Assembly: GCA_949318235.1 (NCBI GenBank)
Contig: OX439133.1
Coordinates: 21,327,447-21,391,446, forward strand
Length of the DNA stretch: 64,000 nucleotides
DNA from: Ecdyonurus torrentis
Taxonomy: Eukaryota > Arthropoda > Insecta > Ephemeroptera > Heptageniidae
Direction of reading: 5' to 3'
The notes under the pieces are model-generated. The model saw only the letters and a program-made list of their open reading frames with translations. It was not told where the DNA came from and searched no databases. Both the position numbers and the translations under genes were made by a program. Positions 1 to 64,000 of this stretch are shown here, one piece after another (the first letter of the stretch is position 1; every line of letters starts with the position of its first letter).

Positions 1-664
1 AATAGAAGATTATTTGTTATTGTTATTAGGTGAATTGATATGGAAGTATTGGCCAAATATTAAGTAAAAATGTACACACACTTCCTCTGAAAAAATTATA
101 GCAAGATACTTATATAATATAATAATCTCTCCCTACTAGTTACTAGTTATTGAAATGTAAATAATAATATGCTTCCAAAAACTGATGAAAAAAAAAAATT
201 AATTAAGATTATTTAACTTTACGAAATATTGATCTTAAAATTAAAATCGACGGAATTAATGTACTCCATTTGTGAACATTATAATTAATATTATTGACTT
301 TTTTAATAAGATACAGCTAATATTGGCTTAAATATTATTCAGATTTACTTTCAATGGTATATTATTTTTATTACTGTAAATAATAGACACCTTCGTCTAC
401 TAATATTAGTTACTATGAATTGCTTTGGCCAATACAATTTCTTATTTGTTATAGTAAGTATAACTAATACTAGGAATGCAGTTTGTAAATGACGAAATTA
501 TATTTATTTATTTATTTTTTGACCCGATGTAGTAGTTTTAATAATACAAAATCAGCTAATACAAATTAATTTTCTTAGAAAAAGGGGAACTCTAGTGTAT
601 TAAATCTATAATTAAAACATTAGTATATTGTAAAAATATATCCTAAAATTAAACTATTATATTG
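1..664 (+). repeat. Dispersed AT-rich repeat module, copy A, first part
   Basis: Closely matches about 22190-22817 in the same orientation, including the phrases ATAATCTCTC, ACTAGTTACTAGTTATTGAA and TAGTTACTATGAATTGC. Diverged copies of the same module recur near 14.1, 17.1, 21.1, 26.7 and 28.3 kb. No open frame of note. Nature of the parent element unknown. Confidence 0.7.
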
Positions 665-943
665 TGAATGCATTCAAGTTAAAGTTGACACCATGTTGGA
701 CCATTAATGGGCTGCATAAGAAAAATGACATTTAGAAGTTTCAAAATACTAAGCTATATTTTTGAGACAATTCGTGCTATATAGTGGTTAAATTAGTATC
801 TCAAGTATGAGAAAAAAAAAACTGATTTCTAAAGAAAATAGCCAAAAAACATGTTTGTTCTATACTGAGCAATGTCATCCATTATTCCAGTATGGTATCC
901 AAAAGCACTAAATATTACGTCACAGTCACACCGATACACCCTA
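665..943 (+). mobile_element. MITE, GGGTGTATGC family, copy 1
   Basis: One of about 16 copies in the window. The family starts near GTGTATGCATTCATGTTAAA with GTTGACGCCATGTTGGA just after, has a shared middle containing CATAGGAAAATGA and CTGAGCAATG, and ends near GACGTCATGCGCATACACC. The ends are imperfect inverted repeats of each other. Noncoding. This copy has a decayed left end and ends in GATACACCCTATG. Confidence 0.7.
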
Positions 944-1812
944 TGAAAATAAAATATATTTTTTTTTATTTTAAAAGTTTTATAATTGTTATACAAAATA
1001 TTAAATTAAAAATTTAAAATATTTGTAGTTTATTTAATGCAATAACTATTTTATTTTTATATATTTTAGTTTATTGTTTCAATTAATTATAAATATTTTT
1101 TTTTTATTTAAAATCTTAATTTGTTATCAATCTTAATATGTAAAATGTTACAATATGTTTTCCACTCTTTTAAGTTCTTAATCAATTGATCATATCAGTC
1201 ATATCGTCATTCAGACATCTTAAAGGCATAAAAAATATGATAAATTATTAGATATTATATATAATTATTTTGCATATAAAAGTGAAAATGAAGGCTAACA
1301 AATAGGAAAATTTATACATAAATGTATAAGATTAGAAACATTCATTGAAATGAGACCGTATTATAACACTTCAAGAATAAATGATAATTTCTTAGCAAAA
1401 TGAATATTGAAATATTAATAATACTCTCTTTAGAAATCTATTGAAATCAAGGATCATATAATACAGAAGTTGAGCGCAGCACAAAACTCGCGCATTCAAT
1501 TTCATTTTGCGATGGATTGTACTTGGTTCTAAGCCAATACGATACCGTTCACCAGTTACGTCACTGATAAGGTGAACTTAGTTTCAAGTGGTGATATGAC
1601 GTCTTTAGTGAATTTCTTTAAGTTGCGCGACCTTGGCCAAAACTTTTTCCCGGAGCATCTAACCTCTTATATATTATATTATAGACCTTTTATAGACCTT
1701 GATTATTACTTTTTACGGAATATATTGATTCCTGCACTATTATCAACGAAATCGATTCCAAAAGGGGAACATGTTCCTTCATTCAATTAATTTATTGTTT
1801 TTTTTTTCATTA
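944..1812. repeat. AT-rich spacer with a dispersed module at about 1240-1790
   Basis: No gene seen. From about 1240 the sequence is a diverged relative of 29880-30300 (shared TTTAGAAATCT, ATATATTGAT and AAAAGGGGAACAT). The related copy carries a small palindromic MITE at 30107-30270 that is absent here, so this copy approximates the empty site. A short open stretch at 1572-1790 is in this repeat and has no recognisable protein features. Confidence 0.5.
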
Positions 1813-2120
1813 GGTATAAAGTGTATGCATTCATGTTAAAGTTGACGGCATGTTGGATCACTCAATAACATGGACAGCATAGGAAAATTATTTATTTTGA
1901 CAGTTTAAAAATACTTAGCAACATTTTTAGAGCACTGCTGGTGCTATAATAGTTTGAATTATTAACTCTAGTATGTGAGAAAATTAACAATAACAAAAAA
2001 TTAGCTTATTTCCCAAAGAAAATAGCCAAAAATAAAGTTTGTCGTATGCTGAGCAATGTTATTCACAATTCTAGTATGGCCTTCAAGCGCATTAAATATG
2101 ACGTCATACGGTTACAATCA
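1813..2120 (+). mobile_element. MITE, GGGTGTATGC family, copy 2
   Basis: Begins near AAGTGTATGCATTCATGTT, runs through GTTGACGGCATGTTGGATCA and GCTGAGCAATGTTATTC, and ends near ATATGACGTCATACGG. Near full length for the family. Confidence 0.75.
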
Positions 2121-2480
2121 TTTCAAAAAATATAATTTGGTAATCAGCAAACATTTTAATGCTTTATTCTTGTAGAATTTAATGTATAATCATAATGAAT
2201 ATAAGCCATTACCAAAATAAAAAAATAGGTTATTAGTTAAAAAAAAAAAAAAAAGATGTACCTCAAGGTTTAAACCTTGGATGCACCTCCTGTTCTCGCA
2301 TTTTAATCGCAAGTTTAGAAATAAAATTTAACACGTATTGACTTCAATATTACATTGATCACTTTAAAAAATTAGGTTCTTATCTGTGGAAAATTGTTTC
2401 AGAAAAAGGGGTGTATCCGGTTGTAAAATTCTCTGATCTTATTTTGGCTAGGGTGTAGATATTTTGTCCATTATATGCGT
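2121..2480 (+). repeat. Dispersed repeat shared with 30350-30655
   Basis: Aligns over about 300 bp with 30350-30655 (shared AATCAGCAAACATTTTAATG, TTGTAGAATTTAATG and GATGTACCTCAAG). No coding content. From 2480 to about 2990, apart from the hairpin at 2611-2658, I see only AT-rich sequence. Confidence 0.65.
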
Positions 2481-2610
2481 GTTCCATGTACAGCTCTGGC
2501 TATAAGTTTGAGAACGATTTGTATAGATAACCTGCCAACACACTATGCTATCATTAAGGTAGAGACAGTGGTAAAAATATAGCCTTTTTATTGTGACAGC
2601 TATAGTAAAG

Positions 2611-2658
2611 TAGCTCTCTGATTGGCTGGTGGGTTTCCCTCTAGCCAATCAGAGAGCT
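2611..2658. repeat. Perfect 16-bp stem hairpin
   Basis: AGCTCTCTGATTGGCT, a loop of about 16 nt, then the exact reverse complement AGCCAATCAGAGAGCT. Stem GC content is above the surroundings. The arms contain an inverted CCAAT motif (ATTGG/CCAAT), also seen in the foldback element near 9925-9985. Probably a remnant of a short inverted-repeat element. Confidence 0.6.
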
Positions 2659-2989
2659 AGTTGTTAAAAATCTAAAACAAAAAATTTGTAAATATAAAAT
2701 AAAATGTATTACGTTTTGTATTTAAAAAATGCAAATATAATTATAAAATATAATACTAATTTGTGTTTTGTTTTTTAAAAATTAAATAAATTATAAAACA
2801 TAGATTTTTTTTATTTAAATATTTTTCAATGAATCAGAATTACGTATTGCAAAATCTTTGCTTGGTATTTGGTAAGCATAAGGATTATGTATAAACGATG
2901 GTTTCGATATTAAAGAAATGTGATTTATGTGATGAAAAATTAATTATTGAATAAGATTATATAGTTTGTAAAGATAGGTAGAAAGGGTT

Positions 2990-3535
2990 GTATATATATA
3001 AATACATGGCTTGTATCTCAAAAAGAAAAAAAATAATTGAAAGGTTATTATGAAATTTGAAAGTTAATTGTAACAGCTACCTATGATACAATTTTCAGAA
3101 CCCGTGACCATCAGATAAGAGAGAAAATAGTTATTGTATTTAACTTTGGCTCTTATGGGACTAACACACAGTAGATGGTACAGTAGTCCATCTCCTATAG
3201 CGGGAATGTCAGATCGAATGCGCGCCATAATTCCGACTGGGTGAAGGTGGCAGAACTAGAAGCCGTAATTTGAAGTAATGTTACGTGTAGTTCTGACAAC
3301 TTCACCCAGTCGGAATAATGGCGCGCATTCGATCTGACATTCCCGCTATAGGAGATGGACTACTGTATAATATACTGTGGGACTAACACTACAAAAAAAC
3401 ATAATTTAAAATCTAGCACGCTGACCTTCCAATTTTTATAACATTTTTGAAGATACCATATCCTAATGTATCGATTTGCAAAATTTCAGATTTTTCTCTC
3501 TTTATAATATTTTTAGACAAATCCCGCAGTACCTG
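2990..3535 (+). repeat. Dispersed repeat, CAAGCCAT/CCCGCAGTACC family, copy 1
   Basis: Runs from TGGCTTGTATCTC to CCCGCAGTACCTGATTTCCC. Other copies are at about 23175-23510 (same strand), 17140-17480 and 18030-18385 (opposite strand). This copy is split by the MITE at 3167-3379. The 23.2-kb copy gives the uninterrupted sequence. Confidence 0.7.
3167..3379. mobile_element. Palindromic MITE with 9-bp target duplication
   Basis: GGACTAACA occurs at 3158-3166 and again at 3380-3388, directly abutting inverted ends CACAGTA and TACTGTG. The arms then match almost perfectly inward (CAGTAGTCCATCTCCTATAG against its reverse complement, and on through GCGCGCCAT) around a short unique centre. The uninterrupted relative at 23330 has a single copy of the target. 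A 9-bp duplication points to a Mutator-like mover; the family assignment is inference. Confidence 0.8.
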
Positions 3536-3539
3536 ATTT

Positions 3540-4155
3540 CCCGACTTATGCAAAACATTTTTTATGAAAATCTATACAGCTCTGTATTAGTCTTGTAGTC
3601 GTTACCTAAATATACTATCACATTAGGTTATTTTCATTTGTGATTATAACGATAGTGATAACTCTAATTTGTCTCCAACTATAACTTTACTTTTAGCGTT
3701 AACTAGAAAGTTTTTTTAACGGAATTAAAAAAATATTAACTCACCATAGTAAGATGTATATTAGTTATTAAATTCATGAATTACTTTACTTTACTAAATT
3801 AAAATAATCCAAAAAATTATTATGCGGTACAACTTAATGGTTATGCTATTGTAACACATTAATTGTGTATTAAAACTTAAATTATGCTGTATTGAACTAA
3901 TTGTGTTGAAAATGGGTTACCATAAATATTAATAATTTATTTTCTTTCCGTTCATAATTTTACATGTTTTACTATAATATAAATATAATATGTACATAGA
4001 TATGAAATAATGAAAAGGAGAAGGATATTTTCAAATCGATAAGACGTTGGTTTTATTTGTTATGATTACTACTAGTCTTTTATAAAAGGAACATATTATT
4101 CATAGCAGCAAAAAAGTGATCACCTGAAAATCCAGTCTCTAATTAAAAGTAAATG
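3540..4155 (+). repeat. Dispersed repeat, copy A continued
   Basis: Matches 23510-24170 in order and orientation (shared TTAGTCTTGTAGTCGTTACC, GTACAAC with GGT/GGTAATGCTATTGTAACACA, and GATCACCTGAAAATCCAGTC). Includes the GCATAA/TTATGC-rich stretch near 3820-3910. It ends where the LINE begins and resumes at about 12016. Confidence 0.75.
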
Positions 4156-4456
4156 CTTAAACTCCAACATAATTAATGTTAATGCTAACTTAAGTGAAAT
4201 ATCAAAAAATGTGAAATTGTCAAAGTATCCAGAAAGTTCTTCAAAATCAGGGGCAGCTGTCCTGAATGAATCACATAAGCAGACGCCACCTGTTAGCTAT
4301 AAAACGTACCACTCACAATATCAACCCCGCGGTTTTAGCTATGAAACAAACTTTCCACCATTCACAACAATCAACCTAAGCAACGCAAAGAAAGATACGT
4401 TAATCTTGATTGGAAAGCATCTCGTTCACAAAACTCTTCAAATTTCAACAATGTAA
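4142..4456 (+). pseudogene. N-terminal part of LINE ORF1, out of frame
   Basis: An open frame runs through the LINE 5' edge to 4456 with protein-like composition (serine, asparagine and proline-rich; contains YPESSSKSG and PPVSYKTYHSQYQPRG). It lacks a credible ATG; a GTG at 4211 is the best in-frame start. The codons before about 4156 lie in flanking repeat DNA, so the true ORF1 start is lost by truncation. The reading seems to continue in another frame from about 4345 (KQRKERYVNLDWKASRSQN), so a small indel between about 4345 and 4420 probably broke ORF1. No known domain recognised. Confidence 0.5.
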
Positions 4457-4509
4457 ATAATCAACAACTCTCACCAGCGTTTGAATCTTTTAATAGATTC
4501 TCTGTACTA

Positions 4510-5568
4510 ATGGATGAAGATTTTACATCAACTAATGTGAATGATCAACCTAATAAATTTAATTTTAAAATGACAGAAATGAATGGCCACAAAGACTTAT
4601 TCTCAGTTCCAAACCATTTCTCTCTAGCTCACTGCGTGGGAGAAGATTTCTTAATGAGTAGTGGTATAGCTGTAGATTTCAAACAAAAGTTTGGACGTGT
4701 CGACGAACTCAAATCTATGCATAAGAAGACAGGCCAAGTAGCTACTTTAAAAGATGGAAAAAGACACATATTCTATCTTATAGCTAAACCACAATCAAAA
4801 TCCAAACCTCATTTGCACGATGTGATTGCTAGTCTACATGAACTTAAAACAAAATGCGTGCAGATAGGAATAAAAAATATCGCTATTCCTCGTCTAGCCA
4901 GTGGTAAAGACAAACATAACTGGCCTATGATAAGGGATATCATATTAAATATCTTTAATGATACCAATATCAACATGAGAGTGTACTACATGCCCCAACC
5001 CCCTCAAAACAACTACAATACGAGAACAAACTCTGGCATGGGTAGTTCGAAATCGCATGTGAGTAATGAACGTACAACATCTCCTAAATCAAAACGTGCT
5101 CCCCCTCCCCCCTCTAAATGTGCTCCTCCTCCCCCCTCAAAATGTGCTCCCCCTCCCCCCTCAAGACTCGTTACCACTTCTCCCGCAGAACTACAAAATC
5201 TTGCATCTGTATCGCTTTCTCCTCACAAAAATCAAAATTCAACCCCACTTGAAGATAATCAACCTCCACCCCATACTTATACGCCACCCACATCAAAATC
5301 TAGTGCTCAAAATTTTTCTTCCCTTCTTCTTTTAGAAAGTGATGGTGTGCAAAATGTGCTTAATATTACTGACCACAATTTACATTTTAATACCCAAAGT
5401 AATGTGGCAGCTACTGACTTGAACCCTCAATTTCAAATACCCATGGAATATTATGATGTAAATCATTATAATGATAATCCTAACTTTTCACAATATGTTC
5501 CATCTCCTACTAACATAAATCAACATTTTTTACCGCCACCTCAGCCAAACCTAGTTCCTGTAACTTAA
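4510..5568 (+). CDS. LINE ORF1 protein with TARG1/OARD1-like macro domain and proline-rich tail
   Basis: The frame is open from 4345; the first ATG is 4510 (352 residues). Residues about 27-162 read as a macro domain of the TARG1/OARD1 type, the fold that binds ADP-ribose and in TARG1 removes ADP-ribose from acidic residues. Motifs in family order: LFSVPNHFSLAHCVGEDF, MSSGIAVDFKQKFGRVDEL, HIFYLIAKPQ, IAIPRLASGKDKHNW, and a closing MRVYYM strand. The two TARG1 catalytic residues have counterparts here: Lys93 (YLIAK) and Asp134 (SGKDKHNW). Residues about 194-218 hold three tandem units of roughly KCAPPPPS, a polyproline stretch of the kind that binds SH3, WW or EVH1 modules. The rest is asparagine/proline-rich and low in complexity. 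No RRM, zinc knuckle or esterase domain, the usual LINE ORF1 modules, is visible. The domain call is confident; the role in retrotransposition is unknown. The protein may be broken upstream. Confidence 0.8.
   Translation: MDEDFTSTNVNDQPNKFNFKMTEMNGHKDLFSVPNHFSLAHCVGEDFLMSSGIAVDFKQKFGRVDELKSMHKKTGQVATLKDGKRHIFYLIAKPQSKSKPHLHDVIASLHELKTKCVQIGIKNIAIPRLASGKDKHNWPMIRDIILNIFNDTNINMRVYYMPQPPQNNYNTRTNSGMGSSKSHVSNERTTSPKSKRAPPPPSKCAPPPPSKCAPPPPSRLVTTSPAELQNLASVSLSPHKNQNSTPLEDNQPPPHTYTPPTSKSSAQNFSSLLLLESDGVQNVLNITDHNLHFNTQSNVAATDLNPQFQIPMEYYDVNHYNDNPNFSQYVPSPTNINQHFLPPPQPNLVPVT
5526..5532 (+). promoter_or_regulatory. Candidate -1 ribosomal frameshift site UUUUUUA
   Basis: T TTT TTA sits in the X XXY YYZ phase of ORF1 (codons CAT TTT TTA). 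The ORF2 frame is -1 relative to ORF1 and opens at 5514 after a stop at 5511, so the site lies inside the 55-nt overlap before the ORF1 stop (5566-5568). A -1 slip here would fuse ORF1 to the endonuclease/RT. UUUUUUA is an established eukaryotic slippery heptamer. I did not identify a convincing downstream pseudoknot by eye. Confidence 0.45.
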
Positions 5569-8500
5569 AAAATGGTAAAAATACGAACTGTATTACAAGC
5601 AACAATAACAATTTTGCTTTAAAAATTCTGCAACTAAATATTCGTTATATCAGAGATAAACAAAAATTATTTGAACTTTTACTTTCACAGGAAAATATCG
5701 ATATTGTAATTTTATGTGAACATGGTTTAAAAGAAAATGAAATTAAGACCCTAAATATTGCCAACTATACTATTATATCATATTTTTGTCGATCTGATCG
5801 TAAGTCTGGTGGTGTCGCAATTTTTGCTCGTTCTAATTTAAATTTTGAAGTGGAAGAAACTAAAAATATAAATTCTGTTGAACCATATTTAGAATGTTCT
5901 AGTATAAAATTCAAATTTAATAAAATTTACTATTATATAATTTCTATATATCGCTCTCCAAGTGAGCATACAAATTTATTTTTTAAGCATTTTGAAGACA
6001 TGTTAAAGTCACTCCAATCCACTGTAAAAGGTGATGATATCTTATTGATTGCAGGAGATTTTAATATAAATATAAAAGATAAATCACTTGAATCTCTGAG
6101 CTATACTGACTTATTAGAATCATTTAACTTAGAAATTCTAAACACTGATCCAACGCATATCAATAAAAAATCATCAACACTTCTGGATCACATTATTACT
6201 AACAAGAAATATTTATTTTCTAATATATGTACTAATAGCATTCCATTTTCAGATCATGAATACCTTACATATATGCTGAATATTAAAAATAATAATAATA
6301 TTGTTACTAATGTTCAATATAAGACTATTCATAAGCGTAATTTTAATAGAACAAATAAAGATCTATTTCTAAGATTACTTGCAAGAGAAAACTGGGATGA
6401 TTTACTAAAATGTACCGGTGACTCAGATGCTAAATGGGAAGTTTTTCATTCTACCATTCTTTACCACTTTAATGAAGCTTTTCCTAAACTCCCTAAAAAA
6501 ATTTGCACGCGAAAAAAAAGAAAACCAGCATGGATTCAAAATAATCCCCAACTATTAGTAGAAAGTGATTTCATAAGACATTTACACACAACTTTGAAAT
6601 ACAATGATACCAATGACCCTGATTTAAAAAATAAAATTAAAAATCAATTATATAATCATAAAAAAAATGTAGAAAAAGCAAATCGCGTTGAAAACGATAA
6701 CTTTATTGCTACTGCTACAAATAAAATTTAAGCGTCTTGGGAAGTTTATAATAAAAACTTTAAAATGAAAGAAAAAAACTACTCATCTTTAAATAAAATA
6801 AATAAAAATGACTGCACAATTGTTGATCCGAAAGAAATCTCGAATGAATGCAACAATTTTTTTGTAAATACAACTAAAAATAAAATAATTGACACATACG
6901 GAGAAATAAATGATACTGTGATACAAAATTATAAAAATTACTGCAGTGTTAATAACTCAAATAATAACTTTAAAAAATTTAGTTTCAAAAATGTTGATTA
7001 TATATTTGTTCTTAAAATAATTAAAAAATTTCCAAATAAAAATGCAGCAGGCCCTGATGAAATCCCGTATCACGTAATAAAAGATGCAGCAGAATTGATT
7101 GCTGTACCTTTTACCCACTGTTTTAACGAATCTATCAATGAAGGAACTTTTCCTTCAATTTTTAAAACCGTTAAAGTTATACCCCTGCATAAAAACGGTG
7201 CGACAGACCTTATTGAAAATTGGAGACCAATAACTAATGCTTCTGTTTTTTCTAAAGTTTTTGAGTCTATTATAGATTTACAATTTTCTGAATTCGAAAC
7301 AGAAAACAAGCTTATTCCTGACAACCAACATGCCTTTCAAAAGGGTAAATCCACAACCACTGCAATTTTTGATTTTCTAAATCCAATTTATGATGATCTA
7401 GAAAATAAAAACTTATGCGTTGCGTTGTGTTTTGATTTTTCGAAAGCTTTCGATTGCTTACCACCTGAATTCTTTTTAGCAGAACTTGAGAGTATAGGAG
7501 CAGATGAAAATTCTTTGAAACTTTTTAAATCTTTTTTATCTGGTCGGTATCAATACGTTGAAATTAAACATAACTCAGATAACGTAATAAACAATACTGC
7601 TAAATCTGACGTTATTCCAGTGACCCTAGGTGTGCCCCAAGGTTCTAAATTGGGACCCCGTATCTATAACTTTACAACACGCAATTTAGCTAAATCTCTA
7701 ACATATGCACAGCAAACTACATATGCTGATGATAACAATTCAAAGGTTGCCGCTAAAACTTCGCATGATCTTGAATTTAGGGCAAATTTAACTGTCCGAG
7801 AATTTAATGACTCGTGTAAAATTAGCAGGTTGCTTTTGAATGGTAATAAAACCCTATATCTTAATTTTCATTTACCGTCGCAAAATTTAAATCAACCTTT
7901 AAATTTATACCTTGACAATGAGCCGATCAACGAAGTTTATAACACAAAATTTCTCGGCCTAAATATTTGTAATGACTTAAATTGGGCTTTACATGTTGAC
8001 ACAATTGCTAAGAAAATAAACTCTGGCAATTTTGCACTTTTCTCAATTCGTAATTTAGTATCTGAATCATCACTTGTCTCAATCTATTATGCTTACATAT
8101 TTTCCCATTTAAATTATGGAATTATCTTTTGGGGCAGTGACAACAAATGTATGCAACGTTTATTTATCTTGCAAAAAAGAGCAGTTAGAACTATGAAAAA
8201 TATTGGCAAATATGAATCATGTCGATCTATATTTACTGAACTAAAAATGCTTACATTACCATCTCTGTACATTCTAAACTGCGCCATGTTTAAGAGAAAA
8301 AACTCTTCTAAATTTCAGCTTATAAGTGATATATCACCGTATGATACTAGAAACAAATCTAAAGTTCTAATTAAAAAACACCACTCTGCTTTCTATGAAA
8401 AGAACCCATACTATCAAACACATACCATTTATGATGCTCTTCCTAATACACTTAAAAACATTGAAAGCCATGATAAATTTAAATTTGTCTTAAAACAAAT

Positions 8501-8687
8501 TCTAATTCAAAAAGCGAGTATTATAATATATGCGAATTTTTCTCCAACAATTCTAAAATTACAGAAGATGAATGCATTCAATTTATACGTAAATAATAAA
8601 TTTTATGTATTATTATATTATTACACTCTCTGTTATTTTATTATAATTATTTCACTAATCATGATTATCATTTTTATTATTATTATC

Positions 8688-8689
<2 letters not shown>

Positions 8690-8771
<82 letters not shown>
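8690..8771. repeat. (TA)n microsatellite in the LINE 3' UTR
   Basis: About 80 bp of uninterrupted TA directly abutting the mariner-like element. It gives the adjacent coding frame an artefactual Tyr-Ile tail. The tract supplied the TA target for the insertion, and may have expanded before or after it. Confidence 0.95.
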
Positions 8772-8774
<3 letters not shown>

Positions 8775-9031
8775 GGTGTCCATAAAGTCTCTGAGGGTGT
8801 TTAGACGCTGTTAAAACACATAAGGCTCAACGGAACATAAACTTTTTATATATCAAATTAAAGCTTGAATTATGACAATTTTGAAAATCAAAACATAAAT
8901 GCAATCAGATGATTATTAATCTTCCTGCATCAAAACCGCAAAAAAAGAGAAAATTGACTTCCGATTTGCACATTTTAACGCTTTCATCATCTGAAAAAAC
9001 ACATACAGATTCAAAATTTGTAAGGTCTCAC

Positions 9032-9272
9032 TCAAATTTTCTGAAACATTACCTCAAGGCCTCTCCACATGCACCCATTGGTAGCACGACACACGTTGAG
9101 ACGAACCTCTAGCTCGCGAGTCACGTTGCGGAGAGTCTGCGGTCGTGATGGTCCGATAGTGGCGGTGATACGCTGCTTCAACTCACGTATGTCACGCACT
9201 TTCGTCTTGAAGACCTGATCCTTGACGTAGCCGCAGAGATAAAAGTCGGGTGGCGTGAGATCAGGAGACGAG
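9032..9272 (-). pseudogene. Inverted duplicate of the mariner transposase C-terminus
   Basis: On the minus strand this reads SSPDLTPPDFYLCGYVKDQV through TLRNVTRELEVRLNVCRATN to GLEVMFQ, the same C-terminal segment found on the plus strand at 9646-9816 plus 11406 onward. Because it is uninterrupted here, it shows the sequence across the site where the foldback split the plus-strand copy. It is part of the left inverted arm, not an independent gene. Confidence 0.8.
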
Positions 9273-9307
9273 TGCATTGCGTGTTTGTGTGGTAAAGTAA
9301 AAACTGA

Positions 9308-9816
9308 CAGAACGTGTGTTTCTGGGGCACAGAACGTCCAGCCACAGCTCGTACGTTCGAACGTGACAGTTCCAAGGCAATTAATTGGTGCGCAGTCCTG
9401 TACGATTGTGTGATCAGCCCGTTCTTCTTCCACGAGCCAACTGTCCACTGGAACAACTACCTGAACATGCTTTAGAATTACGCCATCTCTCATCTGCTGG
9501 GGTTACGGAGTGGGGTTACGAGCTCATCTTCCAGCAGGACGGAGGGCTCCCACATTGGGCGCACGTTGTCAGAGACGAGCTGGCTCAGGTGTTTCTAGGC
9601 AGATGGCTACATCGTGGAGGACCCAAGGCGTTGGCTCCCAGGTCTTCTGATCTCACGCCACCCGACTTTTATCTCTGCGGCTACGTCAAGGATCAGGTCT
9701 TCAAGACGAAAGTGCGTAACATACGTGAGTTGAAGCAGCGTATCACCGCCACTATCGGACCATCACGACCGCAGACTCTCCGCAACGTGTCGCGCAAGCT
9801 AGAGGTTCGTCTCAAC
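9308..9816 (+). pseudogene. Mariner-like transposase, C-terminal catalytic part, broken
   Basis: From 9308 a frame reads NVCFWGTERPATARTFERDS, INWCAVLYDCVISPFFFHEP and TVHWNNYLNML before a stop. After a frameshift, a second frame gives ELIFQQDGGLPHWAHVVRDE, then SSDLTPPDFYLCGYVKDQVF and ends in KLEVRLN at the foldback junction. These are the central and C-terminal landmarks of a mariner-like DDE/D transposase: FQQDG holds the second catalytic Asp, and SSDLTPPDF holds the third about 37 residues later. The remaining C-terminus (starting VCRATNG) is displaced to 11406-11489 by the insertion. The DNA-binding N-terminus and first catalytic Asp are absent. Related transposases are widespread in arthropods and other invertebrates. 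Clearly dead. Confidence 0.8.
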
Positions 9817-10307
9817 TAAAGACCCTTAACAAAGAAGAGACATCCCCTGATTTTAGGCTACCTGGATGTACACGGCCGCACGACAAGGCTGCATACACTC
9901 GATAAACTGCAGGCGGCGATCGACAACCAATCAGCGCTTCACTTTTTGGGGTAAAATTCAGCGGCCAATCAGAGCGCATTGATGTTCCCGCTATGATTTA
10001 AACATCTCTAGCTTCAAGGACGAAAGTGAAAGACAACGAAATTAATATATTTACTCAACTCAGAATATTATTTTAGTTGTTGTAGGACGAAAGACATAAA
10101 AATAATTATCGATTTTTACTGTTTCATTTTGTCACGGCAATAAATTAAATACGACGGCTGTACCAACTGCCGTCATATTTCCCGCATATCTGTTCTGTCT
10201 GTCGTGTTGTTAGTGATCTTTTCATCTGAAGGAGACTGTTGAATTATAATTATTGAAATTTTAGTTTGAAAGAGAGGAAAACAAATAATAAAAATATGAA
10301 CAGGACG

Positions 10308-10338
<31 letters not shown>

Positions 10339-10405
10339 TCTGGGCGGCGGCGCTTGGGTCTTTCCCTTCTTGCTAAAATTATATACAGATGTTTCATCTT
10401 AAGCC

Positions 10406-10479
10406 ACCGTGATAGCTCACTTGTCTACGCCTTGATGACATGTTCGAAAGGTTACGGGTTCAAATCCGTCTGACTTTTT
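10406..10479 (+). ncRNA. tRNA-like Pol III unit, left foldback arm
   Basis: An A box TAGCTCACTTG (10413-10423) and B box GGTTCAAATCC (10457-10467) lie at tRNA-like spacing, and a TTTTT run at 10475-10479 fits a Pol III terminator. Folding by eye gives a poor acceptor stem and a weak D stem, so this is tRNA-derived rather than a working tRNA. Transcription would run toward the loop of the foldback. Confidence 0.55.
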
Positions 10480-10741
10480 CCTGTCTCTATTTCTTTTTTT
10501 TTTTTTATTAATATTATTTTTTTTTAATAATTATATTACACAATAATTATTCAGTTATTTATTATTATAAAGAATAATAAAAAAAAAGGAAAATAATTTT
10601 GCATTTAATTTTTTTTTACTCTTTGTAAAATTAAATATAACTGAATTATTATTGTGTAATAATATAATAATTAATGATAAATGATAACAAACAAAAAAAT
10701 AATAATAAAAAGAAAAAGAAAAAAAAAGAATTAGAGACAGG

Positions 10742-10814
10742 AAAAAGTCAGCGGATTCGAACTCGTAACCTTTCGAACGTATCATCAAGGCGTAGACAAG
10801 TGAGCTATCACGGT
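10742..10814 (-). ncRNA. tRNA-like Pol III unit, right foldback arm
   Basis: Mirror copy of the left-arm unit on the minus strand: A box TAGCTCACTTG (complement of 10797-10807), B box AGTTCGAATCC (complement of 10753-10763), T-run (complement of 10742-10746). The B box has TTCGAATCC, closer to the tRNA consensus than the left copy. The two units converge on the loop. Confidence 0.55.
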
Positions 10815-11405
10815 GGCTTGAGATGGATGAATGAAACATCTGTATATAATTTTAGCAAGCAGGGAAAGAACCAAGCGCTGCCGCCCAGACTCTCTCTCTC
10901 TCTCTCCGTCCTGTTCATATTTTTATTATTTGTTTTCCTCTCTTTCAAACTAAAATTTCAATAATTATAATTCAACAGTCTCCTTCAGATGAAAAGATCA
11001 CTAGCAACACGGCAGACAGAACAGATATGCGGGAAATATGACGGCAGTTGGTACAGCCGTCGTATTTAATTTATTGCCGTGACAAAATGAAACAGTAAAA
11101 ATCGATAGTTATTTTTATGTCTTTCGTCCTACAACAACTAAAATAATATTCTGAGTTGAGTAAATATATTAATTTCGTTGTCTTTCACTTTCGTCCTTGA
11201 AGCTAGAGATGTTTAAATCATAGCGGGAACATCAATGCGCTCTGATTGGCCGCTGAATTTTACCCCAAAAAGTGAAGCGCTGATTGGTTGTCGATCGCCG
11301 CCTGCAGTTTATCGAGTGTATGCAGCCTTGTCATGCGGCCGTGTACATCCAGGTAGCCTAAAATCAGGGGATGTCTCTTCTTTGTTAAAGGTCTTTAGTC
11401 TCAAC

Positions 11406-11489
11406 GTGTGTCGTGCTACCAATGGGTGCATGTGGAGAGGCCTTGAGGTAATGTTTCAGAAAACTCGAGTGAGACCTTACAAATTTTGA
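11406..11489 (+). pseudogene. Displaced last codons of the mariner transposase
   Basis: Continues the frame broken at 9816: VCRATNGCMWRGLEVMFQ and on to a TGA at 11487-11489. Removing the foldback and one copy of its 8-bp duplication brings this in frame with LEVRLN, showing that the foldback arrived after the transposase formed. The same peptide is intact in the inverted left arm. Confidence 0.75.
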
Positions 11490-11729
11490 ATCTGTATGTG
11501 TTTTTTTAGATGGTGAAAGCGTTAAAATGTGCAAATCGGACGTCAATTTTCTCTTTTTTTGCGGTTTTTGATGCAGGAAGATTAATAATCATCTGATTGC
11601 ATTTATGTTTTGATTTTCAAAATTGTCATAATTCAAGCTTTAATTTGATGTATAAAAAGTTTATGTTACGTTGAGCCTTATGTGTTTTATTAGCGTCTAA
11701 ACACCCTCAGAGACTTTATGGACACCCTG

Positions 11730-12015
11730 TATATTAAACTTACTTTATATAACTATTCATATTATTTTATTTCTACTTTAATTACTTAAATTAAAATGTT
11801 TTTGATGTCTAAATATGTTTCTATAATACTGTACTATTATTTAAATATGTATATACCTAGATATAGTTATTTTCTTTGATTTAGATGTAATGTATAAGTG
11901 TAAGTTGTATAATTTTATTCATTATATTATTGTGTACTTTATTGATAAGAATCTATGTTTTAAGTTTGACGTGATCATGCATTTATGCCACTGATTGTAA
12001 CAAAAATAAATAAAT
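11730..12015 (+). other. LINE 3' UTR end and A-rich tail
   Basis: AT-rich noncoding sequence between the mariner right end and the resumption of the host repeat. It finishes with AAAAATAAATAAATAAATAT, a short tandem tail of the kind that ends many CR1/Jockey-group LINEs in place of simple poly(A). Confidence 0.65.
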
Positions 12016-12450
12016 AAATATAAAAAAACAGTAATAAATTATTGAGATAAAGCTTCTTGTGTGATTTTAAGATTTTCAAATGTAATATATAAAGTTCTTG
12101 CCGTTGATTTTTAACTTTTCGTTTTATACGATACTCGGTGTAAATATTTTTAAAAATTTCAAAAAGTTATATAAGCGCTGCATATTTCAATTCAAATAAA
12201 GTAATAAATTTCGTTATTTTGAAGTATATTATATTTAAAATTGTAGATTAACAAGTCAGATATATTATTACTATATCTTACGTTTGTTTGTGATTTAATT
12301 TTTTGAAATAATTGGCAAAGTGGAAAGTCTATTAATTTTACCAAAATTTTTGTGTTTACTGCTTGTCTGCTTTGGAATACATTGATATAACCGTGATTTT
12401 GTTTGTTACATATTGTTGGAAATAAATATAAAATATTACAATACAAAGCA
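12016..12450 (+). repeat. Dispersed repeat, copy A resumes after the LINE
   Basis: TAATAAATTATTGAGATAAAGC and the following 200 bp match 24188-24390, directly continuing the segment broken at 4155. No coding content. Confidence 0.75.
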
Positions 12451-12454
12451 TGCT

Positions 12455-12548
12455 GGTGAGCTTCTGTATTATTGCCCTATCTGAAAAACGTTCCCTTAAA
12501 GATGTAGTTCAAATTTTCGCCGCAACAATCAACATGTAAAATGTAAGT
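12455..12548 (-). repeat. Repeat shared, inverted, with 37373-37480
   Basis: Contains AACAATCAACATGTAAAATG and GAGCTTCTGTATTATTGCCC; their reverse complements occur near 37380-37475. It abuts the GGCACTGCGATCT end of the next element, and that junction recurs at 37366, so the two pieces may be one larger element. Confidence 0.6.
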
Positions 12549-12861
12549 GGCACTGCGATCTGGGGGAAAATAGAGAACCTTAGCGAAGTGACAACCTCAT
12601 GAATTAGGCAGAACTGAATTGCATTTATTTTGAAAAATCCGCTAAAAGTACCCAAACTTAAATGACAGTCAAAATATTCTTAGCCAATGAGAAAGCTTCA
12701 ATTTTGTGGGTAGCCAATCATTAAGCTTTAAAGTTTGGGTACCTTTAGCGGGCGATTCAAAACAGATGCATTGCGGGTCTGTCTAAAACATGAGGTTGTC
12801 GCTTCTCTGTTAAGGTTCACTAGGGGAAATTTTTAAAAATTTGCCCCCAGATCGCAGTGCC
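12549..12861. mobile_element. Inverted-repeat element, GGCACTGCGATCTGGGGG ends
   Basis: Left end GGCACTGCGATCTGGGGG and right end CCCCCAGATCGCAGTGCC are exact reverse complements. Internal inverted repeats continue (GACAACCTCATG against CATGAGGTTGTC, and GTACCCAAACTT against AAGTTTGGGTAC). No ORF. Target duplication not resolved. Related GC-rich fragments occur near 43823-43915. Confidence 0.7.
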
Positions 12862-12889
12862 ATTTTTATAAGATATAATTTTGTATTCT

Positions 12890-12891
12890 TA

Positions 12892-12927
<36 letters not shown>

Positions 12928-13190
12928 TGCCATATTGTGTTATCGTGCTATACATCAATCCCAGTCACAGTCAAGACATTGTCTTATCGACAGGTAAGGA
13001 CTTTCCAATTAATGGAAAAGCACACACGGGCCGTCACGGCCTAAGTACACAGCCCGGCATTCGCCATGACAGCCTAGAGAAACCGTGGAAACATCTAGGC
13101 AGGCTGGTCGGTGCAATCACATCAATCATGCACCTCCCGAATACTGTGCCTGAATATGCTAGGCTAAGAGTAACTCAAGCTCGCGCCTAG
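12890..13190 (-). repeat. SINE-like fragment shared with 32037-32145
   Basis: After a T-run (12893-12924) the GC content rises. CACGGCCTAAGTACACAGCC, CGGCATTCGCCATGACAGCC and GAAACCGTGGAAACA recur with changes at 32070-32130. Similar sequence, to my recollection, occurs in antisense tRNA-derived SINEs of arthropods; I cannot confirm this. From about 13140 the sequence belongs to the repeat that resumes after 13338. Confidence 0.45.
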
Positions 13191-13338
13191 CTATACTCGA
13201 CTCAAAAAACCTCAGTCGATTTAAATCGGGCATGCCTAAAGTATCGCCGATTGTCACATTTGAGGAGAAGGGGGGCGGCTGAGCGATACCGTCAAAGGTC
13301 GAACGGCAGGTAACTCAGGTTTTTTGAGTCGAGTATAG
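13191..13338. mobile_element. 148-bp MITE, CTATACTCGACTC ends
   Basis: CTATACTCGACTCAAAAAAC at the left is matched by its reverse complement at 13316-13338. The GC-rich interior has no coding content. It separates a sequence ending GCTCGCGCCTAG from TTTTAGAGCAAGTTGTAGCT, which in the related repeat at 36085-36270 also flank other sequence. Confidence 0.7.
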
Positions 13339-13700
13339 TTTTAGAGCAAGTTGTAGCTGTGACGTAGGTTCGGGGTCGCTGTAACGGCTTCTGCCTTCCG
13401 TTAAAATATATAATTTTGAGATTACGTTTTCGGGAGGTTTAATAACAGGATGCTCACATTTAATAAAGCCATTGTTGACTATCCCTTTAATATTTTCTCA
13501 ACACTTGTGCACTAAGCCGATTTTGGTGCTTATCGGTGTAGCTCGCGGGTAAGCTAAGAGTATCCTAATTTAACATTACATTTCTGAAGAGAAACAGATT
13601 TTTTGGACTTTTTATTAGAAAACTACTCCAATGATTACGGAGATATTTAAATGAAAAATACTGGATGTACTTTTACATGTTTCAAGACAAAATATTTTAA
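13339..13700 (-). repeat. Dispersed repeat, inverted relative of 35745-36270
   Basis: GAGCAAGTTGTAGCTGTGAC also occurs near 36250. CATTTAAATATCTCCGTAA, CCGCGAGCTACACCGATAAG and TTTAGTGCACAAGTGTTGAG at 35760-35920 are reverse complements of parts of this region. Weaker relatives lie near 21425-21600 and 44940-45070. Confidence 0.65.
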
Positions 13701-15290
13701 GCATTTTTTGAAAAACTTATAATTAAATATAAATCCATAATAAAATTATATTTTTTATTTCTATGAAAATAAATTTGATAATAAAAGGAAATTTTTACGT
13801 AAATATAAGTATTTTTAGAAACTTTTTTAATTAAAAAATTATAGTTATTAGTTTAAAATAAATTTTAATATCATTTTATATTATATTATTTTAGTTTTTT
13901 AACTAGTGATAGTTTTATTATTTATTTATTTTATTAAGTTGCAAATACAATTTAGCATATAGCGTAGGAAAATCCCAAATGATTACCAAATCGTAGTTGT
14001 CATGTATTAGAAATATGATATAATTTTAAAAGTGTAAAACAAAATCAAACAAACAAAATCAACATTTTGCATTTTGAGATGTAACAAAAAATAAATATGA
14101 GAATAATTTAACACTAACTCTAAAATCGACGAAATTGATGTGTGTACGTTCATATCTACCATAATATATTATATAACATTTTATATGGCAGAGTGAGAAC
14201 TTTTGTATATCAATACACACTCAAATTCAGTAAAACATTCTATTATTGATTCGTCTATATTTGACAAATATTTTAAATTTTTTTATTTGTTTTGTAAATA
14301 ATGAGTACTAGACCAACGCTTCTTGTATCTTTATTTTGTAATTTGTACTATATATGAACTGCCAGGGCTAATTTTTTTTTTTTTTTTTTATTCAAAGTCA
14401 ACAACTAAGTAGTGCAATTTAGAAATAATAAAATGAAATGTAAAAATATGAATTGACCTGATGCATAGTAATTCTATCAATATAAAAGTCACCATCAAAT
14501 ATGAGCAACAAATAAATTTTAGAAATGAAAATGTGCTCTTATGAAACGAAAATTAAAAAAACAAAACAAACATAATTCAAAATGTAGCATGTTATTTGCT
14601 AATAATATTACTGCAACAATTAATTATTACCTGCTACCACTACTTCTACCAATCAAAGCTGTTTTAAAAAAATTTAATTATAAAACTATACATCACAGTA
14701 TTTTGATACCTACACTAAAACAATGTACTCTAAATGTGTTTTATGAATAACAGAAAGTGAAAAGTATTATTCAGAGTTTTTTGAAAAATTTTTAAGTACC
14801 ATTAAAATCTATTTAATTATTTAAAAACTGTTTAACTACTATATTTTTTTAGTTTTAATAAAATAAATTATTTTTAAAATACATAGAAAAAAATTAATTA
14901 AAAAAGTAAATCTCATAGAAGGTTATAATATCGTAAAACATTAAATGAAAAGGAAGTTAGATTCTCTTGAAATAGTGTTTGTTAGTAAACATTATAAAAT
15001 ATAAACATTGACAATTATGAGAAGTTGGATATCATCAGGATGTGATTAGATTTTATGTAAATAAAAGGGAAATATTATTGAAAAACTACTCAACAATGTA
15101 CAATTTGAAAAATATAATTGAAAGTAACACGTATTATATCATATACATAAAAATATTACAATAATTTCTCACCACTATAGTTATGGCAATCTAAATAATA
15201 TGACTTACGTAAGCTGTTGAAAAAAATATTAATAATATAAAATTTTAATATTTTTTGAGTTAATAGTCGAAGTTGATTATTATATATTTA
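13701..15290. repeat. AT-rich repeat-derived DNA
   Basis: No gene seen. Around 14100-14400 a diverged copy of the module at 1-600 is recognisable (AAAATCGACGAAATTGATGT, GACCAACGCTTCTTG, TATGAACTGCCAGGGC). The remainder is AT-rich with homopolymer runs. Confidence 0.4.
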
Positions 15291-15294
15291 TTAA

Positions 15295-15644
15295 AGGTGG
15301 ATCTCAGGATTTACAACATTGCTTTTTCAATATTAGATAATGAGATGAAGTGTTCAATGCCTCACATATGATGACCCAAAGTCCTTACGTAGCCCCATGG
15401 TAGACATGGGAAACTTGCGTTTATCCTGCGAGATATGCAACTTTTTACAACTTTTTTATTTTTACAGTAAAGTTGTAAGTTGTATTTATGGCATATCATA
15501 TACAGTACAAGTACCATATCTCGCAGGATGATCATGAATTTGGGGTGTTACGGAAGGGCTATGTGGCATCAATAATAATAAAATAATGTAATAATAAATT
15601 AACAAACATTGAATAAGCCATTTTGTAAACCCTGAACTTCCTCT
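15295..15644. mobile_element. TTAA-flanked MITE, AGGTGGATCTCAGG ends
   Basis: TTAA at 15291-15294 and 15645-15648. The right end, reverse-complemented (AGAGGAAGTTCAGGGTTTAC), matches the left AGGTGGATCTCAGGATTTAC. Internal inverted segments (ATCCTGCGAGATAT against ATATCTCGCAGGAT) flank an AT-rich centre. TTAA flanks fit piggyBac-type movers. Confidence 0.7.
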
Positions 15645-15648
15645 TTAA

Positions 15649-17139
15649 ACATTATAGTTTAATATATAATACAAATTTTGACACATTCATTATACTTGAA
15701 TAATTTAAAATTTTATATTATTTTGTTTGTCTTCAGATTCAGTATAAAAGAAAAAATAAATTAAATATTTTTTCCATTAGAATTATTGGTACTATTAAAT
15801 TATATATTTTTATAATTTAGTTTAAAAATTCTTATTTTAACTATTAATAGTTATATTATTTATAAATTTTATTTCTTAACATCCATTATTCATTGTAATG
15901 TACAACAGCATAATGGTTTGGGAATTTGTTTTCTGCATTATATAATTCTAGTCTTGCTTTCAAATGTAAGAATATACAATTTATAATGCACTCATTACAG
16001 AGAAACAATAATATAATAATAATAATATTAATTAAATAATAATAAGAGCCTCTTTAGTCCCTCACTTTTTAAAAGAAATTGTGCGGCACTCAAAATGACA
16101 AATATTCAAAAAGATCTTCCTAATTTTGCGGACCCCCTATCTACTATGCTTAAAATATCTTTAAAAAAAATCCTACAGTCAAGGGCAAATTCGGGTCCAA
16201 TTTTCATATTTTTATCTTTTACTTTTGAGATTTTTCTTCTATTTTTCATTTAATTATCTGCTATCTACTGTAATGTATACTGGGAAAGAATAGGCTAGGC
16301 AAAATATTGAGTCAAATATTTAAATTCCAGTTTTAAATAACATGAGCAAATTTTACATCACTGCAAAAAATATAGTATTGCGTGACATTAATTTGAAAGC
16401 TCGATTATTTTTAACTCTTTTTAGAAATTTGTTTAAAAGAAAAAAATTATTAAGAATATTACACTTTATCTGAATATTTAGAGACCAGCTCAACGAAACT
16501 ATTATAAAGTACAGTGGTTTAAAAAAGAGACATAAATGATTTTACCGAATATGCCACTCGAATGAACTGGAGATAATTGGGAAAAACAAAATATAATTCA
16601 CATTTTCAAAGTAACCATTAAGGAGTAAACACATTAACTGGACTAACCAAATTTTGTGATATTTTATTGTGTAATGTTTGTCTTCTTTCGGTTGCGTTAA
16701 TATAACTATAAGGTATTGTTTATTAACTTTTTTTTAATGTATACAAATGTAACATCATAGTAATACATTTAAATCTTTTAAATTATTTTAAATTTCTCAC
16801 ATAATAAAACTTTATATTCGAATTTTATAAATTTAATAAATTATAATTTTTTTTTTATTTATTTAAATTGTTATTTGTCAAGTGAAACTTGAAAAAAATG
16901 TATAGCATCGTTTCTTGAGTGTCACGCATCTCGAAGTTTATTTTATAAACATTAAATTCGAACATTCGAACGCAAACGAAAAGTGTTGATAAATGATTAT
17001 TGAATGAGATCGGTATAATATATGCAATTACAAGCTAAGTCTCGTCATTATATCTAGTGAAATATATGTATTATAATTAGCTACTTTATAAAGCTACTCA
17101 CCGCTATAGTTATTGAAATCTAAAAATAATACTATCATC
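15649..17139. repeat. AT-rich DNA, no gene seen
   Basis: Only AT-rich sequence without coherent coding frames. From about 16900 it resembles the dispersed module (ATATAATTAGCTACTTTATA, CACCGCTATAGTTATTGAAA). Confidence 0.35.
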
Positions 17140-17480
17140 CAAATTGGCGGAAATCAGCAACTATACGATATGACTAAAAGATTGTAAAGAATATAAAGAT
17201 AGAAAAATCTAAAATATTGCACAGTGATATAATAACATAAGGTATCTTAAAAAATGTGAAAAAAATAGACGGGTCATAATGCTATATTTATAAATACGAT
17301 TTCTTAAAGTTTTGGTCCCATAATAGCCCATGTTAATTACATTAAATATTTTCTCTCTTATTTGATGATCACAAGTTCTGAAAACTTTATCATAGGCTGC
17401 TGCTATTAAATTTCAAATTGCATCTTTAAATTTTTAAAGTTTTTATTTATAGATCTAAAAATACAAGCCATCTCAATACA
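17140..17480 (-). repeat. Dispersed repeat, CAAGCCAT family, copy 2
   Basis: Reverse-strand relative of 2990-3535: GATGATCACAAGTTCTGAAA and CAAGCCATCTC correspond to TTTTCAGAACCCGTGACC and GGCTTGTATCTC there. Confidence 0.6.
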
Positions 17481-17722
17481 ACCCAAGAGTAAAATTTATA
17501 TAATATATAAATTATTATATAAGATTTATATATAGATTTTATATATAGATTTATATATATAAGATTATTTTGATATTTACATATTATGTAAATATCAAAA
17601 TAAGTACTCAAATATACAAATACAAAATCTCAAATTTGAAACATTATATAATGGATCAAATTAATATTATTTATTATGTCATTATATTATAGATAAGCAT
17701 TTTGAGTCTAAATTAAGTCAAT

Positions 17723-17838
17723 TTGACTAATAAAGGAATAACTGTTTTGAGGCCGACTATAAGTGATTTTGCTCACATCCGCTCATGACCGAAATTGCTT
17801 ATAGTCGGCCTCAAAACAGTTGTTACTTTATTAGTCAA
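17723..17838. mobile_element. Palindromic MITE, TTGACTAATAAAGG family, short copy
   Basis: TTGACTAATAAAGG...CCTTTATTAGTCAA type element, here ending ACTTTATTAGTCAA. The inner arms AACTGTTTTGAGGCCGACTA and their complement are near-perfect. About 50 bp shorter than the copies at 30107 and 54038 because the central segment is missing. Confidence 0.8.
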
Positions 17839-18029
17839 ATTAATATTATTATAAATAATGACTAATTGACTATAGACCAACGCTTGTTGTAACTATAATC
17901 GTAAATTTGAATTGCATGGGTCAATGATGTTTATAAAAAATTATTTAAATTTAAAACCAATACTTTTATTACTACTAGTGTAGTTTGTAGTAAATTACAA
18001 ATGAAGAAATTAAATAATATATTATAGGC

Positions 18030-18379
18030 GGGAAATCAGGTACTGCGGGATGTAACTAAATAAATTGTAAAGAAAGAAAAACCTGAAAATTTACACAGCG
18101 ATACATTAGGTTAAGGTATCTTCAAAAATGTAAAAAAAAAAAATAATAATAATAATAATGGTGGTTACCATGCTAGATTTAAAATTACGATTTTTTTGAA
18201 CTTTTAGTCCAATATAAGAGCTCATGTTATTTTCAATAACTATTTTCTCTCTTGTCTGATGGTCACGGATTCTAAAAATTTTATCATAATATTTGGTGTT
18301 AGGTAGCTGTTACTATAAACTTTTAAATGGCATCATTAAGTTTGGAAGTTTTCTTTTTAGATTTTGAGATACGAATCAA

Positions 18380-18385
<6 letters not shown>
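18030..18385 (-). repeat. Dispersed repeat, CAAGCCAT family, copy 3
   Basis: GGAAATCAGGTACTGCGGGA through GGTCACGGATTCTAAAA to CAAGCCAT is the reverse complement of the 23175-23510 type. It abuts the long TA tract that follows. Confidence 0.65.

Positions 18386-18473
<88 letters not shown>
18383..18473. repeat. (TA)n microsatellite, about 91 bp
   Basis: Uninterrupted TA dinucleotides following CAAGCC. Confidence 0.95.
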
Positions 18474-18474
<1 letters not shown>

Positions 18475-19470
18475 CCCTGATATTATGTACATGCATGGAC
18501 AAAAATAATTACGCATATTTATACGAGCACATTTCCAGCATAAAATTTTCAGTATAGCATAATCTATGCTTTAACTACAATATGTTGCAAAGCATAAATA
18601 TTATATTAAATGTACTGTATAATTATTTATGTTGTTTAATTTTGCATCACTTATGCTATGCGGAAAGAATAAATTATGTAATTTACGCTGTATTAATGTC
18701 ATTATAGCAAATTAATGCTTATTAAAATAACAAAAACATAATAGTCATGTTACAGTGCTACATGATATTTAAGCTATATTGTTACATAGTACAGTTATAT
18801 TATGCAGTATGTAATATATAGCATAGATTATGCTGCATTAAATAAATTAAATTAAAAAAGGGCTGATCATTAATATAACTTATTTATTTTTTCCTGTGTA
18901 TAATGATATTATACCAATCATATATCCATAACCAATATGATAAATTAGTGAACCCTTAGCATTACCCGAGTGCTTAACCGATACGCTCCATTGAATCAGA
19001 TATGAGATTAGACATAATATATACAAATCCATGTTTAATTCTACGCAAAATATTTATGAAAATTTATGCAGCTCTGTATCAGTATAATCGTTACATAAAT
19101 TTCCTATAACTTCATCGTTAAGGTAATTTCATTTAAGATTATAGCGAACACGTAAACTCTAATTTGTCCCTAACTATAACATTACCTTTAACGTTACTTA
19201 CTATATGAATAACGTTATTTAAATGAAATAAAAAAATATATATATTAACATAACATTATGATGTATGCACTTATGATGTATATTTTATTAGATATTTAAT
19301 TAATGAATTACTCTGCTTCTACTACTACATTACTAAATTAAAATAACAACAAATAATTATGCTGTTCACCATAATACTTATGCTATTATAACACAGTATT
19401 TGTGAAGTATAGGCAGAAGAGTAAAACTTTATAATATGACATTTGATAAATAAAACCTGGAATTTATTGT
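18474..19470. repeat. AT-rich repeat with recurrent GCATAA/TTATGC words
   Basis: 18530-18860 is dense in AGCATAA, TTATGC and TATGCTG in both orientations. 19060-19400 is a diverged copy of 3575-3900 (CTCTAATTTGTCCCTAACTA, GTTCACCATAATACTTATGC). No coding potential. Confidence 0.5.
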
Positions 19471-19930
19471 AAGCTATAAATTTTATTATTATTATTTTTT
19501 TAATTAAATTATTATACAATAGTATATTGTTTTTACCAATAATATAAATATTTATTAAAATGTCACTTTAGAAATAAAATATATTTTATTATTGATTATA
19601 TATATATCATTGCTATTATTTTACATTTAAGTTTTAAACATTTAAATTAATTATAAATATTTTCATTATTTATATTTTTTAAACGCCTTAGAGGAAGTAT
19701 CCTAAATAAATTTTAGCTCATAATTCAATAATTTTAATTATAGTAAAGGCTAATGTTAATAGATGTTACGTAATATAAATATACGATGAGATGAACTTAA
19801 TTGTGAAAGATGTGAAAGAGAAGATCAAATATAAAGGTAAAACTTAAAGGATGATTTTTAAAAAGGTTAATGAAAGAAGCTCGTATTATATCAATGCAAA
19901 CGTAATTGCTAATTTCTTTTCTTTTTGAAA
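19471..19930. repeat. AT-rich DNA, no gene seen
   Basis: No supported feature. Confidence 0.3.
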
Positions 19931-19931
19931 A

Positions 19932-20425
19932 GGGTATATCTTCATGACGTCATATCTAATACGTATAGACGCCATACTGGAGTAATGAATAACATTGCTC
20001 AGCATAGGATAAACTTTGTTTTTAGATTTTTTTTTTTAAATCAAGTTAATTTATTAATTTTTTCACATACTTGAGAGACTTATTCATCCTATTAGGAACA
20101 TCAGTGCTTTCAAAAATATTGCTTAGTATTTTTAAACTAACAAAATTAATTATTTCTTTGCGCGGTCCATGTTTTTGCACGGATAAAAATTACTATACTA
20201 AAGGCAGGTACATGAACCTGTATTTTTCAATAGGTATACACTTAATCTAAGAGAGTCACACCTTTATTGGTGCTCAGTGCATCTGCATTAGGTATTATTG
20301 TTATATAATAATACCTGTGTTCTAGCTTATATGTCTACCTATTACATTGTTAGTATTAATTTTTTTTGCGTGTGAGTGATCCAACATTGTGATGATTTTA
20401 TCATATATGAATGCATACACTCTAT
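19932..20425 (-). mobile_element. MITE, GGGTGTATGC family, copy with internal insertion
   Basis: Reads AGGGTATATCTTCATGACGTC, CATTGCTCAGCATAGGATAA, then on to TGATCCAACATTG and GAATGCATACACTCTATAA. About 190 bp near 20155-20345 do not match the family and are presumably inserted. Confidence 0.65.
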
Positions 20426-20511
20426 AATTATGAAAATATCAATAACGATTATTACATTTTATCGAAATATATTGATCTTATCATTTAAATCGACAAAATG
20501 AATGCACTCTT

Positions 20512-21135
20512 ATAGAAGACGTTGCAAAAGTAGGTTTAGTGAGAAAATAAACAAACTGAAAGCTGAACAATACTAACAAAGTGATAGTTGACGACTTTGT
20601 GTTCCTGTCTCAATACTTTCTTATGCGACTATGAAGCAGATATAATCGAGTTAGAATGATTTAATAATAGTAATAGTTTTATTTAAGAAACATACATGGC
20701 TATTACAGCCATACTACATGTTATCAATCAGAATATTACAACATCAATTCACATAATAGTAGTCTTATAACTAAAAAAAAAAAAACTAAAAAAAAAAAGA
20801 AAAAAAAAACTCAGATCTGAAATTCTTACTAGCTTGCTGAGCTTTAAATCTCTTGTTTTCCTGGATTTCAAGTGATTTGGTAACAAATTATTTTTTTACC
20901 TAATTGTCTTCAAATCCAGGAAAACAAAAGCTTTGAGGCTCGCAGTAAGCTACAGTAAAAATTTCAGTTCTGAGAAATAATTCTTACTCAAGTTATAACT
21001 GCATCATTGCCCCACAAGAAAGCATGTTAAATTGAGACAATAAGAACACAAAGTCATCTTCTATCACTTTGATAGTATTGTTGAGCTGTGAGTTTGTTTA
21101 TTTAATCACTAAACCTATTTCTGCAAGTCTTCTAT
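20512..21135. mobile_element. TIR element, ATAGAAGAC ends, about 620 bp
   Basis: ATAGAAGAC and GTCTTCTAT bound arms that match with gaps (GTAGGTTTAGTGA, AATAAACAAACT, CAAAGTGATAG, GACTTTGTGTTC and their complements). A second inner inverted pair, TTGTTTTCCTGGATTT against AAATCCAGGAAAACAA, lies near 20850-20930. It interrupts the dispersed module (AATGCACTC before, TGTGAACATTATAATTC after), which elsewhere is continuous. No transposase. Confidence 0.7.
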
Positions 21136-21690
21136 TGTGAACATTATAATTCATATTATAATTTTTTTTATTAGATATGTTATATAGCTAATATAGATAA
21201 ATATAATAGTTAAAACCATTGAGACTTCCAATGATATATTAATTTGAATTTATTAGTATATATTATGTAATAATTGGACCAAATCGTGTGACTATATAAT
21301 ATGTTACTATGAACTGCCTGGGCCAATAAAATTTATAATTTTTTTATTCATAGTATTGCCATGTTCACAATAAGCTTTTTCTATAATTGGAATTTTTACA
21401 TCATAATACCATACATTTTTATGGAGTTTATCGGTTTAGCGCGCGGATGACAGGGGGAATGCTAAGGGTCACCTAATTTAAGATTACGCGTAAGGGGAAA
21501 AACACGTTTTATTTTGTAATTTTTGAGAAAACTACTACACTGATTTTGGAGAAATTTAAAAGAGAAATAGAAGACATACTATTGCGTGTTTTGAGCCATA
21601 TAAATTTTTAAACCGATAACCTCCATTAGAAAAGCTTAATGTGAACACAGCATATATAACCATCACCAGCAGTACAGGTTGTAAATGTGG

Positions 21691-21726
<36 letters not shown>

Positions 21727-22189
21727 CCCGATCCATAGTAGTTTTATAATTAAAAAATACGCTACTAAAAATGTTTTTGTATAAATGTGCATAAAATGAA
21801 CAAACCCTTTGATTTTCTCAACGCTAGCGCACTGAACTGAATATTAATAGAACAAATAGAATAATATATTATACAATACTATTTTTGATAAAATTAAATA
21901 TTATAAAAATGAATATTGTTTCCTATGTACGTTTTTTTTTAATTAAACATCATATTAATAAAAATAACATATATTATTATTTCACATTATTTAAAAACTA
22001 TAGTTATAATTATTTTTAATATTCTTTTTAAAATTTTAGTATTTTTTTTTTATTTATTAATCATTCTTCTACATTTAGCTGTGTAAAATCTCACATTGAG
22101 AAATCTTGGGTTTTACTTATTGTTGAAGTAAAGGTAGATCGTTATTCGTTAAAAGCGCAAAGAATGAAATGGAAAATTACTAGTTTAAC
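21136..22189 (+). repeat. Dispersed AT-rich module, diverged copy
   Basis: TGTGAACATTATAATTCATA, TATGAACTGCCTGGGCCAAT and CTAGCGCACTGAACTGA correspond to modules at 26880-27490 and 28380-29230. 21425-21600 is related to 13530-13680. Contains an A-run of about 28 near 21697. Confidence 0.5.
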
Positions 22190-24400
22190 GAGAATTCATA
22201 TGGAAATATTGACCACATATATAAGTAAAAATGTACAAACACTTACTCTGAAACAATTAGAGCAAGATACTTATTTATAATATGATAATCTCTCACTACT
22301 AGTTACTAGTTATTGAAATATAAATAATAATATGCTTCAAAAAACTGTTTAAAAACATTTTAATAAAGATTTTTAAACTTTACGAAATATCGATCTTCAA
22401 ATTAAAATCGACGAAATTTCTGTACTCCATTTGTGAACATTAAAAGTCATATTATTGACTTTTTTAATAAGATATACAGCTAATATTGGCTTAAATATTA
22501 TTTAGATTTACTTTCAATTTGTATATTATTTTTATTACTGTAAATAATAGACACCCTCGTCTACTAATATTAGTTACTATGAATTGCTTTGGCCAATACA
22601 ATTTCTTATTTGTTATTCAAAGTATAACCAATACTAGGAATGCAGTTTGTAAATTACTGAAATTAAATTATATATTTGACCCGACGTAGCAGTTTAAACA
22701 ATACAAAATCAGCTAATACAAATTAATTTTCTTAGAAAAAGGGGATCTCTAGTGCACTAAATTGATAATTAAAATATTAATATATAATAAAAATATATCC
22801 TAAAATTAAAATATCAAAGCGTGCATGCATTCAAGTTAAAGTTGACGCCATGTTGGACCATTTAATAACATGCGCTGCATAGGAAAATGACATTTAGCAA
22901 GTTTAAAAATACTAAGCAACATTTTTGAGACAATTGGTGCTATATAGTGGTTACAGTAGTATTTCAAGTATGAGAAAAAAAAAACTGATTTCTAAAGAAA
23001 ATAGCCAAAAACCAAGTTAGTTCTATACTGAGCAATGTTATTCATTATTCTAGTACGATGTCCAAAAGCACTAAATATTACGTCATGCGGATACACCCTA
23101 TAAAAATAAAATATTTGTTATTTTAAAAATTTTATAATTAGTAATAAATACTAAGAAGTTTAAGGCTTGTATATAGATGGCTTGTATCATCTGAAAATGT
23201 AAAAAGAAATATTTTAAAAAGTTATCATGCGATTTGAAAGTTAATTGTAACAGCTACCTATGACATAATTTTCAGAACCCGTGACCAGATAGGAGAAAAA
23301 ATAATCATTGAATATAACATATTAGCTCTATGGGTCTAAAACTTAAAAAGAACTTCATTTAAAATCTAGCATGGTGTCCTAATTTTTTTTTTTTTTTTTT
23401 ACATTTTTGAAGATAGCATAATATCCTAATTATCATTAATCCTAATTAGATTTTTCACCCTTTACAATTTTTTAGTCAATTCCCGCAGTACCTGATTTCC
23501 CGACCGAAGAAATAAAAATTTATTAAAATCTATCTTGCTCTGTATTAGTCTTGTAGTCGTTACCTAAATATACTATCACGTTAAGTTAATTTCTTTTGTG
23601 ATTATAACGGTAGTGGTAACTCTAATTTGTCTCCAACTATAACTTTACTTTTAGCGGTAACTAGAACGTTATTTTAATGGAATTAAAAAAAATATTAACT
23701 CACCATAGTAAGATGTATATTAGATATTTAATTCATGTATTACTCTACTTTACTAAATTAAAAAAAAATATATTATATATATATATATATAAAGTGGTAC
23801 AACATAATGGTAATGCTATTGTAACACAGTAATTGTGCATGAAAACCTAAATTATGCTGTATTGAACAAATTGTGTTGAAGATGGGTTGCCACAAATATT
23901 AATAATATATTTTCTCCATACAATGACTTACAGCATAAATTAGAAAAAATTTCTTTCCGTTTATAATTTTACATGTGTTACTATAATATAAATATAATAT
24001 GTACATAGATAATAAATAACGAAAAGGAGAAGGAAATATACAAATCGATAAGACATTGGTTTTCTTGTTATGAAGTTATGATTACTACTGTTCTTTTAAA
24101 AAAGGAACATATTATTCATAGCAGCAAAAAAGTGATCACCTGAAAATCCAGTCTCTAATTAAAAGTAATGCTTATTATCAAAAAACACTAATAAATTATT
24201 GAGGTAAAGCTTCTTGTGTGATTTTAAGATTTTCAAATGTAATATAAAATTCTTGCTGTTAATTTTTAACTTCTTGTTTTATTCGATGTATATATTATTA
24301 TACTTGTAAATATGGTTAAAAAAATCCATAAATTATATTTAAGAGCTGCGTATTTCGATTAAAATAAAGTTACTAATTTTGTAGTTAGAAATAAATATAA
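22190..24400 (+). repeat. Dispersed repeat, copy B, not split by the LINE
   Basis: Same order as copy A (1-4155 plus 12016-12450) but without the LINE and the 3167-3379 MITE. It includes a GGGTGTATGC-family MITE at 22818-23101 in the same relative place as 665-943. Copy A's segment around 950-2990 is largely missing here. This copy defines the LINE insertion point. Confidence 0.75.
22818..23101 (+). mobile_element. MITE, GGGTGTATGC family, copy in repeat B
   Basis: GTGCATGCATTCAAGTTAAA, GTTGACGCCATGTTGGACCA, ACTGAGCAATGTTATTC and ATGCGGATACACCCTA are present. It sits at the homologous position to 665-943, so it was in the parent repeat before that repeat was copied. Confidence 0.75.
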
Positions 24401-24824
24401 AGTATTAAAACAACTAAGTTTAAAATTGATTACGTATTATAAAAACTATCATTATAAATTTATTATTTTGTCTTTTTATTATTAATAAAATTAAAAATTT
24501 ATTTAAATATTATTATATAATAAATTAGTTTCCATCAAGATTAGTGAACCATGATGCATGGTTTGTACTAGGTCTATTGCTGTAGAGAACAACTTATTAA
24601 TGGAAGCTTACGAATGTTAACATTAAATAGAAATAACTTGAAACGTAATTATTAAATCTGGACGTTAATTGCCAATAATAATAAATAATTAGGCAAATAA
24701 ACACTAAAAAAAGAAAGTCAACGTTAAAATTTAAAGAATAATAATTTTTATTTATAAGTACATAGATTGAAAGCTAAGGAAAAAATATATATTTAGTTTT
24801 GTTTTACATATTAAAATTCAAGTT
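24401..24824. repeat. AT-rich DNA, no gene seen
   Basis: No supported feature. Confidence 0.3.
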
Positions 24825-25665
24825 TTTTGAGATAATAGGCAACTTCAGATAATCAGGGCACAGCACTGGCAAGGGTCATCATTAGTTTTATGTTAATTTT
24901 GGCCTGGTAGAGAGGGTTTTAATTTATGAATTTCTTGTTTCAGAATTGTTCAAACACTTTAAATCGCACATAATCTTTAAAGAAAAAAACGCAACTCTAA
25001 AAGTATCTAGGACGTGAACGAGCCTCAGTTATAGGAACGAGGAGAAAAACGTGCGCCATTTTGGCTCCAAATGAGGGTCTGGATTCTACTAGAAGTTGAA
25101 GTTTAAATGTCAACCTTTCAAGTATGTTATTAAAATGTCATTTTCATCCATATTATCAAATTTCAGCCCTAAGAAACTGAATTAACTGGTGGAACCCAGA
25201 ACCTCAATTGGAGTCAAATTTGAGCACATTTTTCAGCTCGTTCCATTAACTGAGGCTAGTTTACGTCCTAAATACTTTTTTATTTGTGTTTTTTACTTAA
25301 TGATGATGTGTGATTTAAAGTGTTTTAATAATTATGAAGCAAACAATTAAAATACTTAAAACCCTCACTTTAACATGGTAAGCCCTACACCAGGCAAATA
25401 TTAACATTAAACTAATGATGACCTTCGCAAATGTTCGACCTGATGACCCTTGCCAATTGCCAAGTGCCAAGTGCTGATTATGTGTAGTAGACTATGAGAG
25501 AAACTAAAACTACTTTCAATTTTAATGTTATTCTTATGAAGTAAACAAGTTCACTAATGTACCAAATAATAATACATTTTTAGTACCTATTTTCTATTAA
25601 ATGTTACTATTATTTGTAACATAATTAAAAAAATAATAATAATACGTATTTCAATAATAAATCTA

Positions 25666-25756
<91 letters not shown>

Positions 25757-25960
25757 TATTAATTATCAAATAATATTATATTATAATTCGTATAAATTTA
25801 TTGTTTATAATCTAATATTTTATTTAATAAATTACTAGCTGTAAATATTTATAGTTCATTAAAGTACAATAAATTTATTAATTGGAAGGTCATTGGTGTT
25901 AACTAAGTTTTACTAAAAGGAAGTCTGGAATATAAAACACCATTCAATATTATATTGTAT
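24825..25960 (+). repeat. 1.1-kb repeat, inverted copy at 38370-39440
   Basis: GACGTGAACGAGCCTCAGTT, GGCTCCAAATGAGGGTCTGG, GCACTTGG-type words and CAGTAAAACCGAG-type words match the reverse complement of 38370-39440 along the whole length. The middle (about 24850-25480) is itself an imperfect palindrome, with CCTCAGTTATAGGAACGAGG opposite GCTCGTTCCATTAACTGAGG. No ORF. This copy has a long (TA)n tract at 25673-25750 that its partner lacks. Confidence 0.7.
25673..25750. repeat. (TA)n microsatellite
   Basis: About 78 bp of near-pure TA inside the 24825-25960 repeat. Confidence 0.95.
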
Positions 25961-27542
25961 AATCGTATTTAATTAATAAACCTTTAAAATCAGTTATTTT
26001 GTAAATATTGAAATGGAAATAGATATAATAGCAATGTTTAACGCAAATGTTTTCACCTTAACCCTTGATACCAATGTGGCCCCATCGTTCTATTTTATCA
26101 CAGAACATGTTTAGAGTGGTATAGGTATCTTATTTATGCCTACAGACTCCATTGATTGTCAATAAAGGATAGTTAAAAAAGCAAATTTCTGATCATTTTT
26201 GCAGAAAAAAAAGACGCTTGGAAAAAAAATAGCACATTTTTACGTTGACGCTCGGTGCAAGAAAACCGGTCAGTCAATTTTATTTTGTAGAACAGTTTTA
26301 AAAATATCTAACCCTTGGCTACAAAATAATACAAATAATACAAAATTAATATAAATAATTAATAACTAAAACATTGTTTTTTACTAATTTTTTTATATTA
26401 AATAAAATAGTTTAATTATGAATTTTATTTAATTACTAAAAATCTATAAATATTATATATATTTTAAAACATACTTTTTTTTTAATTTAATAAATTATAA
26501 ATAATTTTTCTATTTAATAAACTAGCTTTCCATCATATTTGGTGTAAGATATGTAAAATTATACAAGATACAATAATTATGAGCTTACCATTAAAAGGTA
26601 AAACAGAACATAAGTAGTTCAGCAACGGTATTGTCTAAAAACTAAAATTATTAGATATCAAGTAAATTCATATAGTGAAGTGAAAATGAAATATTTTAAA
26701 GAAATTATATTTACATATTTGCACTGAAAAATAGAAGCAAGATACATGAAAAATATTATTGCAAAAATATATGATAATCTCTCACCAATAGCTATTGAAA
26801 TCTAAATAATAATAGACTCCAGACACTTAAACTACATACAGTATTCTTATATTGATCCCAACTCTAAAATCGAAGAAATTAATGTACTCAAATTGTCATA
26901 TTATTATTGACTTTATATGAGATATAGCTAAAACTAATTAAAATTTCTTCCAATGATATATTAATTTGTATTTTATATTTATTATTGTAAATAATGATTG
27001 GACTTTGATTAATAACGATTAATAATTTTTTTTTTTTTTAAATAAATTAAATTTAATGAAATTTTTTCTATATGTATATATATGTTTGTGATATATTGAT
27101 GTTTGTGTTATAATTATGTACCTATTGACTATCATTTCTAATTGTATCAATTGATACAATAACCTAAGCTGATATGCTTTGCTGTATATTGTGATTGTAG
27201 GATGAAAGAAATGAATAAATATAATTTGAATTTGACCAACACTTGTAACTATATAAGTTACTATGAACTGCCTGGGTCAATAAAATTTATTATTTTTTAT
27301 TCACAGTATAATCATTACTATCATAACAGGTTATGTGGAAATTTAATTAAAAAAAAAAAAAAAAAAAAAAAAAACGATGCATAGTAGTTTGATTAATTCA
27401 AAAACGTAAAAAAAAAAGTTTTCATACAATAGTGCATAAAATGATAAGACCGCTTAACTTTTCTCAACTCTAGTGCACTAAACTGATTATTTAAAGAATA
27501 TAATATTATTATAGAAAAAATATAGTTCTTCTTTTGTTAAAA
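25961..27542. repeat. AT-rich DNA with a diverged module at 26700-27490
   Basis: No gene seen. ACTATGAACTGCCTGGGTCA at about 27260 and CTCTAGTGCACTAAACTGAT at about 27470 mark the module. A-run at 27350-27374. Confidence 0.4.
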
Positions 27543-27546
27543 TTAA

Positions 27547-27894
27547 AGGTATAGAAAACATGAAACTACATGTTTTTTTAAAACATTAAACTCTGGATGG
27601 GATCTATACAAAACTGATGATAATTTTTACCAGAATGTATTTATGTAACTCTTCAAGAAAGCGTTTAAAATTCTGTAAAGTATACAATTTACGTGAATAT
27701 TTCTGTTTATGACGTCAGAAACAGGCAAAAACAAGTAGGAAAATGTTGTTCAGGTTGCATAAATTGAATTTTTAATATCATATTGCACCGTACGGCATTA
27801 GTGTTGGGTTTTGAGACCAATTAATGTTATTTAATGTAAGTCCCATCAAGTTTTTTGTGATTTAAATGCTTATGTTTTTATGTTGTCTATGATT
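27547..27894. mobile_element. TTAA-flanked MITE, AGGNATAGAACA family, copy 1
   Basis: TTAA at 27543-27546 and 27895-27898. Shares GATAATTTTTACCAGAATG, TTTATGACGTCAGAAACA, GGGTTTTGAGAC and GTAAGTCCCATCA with 32688-33504 and, inverted, 45812-46148. Noncoding. Confidence 0.75.
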
Positions 27895-27898
27895 TTAA

Positions 27899-28618
27899 GT
27901 ATTTCAACAATTGATATTATTTGTTATGTTTGTTATGTATGTTTTTAAAATTAAAATTTAATTTTATAGTTATAAAAATAAAATATATTTAATTATTAAA
28001 AAATTATAAAAAACTAATATATATATATATATTTTATAATTTTAATAAATTATAATTATTTTTTTTTTATAAAGTAAACAGGCTTACATTAATTAAATAT
28101 CTGTGGAATATCAAAATCTAATTTGCAAATTCCACGACTGATGCTAATATTAATGTAGATCGTAAACAGTATGCTAAATGCAAGATAAAATAAGTAACTG
28201 AAAACTATCATATACATCAATATGTAATTTACGCTGATTAAAGTTAAGAAAGACACTTTTATAATTTATAATATTGATGCAAAAATATATATGATAATCT
28301 CTCAGTACTAGTTATTGAAATCTAAAAATAAATTGCACGAAATATATTGATCCTAACAATAAAATAAACGAACACTTGATGTGTGAACATTATTATTCAT
28401 GATTGAATTACAGCTAATATAGGCTAATATAATTGTAAGACGAATTAGAATTACTTTCAATTATATACATATTAATTTATATAATATTTTTATTATTGTA
28501 AATAATAGACAAACCCTTGTCTACTAATGTTGGTTACTATGAACAGCTTAGGCATGTCTTATTTTTTATTCAAAGTATAACCAATACTAGAAATGCAGTT
28601 TGTAAATAACGAAATTAA
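27899..28618 (+). repeat. AT-rich DNA and diverged dispersed module
   Basis: From about 28260 it follows the module at 60-480 (GATAATCTCTCAGTACTAGT, CTACTAATGTTGGTTACTA, AATACTAGAAATGCAGTTTG) up to the LINE fragment, and resumes after it. Confidence 0.5.
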
Positions 28619-28630
28619 ATTTCAAATAAA

Positions 28631-29109
28631 GTAGGCAGTTCTGGTGGTCAAAATTTACGTCGTCAAGGCTGGTTTACTAGCTAGCAGGGGAGGAGTTATT
28701 TGTAACGGAACTACAAGTGAAATTTAAATTGTTAAAAACCGATAATTACATTAAATTTGTTAAGGATAGATTAAGTAAAACTGAAGATATCAGCCTGGCC
28801 TTCTATAATACCCCTGCATTTAATATTAATAATATTAATGGGTGGAAAGGCCCAAACTGTACAGACAGGCATGTTTTTACCCGTTATGCGGTGCATGGTT
28901 TCCACCATGTAATCTGTCAAATTAAAGAATTTCACGAGTGTAATGATAAATGTGTATGTGTATTATGTAGTGGACTATGTACTAGGTACCACTTACTTCA
29001 TTGTCCATCTCGGACCCTATCATTAAGTCAATATGCAAAAATGTAGACCTATATAAATATGTATATAAATATGTATAAGTACACCTTGGTGTTTAATAAA
29101 TAAATAATA
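28631..29109 (+). mobile_element. 5'-truncated LINE, second family, 12-bp target duplication
   Basis: ATTTCAAATAAA occurs at 28619-28630 and 29110-29121. In between lie the end of a coding region and a 3' UTR finishing GTTTAATAAATAAATAATA. The flanking module reads continuously across the duplication (as in the copy at 22660). A second copy of the same 3' end is at 48507-48650. Confidence 0.8.
28717..29046 (+). pseudogene. C-terminal fragment of LINE ORF2, Cys/His-rich end
   Basis: 109 residues ending at TAG 29044-29046. The last 32 residues (CVCVLCSGLCTRYHLLHCPS then RTLSLSQYAKM) match 48507-48602 residue for residue with only conservative or scattered changes. The spacing C-x2-C-x7-H-x3-C resembles the zinc-finger-like motif near the C-terminus of many CR1/Jockey-group ORF2 proteins. 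The reverse transcriptase and endonuclease are lost to 5' truncation. Not the same family as the LINE at 4156. Confidence 0.65.
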
Positions 29110-29281
29110 ATTTCAAATAAATTTGACCTGATGTATTAGTTTTAACAAAACAAAATAAGCTTAAAAAAAAAAATCTCATACAATGATGCATAAAATGTGA
29201 ACTCTGGTGCACTAAACCGATGATTAAAACATGAATATATTGTATAAAATATATCATTCTTTTTCTAATATTAAATAATTT

Positions 29282-29582
29282 AGGGTCTATGCATTCATGT
29301 TAAACTTGACACCATGTTGAATCATTTAATAACATGAGCTGCATAGGAAAATGAATCATTTGGACCATTTAAAAATACTAAGCAATATTTTTAATAGCTT
29401 TGATGCTGAAAATTGGTTAAATTAATATCTCAAAATATGTAAGAAAATGAAAATCACCAAAAAATTAACTAATTTCCCAAAGAAAATAGTCAAAAACAAT
29501 TTGTCCTATGATCAGCAATGCTATTAATTACTCCATTATGGCATCCAGGTGCACTAAATATTACGTCATGCGGATACACCTT
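29282..29582 (+). mobile_element. MITE, GGGTGTATGC family copy
   Basis: AGGGTCTATGCATTCATGTT, CTTGACACCATGTTGAATCA, ATTACGTCATGCGGATACACC. Full-length form. Confidence 0.75.
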
Positions 29583-30106
29583 TAAATCATTTTTTTATTA
29601 TTATTATTTTTTAAAAATTATTACAAAATATTAATAAATTTAATTTTTTTTTTTTTGTATAATTTAATGCAATAACTGTTTTATTCTTTTATATTTTAGT
29701 TCTAATAATTTTAATTAATTATAAATATATATATTTTTTTTTATAATCTAAGTGAACGTTTCGTGGTAAGTGCGCACCTTAACACAATGATGGTAAGTTT
29801 CTCTTCTCTCTGTTCTATGGAAACAATAATCAGACAATGACATTGAAAATATTGTTGATGAATGATAAATCTTCAAATATTATAATTCTTTATAATAAAG
29901 GGGAAAGTTTAGGGAGAAAATATATAACAATGTTAAAAAAATTTGAAACTTTTATTGAAATATTCGTATTATATCACTACAAAAAACTTTTTTTTTTTTT
30001 TTTTGCACTATGGTTATTGATTTATAAATAAATAATAATTCTCTCTTCAGAAATCTGTTAAAATAAGGATAATTACAATTTTCGGAATAATATATTGATA
30101 CCCTAT
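29583..30106. repeat. AT-rich DNA, related to 1100-1760
   Basis: No gene. Shares order with copy A downstream of its first MITE. Confidence 0.4.
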
Positions 30107-30270
30107 TGATTAATAAAGGAACAACTGTTTTGAGGCTGACTATACGCGATTTTGGTCACATCCACTTCCGTTTCGGTGTACTGCGCATGTGTAGCAAGTA
30201 GAAACGGAAGCGGATGTGACCGAAATCACTTATTGTCGGCCTCAAAACAATTGTTCCTTTATTAGTCAAT
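30107..30270. mobile_element. Palindromic MITE, TTGACTAATAAAGG family, full copy
   Basis: TTGATTAATAAAGGAACAAC at left against GTTCCTTTATTAGTCAA at right, with inner arms TTTTGGTCACATCC and GGATGTGACCGAAA. The centre contains CTGCGCATGTG. The pre-insertion sequence is approximated by 1735-1770. Confidence 0.8.
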
Positions 30271-30349
30271 TGATTCAAAAAGGGAACATTTTATTTAATT
30301 CAATCAAATTTTTTTTTTTCAATGTGTATATTATATAGCTAATAAATAA

Positions 30350-30652
30350 ATATATTTCGGTAATCAGTTAACATTTTAATGCTTTATTCTTGTAGAATTT
30401 AATGTATAATCATGATGAATATACGCAAGTACCAAAATAAAAAGATTGGTTATTAAAAAAGGATGTACCTCAAGCTTTAAACCCTGGATGCACCTCAATC
30501 AAGTTATAGAAATAAAATTTTACTCGTATTAACTTCAATATTATATTAAACACATGTTAGATTTTGGTGTTTATCTTTGGAAAATTGTTTCAGAAAAAAG
30601 GGGTGCATCCGGTTGTAAAAATGTCTCTTCTTATTTTGGCCAGGGTGTAGAT
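30350..30652 (+). repeat. Dispersed repeat shared with 2121-2480
   Basis: Same order and strand as the 2121-2480 copy; shared GATGTACCTCAAG, CAGAAAAA(A)GGGGTG and CATCCGGTTGTAAA. Confidence 0.65.
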
Positions 30653-30703
30653 ATTTTTTGCACGATTTTTTGCACGAATTTTTTGCACGATTTTTTGCAC
30701 GAA
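30653..30703 (+). repeat. Minisatellite, four units of TTTTTTGCACGA
   Basis: Four tandem copies of a 12-13 nt unit, present only in this copy of the preceding repeat (2480 has TTTTGTCC instead). Slipped-strand expansion at the repeat end. Confidence 0.8.
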
Positions 30704-30711
30704 AATTTTAA

Positions 30712-31014
30712 GGCGTAGAACACATTGAACAAAAAATCTTGTCTAATATCCTAACATATGCCTAAAAAATATCAACGATTCAAGATTTGACCGGAGTTAA
30801 TAATTTTTTTTTTTTTTCAGTTCACGAAATAGCAAATGCGATTTTATGACGTCACAGCTTGCTCATTTCCATGCGTGGACTATTGATCTGTTACGTCATA
30901 AAACCGCATCTGCCATTTCCAGAATAAAAAAGAAATCAATGACTCCGTCAAATTCAACGTAAATATGTATGTTAGGATATTAGACAAGTTTTTTGTTCAA
31001 GTTGTTCTATGTCT
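30712..31014. mobile_element. TTAA-flanked MITE, AGGCGTAGAACACC family, old copy
   Basis: TTAA at 30708-30711 and 31015-31018. GGCGTAGAACACATTGAAC at left, TTGTTCAAGTTGTTCTATG at right. The centre has inverted GTGACGTAACAG-like and TTTTATGACGTCA segments. Diverged relative of 46363, 58279 and 61147. Confidence 0.7.
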
Positions 31015-31018
31015 TTAA

Positions 31019-32036
<1,018 letters not shown>

Positions 32037-32380
32037 CCTGTGTTTGTGCAGGTACACCTGAAAAGGGTCGCCACGGCCTGGAAAACATCCCGGCATTTGC
32101 CAAAGCAGACTGAGGAAACCGCGGAAACACTCATTTAGGATGGACGGCAAGGTTGACAAGCTCCCTGCCATCACAGGCTTTCATTATAAAGCCTGGTTGG
32201 TCGATGGGATTGAACTTTTTGCATGCAAGGTTTCTTACACAATAAAATTCAGCGCTGTTAGATCTTTTAGCTGCGGGGAGATATGTCGTGGTACTCTCGA
32301 TTATATAACAGAATTGGTTAACAGGTGCAAACTCAGTCACATGGATTCGTTTTAGCTGCATTCGCTCGGAATTGACTTTT
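32037..32380 (-). repeat. GC-richer segment next to (ACTT)n, SINE-like
   Basis: GGTACACCTGAAAAGGGTCG, CACGGCCTGGAAAACATCCC and GAGGAAACCGCGGAAACACT match the fragment at 13030-13100. The remainder to 32380 has no second copy here. It holds open frames of 71 (plus) and 85 (minus) residues with no recognisable motif, so I do not call a gene. Confidence 0.45.
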
Positions 32381-32687
32381 TTTTTCAAGTATGTAAATAT
32401 TGGTTGTATTTTATATTGAAGACCTTTTTTTTTTTTAAGATTTTTTTAATTTTTATATTTTTTATTTACGATTATTTTGTTTTTCTTTAGTTTTCTCTTA
32501 TTTTATTGAGTATTTTAATTATATATAATTACTGATGTAGCTCTTCATTTTAAATGCACATTTCTATACAAATATTTTACATACTAAAAATCATCACACA
32601 CACACACACCCTTCCCTTACGTACTTTCAACAACAATAAAAGAAAGAAGTAGAGGAAACAAGTTATCTGTCCGAGCGGTTATCTTAA

Positions 32688-33504
32688 AGCCATAGAACAC
32701 ATAAAACAAAATGTGCTTTTTAATTAATAAACACGAAATGGGATCTTCAAAACTGTTGACAATGAGGAAGACTAATGATTTTTGGGACAGTATTTGAGCA
32801 CATTTTTAGAAAGAGCATAATTAGTAGATTCTATTGACATCAATATTTACCTTTATTACTTAATTTTCAGCAATTAATTAATGATTTAAAAGTGGCGGCC
32901 ACGCCCCCAAGAAGCCTGTGCCGTTAGTCATTTGTTTGAATTTGCAGCGGAGTCTGATGTTCTTCTGCAAATTTGGATACGAGATTTTAAATTTTACGCG
33001 AATTTTTAAAATCTCGTATCCAAATTTGCAGAAGAAGATCAGACTCCGCTGCAAATTCAAACAAATGACTAACGGCACAGGCTTCTTGGGGGCGTGGCTG
33101 CCACTTTTAAATCATTATTTAATCGCTGAAATTTAAGTAATAAAGGTAAATATTGATGTCAATAGAATCTACTAATTATGCTTTTTCTAAAAATGTGCTC
33201 AAATGCTGTCCCAAAAATCATTAGTCTTCCTCATTGTTACCACAATGCTAATGTAGCGGGTAGCCCCACGAGAGAACGTGAAAATACTGTAAAGAATGCA
33301 ATTTGAGTGACTATTCATGTTTATGACGTCAGAAACATGCAAAAATTAATATGAAAATGTTGTGCGGGTTGCATAAGTCGAAATTTCTAAACACTATTAC
33401 GAAGCTACACTTGGGTTTTGAGACGAAATAAAGTTATTTATGTAAGTCCCATCACGTGTTTTGTTTAGAAATGCTTATGTTTTTCTCTGCAATGGTCTAT
33501 TCCT
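32688..33504. mobile_element. TTAA-flanked MITE, AGGNATAGAACA family, copy 2, carrying a palindrome
   Basis: TTAA at 32684-32687 and 33505-33508. Outer parts (AGCCATAGAACACATAAAAC, GGATCTTCAAAACTGTTGAC, AGCCCCACGAGAG, GGGTTGCATAA, TAAGTCCCATCA) align with 45812-46148. About 470 bp of unrelated palindromic sequence is inserted after GTTGACAAT. Confidence 0.75.
32765..33236. mobile_element. Near-perfect long palindrome inserted in a MITE
   Basis: Two arms of about 225 bp, from GAGGAAGACTAATGATTTTT at the left to AAAAATCATTAGTCTTCCTC at the right, around a short AT-rich loop near 32985-33005. The arms carry GC-rich GTGGCGGCCACGCCCCC. The few arm differences show recent origin or correction. No ORF that is not an arm mirror. 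Confidence 0.8.
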
Positions 33505-33787
33505 TTAATCTAAAATATATTTTGTATTATATATTTATATCTTCTATTTTCTGCTTCATAATTTTCAGTAAAGTAATCGACATATTTTATTTTACACATT
33601 GCTGCAAAAATTTGTAAACATTTATTTTATCAGAAATTAAAAAATATAAAAGATCAAATTGTGTTTCAATTTTTTTTTAGCTAATGACGTATTAGAGTGA
33701 AGTAAATCTTTTAAGAAAGCAAATTATTTTTCAAGTTTAAAATAAAGTTTATTAATTAAATATTTCACAATTAAATAATACAGAGAA

Positions 33788-33887
<100 letters not shown>

Positions 33888-34088
33888 CGCAATAATTTAA
33901 AAACTGTTTGAACTTTTAAATTGTTTATTATATACTTTCTATGCTAAAGTGTAAAATTTAATTAAAAACAAATTTAATATTTTTTCCTTCTTTCTTTCAT
34001 TTTTATTAATAGAAATAAATATTTTAGTACCCTAATTGCTAACAAAAGCAGTTTTCTTTTCAAATATTTTCAAATATTAATAATATAC

Positions 34089-34089
<1 letters not shown>

Positions 34090-34150
<61 letters not shown>
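34090..34150. repeat. (CT)n microsatellite followed by T-run
   Basis: About 60 bp of CT, then about 18 T. Confidence 0.95.
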
Positions 34151-34158
<8 letters not shown>

Positions 34159-34526
34159 TTTTTTTTTGGTATGTAATGGAAACAATTGTTTTTAAGTTTT
34201 GTGGAGTTTTGTTCATTAAAGTTTCCGAAACTCGCAATTTTCTTTTTCTTCTTTTTTTACTTTTTCTTTTCACGTTTAACTTCACTCAGGATGGCTTCTA
34301 TCTCTCATGGCTGTACGTTTTTATATTTAAATAAATAGTGGGTTAAATTTGTAATAACATATTGAATTATATTATCAATATAAATTGTAAATAAATATAA
34401 AGTAGCTTTCACAATTAACGACTAAGATTTTGCGTGAAGCAACGTAATTTAATTTTTGCAACAGCAAAAATACTTTGATTTAAGGAGAATGATTTACTTT
34501 CGTTTAAAAAGCATCTCAATAGACAT

Positions 34527-35090
34527 ATAGGGTGTATGCACATACATATTTATTGAGCTTGAGCGTAATACTGGAGATATGAATATAATAACATTGCTCA
34601 GCATAGGACAAACTTTTCCGAAACTTTTCAGCCATTGTATGTAAATATTTTCGAATTGTGTTGGAAAATAAGTGATAGTAAAAGTTTTAATTAGATATTA
34701 TTATAGAAGTGTTATTTTCTGTGTGTCAAATAAGTTATGTCCAGTAAGCAAGATGTGATGCGCTGATTTTGCGCTACCCCAATGGTTTAATTTTTTTGGC
34801 ATATTGTAAGGTTTTGTCTTTTTATTGTAATATTATTGGCTCAATTTATGGCCAAGGTTCATGTAATATGAATAGCCCTGTATGCGCCTTAATAAAAGAT
34901 TTTTATTATTTTCTTCAGAAAATGGGTTATTTATTGATATTATTATTTTTCTCACATACTTGAGATACTAATTGAATTCTTATATTAACAGCTTAAATGC
35001 TATCAAAAATATTGATCAGTACTTTTGAATTGGCAAAATGAGTAATTTCCTTTGATGCCCTTGTTATTGAGAGAGCCAACAAGACGACGA
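34527..35090 (-). mobile_element. MITE, GGGTGTATGC family, split copy
   Basis: Left part ATAGGGTGTATGCACATACA to TTGCTCAGCATAGGACAAAC. Right part CTCACATACTTGAGATACTA to CGACGACTTTAAG. About 300 bp between 34625 and 34925 are foreign to the family. Confidence 0.6.
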
Positions 35091-35744
35091 CTTTAAGAGA
35101 GTTATTTGGATTTAAATAACTAGTGGTGAGAAGTTATGATATAATTTTGCAGTAATACATACAATATGAGATTGTATTATATAATTACTTTAAAGATTAA
35201 TTTAATACAAATATGTAGATTTCTCTATTTACTTGGTCTCGACTTTTCTTCTACTTGCATAATGCATAATACTGTATCTTATTTAATTCTTATTTATATA
35301 TTATACATATTTTTTATTTATTCAATTTGTTTCTTATATCAGTTATATATCATTATTTCAATACTGAGTAACAACGAACTTCAGGGTGGTTGGAATTTAA
35401 CTACAACACGAAATTAGTTTAAATTAAATAAGTAATAAAATAAATAAATAATAAAACAATTAATAATTAAAATAAATTAAAATTAATATTTAAAATATGA
35501 CATAATATTTTGCTTTTGTATAATTAAATATATTCGAAACTAAAAATATTAATACTTTAAATAAAAAAACATTTCAAAAAAAAATATATATATATATATA
35601 TTTGCTTAAAAAACAACATCTTTTTGGTATAACATTTAATTTAAATACAACAAAAGTTATAATTTTTATTATAGACATTTTGATTATTTTAAAGTTTTAA
35701 AAAAATGTTTTAAATTTTTTGTCTTAAAACATGTAAAAGCATAA
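35091..35744. repeat. AT-rich DNA, no gene seen
   Basis: No supported feature. Confidence 0.3.
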
Positions 35745-36270
35745 AATATCTAGTATTTCTCATTTAAATATCTCCGTAAATATTGGAGCAGTTTTCTCAA
35801 AAACCGCAAAAAAATGTGTTTTTCCTCATATTAAGCTTAATGTTAAATTTGGAAACACTTAAGCCTACCCGCGAGCTACACCGATAAGCACCAACATCAG
35901 TTTAGTGCACAAGTGTTGAGAAAATATTAAAGTTTGAGTCAACAATGGCTTTATTAATTGTGAGCATCGTGTTATTAAACTTCTTGAAAACGTGATCTCA
36001 AAATGTTAAATTATTAACGGAGGGCAGAGGCCGTTACTGAGACCTCGAACCTATACATCATACACATCTATAACTTCCTCTAACAGTAGCTAGGCCCGAG
36101 CGTGAGTAACTCTTAGCTGTGTGTAAATTATATTACTATATAATACATATATCTGTAGCCGTAAAAATATTTAACATACGTAAAATATTGTACGTCAAGT
36201 TACGAGAGCAAAAATAAGAGTAACTCTACCTTGCGTTAAACTAGCGTGAGAGCAAGTTGTAGCTGTAACG
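35745..36270 (+). repeat. Dispersed repeat, inverted relative of 13339-13700
   Basis: See 13339. Extends through CGAGCGTGAGTAACTC and GAGAGCAAGTTGTAGCTG, which flank the MITE in the 13-kb copy. Confidence 0.65.
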
Positions 36271-36337
36271 CAGGTTTTGGGTTACTAAATGGTTTTGCTC
36301 TCATCCCGTTTTTGTGGCTGTGGCGCAGTGGTAATCC

Positions 36338-36660
36338 GAGGCTGTGGCGCAGTGGTAGCGTGTCTGCTTCGTGTGCGAAGGGTCACTGGTTCGCCTCCTA
36401 GTTGTGCGGTTTTTACAAGACCGTGTATGCTGGCGGAGTGCACTTGTGGTCTTTGCATATGAGGTTGATGCGTGTGCTATTGTGTCATGAGTCATTGGTA
36501 GGAGAGGTGTGTATGCCTGTGTGTATGCATGTCTCCGATCGTCCTGGTATAGGCAGTAGTGACCCTACACCGCGCAATAGAGAGAATCTCGGGACGGTTC
36601 ACCATTTCACTCATGTTTCCTGCCTATCCATTCCTCATCACCTATAACCAAACTTGCTGT
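36338..36660 (+). mobile_element. tRNA-derived SINE-like element
   Basis: A box TGGCGCAGTGG (36345-36355) and B box GGTTCGCCTCC (36388-36398) at tRNA-like spacing, with an anticodon-arm-like stem CTTCG/CGAAG. The first 20 bp with the A box are also present just upstream (36317-36331), so the head is duplicated. A GC-richer body follows to about 36660 without coding frames. Minus-strand transcription is not implied; Pol III would read the plus strand. Confidence 0.55.
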
Positions 36661-37043
36661 AGACTAGGTAAATAAGAGCCCTAGATAACACAAGAACAAT
36701 TTGTAAACAAGGTTGACTGGACACAAAATGTGTATGGATTCCCATGAGTCTTTTCCGGTAACCTCATGGGTATTAGCTTCTCTTCTGTATAGCCCATGAA
36801 AGATTGTACAATTATATACAATCACAACATTATTTAAAATTTTTAGATCCTGTTTTCGAGAGGTTTAATAACACGTTAATCACTATTGGAAAAAAAAAAA
36901 TCTATTGTTGACTATCTGTTTAAGGTCCTTTTATTTTCTAACTTGAAACATTGTGTATATAAAAACATTCTTTGTGGTGTTTTTTGTTTTTATAAAACTA
37001 CTACATCGGGCCAAGAAAAAAATACTTAGAATAACAACAATCA

Positions 37044-37128
37044 GGGCCGGGCTGGCCATAAGACTTAGGGGGCGATCCCCCCCGAGGCCCCTGGGGGCCA
37101 CGTGGCCGGAGGCCCCTAGGAAATATGC
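37044..37128. repeat. GC-rich fragment with CAGGGCCGG end
   Basis: CAGGGCCGGGCTGGCC followed by GGCCCCTGGGGGCCACGTGG, the only strongly GC-rich patch of this size. CAGGGCCGG is typical of hAT-type ends, so this may be a hAT end fragment. The partner end is not seen. Confidence 0.4.
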
Positions 37129-37365
37129 TAAAATAAATATCAAAATTTAATATTTTTAAAAATAATACAAAAAAAAAACGATAAAATGTTATAAAATATT
37201 AAATAATATATATTCTTATTTTCATCATATCTATCTATGCATTTCAATATATATGCACAAATTATAAGTTTTAAGTACTCTCCCAAGTCTTTTTATCCCT
37301 TCCCTCCCGCCAGCCGCAAATCAAAAAATATAATAAATAACCAGGGTCAAATTAAAATTCACACA

Positions 37366-37480
37366 TAGATCGCAGCGCCACTTACATTTTACATGTTGAT
37401 TGTTGCGATGAAATTTTGAACTATACATCAACAAGGGTTCGTTTTTAATATAGGGCAATAACACAGGAGCTCACGACCCT
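37366..37480 (+). repeat. Repeat shared, inverted, with 12455-12560
   Basis: AGATCGCAGCGCCACTTACA and TTACATGTTGATTGTTGCGA match the reverse complement of 12520-12560; AGGGCAATAACACAGGAGCT matches 12460-12480. Confidence 0.6.
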
Positions 37481-37596
37481 GGTAAAGGCACAGATTAATT
37501 TTTTTCGTGAAATTTTATCCATTTATAGTTGCTATCAAAATATTCTGAAAGTGATATTCGATTTTTTTTTTCAATAGATTTGTTTGTTAATACCCT

Positions 37597-37866
37597 GTTG
37601 GATCACTCATTAACGTGGACTACATAGGGAAATAACTCATTTTGCCACTTTAAAAATAATAAGCAATATTTCTGAGAGTATTTCATATGTTGTTAATAGT
37701 TTGAGTAAGTCTCTTAAGTATGTGACAAAAATAAAATAACCAAAAAAATTAACTGATTTTCAAAAGATAATATTTAAAAAAGAAGCTTATACTATTCTAA
37801 TTAATACTCTTCATTATTTCAATATGATGTCCAAGCGTATTAAATATGACGTCATGTGGATACACC
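37597..37866 (+). mobile_element. MITE, GGGTGTATGC family, left end missing
   Basis: CCTGTTGGATCACTCATTAAC to ATATGACGTCATGTGGATAC. Confidence 0.7.
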
Positions 37867-37902
37867 GAGTTGATCTTACATACCTTATCCGCATCCTCTT
37901 AA

Positions 37903-38230
37903 AAAAGTAGAGTACCGACCTTATATCTCAAAAACTAGAAGTGTTTTTGGTCTTAATTTAGTGTCATTGTGTAGCTAAGGGTCACACATAACCGTGATAA
38001 AAATTTCATGATGTTTGACCGTCCCAAAAAAAGAAAGAAAAAATGAAATTAACATTGGGCCTTATAGGCCTAAAATTTCAAAAAATCATATACAATTGAT
38101 TTGCACGGTGACCCCCCAAAATTTTTATATATTTGTAATTGTCTCAAGCTGAAGTATCATTGTGCAAAATTTTAGCTTTTTTTGACGAGAAAAGTTTGAG
38201 TCTAATGGCCGACGTCGGTCCCCTACTCCT
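37903..38230. mobile_element. TTAA-flanked MITE, GGGAGTAGGG family, copy 1
   Basis: TTAA at 37899-37902 and 38231-38234. Left AGTAGAGTACCGACCTTATA, right GGCCGACGTCGGTCCCCTAC. Shares TTGTCTCAAGCTGAAGTATC and GACGAGAAAAGTTTGAGTCT with 42594 and, inverted, 55870. Confidence 0.8.
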
Positions 38231-38369
38231 TTAAATCTAATAATAAAATAATATTAATATATTTATTAATTTCCCTAAATTTTTCATGCCATATCTTATC
38301 CATTTGCTTTTCTATATTTGCACAATAACAGAATTAATAGATTTATCAAATGTACTGTACACGATTATA

Positions 38370-39440
38370 CAATTATGGCATTTCTTTGATCTTTAATATT
38401 CCAGACTTCCTTTCAGTAAAACCGAGTTATCACCAAACACCGTTATAAAGAATTATAATACTTTACTTCTAACTTATAACGCTAGTAATTTTTTTAAATA
38501 AAATATTAAATTATAAATAATAAATTTACATATATGAATTATAATATTATATGATTTGATAATTAAAAAAAATATATATATTTTACATTTTATTAATATA
38601 TTACTTAATTTATATTTTTTATAAAAAATATGTAACAATTAATATTAAGGTATTTAATAGAAAGTAGATAATTAAAATGTATTATTATTTAGTACATCAG
38701 TGAACTTATTTACAACATAAGAATAACATCAAAATTGAAAGTAGTTTTAGTTTCTCTGATAGTCTACTACACATAATCAGCACTTGGCAATTGGCAAGTG
38801 TCATCAGGTCGATCACTTGCGAAGGTCATCAATAGTTTAATGTTAATTTTAGCCTGGTGTAGGGCTTATCATGTTAAAGTGAGGGTTTTAATATTTTAAT
38901 TGTTTGCTTCAGAATTATTAAAACACTTTAAATCACACATCATCATTAAGTAAAAAGTACAACTCAGAAAAGTATTTAGGACGTGAACCAGCCTCAGTTA
39001 AACGAAAAAGGTGAAAAATGTGCTCAAAGTTGACTCCAATTGAGGGTCTGTGTTCCACCAGTTAATTCAGTTTCTTATAGGGCTGAAATTTGAAAATATG
39101 GATGAAAATTACATTTTAATAACATACTTGAAAAGTTAACATTGAGAAACTTTAACTTATAGTGGAATCCAGACCCTCATTTGGAGCCAAATTTGCGCAC
39201 GTATTTCTCCTCGTTCCTTTAACTGAGGCTCGTTCACGTCCTAAATACTTTAGAGTTGTGTTTTTTTTTCTTTAAGATGATGTGCGTTTTTTTTCTGAAA
39301 AGAGAAATTCGTAAATGAAAACCCTCAATATAAAATGGGCATGGTAAGCTCGCTACCAGGCCAAAATTAACACAAAACTAATGATGAATGATGAATGATG
39401 ACCCTTGCCAGTGTCGTGTCCTGATTATCTGAAGTTGCAT
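38370..39440 (-). repeat. 1.1-kb repeat, inverted copy of 24825-25960
   Basis: Whole-length inverted match. CCAGACTTCCTTTCAGTAAA, GCACTTGGCAATTGGCAAG, ACCCTCATTTGGAGCCAAAT and TGACCCTTGCCAGTG anchor it. Internal palindrome retained; (TA)n tract absent. Confidence 0.7.
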
Positions 39441-40059
39441 ATTTATCTAAAAAACAATCAAACTTGAACTTCTGTCTGTAAAACAAATAACATGAATGCA
39501 TATATTATAGACCTTATAATATAACCTTATAAGAAATACTTTTATTACTTGAAAAACTTTTTTTTGACAGTAATTTAACAAAAATCAAAATTTAGCATGG
39601 GATTCATGGGAAAAGTGTATTTTTCCAGTAACGTAATATTTAAACACACAGCCACACTTATTACATGCTAAGTTATTACTTTTTATATTTAATACCATTG
39701 GTTACTTCAATATTTTATTGTATTTTCAAGTACTATGCTCTATATAATAATATAATAAAAATACTTCATACTTTAAAATACCGATATGCTACTATCTATT
39801 TTTTAAATTTATATGACCTTCTTCTTTTTTTACATTGTTTTTTTACTAAAGTTTGCGACAAAAGACAAAGAAACGATCCAATGTCGCGTCACTTCTTTGT
39901 GAAAATGAAACTTTTCAGCTATTTCCTTTTATCTTTGAAACATTCTTTTTATTTATTATATTATATAAAAAAAAATAAGGTAGGAAAAAAAATTATATAA
40001 TATTATATTAAAAAGTAAAAGTGAAATAATTTTTGCGGTAAAAGATGTATTACCGTTTG

Positions 40060-40060
<1 letters not shown>
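39441..40060. repeat. AT-rich DNA, no gene seen
   Basis: An open stretch at 39665-40000 (111 residues) is rich in Phe, Tyr, Leu and Lys, as expected from random AT-rich DNA. Not called as a gene. Confidence 0.35.

Positions 40061-40150
<90 letters not shown>
40061..40150. repeat. (CT)n microsatellite
   Basis: About 90 bp, ending beside a GGGTGTATGC-family MITE. Confidence 0.95.
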
Positions 40151-40152
<2 letters not shown>

Positions 40153-40174
40153 TTTTCTTACAAAGAAATGACGT

Positions 40175-40456
40175 TTAAGGTGCCTTCATTCATGGTAAAG
40201 TCTACGCCATGATGGATCACTCAATAACATCGGCCTAATAGGAAAATTACACTTTTTGCCACTTTAAAAAGGTGGAGTAAATCTCTCAAGTATGATAAAA
40301 ATAGCAATAACAAAAAAAAAATAATAATAATAAGTAAATAACGATTTCTCAAAGAACATGACCAAAAACAAAGTTTGTCCTATGCTGAGCAATGCTATTC
40401 ATTAATCTAGTATGGTTTCCAAACGTATTCAATATGACTTCATGCGCATACACCCT
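40175..40456 (+). mobile_element. MITE, GGGTGTATGC family copy
   Basis: AAGGTGCCTTCATTCATGGT, GATGGATCACTCAATAACAT, CTATGCTGAGCAATGCTATT, CATGCGCATACACCC. Confidence 0.75.
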
Positions 40457-40516
40457 TTATTATATTAATAAAATTAAAAACTTAAAAAGTAACCGTAAAA
40501 TAAATTTTGTGGTAAA

Positions 40517-40554
<38 letters not shown>

Positions 40555-40598
40555 CTGCTTCCAAAACACCCTAAAAACACAAAAAAAAATATTATTAT

Positions 40599-41373
40599 TG
40601 GAGCTGTAAATTTAAACCGAGCTGAACTCGAACTCGGTCCAACATTTTTGAGTATTCGGTTTAGACAAACCAAACAAACCGGGTTTCGAGCTTTTTCGAG
40701 TTTTCAGCTCGAAAACGAGCCAGCTCGAGTTGAGACCGTAAACGAGTCGTCAAAATACACGAGTTATTGAGTTAAAATCAGTCCAAACCTTTTTTTTTTT
40801 TTGCGATAATCGAGATGCTGAAAGAATTTTGGCAGGATGCCATTGTCCAAATATCTCAATCAACAGTTAATAATAATGCTAATTGTGCTGCAGGCAAAAT
40901 TGTTTGATTTAAATGCAAATAATAATAATAAAAACTAAACTTAAAAATATAAATAAAAAATATTAAGATGGACATTGGTCTATATATAACTTCATAATGG
41001 CATATTGCAAAATGCATTAAAAAATACCATTATATCAATGAATGCACATTGTCGTACAAAATTTAAAAATTTTAACATAACTAGATCAAATTAAAATAAA
41101 ATTTGGCATTTATGTACATTAATTTACGAAATTATCATTGAAATAAGAGAATTTTTTTAAAAAAAAAAAAAAGAGCTTTTGTATTTGGGCTTGAAAAACT
41201 CGTGTTCGAGCTTTAACCCGAACCTCGATTTTTCGAATTTTAGCTTGATTATCAAGATTTGGCTCGTTTTCGTTTTTTTTAGCTCGATTTCGAGCTGAAA
41301 CCGAGTTTTGAGTCAAACCGGTCTAAAAGTTTTCAACTCGGTGTAAAGGATTTTCGAGTTTTTTACAGCTCTA
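40599..41373. mobile_element. hAT-type non-autonomous element, 775 bp
   Basis: Perfect 8-bp duplication ATTATTAT at 40591-40598 and 41374-41381. Ends TGGAGCTGTAAA and TTTACAGCTCTA fit the hAT terminal pattern. Both subterminal regions are packed with GCTCGA, TTCGAG, CGAGC and CTCGG words in both orientations, as expected for hAT transposase-binding repeats. The interior is AT-rich with no transposase. Confidence 0.85.
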
Positions 41374-41384
41374 ATTATTATAAA

Positions 41385-41985
41385 TCACTTATTTGTATAG
41401 CATTAATGAAGTAAAAATACAAATAACGGCTTACAATGTGTAATAAGCAAAGAATATGACGCTCATTCAAAAAGTATATTAATTAGAAATAATTACACCT
41501 AATAACTAATTAGGTGTTCATATATTATTTATGTTGTTCTTTAGATATAGACCCTTGACGTTGGCGTGTGTTTGATTTGCGCTTTGAGTCTGCCCAAAAC
41601 CCTGGGAGTGTGACTCTGTGTACGACGTGTCCCTGTTCAAGGTAAGGGTCTTTAAAAGAGGAGACACGTGACCTCGTGACGTTAATGATTAGTAATGAAT
41701 TACACCAGCGTGACTCTCTTAGAAGCTTGTACGATGTAGCCCATCCCGCACGACTTTGCGAGCAAATACTCGCGGTCATGGAACCAGCATAGGCGCGGAG
41801 GAAATAAGGTGAATCCATCACCCACAAGTGCAACTAAGATGAGAAGAAACTTGGAAAATGCCTTGCTTTCATAAAGCACCTGTTCGATCCAGGTTGGGAG
41901 TGTGGTTACATATTGGGAGGTTTCCTCTTGACCGCGCGATCATGATTCACAATGGTCACCTTTGTCGAGGACATTGGAAATTTTT
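41385..41985. repeat. Left arm of a large inverted structure
   Basis: Matches, inverted, 43257-43682 plus 44741-44905. Landmarks: GGCTTACAATGTGTAATAAG, GCGCTTTGAGTCTGCCC, TACGACGTGTCCCTGTT, GCGTGACTCTCTTAGAAGCT, GACCGCGCGATCATGATTCA. GC content is above background. Confidence 0.8.
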
Positions 41986-42047
41986 TTTTTTTTTTTTTTC
42001 AGGATTTTTTTTTTTCGAAAAATAAATCAATGTGCTCGACTAAAGAA

Positions 42048-42589
42048 TCATTCACATTACGCGTAAATTTAACGTCCGTCAACGAGTAAACAAAGATTAA
42101 AAAGTATTGTTGCAACGTGTTTATAATGCAAAAAAAAAAAAAAAAACGAACCCTTTCACATGGTTTTAAAACTGACAAATATCGATGCATACTGACGGGC
42201 AAAGCTGGTAACACCCAGCTTTTCTACCCATCGCTATATCCTTCAAAACGACGGGTTGCGACGGGTGTATGTGAAAGGTTGCATTTGTTCACATAAGCGC
42301 AGCTACATCCGTCAGTATCCGTCAACAATAGCGCATATGCAAGGGGGCGCGATATGTTTTAAAGTAAACTATATTCTTGGCCGTTGCAAACCGTTTATAT
42401 AGTTTACTTTAATATGTTTATATTAGCGCAGCTAGATTAGTCAGTATCCGTCAGTTTTCCACGCCTGCGCAGTAATGCGAATTTTGTGCCCATGTGTAAC
42501 AAAAAAATTCGCGTAACTGACAGTTTCAGTCAATATCCGTTAACGGACGTCGACGGACGTAGAATTTTAACTCCATATGTGAATGATAC
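42048..42589. mobile_element. TIR element with ATCATTCACAT ends
   Basis: AATCATTCACATTACGC and ATATGTGAATGATA are inverted ends; CGTCCGTCAACG and CGTCGACGGACG follow inward. Repeated CCGTCAGTATCCGTC words cluster in the centre. About 540 bp, no ORF. Superfamily not determined. Confidence 0.6.
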
Positions 42590-42593
42590 TTAA

Positions 42594-42935
42594 GGGAGTA
42601 GGGTACCGACCTTATATCTCAAAAACTATATAGAAGTGTTTTTGGGTCTAAATTTGGTGTCATTGTGCAACTAAAGGTCACACCTAGCTGTGGTAAAAAT
42701 ATCATAATGTTTGACCGTCAAATAATAATAATAATAATAATAATGAAATTAACATTAGGCCTTATGGGCTTAAAATATAAAAAAAGCACATAAAATTAAT
42801 TTACACAGTGAGCCCTCAAAATTTTTATATACAGTATTTAAAATTGTCTCAAGCTGAAGTATCATTGTGAAAATTTTCAGATTTTTTTGACGAGAAAAGT
42901 TTGAGTCTAATGGCCGACGTTGATACCCTACTCCC
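42594..42935. mobile_element. TTAA-flanked MITE, GGGAGTAGGG family, copy 2
   Basis: TTAA at 42590-42593 and 42936-42939. GGGAGTAGGGTACCGACCTT at the left and CCGACGTTGATACCCTACTCCC (in parts) at the right. Best-preserved ends of the three copies. It lies directly after the preceding TIR element. Confidence 0.85.
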
Positions 42936-42939
42936 TTAA

Positions 42940-43256
42940 GTGGACCGTCAAGAAACATGATCGGTCAAGGGATTACTTCCCACTACAAAGCTACAGTTTC
43001 CACCTGGGTTGTTTTTTTTTTTCGAAAAGGGAAGGGTTCCTGGAATAAGGTTGAAATTGTGGTTTTGTATTTGGGAAATTTCCCCTTGACCGATCATGTT
43101 TCTCAATGGTTACCTTTTACCTTAGTCTAGGACAAGGTTGTTTTTTTTTCGCAAAAAAAAAAATAATAATAATAAATAATAATAATAATAAATAATAATA
43201 AAAAATAATAATAAAAATAAATAAACAATAAAAAACATTATAATAAAATAAAAAGA
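42940..43256. repeat. Centre of the inverted structure, with a smaller inverted pair
   Basis: AAGAAACATGATCGGTCAAG (about 42950) is opposed by CTTGACCGATCATGTTTCT (about 43085). The word CCTTGACCG...GATCATG recurs in the big arms, so the centre and arms are related. Ends in an AAT/AATA-rich run (43158-43250). Confidence 0.6.
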
Positions 43257-43682
43257 ATTTTTCCAACGTCCTCGACAAAGGTGACCATTGTGAATCATGA
43301 TCGCGCGGTCAAGAGGAAACCTCCCAATATGTAACCACACTTCCAACCTGGATTGAACAGGTGCTTTATGAAAGCAAGGCATTTTCCAAGTTTATTCTCA
43401 TCTTAGTTGCACTTGTGGGTGATGGATTCACCTTATTTCCTCCGCGCCTATGCTGGTTCCATGACCGCGAGTATTTGCTCGCAAAGTCATGCGGGATGGG
43501 CTACATCGTACAAGCTTCTAAGAGAGTCACGCTGGTGTAATTCATTACTAACCATTGACGTCACGAGGTCACGTGTCTCCTCTTTCAAGGACCCTTACCT
43601 TAAACAGGGACACGTCGTACACAGAGTCACACTCCCAGGGTTTCGGGCAGACTCAAAGCGCAAACCAAACACACGCACGGAA
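43257..43682. repeat. Right arm of the large inverted structure, proximal part
   Basis: Inverted match to 41560-41985 at high identity by eye. An open frame of about 100 residues is shared by both arms but differs mainly by amino-acid-changing substitutions, so it is not supported as a gene. Confidence 0.8.
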
Positions 43683-44740
43683 AAAAAAGATGTGCTAAAT
43701 TTAAGTAGATTAGTATACTATCGCAAATAAGCCCGCGCCCTAGTACATGCGTGCAAGATCTGAGTAGCCTGCATCTCTAGCATAAGTGACGCCAAAACCC
43801 TAGCACTAGATTTTATACCACCTGCGATCTAGGGGGAGCGGTACCTAGCGTCAGTTATAGTCAGTATAGTTTTTATGTCACCTGAGATCCAGGAGGAGCG
43901 GCACCTGACTGCCAGCGCAGCTGTGCTTAACCCGCCTGAGCCGATCTAGTATTCCCGCGAACTAGGAGCTAGCATTGCTAAAATCAGCCAATCTCCGTTT
44001 AAATGGCCACGTTTCTCTATTTTTCAGGAGACCATGAAGAAGGTAATTAATTCTAAACTATCAGATTTATAAAAATACTTTAACTGTCTTAATTACCGCG
44101 TATAACATGCAAATAGAATTATAAGTGACGATTTTACATAAAAAATAAAAATGAAGTAATCGCACAGTCAAATAAGGTGCAAAATGAGTCGTCATGTAGT
44201 AACACAATGGTATATTATATTTGATATCTTCATCGATATGGCCTATGGTAGCCAAACCCGATCGACGCATTGAAAAAAAAAACGGTCCTCTGTCCCCCGC
44301 TACTAATAAATTATGATATGATTTATAATTATGTAATTTATATGAAAGTATATTTGCATACAATTATAATAAACTAAGAACATCCACCGCGGGAATTATT
44401 CATTTCATTGAATATTTCAAATTATTACCAACGTTTATTTTTTATAATAATTAATAATTAAATTAATACAAAGAATATTATTTAAAAAAAATCTCATGTA
44501 CGCCATTTTGCGGTCCAATTCTAAAATTTAGTATATTAGTGCTAACTCAAATATACTAGGGGTGAGTTTGCAAGCCCACCTCACCTGAGTCTATTTCTCC
44601 TGGCCGACAGGTATGCTATGCTGCGCGCAGGTAGGAGCGGGTCTAGCATACCGCCCTACTAATTCTCAGTTAGAGGACTGTCTCTATTGCAAAACACAGC
44701 ATTTTAATACTAGCTTTTTGCTTAATTTAAGTAGATTTTA
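43683..44740. mobile_element. 1.06-kb insertion splitting the right arm
   Basis: Bounded by ACGCACGGAAAA and TTTTCCGTGCGT, which interrupt the arm between CAAACACACGC and CAACGTCAAGGG. AATTTAAGTAGATT occurs near both inner edges (about 43697 and 44723) as a direct repeat. The interior has GC-richer CACCTGCGATCTAGGGGGAG-type words repeated twice near 43820 and 43880. No ORF recognised. Element type unknown. Confidence 0.55.
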
Positions 44741-44905
44741 TTTTCCGTGCGTCAACGTCAAGGGTCAATAGCAAAAGAACAACATATACGAACACCATGT
44801 GTATAAATAAACAGTAATTAATAAATATTTTAAATGAATGTTAAATTCTTCGCTTATTACACATTGTAAGCATTTATTTGTATTTTTATTATAACTTATG
44901 CTGTA
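44741..44905. repeat. Right arm of the large inverted structure, distal part
   Basis: CTTATTACACATTGTAAGC and GTCAACGTCAAGGGTC match the reverse complement of 41430-41570, completing the arm after the insertion. Confidence 0.75.
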
Positions 44906-44954
44906 CTTACATTTAAAATTCTCTGGAATTGGTTGTGTTGTTTTCTCAAATATC

Positions 44955-44989
<35 letters not shown>

Positions 44990-45241
44990 GTATCCCCATA
45001 AGCGTGATATTAAATTAGGTGACCCTTAACTTTCCCCTCATCTCCCTGCGCGCTAAACCGATAAGGTTCATTGATTACATTGATTTGTGTCTTTCAAGGA
45101 TTTATATTAAATTAACTTCAAAGTTAGTAAATCTACTTCTGATATTGAAAACTAATTTCGAGAGCCTGCTATCGTTAAAACGAGGATGGGAAAAAAATTG
45201 CTATTTTCATAATTAAAACGTTTGTCTTGTGACCTGCAAAG

Positions 45242-45400
45242 TATAGGGTGTATGCACTTGACGTCATACTGAATTTACTTCGACGCCATACTGGAGCAAT
45301 GCATAACATTGCTCAGCATAGGATAAATGTGTTTTTTATGGCTATATTCTTGGATTTTTTTTTTTTTTTTTTTTTTTAGATAAGGAGACGGAAATATGGT
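45242..45400 (-). mobile_element. MITE, GGGTGTATGC family, partial
   Basis: TATAGGGTGTATGCACTTGA, GACGCCATACTGGAGCAATG, CATTGCTCAGCATAGGATAA, then lost at a T-run. Confidence 0.7.
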
Positions 45401-45485
45401 TCAAGTTATTTGAAATCTCATATAACTAAAAATTTTGCTTGTTGACCTCCTAAACATTACATATTTTTATTTTTTTCCAAACGTA

Positions 45486-45720
45486 TAGGGTGTATGCATT
45501 TATGTTAAAGTCGACGCCTTGCTGGATCACTCAATAACATGGGCAGCATAGGAAAATAACTCATTTTGGTATTTTAAAAATACTAACGTGTAAGCATAAG
45601 CAATTTATTTGAGAGCATTGATGCTGTGAATTAGTATCGCAAGTATGTGACAAAAATAATAAATAATAAAAAAAAAAAAAAAAAATGAACCGATGTCCCA
45701 AAGAAAATATTCACTATGGT
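45486..45720 (+). mobile_element. MITE, GGGTGTATGC family, right end missing
   Basis: TATAGGGTGTATGCATTTAT, GTCGACGCCTTGCTGGATCA, ACATGGGCAGCATAGGAAAA. It lies head-to-head with the preceding partial copy. Confidence 0.7.
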
Positions 45721-45811
45721 AAGGTCCTTGCTGATTTCCTCTATTCTTTGTTTCTATGTTATCATTACATACAGTATGCAATAATTGTACTTTAATATTT
45801 AGCATGCTTAA

Positions 45812-46148
45812 AGGAATATATACCAGAGAAAAACATAAGCATTTATATCACAAAACACTTGATGGGACTTACATAAGTAACTTTAGTTTGTCTCAAAACC
45901 CAGCTGTAGCTCCGTAGCAGTGATAAAAAATTTCAATTCATGCAACCCGCACAACATTTTCATACTAATTTTTGTATGTTTCTGGTGCCATAACCATGAA
46001 TATTCACGGAAATTGCATTCCTTACAGTATTTTCACGTCCTCTCGTGGGGCTACATTAATATTCTGGTAAAAATTGTCAACAGTTTTGAAGATCCCATAT
46101 CGTGTTTATTCATTAAAAAACACATGTTGTTGTATATGGTCTATGGCT
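45812..46148. mobile_element. TTAA-flanked MITE, AGGNATAGAACA family, copy 3
   Basis: TTAA at 45808-45811 and 46149-46152. Uninterrupted copy (337 bp), in the opposite orientation to 32688-33504, that shows the sequence before the palindrome arrived. Confidence 0.8.
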
Positions 46149-46362
46149 TTAACAATCTACTAAGCAATCCATATTATTGGGTAATCCAACATGACGTCGA
46201 TTTAACCGCTTCAGTCCTATTCAGTATAACAATACAGTAGACCTCAGCTATGATACTATAAAAAACAGACAAAAAAATATTAATAAAAACGAGATGAAAT
46301 TATGAAAATAATCGGACCAGAAAACGCCCTTGAAAGCCAGGCATTCAACACCTTGACCAGCA

Positions 46363-46673
46363 AGGCTTAGAACACCTTGACCAAAAAAGTTGTGTAATAG
46401 CCTAACAAACCTGAAAATCAACGTAGATTTGGCCGGAGTCATTGATTTCTAACTTATTTTCCATTTACAAAATGCCACTAGCGGTCACTGATGTTACAGT
46501 TCACCCGGTTTACGTGCGTGTAAAACAAGCAAGCTGTGACGTCAGTAACCGCTTGTAGCATTTTGTGAATGGAAAATAAATTAGAAATCAATGAATCCGG
46601 CCAAATCAACGTAGATTTTCAGGTTTGTTAGGATATTACACAACTTTTTTTGTTCAAGGTGTTCTATACGCCT
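46363..46673. mobile_element. MITE, AGGCGTAGAACACC family copy
   Basis: AGGCTTAGAACACCTTGACC at the left, AGGTGTTCTATACGCCT at the right followed by TTAA (46674-46677). The left TTAA is missing because the start is preceded by a partly duplicated AACACCTTGACCAGCA. Central inverted segments GCGGTCACTGATGT and ACGTCAGTAACCGC. Confidence 0.75.
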
Positions 46674-46989
46674 TTAATGCATTTTTTTTAAAGCTATTTT
46701 CAGCATTCTAGAGAAAGCAATAGGTATATAGGGGGTTCGCAAAAATAAAATATCAATTGAATAACCTCTATTTAAAAATATCTTAAAATAATTTATATAG
46801 TCATTGAAAAAATAAATTGTCAAGTTGATAAGATTTATCGTGAAGTTTAATAGAAATAAGTTTTAGAATTCGTGCATGCCATACTATTTGACAGTCAAAT
46901 TTTTTTATTTTATTTTTTACTTTATCTTCTTTGCAGTATGGTAATATTAATATTGGCGTAGCTTAGCACCAAGTATAGTATTAATGCTT

Positions 46990-47301
46990 ATAGGATGGTT
47001 TCATTCATACTTAAGTCGACGTCATAAGTGAGTACTAAATAACATTGGCTGGCGGTATAGGAAAATGGCACATTTTGCCAGTTTAAAAATACTTCGCTAT
47101 TTTTTTTTAGAGCATTGATGCTGTTAATAAGTTGAATTAGTACCTCAAGTATGCAAGAAAAATAATTAGGACCAAAAAATAGCTAATTTTCCAAAGAAAA
47201 TAGTCAAAAACTACGTTTGTCCTATTCTGAGAAATGTTATTCATTGCTCAAGAAGAGCATCAAAAAGCACTCAGAATGACGTCATGCGTTCACACCCTAT
47301 A
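46990..47301 (+). mobile_element. MITE, GGGTGTATGC family copy
   Basis: TATAGGATGGTTTCATTCAT, GTCGACGTCATAAGTGAG, GACGTCATGCGTTCACACCC, TATA at the right. A subtype whose left end reads CATAAGTGAG, like 51668. Confidence 0.7.
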
Positions 47302-47436
47302 CTTATACAAAGTGGCATACAACTTTTTTATTAATCAAGGCAGGGTTTAAAATTTTTGGCCCATACGGATCAGTCTTAAATAAATAAATAATCGTCTTTA
47401 TTCAAAAATATGCATAGAGAAAAAAGTCTTAATTTA

Positions 47437-47473
<37 letters not shown>

Positions 47474-48506
47474 ATAAATTATTATTACCATCATTACATT
47501 TTAGTTAAAGCAATTACAATTTGTTTCTTTAAATGTTAAATAATTACTTTAATAGTAGATTGAGTTCAGTGTTTTTTGTTTGTTTGTTTGTTTGTTGTAT
47601 TTTTTCTTATCAAAGAAATAAAATATAACAAAAACAGATTACGTACAAAACAAAATTTATATATTCTAGAATCAAATCTTATCTTTCTTAAAAAAAGAAA
47701 ATTATAATAGGATAAGTTATTTTTAGATTTAAATTCAAAAAACACTGTTTTTTTTTTTTTTTTTTTTTTTTTTTTCCTTTTTTAAAATGATACATCTGCT
47801 GAAATTCACATAAGATAAAATAAACTCAATAGGTGTAAGTATTTTATATAATATTCTTTTGTCATATTTGTTCAGTATATAAAAAAAGAAGAGAGATCCT
47901 ATTGAAAATTATAATACGTTTGCAAGAAAATGCGATTTTTTTTTCCAGTACAACAATCAATATTTTCTTTACTAAAAATCAATTGTTAAAATTGATTAAA
48001 TAATACAAGTACTTGAAAAATATTTTGCCCAAAATTCTATGCATGAAATTAGATAAAGTAAAATTTTAATGTTTTTAAAGTCAGATTCCATGGTATTTAA
48101 TTTATTTGCATTAAAGAATAATTTACGTATAGTTCATGCTGCATTTAAAAACAAACAATTACTATTTTGTAAAGCACAAATCTTGGTGTTTTCTGTTAAA
48201 AATCTTTTAACTATTATGCTATTAACGTAAGTGGTATAATCACTATATAATATAGGCTAACATAAACACTGTAAAAAAAATGATGCATTACTTTAGTTAG
48301 GCATTCTAGCTTATTTAAGATAATCACTTTTAAGTTATTATGAGCAGCTAAATTAATGTATTTAAGCAAGTTATTATAAAAATAGCTAATTTAAGTTATT
48401 TCAAGTTGTTTTAAGTTTATCTAAGCTCTTTTAAGTCAAAATAGCTATTGTTAATAATTTGCTAAAATGCATTATTTTAGCTACTCATTATAACTTAAAT
48501 GTGTTC
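47302..48506. repeat. AT-rich DNA with (CT)n at 47438-47468
   Basis: No gene seen. T-run near 47748-47775. 48280-48490 is rich in AAGTTAT/TTAAGC words. Confidence 0.4.
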
Positions 48507-48650
48507 TGTGTATGTATGTTATGTGGTGGCCTCTCTACTAGGTACCACTTACTTCACTGTCCGTCTCAGACTCTGTCATTAAATCATTATACAAAACTGT
48601 AGACGTGCAGCAATGTATTTATGATATGTTTAATAAATAATAATAAATTT
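48507..48650 (+). mobile_element. 5'-truncated LINE, second family, short copy
   Basis: Carries the last 31 codons of the family's ORF2 (CVCMLCGGLSTRYHLLHCPS then QTLSLNHYTKL, stop at 48600-48602), then a 3' UTR ending GTTTAATAAATAATAATAA. Matches 28950-29109. Target duplication not resolved. Confidence 0.7.
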
Positions 48651-49256
48651 CATTATTATTATTTAGATGTTATGATTTGGATATTATTTTATATTTTTAA
48701 TTAATTGGATAATTATTGAATATTTAGATGTATGTGTTGTACACACATTGTGTTTAATAAATAAATAAAAATAATAACTTATAGAATTATAAGTTTATAA
48801 GTGGTTATTTTAAATAACTTAGTATTCGTAACTAAAATAATCCACCATTTTCTAGAGTGAAGTATGATTTTATGCATAAATGTTGATGCATTATGCTATA
48901 GCATAATTATTACGTATTTAATTTTTCTACTTTCTCGTAATCACTGTTTAATTGCACCATTTTTTTTTTTTTTTTTTTTTTTTTACAGAATCAAAATATT
49001 GTTACTTTTTATAAATATCAAGTATATTTGTATTCTAATATTGTCCCCTATAGCTATTAGAATTTTCTTTTTATTAAAGTAGTTCAATACTTTACTTATT
49101 TTCTTTGTAAAAGAAATTTTATATATAAAGTTCCAATGTTATTTGCTATTTATATTTATACCATTTTATATACGTATTGTAGATATAATTGCTTTGCATA
49201 ATTATAAAACTCGGGAGCTACTCCATATTTTAAATTAAACTGTTACATAATAATGT

Positions 49257-49260
<4 letters not shown>
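48651..49260. repeat. AT-rich DNA, no gene seen
   Basis: No supported feature. T-run at 48959-48984. Confidence 0.3.

Positions 49261-49353
<93 letters not shown>
49261..49353. repeat. (TA)n microsatellite
   Basis: About 93 bp; a second (TA)n of about 45 bp lies at 49472-49516. Confidence 0.95.
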
Positions 49354-49355
<2 letters not shown>

Positions 49356-49470
49356 ATATTATAATTATCAATATTATCATTATATATTTTTTTACATTCA
49401 TGAATAAAATATACTTTGATATTATTTGAATGTGAATGAAAAATATTACATATAAATTGTTATGCATTAC

Positions 49471-49521
<51 letters not shown>

Positions 49522-49874
49522 AAGGTAATTATAAAAGTAATATTGTACCTTTTATATTTTAATTGAGTGCATTAATATAAAACATTTATCGGCATCGCTT
49601 TCCATTATTCATATACATTACTTGCTAGTTGCTAAAGGGAAGAGTATTAATTTATCCTACATATTTTGCACATTTCACAAGTATCATTTATAAAAAAATG
49701 CGTCACTTATTCCTTTAAAAAATTTTAGAGTTGATAAGTTGATTATTTTTTATATTTTGTTTCATATGAGTTTAAAATTTTTTTAACTACATTTATTCTA
49801 AATATTGTTTGGTGATTAGTGTGATTACTTATAATTATTTGGGTTTATGCAGATATATAGTTGCAATTTTGTTG

Positions 49875-50049
49875 TCTTCTTCTTCTTCTTCTTCTTCTTC
49901 TTCTTCTTCTTCTTCTTCTTCTTCTTCTTCTTCTTCTTCTTCTTCTTCTTCTTCTTCTTCTTCTTCTTCTTCTTCTTCTTCTTCTTCTTCTTCTTCTTCT
50001 TCTTCTTCTTCTTCTTCTTCTTCTTCTTCTTCTTCTTCTTCTTCTTCTT
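49875..50049. repeat. (TTC)n microsatellite, about 58 units
   Basis: Uninterrupted triplet tract ending in a T-run. It creates homopolymeric Ser, Phe, Leu, Glu and Arg frames that are not genes. Pure GAA/TTC tracts of this length are known to form triplex DNA. Confidence 0.95.
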
Positions 50050-50357
50050 TTTTTTTTTTGTGCATTGGAAATCAAAATTCTTGATTAATAGGTTAAATGA
50101 AAAGCAATATTTTAATCAGTAATAACGTGTATAATTTAATCAAATATAAAATTTAAATTATTTTAAAGAAAAGATGAGAGCTTTAATATAAATGCAACTT
50201 TTAAACCTCTCACAATCAGGCTTCACTTGCTTACGTTCTTCATAGTACATATTTCAAAAGATGAGATACAGAGATAGAGAGTGTTCATTTAAATAATATT
50301 TGCTAATAAAATTTATAATTTTTGGTGTTATACAATACAATAATACAGTACAATAAT

Positions 50358-51313
<956 letters not shown>

Positions 51314-51607
51314 GTTTAACATGATTGTACATTATTTAACAGAACCACACAAAAGGATTAAGGCTTGATATAATAAGAATAATTTACATTTTTGTTGTTT
51401 GTATAAAGAGGATTATGTGAAGGTAATTTTATTTTATTTTTTTACTCATGTCGTTATTAATGATAAACAAAATAAGTTAACATGTTAAAACTTTAAGCTA
51501 AAATTTTAGACTAAAAATAATCTTTTATGTAGAGAAAATACAATATTTTTGGAATTTTAATGAATTAAAAAAAAAAAAAGAAAAAGAAAAAAGAAAAAAT
51601 AATAACA

Positions 51608-51638
<31 letters not shown>

Positions 51639-51667
51639 GGTAGAGGTGACAAACGGTAGTAGAGAGT

Positions 51668-51958
51668 GGTTGCATACCAATAAAAGTCGACGCCATATGT
51701 GAGCACGAAATAGCATTGGCCGGTATGGGAAAATGAAATATTTAGTAAGATTGTAAATGCTTTTAGCAATATTTTTGAGAGCATTGGTGCAGAGTCTATA
51801 AATTTGGTTAAAAAAATATTAAGTTATATAAAAAAAAAAAAAAAAAAAAAAAATCCAAGAAAATAGCCACGTTTGTCCTAGGCTGAGAATTGTCAATATA
51901 GCTCTCCAGTATGGCGTCTATGTGCATTCAGTTTGACGTCATGCGCAAACACCATATA
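51668..51958 (+). mobile_element. MITE, GGGTGTATGC family copy
   Basis: GTGGTTGCATACCAATAAAA, GTCGACGCCATATGTGAGCA, GACGTCATGCGCAAACACCA, TATA at right. Confidence 0.7.
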
Positions 51959-52937
51959 CATCCACCTACATAGTTGGGTTCCTTTTATATTACTAAATTA
52001 ATTTGTCAGGATAAATAATTTTATTTTATAGTTGTATATATAGTATAAAAAATCGTATGCTTAATCAATCGAGATCTAAATTTTACAAATTAGTACATAT
52101 ACATAACTATATTATTATATTACACAATATATAAGTTATTCACATATATAGTCCTATCTGTATATATATATTTTTTAATTAATAAAATTGAACATTTTTG
52201 GGAATTGAAAAATTTCAAACATTTTATACAGAACTAAAAATATATTACTGTTCTTTTGTTTTTTATGAGATTTCAAATATATCTGAAATTAAAATCTTTT
52301 TTATTGATAGTTTTCAATACCTTTCATTATAGCAACAACAAAACAAAAATCCATAATAGATATTTAAAAAAATATTTAGCATAAAAATAGCTGACTATAA
52401 AATTTTATCATTTCTATAAAAAACAATGAGAAAATCAATATTTAGTAATTGAATTTTAAACAAAAAACTGATGTCAGCAACTTTTTTTTATTTTTTTAAA
52501 AAACTAAATAAATTATTCACATTTATAAGTACTTTTCTTAATTTTCTTATAAACTTTTTGTAACTTGTAGTTTTTTTCTTATGTATATTCATAAATATTT
52601 TATTTTATGTCAAATTAAGTAAACTTTTAAAAGGCTTTTCGAAGTTCTTACTTTTAAAAGTTTTAGTTTTTTTTCTTTGTATAAAGTAATTAAGATATTT
52701 TGAAAAATTAGAAGTATTTTGTAGAATAAAATTCAGTTCCCCTCCCCCCCCCCCCTGATGATGATGTAAATGATGTTATCAGTAAATTATTTTCTTTCAA
52801 GTTTTTGAAATCAATTAAAAGTATGTTAAATTAAATATTTTTATCTTTTAAAAGTAAAATATAAAGTTTTCATTTGCAATTCATAAAAGATTTTCTGTTT
52901 CAAATGTAAAATTTTTATTTTTTAAAAGAAAACTTAC
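51959..52937. repeat. AT-rich DNA, no gene seen
   Basis: Only a C-run near 52744-52754 stands out. Confidence 0.3.
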
Positions 52938-53225
52938 TGTGTATGTAATGTATTCATGTCGAAGTCAACGCCATGTTGGATCACTCAATAATAAGAACCA
53001 CATAGGAAAATGTCTCATTTTGCGAGTTTAAAAACAGTAAGCAATATTTTTGAGAGCATGGATGCTGTTAATAAGTTGAATAATTATCTCAAGTATATAT
53101 GTGAGAAAAATAATAATATTATATATATATTTTTTTGAAAAATTAAAAAAAAACTGATTTGGCATAGCCAAAAACGCAGTTGGTCCTATGCTGAGCAATA
53201 TTATTAATTACTCCAGTATGATATG
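52938..53225 (+). mobile_element. MITE, GGGTGTATGC family, right end missing
   Basis: TGTATGTAATGTATTCATGT, GTCAACGCCATGTTGGATCA, CCTATGCTGAGCAATATTAT. Confidence 0.7.
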
Positions 53226-53850
53226 AATATGTAACTAATTGAATAAAGTAAATTAAAACAGTTGGGTTAAATTGAGAGTTTTGTAAACTGACTTTGCGTA
53301 ATACAACTAATTAATTATTATTAATAATACTAAATCATATATTTATGAGAAATTTGAAATCAAAGTAATTTGTAACCAAAATACCCATATCATTTATTAA
53401 GCAAATAAATTATAAAATCATTAATTTAAAAGCAATGAAACTTTATATAATATTTTCTAATTATATTTTAGTTTTTTTTTTCTTTTTTACATTATATTAC
53501 AATACATATTAAAAATTATAATATATTAAAATTAGAAAAAAAAAAAAAAAGGTAAAAATTAATATGTAAAAAGCATATTATATAAAAATAGCACGTGTAT
53601 TTTTCAAAGTTTAATAGTGAGCAAAAATGTTGCTGATCTGGCTTGCTTGCTTGCGCCAGTTTAACCACCTACGCAACTCATTACTTATAATGACACCGTG
53701 TTTGTAACTGTAGTACCAATATAAAGGTGAGGACCAACCATTTTTTTAATTATTAATTTATGAACATACCAGAGTATCCTTTTGTTTAACTGTTATAATA
53801 ATAATAAAAATGGTTATCAATTAATTCCTAGATGGGACCTTTATATATTA
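53226..53850. repeat. AT-rich DNA, no gene seen
   Basis: No supported feature. Confidence 0.3.
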
Positions 53851-53851
53851 C

Positions 53852-54313
53852 AGGGTATATATTTATGTTAAAGTTGACGCCATGTTGGATCACTCAGTAA
53901 CATGGGTCACATACGAAAATGACTCATTTTGCCAGCTTAAAAATACTAAGCAATATATTTGAGAGCATTGATGTTGTTAATAGGTTGAATTAGTATTTCA
54001 AATATGTGAGAAAAATAATGATAACAAAAAATTAACTGATTGAATAATAAAAGAACAACTGCTTTGAAGCCCAGTATACGCAATTTCGCTCATATCCGCG
54101 TCCGTTTCAACGTACTGCGCATGCGTTTTAAGTAGAAACGGAAGCGGATGTGACCAAAATCACTTAAAGTCGGCTTCAAAACAGTTGTTCCTTATCAGTC
54201 AAATTGCTCGTAGAAAATAGCTAAAAACGAAGTTCACTTTACTTAAGGAGTACTGTAGTTCATTGATCCTGTATGGCGTCGAAGCGCATTAAATATGACG
54301 TCATGCGCATATA
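53852..54313 (+). mobile_element. MITE, GGGTGTATGC family, carrying a nested MITE
   Basis: CAGGGTATATATTTATGTTA, GTTGACGCCATGTTGGATCA at left; TATGACGTCATGCGCATATA at right. Interrupted at 54038-54203 by a TTGACTAATAAAGG-family palindrome. Confidence 0.75.
54038..54203. mobile_element. Palindromic MITE, TTGACTAATAAAGG family, nested copy
   Basis: GAATAATAAAAGAACAACTG against CAGTTGTTCCTTATCAGTCA. Centre TACTGCGCATGCG and GAAACGGAAGCGGATGTGAC match 30107-30270. Confidence 0.75.
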
Positions 54314-54753
54314 TACCCTAAACACGGAAAATATTAATTACGTAATTTATTCTGCATATTTATGTCAATACAGCATAAAATGATACTAATATGGAAAACA
54401 TAAATAAGTAAGCGGGACAACATAATTTTTATGCCTCTATAATGTAACATAGTTATTATGTAATATGGCATAGTTTATGTTGCATTGGAACAAATTATGC
54501 TGAAAGTTAGCAATAGCATAATTACCTATCAATTAGTTAGCAATATCATAATTAATAATTTATTAAAGACATGGAACGTAATAAAATATTAATATTATTA
54601 TTATTATCTTATAACTTACATGTATTTATAATCGTTTTCACTACTCCGCTTTCAAAATTTTGAAACCTGTACTAAAATTCATAATGTATTTAAATGTATG
54701 CTCCGCTCCTTTTTTAAATTTAAAAAATATTTTTAAGTATCTTGATCCTTCAT

Positions 54754-54788
<35 letters not shown>

Positions 54789-55865
54789 ATCATACATATT
54801 ACCTTTTCCTTTAATCTTTTATAACTAATTAATTCATAAAAAAAAAGCTTGACTTTTAATGTATACATTAAAATTTTAATGTAATTAAAATGAAATTATA
54901 TAATTTTGTCATATTTAAATAAAATTTATAATATTTTTCTATTATTTTACTATTTAATTATATCACATTTATTAGTCTCTTTAATATTTTTATTATTAAT
55001 ATTTTAATATTTAAAAATTATAATTATTCTATTTTTTTTTCAATAATTTAATTTTACTTTTTGTTTTAATGAATACAAATTTTTATTTTTATTTGATATA
55101 AATTTTTATTATTAAATGTTATATAAAATTTAGATTTTTAGTAAAGCTATAGTAGTTGAAACCAATAATAACACAGCATTTCTTGATGTTTCATCGATAT
55201 AGGTTGACAACAAACAGATGCTTAGAGGTTAGCATTTAAGTAATATGATATTAATAATAAAAAAAGGAGTAGGTTCTATTAATTGAGACAATATAAACTA
55301 AATTGTTAGCAAATAATATGACATTTATTTGGAATTAAAAAAGTAAAATATTTAAAGGGTCACAATGCAAAACTTTTGGATCATACAAGTTTCTCGCATT
55401 AGGCTTCATGTTTATTTAGATAATCATTTCCTCTCTTTTACCTATATAATATTAACAGGGTTTAAAAATTTTATTGAACAGATATACCTCCCCCCTCCCA
55501 CCCACCCCCTCCTTCTTTACCATCGACTTTCAAATTAATCAAAATTATAGAAGATAATAAATAAAATAGTTATTACAGTTAAATTAAAAAAAATCGAGCT
55601 TTCTAAATTGTGTGAGTGTGTGTTTTTCTTACAATAATTTTTAGTCAAAACATGGTAGTACTCTATTATCAACCTTACTTAAAAGTTTATAATACTAAAA
55701 AAAAAAAAAAAAAAAAAAAAAATTGGGCAACTAAAAAGAAGCCAGTTGGGAAAAAAAAGTCAGAATCGTGTTAAAATAATAAAAATGTCTGTTAACATCT
55801 TAAACATTATAAAAAAAAAATAATAAAAAAGCCTTTGACATATTATTGCATCAAAAAACAATAAC
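54314..55865. repeat. AT-rich DNA; GCATAA-rich stretch at 54350-54545
   Basis: No gene. The stretch shares AGCATAA/TTATGC words with 3820-3910 and 18530-18860. (TA)n at 54757-54785, A-run at 55698-55722. Confidence 0.4.
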
Positions 55866-55869
55866 TTAA

Positions 55870-56197
55870 GGGAGTAGGGGACCGACGTAGGTCATTAGAC
55901 TCAAACTTTTCTCGTCAAAAAAATTTGAAATTTTGCACACTGATACTTCAGCTTGAGACAATGTCAAATATATAAAAATTTTGGGGGGTCAACGTGCAAA
56001 TTTGGATTTTTGGATATTTTAAGACCATAAGGCCCAATGTTAATTTCAATATTTTTTTCTTTTTTTTTTTGGGACGGTCAAACATAATTAAAATTTTATC
56101 ACGGGTATATAGGTGTAACCCTTAGCTACACAATGACATCAAATGTAGACCCGAAATATTTCTAGTTTTTGAGATATAAGGTCGGTACCCTACTCCC
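55870..56197. mobile_element. TTAA-flanked MITE, GGGAGTAGGG family, copy 3
   Basis: TTAA at 55866-55869 and 56198-56201. GGGAGTAGGGGACCGACGTA at left, GGTCGGTACCCTACTCCC at right. Inverted relative to 37903 and 42594. Followed by an extra CCCTACTCCCTTGG fragment. Confidence 0.85.
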
Positions 56198-56221
56198 TTA
56201 AGATAATACTCCCTACTCCCT

Positions 56222-56490
56222 TGGTAATAAATAACATTGCTAAGCATAGGACAAACATTGTTTTTAGCTATATTCTTTTGAAAATCGTAATTTTTTTTTT
56301 TTTTTAAATTTTCTCACGTACTTAAGATATTAATTCAACCTATTTATAGCATCATAACATCATAATATACTCTCAAAATTATTGCTGTTAGTATTTTTAA
56401 AATGCCAAAGTGATTATTTTCCCTTGCAGCCTTTGTTATTGAATGATCCAACATGACGTCGACTTTAACATGAATGCATATATAGCTCTT
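56222..56490 (-). mobile_element. MITE, GGGTGTATGC family copy
   Basis: AACATTGCTAAGCATAGGAC, CTTGCAGCCTTTGTTATTGA, GATCCAACATGACGTCGACT, AACATGAATGCATATA. Confidence 0.7.
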
Positions 56491-58274
56491 TTTAGATAAT
56501 AAAATAATGTTATAATGAAATTTACATCTGATAATTTTACCTGTGATGTATTTTTTAAATTTTAGTATTTTTTTTTTCTGCATTTCTTTTTTTGTCACAT
56601 AAACTGGTACAGTACATACACCATACACAAGAGAAAATGTATTCAACTACTATTTTGTGTTTTACAAACTAAAAAAACAAAAACAACAGTTTCAACACTT
56701 TGTCTTTGATCTTGTATAATTTAGTAATGTTGAATTTTACATGTTTTTCACGTTTAACACTTCGTTGGAACGCACATATACACACAAAATACATTTTAAC
56801 ATTAAAGGATGTTTAATTTAAAACAGCTAGTGTGTATTCATGTACATATATACGCAAATTGTAAAATTACAATGAATGGTAAGAGTTTAAGGTGAACGGT
56901 GAGGTTATAGTACTAATGAGCAGCTGATCAAAAAAAAAAAAAAAAAAAAAAAAAGTGATCGCTGTGACTTTTTTTTTATCACATTTATTTATATACGTTG
57001 AAGCTAAAAATATTTCGAAATGTTTAGCACCTGTAATTATTATTACTATTATTATTGAGGGTTTAAAACTTGTGAAAGTTTGCCTAGTATCCCTCATTTA
57101 AATTATTTCAAAATCAATGCTTTTCTAAAAAAAAAAATTAAAAAAAAGTGTTTTCTAATGCATAAATTAATATTAAATTAGTAGTCCCACATCTTTTTCA
57201 AGCGCATCTCTGATTGGTGCTACGTCATTGCCGATAAGAAGTACTATATGCACATTTTATAAATTCGCATTATGCAGGTATGAAATTTTAAGCCGTAAAG
57301 CTGAAAGTGAACTTCGTACTATATATCCTTCTTGTTAGGATGGCCAACAATCCCTGGTTGTTGGAACGAATAAATCTCGTATGCAGCATTCATGACATTA
57401 CTGTATATAGTATATAAATAACTCTAAATCAGATTACCATAAATATTCATACTCAACAACAAAAAATTTATGCACTGCAGTAACACAGTTACTATGAAGT
57501 ATAGCTTATAGATTATGCTGTATGAAACAAATTGTATACTGGATGGAAATGGTCTAGCATAAATATTGTACTTTTTATTTTCTTCTTCAAATAAGTCACT
57601 TGTTGGTCTAATAATTATCAGTAACCCCCCTTATTGCCCCAGTTACACCCTCAAAAAGTGCCTTTAATTAAAAATATTCCCAGACTTTTTTTTAATTTGT
57701 TTTTTAGCCCATTTGAAACTGTTTTTAACAATATTTTTATCCTTATTTCTACATGGTAACAAACTCTGAAATTTTTATCAGAGGTAGCTATCATAATAAC
57801 ATTTAAAATGTCATAAAATTTGATGGTAATGAACGGTTAAAAGTTGGATATATTAAGTTTCTGACCTCTTCCCTTAATTTATTTTTCGATTTTTAAACTT
57901 CTCTTTGAAATTGCTTTAACATATTAATGTTGATTCTCTATAGTAAAAGCAACGAAATGTAAAAAATTTTGAAGTTGGTTTTTATTTTTGTATGTTTAAA
58001 AAAAAAAAAAAACAAAAAAAAAAAAACAAAAAAACAAAAAAAAACTTTTTAAAATAGAAATTGTTTGTGGTATTTTTTTAAAAATTCATATTGGATTTTT
58101 CACTTCAAGCTCTTTTTTTAATACTGAAAGCAATTTTAAATTATTTTTCCAAGCTGTGAACCATAGGTGATTAAAATTTATTGCCAATACTTATAATATC
58201 ACGTTTCTTTTATTGTGCATAAAGAGAATGCAAAATTTTCCCACTTTCAATGAGACCTATACAAATAAAAATAG
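56491..58274. repeat. AT-rich DNA; GCATAA-type stretch near 57440-57570
   Basis: No gene seen. Homopolymer A/T runs at 56931-56954 and 57998-58045. Confidence 0.35.
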
Positions 58275-58278
58275 TTAA

Positions 58279-58587
58279 AGGCGTAGAACACCTTGAACAA
58301 AAAAGTTGCGTAATATCCTAACAAACCTGAAAATCAACGCTAATTTGGCTGAAATCATTTATTTCTAATGTATTTTCCATTCACAAAAGGCCGCTGGCGG
58401 TCACTGACGTCACAGCTTGCCCGGTTTACGCGCGCGTAAAACAAGCGAGCTGTAACGTCAGTGACCGCCAGCGACATTTTGTGAATGGAAAATAAATTAG
58501 AAATAAATTACTCCGGCTAAATCAACGTTGATTTTCCGGTTTGTTAGGATATTATGCAACTTGTTTTGTTCAAGATGTTTTACGCCT
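58279..58587. mobile_element. TTAA-flanked MITE, AGGCGTAGAACACC family, best copy
   Basis: TTAA at 58275-58278 and 58588-58591. AGGCGTAGAACACCTTGAAC against GTTCAAGATGTTTTACGCCT. Inner arms CTGAAAATCAACG, GGCGGTCACTGACGTCA and complements around CCCGGTTTACGCGCGCG. 309 bp, noncoding. Confidence 0.85.
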
Positions 58588-58664
58588 TTAATGTAAAATA
58601 AATCTTGTTTTCGGGTATATTTCCTTTTTTTGGAATATTAGTTGATTTTTTTTTAATTAAATTA

Positions 58665-58835
58665 TTACTTTTCTCTCATACCATACTTGTAAACCTAATT
58701 CAACTTCTTAACAGAATCAATGCTCTCAAAAATATTGCTAAGTATTTTTAAACTGGCAAAACGTATAATTTTTGCATATCAGACCATGCTATTTAGTGCT
58801 CACATATGGCATCGACTTTTATATGAATGCAACCA
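58665..58835 (-). mobile_element. MITE, GGGTGTATGC family, partial
   Basis: TTCTCTCATACCATACTTGT, AATGCTCTCAAAAATATTGC, ATGGCATCGACTTTTATATG. Confidence 0.6.
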
Positions 58836-58839
58836 CCCT

Positions 58840-59226
58840 TTAGAAAAAAAAAATGAATGCAACGATGAAACAATATCCATTGTAAATCGACAAAATGGAC
58901 TAAAATGATATTGTTTTATTTCAGAAATTTTATAAGAAAATAATTGCATCTTAAAGAATAAGAATCTTGTAAAGTTGTGTAGTTGTAAAGTAAAAAGACT
59001 AGAATCAAAAAGTTTAACATTAAGTGGTAAACTCCACTTTTTTTTTTAATAATATAATAATAAATAATAATAATATATATTGCCATTACCTCTGACATTA
59101 CAGAAAAATTGACAAAGTAATTCTAATTACAGTATAGTTTAAATTCTGTAACTTGTATTTAGATACATGTATATTACAAAATTTATTATAAGAAAATTGA
59201 AACCTTAGAAGTATAATTAATTATTA

Positions 59227-59260
<34 letters not shown>

Positions 59261-60567
59261 TATTTGGAGTTTGAGAGGACAGTACAGAAAGGGTGGATGA
59301 ACATAAAATGTGATTGAATTATGCACGGTCCCATGTATATTATCTCATAAATTTCACACCTTGAAAAAAAAAAAAAAAAACTTTATTACCTAGTGAACTA
59401 TTATTAAAATTAAAGCAATACTTCATTAAGAGCCTTAATTAATGACAACTATCAGGTGCAAAATACAGTATATATAATCTAAATTGATTATAAATAAAAC
59501 GTTAATGATATTAAACTTCAATAACATGCACTTTGAACTTAATTAACTAATACTTATAAATAAATTAAAATATATTCATCAACGTTACGTTTAATAAGTT
59601 TTTAATAAAATATATTTATGTACCATTTTAATTAAAAGTGTTTATAAAAATAAATTATTTGTTGACTATATATAATTAAATTAATTGAACTGTATATAAA
59701 TAATTAGTAAATTAAAATATTTTATATTAAAATCATAAATTAAATTTAAAAAGTTTATAAATTGTAATTGAAAATTTTAAAAATATATATTTTATATTTA
59801 ATTAAATTATTTAAACATTTTATTTTAATTACATTAATATTGTTTTTATTTATTGAAAATTATATAAATAAAAGCTAACTTATAATTAAAATGTTTTTAT
59901 ACTGCATGTTTATTTATAAAATTAAAATTATTTAAATTATTATAGCTGCACGCTCAGCAAGAAAGATAATTTAAATATTTTATAAGCCAGACTTTTATTG
60001 TAAACAATATGTATATGTATACTGCTCAATACTGCTCATAAAGCTATATAATAGATCGAGTCAAGAAAGAGGTAGAATGAAATATCACACGCTACATATA
60101 TATTATATAAATAATTAAAAGGACGAGTATTATAATTAGTAAGTTGAAATTTATGGGATACGTTATTAAATATAAAATATGTGATTCATTTTGCACATTC
60201 AACATGAAAAATGAATGATTTCCATCTAATAATAAGATCTTGACTATTTTAGTTATTTCATTGAATGGTAAAATGAAATAAAAACATAAATATTATACAA
60301 TAGAGCTCGAATAGTATAATCCTATTTAAAAACATCAAGATGAATAATTTAGAAAAGAACTCAATCAGTATATTTTTTTTCTTTTTATACTACGATTTTG
60401 CTTTCATTTATTATTATAATTTATATATATACCATAAACTAACATTTCTAGAAGCAAAAAGGACAAGTTTTTTTTTTACCCTTACGAACATTTTTTTATC
60501 TTTTATAATATAGCTATTAATTTTTTTCAACAATTAGAATTAAAAAAAACGCAGAAATTTTTTCCAT

Positions 60568-60570
<3 letters not shown>
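58840..60570. repeat. AT-rich DNA, no gene seen
   Basis: Very AT-rich; T-run 59230-59257. Confidence 0.3.

Positions 60571-60571
<1 letters not shown>

Positions 60572-60656
<85 letters not shown>
60572..60656. repeat. (CT)n microsatellite
   Basis: About 85 bp with one TTT interruption. Confidence 0.95.
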
Positions 60657-61142
60657 GACTCTTATAAGGCTCTATAGGCTCTTGCTCAAAAAATAAAGTA
60701 AAATTTATTTGCATTCATGCACTTAAGTTATGTAGTTTATAGCAAGAGGGCTGGTTGTTTTAAAAAAGTAAAAGATAAAAGTACAAAATAAAAAAAGACA
60801 TGTATATTGCAGCACTATACTTTTACTCTCTTCACTGAAGGAAAAAAAAAGTGCAATGATTTAAAGAGAATGTATATAAGCGAGAGAAAGAAGGGAAAAA
60901 TGTAGTGCGCTTTTTTTATAGTATAATTTAAGTCGTGGAATTTTACTATTACTATTTCAATGTTTATTTGTAAATAAATAACATGCAATTAAATATACTA
61001 ACAAAGTAAGTGTTCTATAATTTATGACAAATGTAATAACGTTTTACACCTGAGCGCGCTACGAAACACATGAATATGACGTAACGTAATAATATCGTTT
61101 CCACATTTAGAATTGTATGCGCGTAAAATAGCAATAACATGT
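60657..61142. repeat. AT-rich DNA, no gene seen
   Basis: No supported feature. Confidence 0.3.
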
Positions 61143-61146
61143 TTAA

Positions 61147-61345
61147 AGGCGTAGAACACCTTGAACAAAAAAGTTACGTAATATCCTAACAAACCTGAAA
61201 ATCAACGTTGATTTGGCCGGAGTCATTGATTTCTAATTTATTTTCCATTCACAAAATGCCGCTGCCGGTCACTGACGTCACAGCTCGCCTTGTCCACGCG
61301 CAAGTAAACCGGGCGAGCTGTGACGTCAGTGACCGGCAGTGTTCT
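61147..61345. mobile_element. MITE, AGGCGTAGAACACC family, right half deleted
   Basis: TTAA at 61143-61146. AGGCGTAGAACACCTTGAAC and the central GGTCACTGACGTCACAGCTC palindrome are intact. After GACCGGCAG the sequence jumps to TGTTCTAC, the terminal word of the family, so an internal deletion seems to have removed most of the right arm. Confidence 0.7.
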
Positions 61346-61910
61346 ACTCTGTAAAGACACAATAACAACAAAATCTTTCATCTTACATCAGTTTTAGGAA
61401 ACTGCATAATATTTATGCTTTCTAATATTATTATACTAATGCAACACTGCTAACAAATTATGCTATATATTATATTGAATAAATTGTGCTGACAGTGTGA
61501 GCTATAGCATTATTATACTGTATAACATACATTTTATTTGTGGTAGTCGAGGAACACTTATTGAATTTTCAATTGATTTAATTGATTTAAATTTAAAATA
61601 TTATAAAAATCTCACTGGAAACAACTTCACCATTAATGTAAGAGATCTAGTATTGAATAATTTTAATTAAAATATTTATTCTAAAGTGGTATATTTAAAC
61701 GTGCGTTTTTAATAAGTTTGACGTTTTCAGTAAGTTCTCAATGTCTGTATATTTTGTTTATATAGATGCATGATGCATTAACCTTGGCATATACATTGAT
61801 ATACCAATTGTATAGGAAATAAAGAAAAAAAGAAAAAAAATTAATTTGAACAATTCACATTTCAACGAGAAATATTTAATTCTAAATGTTTGAAGAATTT
61901 TTTATTGCAT

Positions 61911-61913
<3 letters not shown>
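61346..61913. repeat. AT-rich DNA with GCATAA-type words
   Basis: 61410-61520 holds CTGCATAATATTTATGC and CAAATTATGC words as in 3820-3910. No gene. Confidence 0.35.

Positions 61914-61990
<77 letters not shown>
61914..61990. repeat. (CT)n microsatellite
   Basis: About 75 bp with a TTT interruption near its end. Confidence 0.95.
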
Positions 61991-61991
<1 letters not shown>

Positions 61992-64000
61992 GAAAGTCTC
62001 AACGGTAAAGAGTAAAGATACTAAAGTTCAGGGACAAAATGCAACCGTCATAACTTCAGTTGCTCAATAGAAGAAAGAGCGAGAGAGTGAAATAAAGGAT
62101 CATCAGTAAACTTACACAGGTCATATATAAAAAAAAAAAAAAAAAAAAAAGTTTAATAGGTCAAGAAGTCGTATAATTTGAGGCACTTTTATTGCGACCA
62201 AGCCAAGCCGAGTGTTCCAAACATAAAATTTCTTCATATAAAAGAAAGATCTCACATAAGAATCTAATATTAACAACAATCTATACCGTATAAAACAAAG
62301 ACGTGTACAGAGAGCGTGAGATAAGTGAAGCAAAGCTCAATTCAATATGCTTTTATTTTTTTATTATGAAATAGACTTTTTTTCCCCCTGCGTTATCGTT
62401 ATTAAAATGATTTTTTATCATTAATATCATACCAAAATGTATTATAATGGTTTTTACATGTATTTTTATATAAAGTAAGTTTTATTCTGCAAAAAAAAAG
62501 TATAAATATATAATATATATTATAATATTATTATAAAATAATTATTAATATTCAAATCATTTTGAATTCTATAAAAAACATTTTTTAAGTAGGTAAAAAC
62601 ATACTCTAAATTGATTAGCAAAACGTAAAACACGGGTTTTATTTTACAATAAAATAGAATATAATGATTGTTTTTTAGATTTGAAAATCTGAAAAATTCA
62701 TGCAAATAAATATAAAATAAAGAATAAATATAATAATAATGCAATATTTTAATTATATTTTTTGATGCTTTTTTTTTTTTTTTTTTTTTTTTTTTAAGTA
62801 TTTTTAGATAGAATTTGAGTCGGAGCTGCTTTTTGTTATAATTTCTCTCAAACCACGACTTAAAGAAGCTTCATGTTTTAAAATTAAGTGATGAAATTGC
62901 TACTTCCAAATACAATGTAATGTATTAATTAATCATCCGTTACTTAAGGGATGTCAATTATGAACTTTTTTTTTAATATTTAAGTACGTAGAAACAAATA
63001 TAGAATTGTTACTGTTTTGAAAATATTAATTGACTATGAGAAATAACAAATTAGTACCATTTTAAATAAAACTGATAAAAAAAAGTGAAGTTATAGATTC
63101 ATATTTTATGAGTAAATCTTTGATATGCGTTTTATTACTAATTTTTTTATTATTAATAATTTTTTTTTTATGAACAATAAATTTTCCAGATTATTTCGTT
63201 GCTGCATTCTTATACAGATCTTGATTTGTATAATCATATCATATTATAGATTGTTTTTAGATATTTTGTTGCTAAAATATGGTAACTATGGAAATATTAA
63301 AATGATGCAAAATAACTTTATAAAGAGTGAGTTTGAATTATTTTTGTGGATATATTTTTTCATTACCTTTTAAAAGTATATAAAATAAAATATAAAATAT
63401 TTCGAATGTTGAATTTCGAGTGACGTTGCATAATAAGAAATTTTCTTGATGCAATATTTTTTTTTTTTTTTTTTTTTTTTTTTACCTTATTCTAAGGCAT
63501 GCATTGGGGTTTACTTTACACTCACTGTTGTCATTATTTTGAAATAACTCTAATAAAATAATAGTCACTTTGTATACATAACATTAAAAAACACTCAATT
63601 CACAGTCTTTTTAATATTACGTATACGTTATTCACACAAAATGTTAAACGTTTGCAAAAGACTATAAAAAATGATGCATATTGTCTATCTTCTTCCTCTC
63701 ATAATAACTGAAGAATAGAAAGAAAATTTCTTGTCATATACAAAAACAAAAATATACAGCATGACTCATAAATGATAAAAATTTCTCGGTCATAAAATGC
63801 AGTAATTTTGCAAAATTGATGATGTTGATGCACACTATTCAAATTTGAAACTATTTATTTACTGATTAAATATTGTTATTGTCATTATATTAAATTTTCT
63901 TTTTAACATCTGCTGATTTTTTTTTCTTTCTTTTTCAAGAACTTTTCATAATTTTTGCTGTAAAAAATAATTGTAAGGCCACTTTTTATTGTGACACACT
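61991..64000. repeat. AT-rich DNA, no gene seen
   Basis: No recognisable element or coding frame. Homopolymer runs at 62129-62150, 62769-62795 and 63459-63483. Open stretches of up to 82 residues have the composition of random AT-rich DNA. Confidence 0.35.

What the first reader, a model, noticed from the sequence alone, without database searches (positions are those of the whole stretch)
4588..4996. A TARG1/OARD1-like macro domain inside a LINE ORF1 protein
ORF1 residues about 27-162 follow the TARG1 macro-domain motif order, and both catalytic residues have counterparts (Lys93 in YLIAK, Asp134 in SGKDKHNW). LINE ORF1 proteins normally carry RRM, zinc-knuckle, esterase or PHD modules. An ADP-ribosyl hydrolase there would suggest the element reverses host ADP-ribosylation (for example PARP activity at its nicked target, or antiviral PARPs) during insertion. 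The role is inference; the motif match is direct.
Basis: partly seen in the sequence, partly recalled or inferred. Interest (0 to 1): 0.88.

Follow-up and report, generated by a model that had tools for sequence, protein, structure and literature searches.

The report
ADP-ribose-removing enzyme domain inside LINE ORF1
Several families of self-copying DNA elements (LINEs) in an arthropod genome carry, inside their first protein, a well-preserved relative of an enzyme that strips ADP-ribose tags off proteins and nucleic acids, which suggests that these elements undo a host signal while they insert.

The parts
4160..12018 (+). Inserted block: a LINE of about 4.9 kb, interrupted by a nested inverted-repeat transposon cluster
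   Evidence: Window 3375-4159 matches 23328-24174 (80.7%) and window 12019-12229 matches 24176-24396 (78%), i.e. a diverged unoccupied site. A 99% copy, L054, runs over window 5825-8710 and then straight on to 11730-12026.
4345..5565 (+). ORF1 open frame (407 aa; 352 aa from the ATG at 4510)
4211..4456 (+). Open stretch upstream in another frame, perhaps more of ORF1 with a frame change in this copy; homology to the empty site ends at about 4159-4160, so ORF1 may be 5'-truncated here
   Evidence: the frame-change and truncation readings are inference
4576..4986 (+). TARG1/OARD1-like macro domain
4786..4788 (+). Lys93 codon, counterpart of TARG1 catalytic Lys84
4903..4905 (+). Gly132 codon, counterpart of TARG1 Gly123
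4909..4911 (+). Asp134 codon, counterpart of TARG1 catalytic residue 125
5089..5164 (+). 24-bp tandem repeat (3.2 copies) in the proline-rich part of ORF1
5574..6728 (+). ORF2, endonuclease part
   Evidence: PF03372 E 1.2e-9, PF14529 E 1.6e-8
6729..6731 (+). In-frame stop between the EN and RT parts of ORF2: this copy is not intact
6765..8801 (+). ORF2, reverse transcriptase part (RVT_1 match about 7191-7967); the open frame runs on through a TA repeat into the nested transposon
   Evidence: RVT_1 E 3.8e-23; TA repeat 8690-8771
8772..11734 (.). Nested inverted-repeat transposon cluster that splits the LINE 3' region (not part of the LINE)
   Evidence: 340-bp arms 8767-9105 / 11395-11734 at 96.8%; absent from the L054 copy
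11735..12018 (+). Remainder of the LINE 3' end, ending in short A/T-rich repeats
   Evidence: 97.7% match to L054 directly after the ORF2 region
23328..24396 (+). Diverged duplicate of the target region without the LINE (pre-insertion site)

Best explanation
The window holds a recent, non-intact copy of a LINE whose ORF1 protein contains a TARG1-type macro domain. Shown: the family and predicted fold, the conserved catalytic residues, the placement in ORF1 ahead of EN-RT, the recurrence in many families and the purifying selection. Inferred: the domain is an active ADP-ribosyl hydrolase that travels with the element's RNA-protein particle through ORF1. Inferred, most likely use: at the EN-nicked target, host PARPs modify the element's proteins, nearby chromatin proteins and possibly free nucleic-acid ends; the ORF1 domain removes those ADP-ribose groups so that the particle stays on the DNA and the ends stay usable for priming and completion. 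Removal of silencing-related ADP-ribose marks on chromatin proteins, or of marks on the element's RNA, is a second possible target of the same activity.
For: TARG1 is the best match by sequence and fold. All 26 LINE rows with a complete domain keep Lys, Gly and Asp; these include near-identical copies, about 14 lineages by my count. Of 17 pairs compared, six had usable dS: domain dN/dS 0.08 (L024/L029), 0.11 (L025/L029), 0.14 (L003/L014), 0.10 (L003/L010), 0.17 (L014/L010), 0.16 (L035/L037), against 0.80, 1.05, 0.50, 0.33, 0.25 and 0.52 for the rest of ORF1 (the pairs share members). 29 of 38 loci read have EN or RT downstream in sense. Near-identical copies (L005/L007/L008 99.75-99.86%; five pairs among L037/L038/L039/L041 99.88-99.96%) indicate recent spread with the domain, and L031 holds an unbroken ORF1 frame of 526 aa and an overlapping unbroken ORF2 frame of 976 aa. 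TARG1 is reported to cleave ADP-ribose from acidic residues and nucleic-acid ends and to interact with PARP1 (PMC7050489, passages), and to reverse thymidine-linked ADP-ribose on DNA (PMC8501950, abstract). PARP1/PARP2 act at L1 integration nicks (PMC8535693, one passage).
Against: No activity was measured. Loss of PARP1 or PARP2 is reported to lower human L1 retrotransposition (PMC8535693), so an eraser at the nick would have to act late or locally. The good fold model used TARG1-type relatives in its alignment; with one relative only the model was poor (pLDDT 56.7). dS is above 1.5 in four of the six usable pairs and saturated in three more. L019/L020/L021 give domain dN/dS of 0.68-1.27 on 6-11 changes, i.e. 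no sign of constraint among those copies, and the other young pairs have too few changes. Within the window's own family the macro domain is seen in one copy only.
Confidence: 0.68

Rival explanations
1. The domain is mainly a reader: it binds ADP-ribose or PAR made at nicks and tethers the particle to sites where PARPs are active; hydrolysis is incidental.
For: Macrodomains, the ALC1-like class included, comprise readers as well as erasers (PMC7050489, passages). PARP activity marks L1 target sites and helps L1 (PMC8535693, passage).
Against: A pure reader would not be expected to need both catalytic residues, yet Lys and Asp are present in 26 of 26 LINE rows. One host-like domain in the same genome (L012, first domain) has lost the Asp.
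Confidence: 0.2
2. The macro fold has been reused as an RNA-binding or particle-building part of ORF1, with no ADP-ribose chemistry.
For: LINE ORF1 proteins are expected to bind RNA (recalled), and Pfam at E <= 0.01 found no RRM or zinc knuckle in the eight LINE ORF1s among the ten proteins (a sub-threshold PHD in one).
Against: Reuse would be expected to relax the pocket; the catalytic set is invariant and the window model superposes on ADP-ribose-bound TARG1 (4j5s).
Confidence: 0.09
3. A host TARG1 exon was captured once by this copy, or lies beside the LINE by chance.
For: In the macro trees the window copy groups with L002, a locus without EN/RT in the stretch read. No second copy of the window's family with ORF1 was found.
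Against: The domain lies inside the delimited insertion, and 29 of 38 loci read show the same order. ORF1-like proteins with the same layout occur outside this genome (P0002, P0003).
Confidence: 0.02

Closest known systems
TARG1 / OARD1 (C6orf130), ALC1-like macro-domain hydrolase
   Different: TARG1 is a small stand-alone host protein; here the domain is one part of a LINE ORF1 protein, with proline-rich, coiled-coil-like (by eye) or PHD-like regions around it
CR1/L2/Jockey-superfamily LINE ORF1 types I-V (Metcalfe and Casane 2014, PMC4120745; abstract and passages seen)
   Same: Modular ORF1 ahead of ORF2; ORF1 exchange between lineages
   Different: The types in the passages seen are built on RRM, CCHC, PHD and esterase parts, type V being unclassified; the word 'macro' occurs 0 times in the main text
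Macro-domain ORFs of fish epsilon-like endogenous retroviruses (Basta et al. 2009, as cited in PMC4977317)
   Same: A retroelement with a macro-domain protein (one sentence seen)
   Different: Extra ORF of an LTR provirus, not LINE ORF1; macro class not stated in the passage
Viral macrodomains (alphavirus nsP3, coronavirus Mac1)
   Different: Far by sequence (12-13% identity to CHIKV nsP3)
DarG antitoxin macro domain
   Different: 20% identity; part of a bacterial toxin-antitoxin pair

Membership tests
TARG1-type (ALC1-like) macro-domain hydrolase | Sequence and fold closest to TARG1 | tested here: met
TARG1-type (ALC1-like) macro-domain hydrolase | Catalytic Lys84/Asp125 pair and Gly123 | tested here: met
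   window and 25 other LINE rows, 26 of 26 with a complete domain
TARG1-type (ALC1-like) macro-domain hydrolase | Hydrolysis of ADP-ribose esters | not testable with these tools
   needs purified protein
Non-LTR retrotransposon (LINE) | EN and RT encoded downstream of ORF1 | tested here: met
   PF03372 and PF00078
Non-LTR retrotransposon (LINE) | 5'-truncated copies sharing a 3' end | tested here: met
   42 rows (the window included); by my count 26 end within 30 bases of the query's 3' end, none but the window starts at base 1, and five others are 97-99% identical
Non-LTR retrotransposon (LINE) | Discrete insertion at an otherwise empty site | tested here: met
Non-LTR retrotransposon (LINE) | Target-site duplication | tested here: inconclusive
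   junctions compared; no clear duplication
CR1/L2/Jockey superfamily | RT groups with named members of that superfamily | not tested
   no named LINE library at hand; the label rests on recalled motifs
Known LINE ORF1 types I-IV | RRM, CCHC, PHD+RRM or esterase in ORF1 | tested here: inconclusive
   Pfam finds none in the window ORF1, but this copy may be 5'-truncated; among eight LINE ORF1s only a sub-threshold PHD in L018 (E 4.8e-4). Pfam may miss diverged RRMs.

The most novel reading that the evidence does not exclude
ADP-ribose erasure is a shared counter-measure of non-viral retroelements: a TARG1-derived module in ORF1, exchanged between distant LINE clades and separately recruited by at least one Ty3/gypsy-like element (P0012), removes ADP-ribose that the host places on the element's particle, RNA or integration site.
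Probability: 0.4. Interest if true: 0.9.

Novelty: new variant of a known kind. Interest (0 to 1): 0.78.

Why it matters
It adds a likely catalytic ADP-ribose eraser to the short list of LINE ORF1 parts and shows it conserved in mobile families. That makes a vague question testable: does host ADP-ribosylation restrict or shape LINE integration? It also gives a natural set of diverged TARG1-type domains, and a clear case of ORF1 exchange between LINE clades.

Tried and rejected
Pfam on the window ORF1: Macro only at E 0.034, and two weak hits to other families (Ndc1_Nup, SOG2) that I took as noise. Protein search with the whole ORF1 restricted to residues 1-175: nothing. Viral-contig scans with the domain, with the RT and with alignment A2: no relatives. 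Genome-contig scan with A2: turned down because the alignment was too diverse, not repeated. First fold with one relative: poor, replaced by the 14-row alignment.

Single origin of the LINE macro domains: not decided. The AU test does not reject all LINE rows as one clade (p 0.066; p 0.285 when the window row is left out of that clade), and several forks are weak. Naming the two RT groups: not done against named elements. In the RT tree (11 rows) the program warned of long branches meeting (L018) and of two short rows (L019 39%, L028 49% filled).

Loci without EN/RT in sense downstream in the stretch read (L002, L004, L006, L012 = L017, L013, L015, L027, L030; 9 of 38) I treated as host genes, rearranged pieces or relics; the label 'host' in the trees is mine. 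For L002 one more 3-kb stretch was fetched and its open frames listed; I recognised nothing in them, without a search. 40 of the 78 rows were not fetched as loci of their own (a few lie inside loci read). L034-L041 were picked from the rest for their long open frames, before their flanks were seen, so 29 of 38 is not an unbiased rate; near-identical copies are counted apart, and L012/L017 are one place. L005 and L009 match over their whole 3,480 bases, flanks included, and lie 26 kb apart, so that pair may be a local duplication and not two insertions.

The host is called an arthropod from at least 150 Chitin_bind_4 matches and the recalled fact that this cuticle family is large in arthropods; no closer name was found. 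Copy-number searches for the L005 family and the L037 family and a search for the odorant-binding family did not complete.

Full report
What is there. At 4345-5565 an open frame codes 407 residues of ORF1, followed by an endonuclease part (5574-6728) and a reverse transcriptase part (6765-8801) in one frame, separated by a stop at 6729.

The insertion. Window 3375-4159 is 80.7% identical to 23328-24174, and window 12019-12229 is 78% identical to 24176-24396, so the duplicate shows the site without the element. The simplest reading is one LINE insertion at about 4160-12018, into which a palindromic transposon cluster (about 8772-11734, arms 96.8% identical) later inserted. A 99% identical copy of the ORF2 region on another contig (L054) lacks that cluster: it runs over window 5825-8710 and straight on to 11730-12026, which gives the 3' end. 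No clear target-site duplication was seen. The ORF2 DNA of this family has 42 rows in the genome, the window included; by my count 26 end within 30 bases of the query's 3' end, and five others are 97-99% identical. This is the pattern of a recently mobile LINE. No other row covers the first 250 bases of ORF2, and the next-best macro row in the genome is 48% identical, so within this exact family the macro domain is seen once.

Other families. A search with the domain found 78 rows in the genome. I read 38 loci: the 30 delivered by that search and 8 picked later for their long open frames, so the sample is not random, near-identical copies count apart, and L012 and L017 are one place. 29 of 38 have EN or RT downstream on the same strand. 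Examples: L005/L007/L008/L009, ORF1 526 aa, 99.75-99.97% identical (L005 and L009 share flanks and may be a local duplication), with unbroken ORF1 and ORF2 frames in L031; L010/L011 (560/559 aa); L016 (572 aa); L018, a sub-threshold PHD finger plus macro; L019/L020/L021; L024/L025/L029; L028 and L034-L041, ORF1 frames of 385-446 aa with a coiled-coil-like region (by eye), the macro domain and a proline-rich tail, overlapping ORF2. Five pairs among L037/L038/L039/L041 are 99.88-99.96% identical over 2.4 kb or more. In one search the Macro cut-off is passed by seven of ten proteins, five of them LINE ORF1s; L003 and L010 fall below and L019 has no Pfam match.

Selection. In the 26 LINE rows with a complete domain, Lys, Gly and Asp are present in 26 of 26. 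Rows with an incomplete domain (L015, L022, L023, L026, L027, L030) and duplicates (L017, L031) were left out. One host-like domain (first domain of L012) has Asn for Asp. Across the 13-row alignment A2 the Lys, Gly and Asp are among 13 invariant columns. I compared 17 pairs. Six had usable dS: domain dN/dS 0.08 (L024/L029), 0.11 (L025/L029), 0.14 (L003/L014), 0.10 (L003/L010), 0.17 (L014/L010) and 0.16 (L035/L037), rest of ORF1 0.80, 1.05, 0.50, 0.33, 0.25 and 0.52. The six share members, and four have dS above 1.5, so the ratios are rough. Three pairs were saturated (L005/L010, L028/L034, L036/L037). Eight had few or no changes; of these L019/L020/L021 show 0.68-1.27 on 6-11 changes, as expected of copies decaying after insertion, and not as constraint.

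Exchange of ORF1. In the RT tree (11 rows) L034 and L028 are joined with L010 (99/99) and lie far from L035 and L037, which join L029 on a long branch (100/100). Holding L028, L034, L035 and L037 together on RT is rejected (AU p 0.000135). In the macro tree L028 and L034 fall with L035-L041 (100/100), and holding L010, L028 and L034 together is rejected (p 2.6e-101). L005 and L010 are together by macro (100/97) but apart by RT (not AU-tested). So ORF1, or its macro part, has moved between clades at least once and probably twice. Cautions: the RT tree carries a long-branch warning for L018 and has two rows under half filled, L028 among them; L034, which is nearly full, takes the same place. Whether the LINE macro domains were captured once or several times is open (AU p 0.066 for one clade). 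I call the two RT groups CR1/L2/Jockey-like and 'second group' from recalled motifs; no named library was at hand.

Outside this genome. A search with A2 found 15 proteins. P0002 (414 aa, source tag lgn) and P0003 (434 aa, jgi) are ORF1-like with the layout of L028; P0011 and the earlier P0001, both jgi, look like pieces of such proteins; P0004 is named OARD1; P0005-P0010, P0013 and P0014 are 155-229 aa and were not studied; P0015 and P0016 look bacterial to me. P0012 (ENA) bears two Pfam domains that I recall as retroelement RT/RNase H parts, followed by a TARG1-like domain with Lys and Asp kept: perhaps a second kind of retroelement with the same module. Their hosts are not known to me, and none of their contigs was read.

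Literature. Searches for macro domain or macrodomain with LINE, ORF1, non-LTR retrotransposon, transposable element, OARD1, TARG1 or Gypsy listed no paper that by title, abstract start or the passages I opened reports a macro domain in LINE ORF1. One search listed 20 of 373 papers, and I opened few of the listed ones. The survey of 448 Jockey-superfamily ORF1s (PMC4120745; abstract and passages) does not use the word; two macrodomain papers hold no 'transpos' (PMC7729036, PMC10221186; term search). The library lacks most subscription journals, so this is no proof of absence. Precedent: macro-domain ORFs in fish epsilon-like ERVs (one sentence, PMC4977317).

How it may work. TARG1 is reported to cleave ADP-ribose from acidic residues and nucleic-acid ends and to interact with PARP1 (PMC7050489, passages), and to reverse ADP-ribose on DNA thymidine (PMC8501950, abstract). 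PARP1 and PARP2 gather at the L1 nick, and their loss lowers L1 retrotransposition (PMC8535693, passage). SIRT6 represses L1 by mono-ADP-ribosylating KAP1 (PMC4695847, passage). An ORF1-borne eraser could therefore trim ADP-ribose from the particle or the DNA ends at the nick, or lift silencing marks. The sequence evidence supports catalysis; it does not choose between these targets.

Noticed in passing
window 8767-11734: Near-palindromic transposon cluster (340-bp arms 96.8% identical; 9815-11399 matches its own reverse complement at 90%) inserted at the LINE's TA repeat.
   Followed up: partly
window 23328-24396 and 3375-4159 / 12019-12229: Diverged duplication of one genomic stretch within the window; serves as the pre-insertion site of the LINE.
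   Followed up: yes
P0012 (protein database hit): Retroelement RT/RNase H-type domains (names recalled) followed by a TARG1-like macro domain with the catalytic Lys and Asp kept.
   Followed up: partly
L012 697-1929 (G000 C4): Host-like open frame with two tandem TARG1-type macro domains; the first has Asn in place of the catalytic Asp.
   Followed up: no
L018 (minus strand), RT in L033: LINE ORF1 with a sub-threshold PHD finger plus macro domain and an unassigned C-terminal part; EN downstream.
   Followed up: partly
L006 634-2997: 788-residue frame with repeated short proline-containing motifs around a TARG1-type macro domain, no EN/RT in the stretch read.
   Followed up: no
L002 1126-1968: Macro-domain frame closest to the window's copy (51% identity) without EN/RT in the stretch read: a relic, a truncated LINE or a host gene.
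   Followed up: partly
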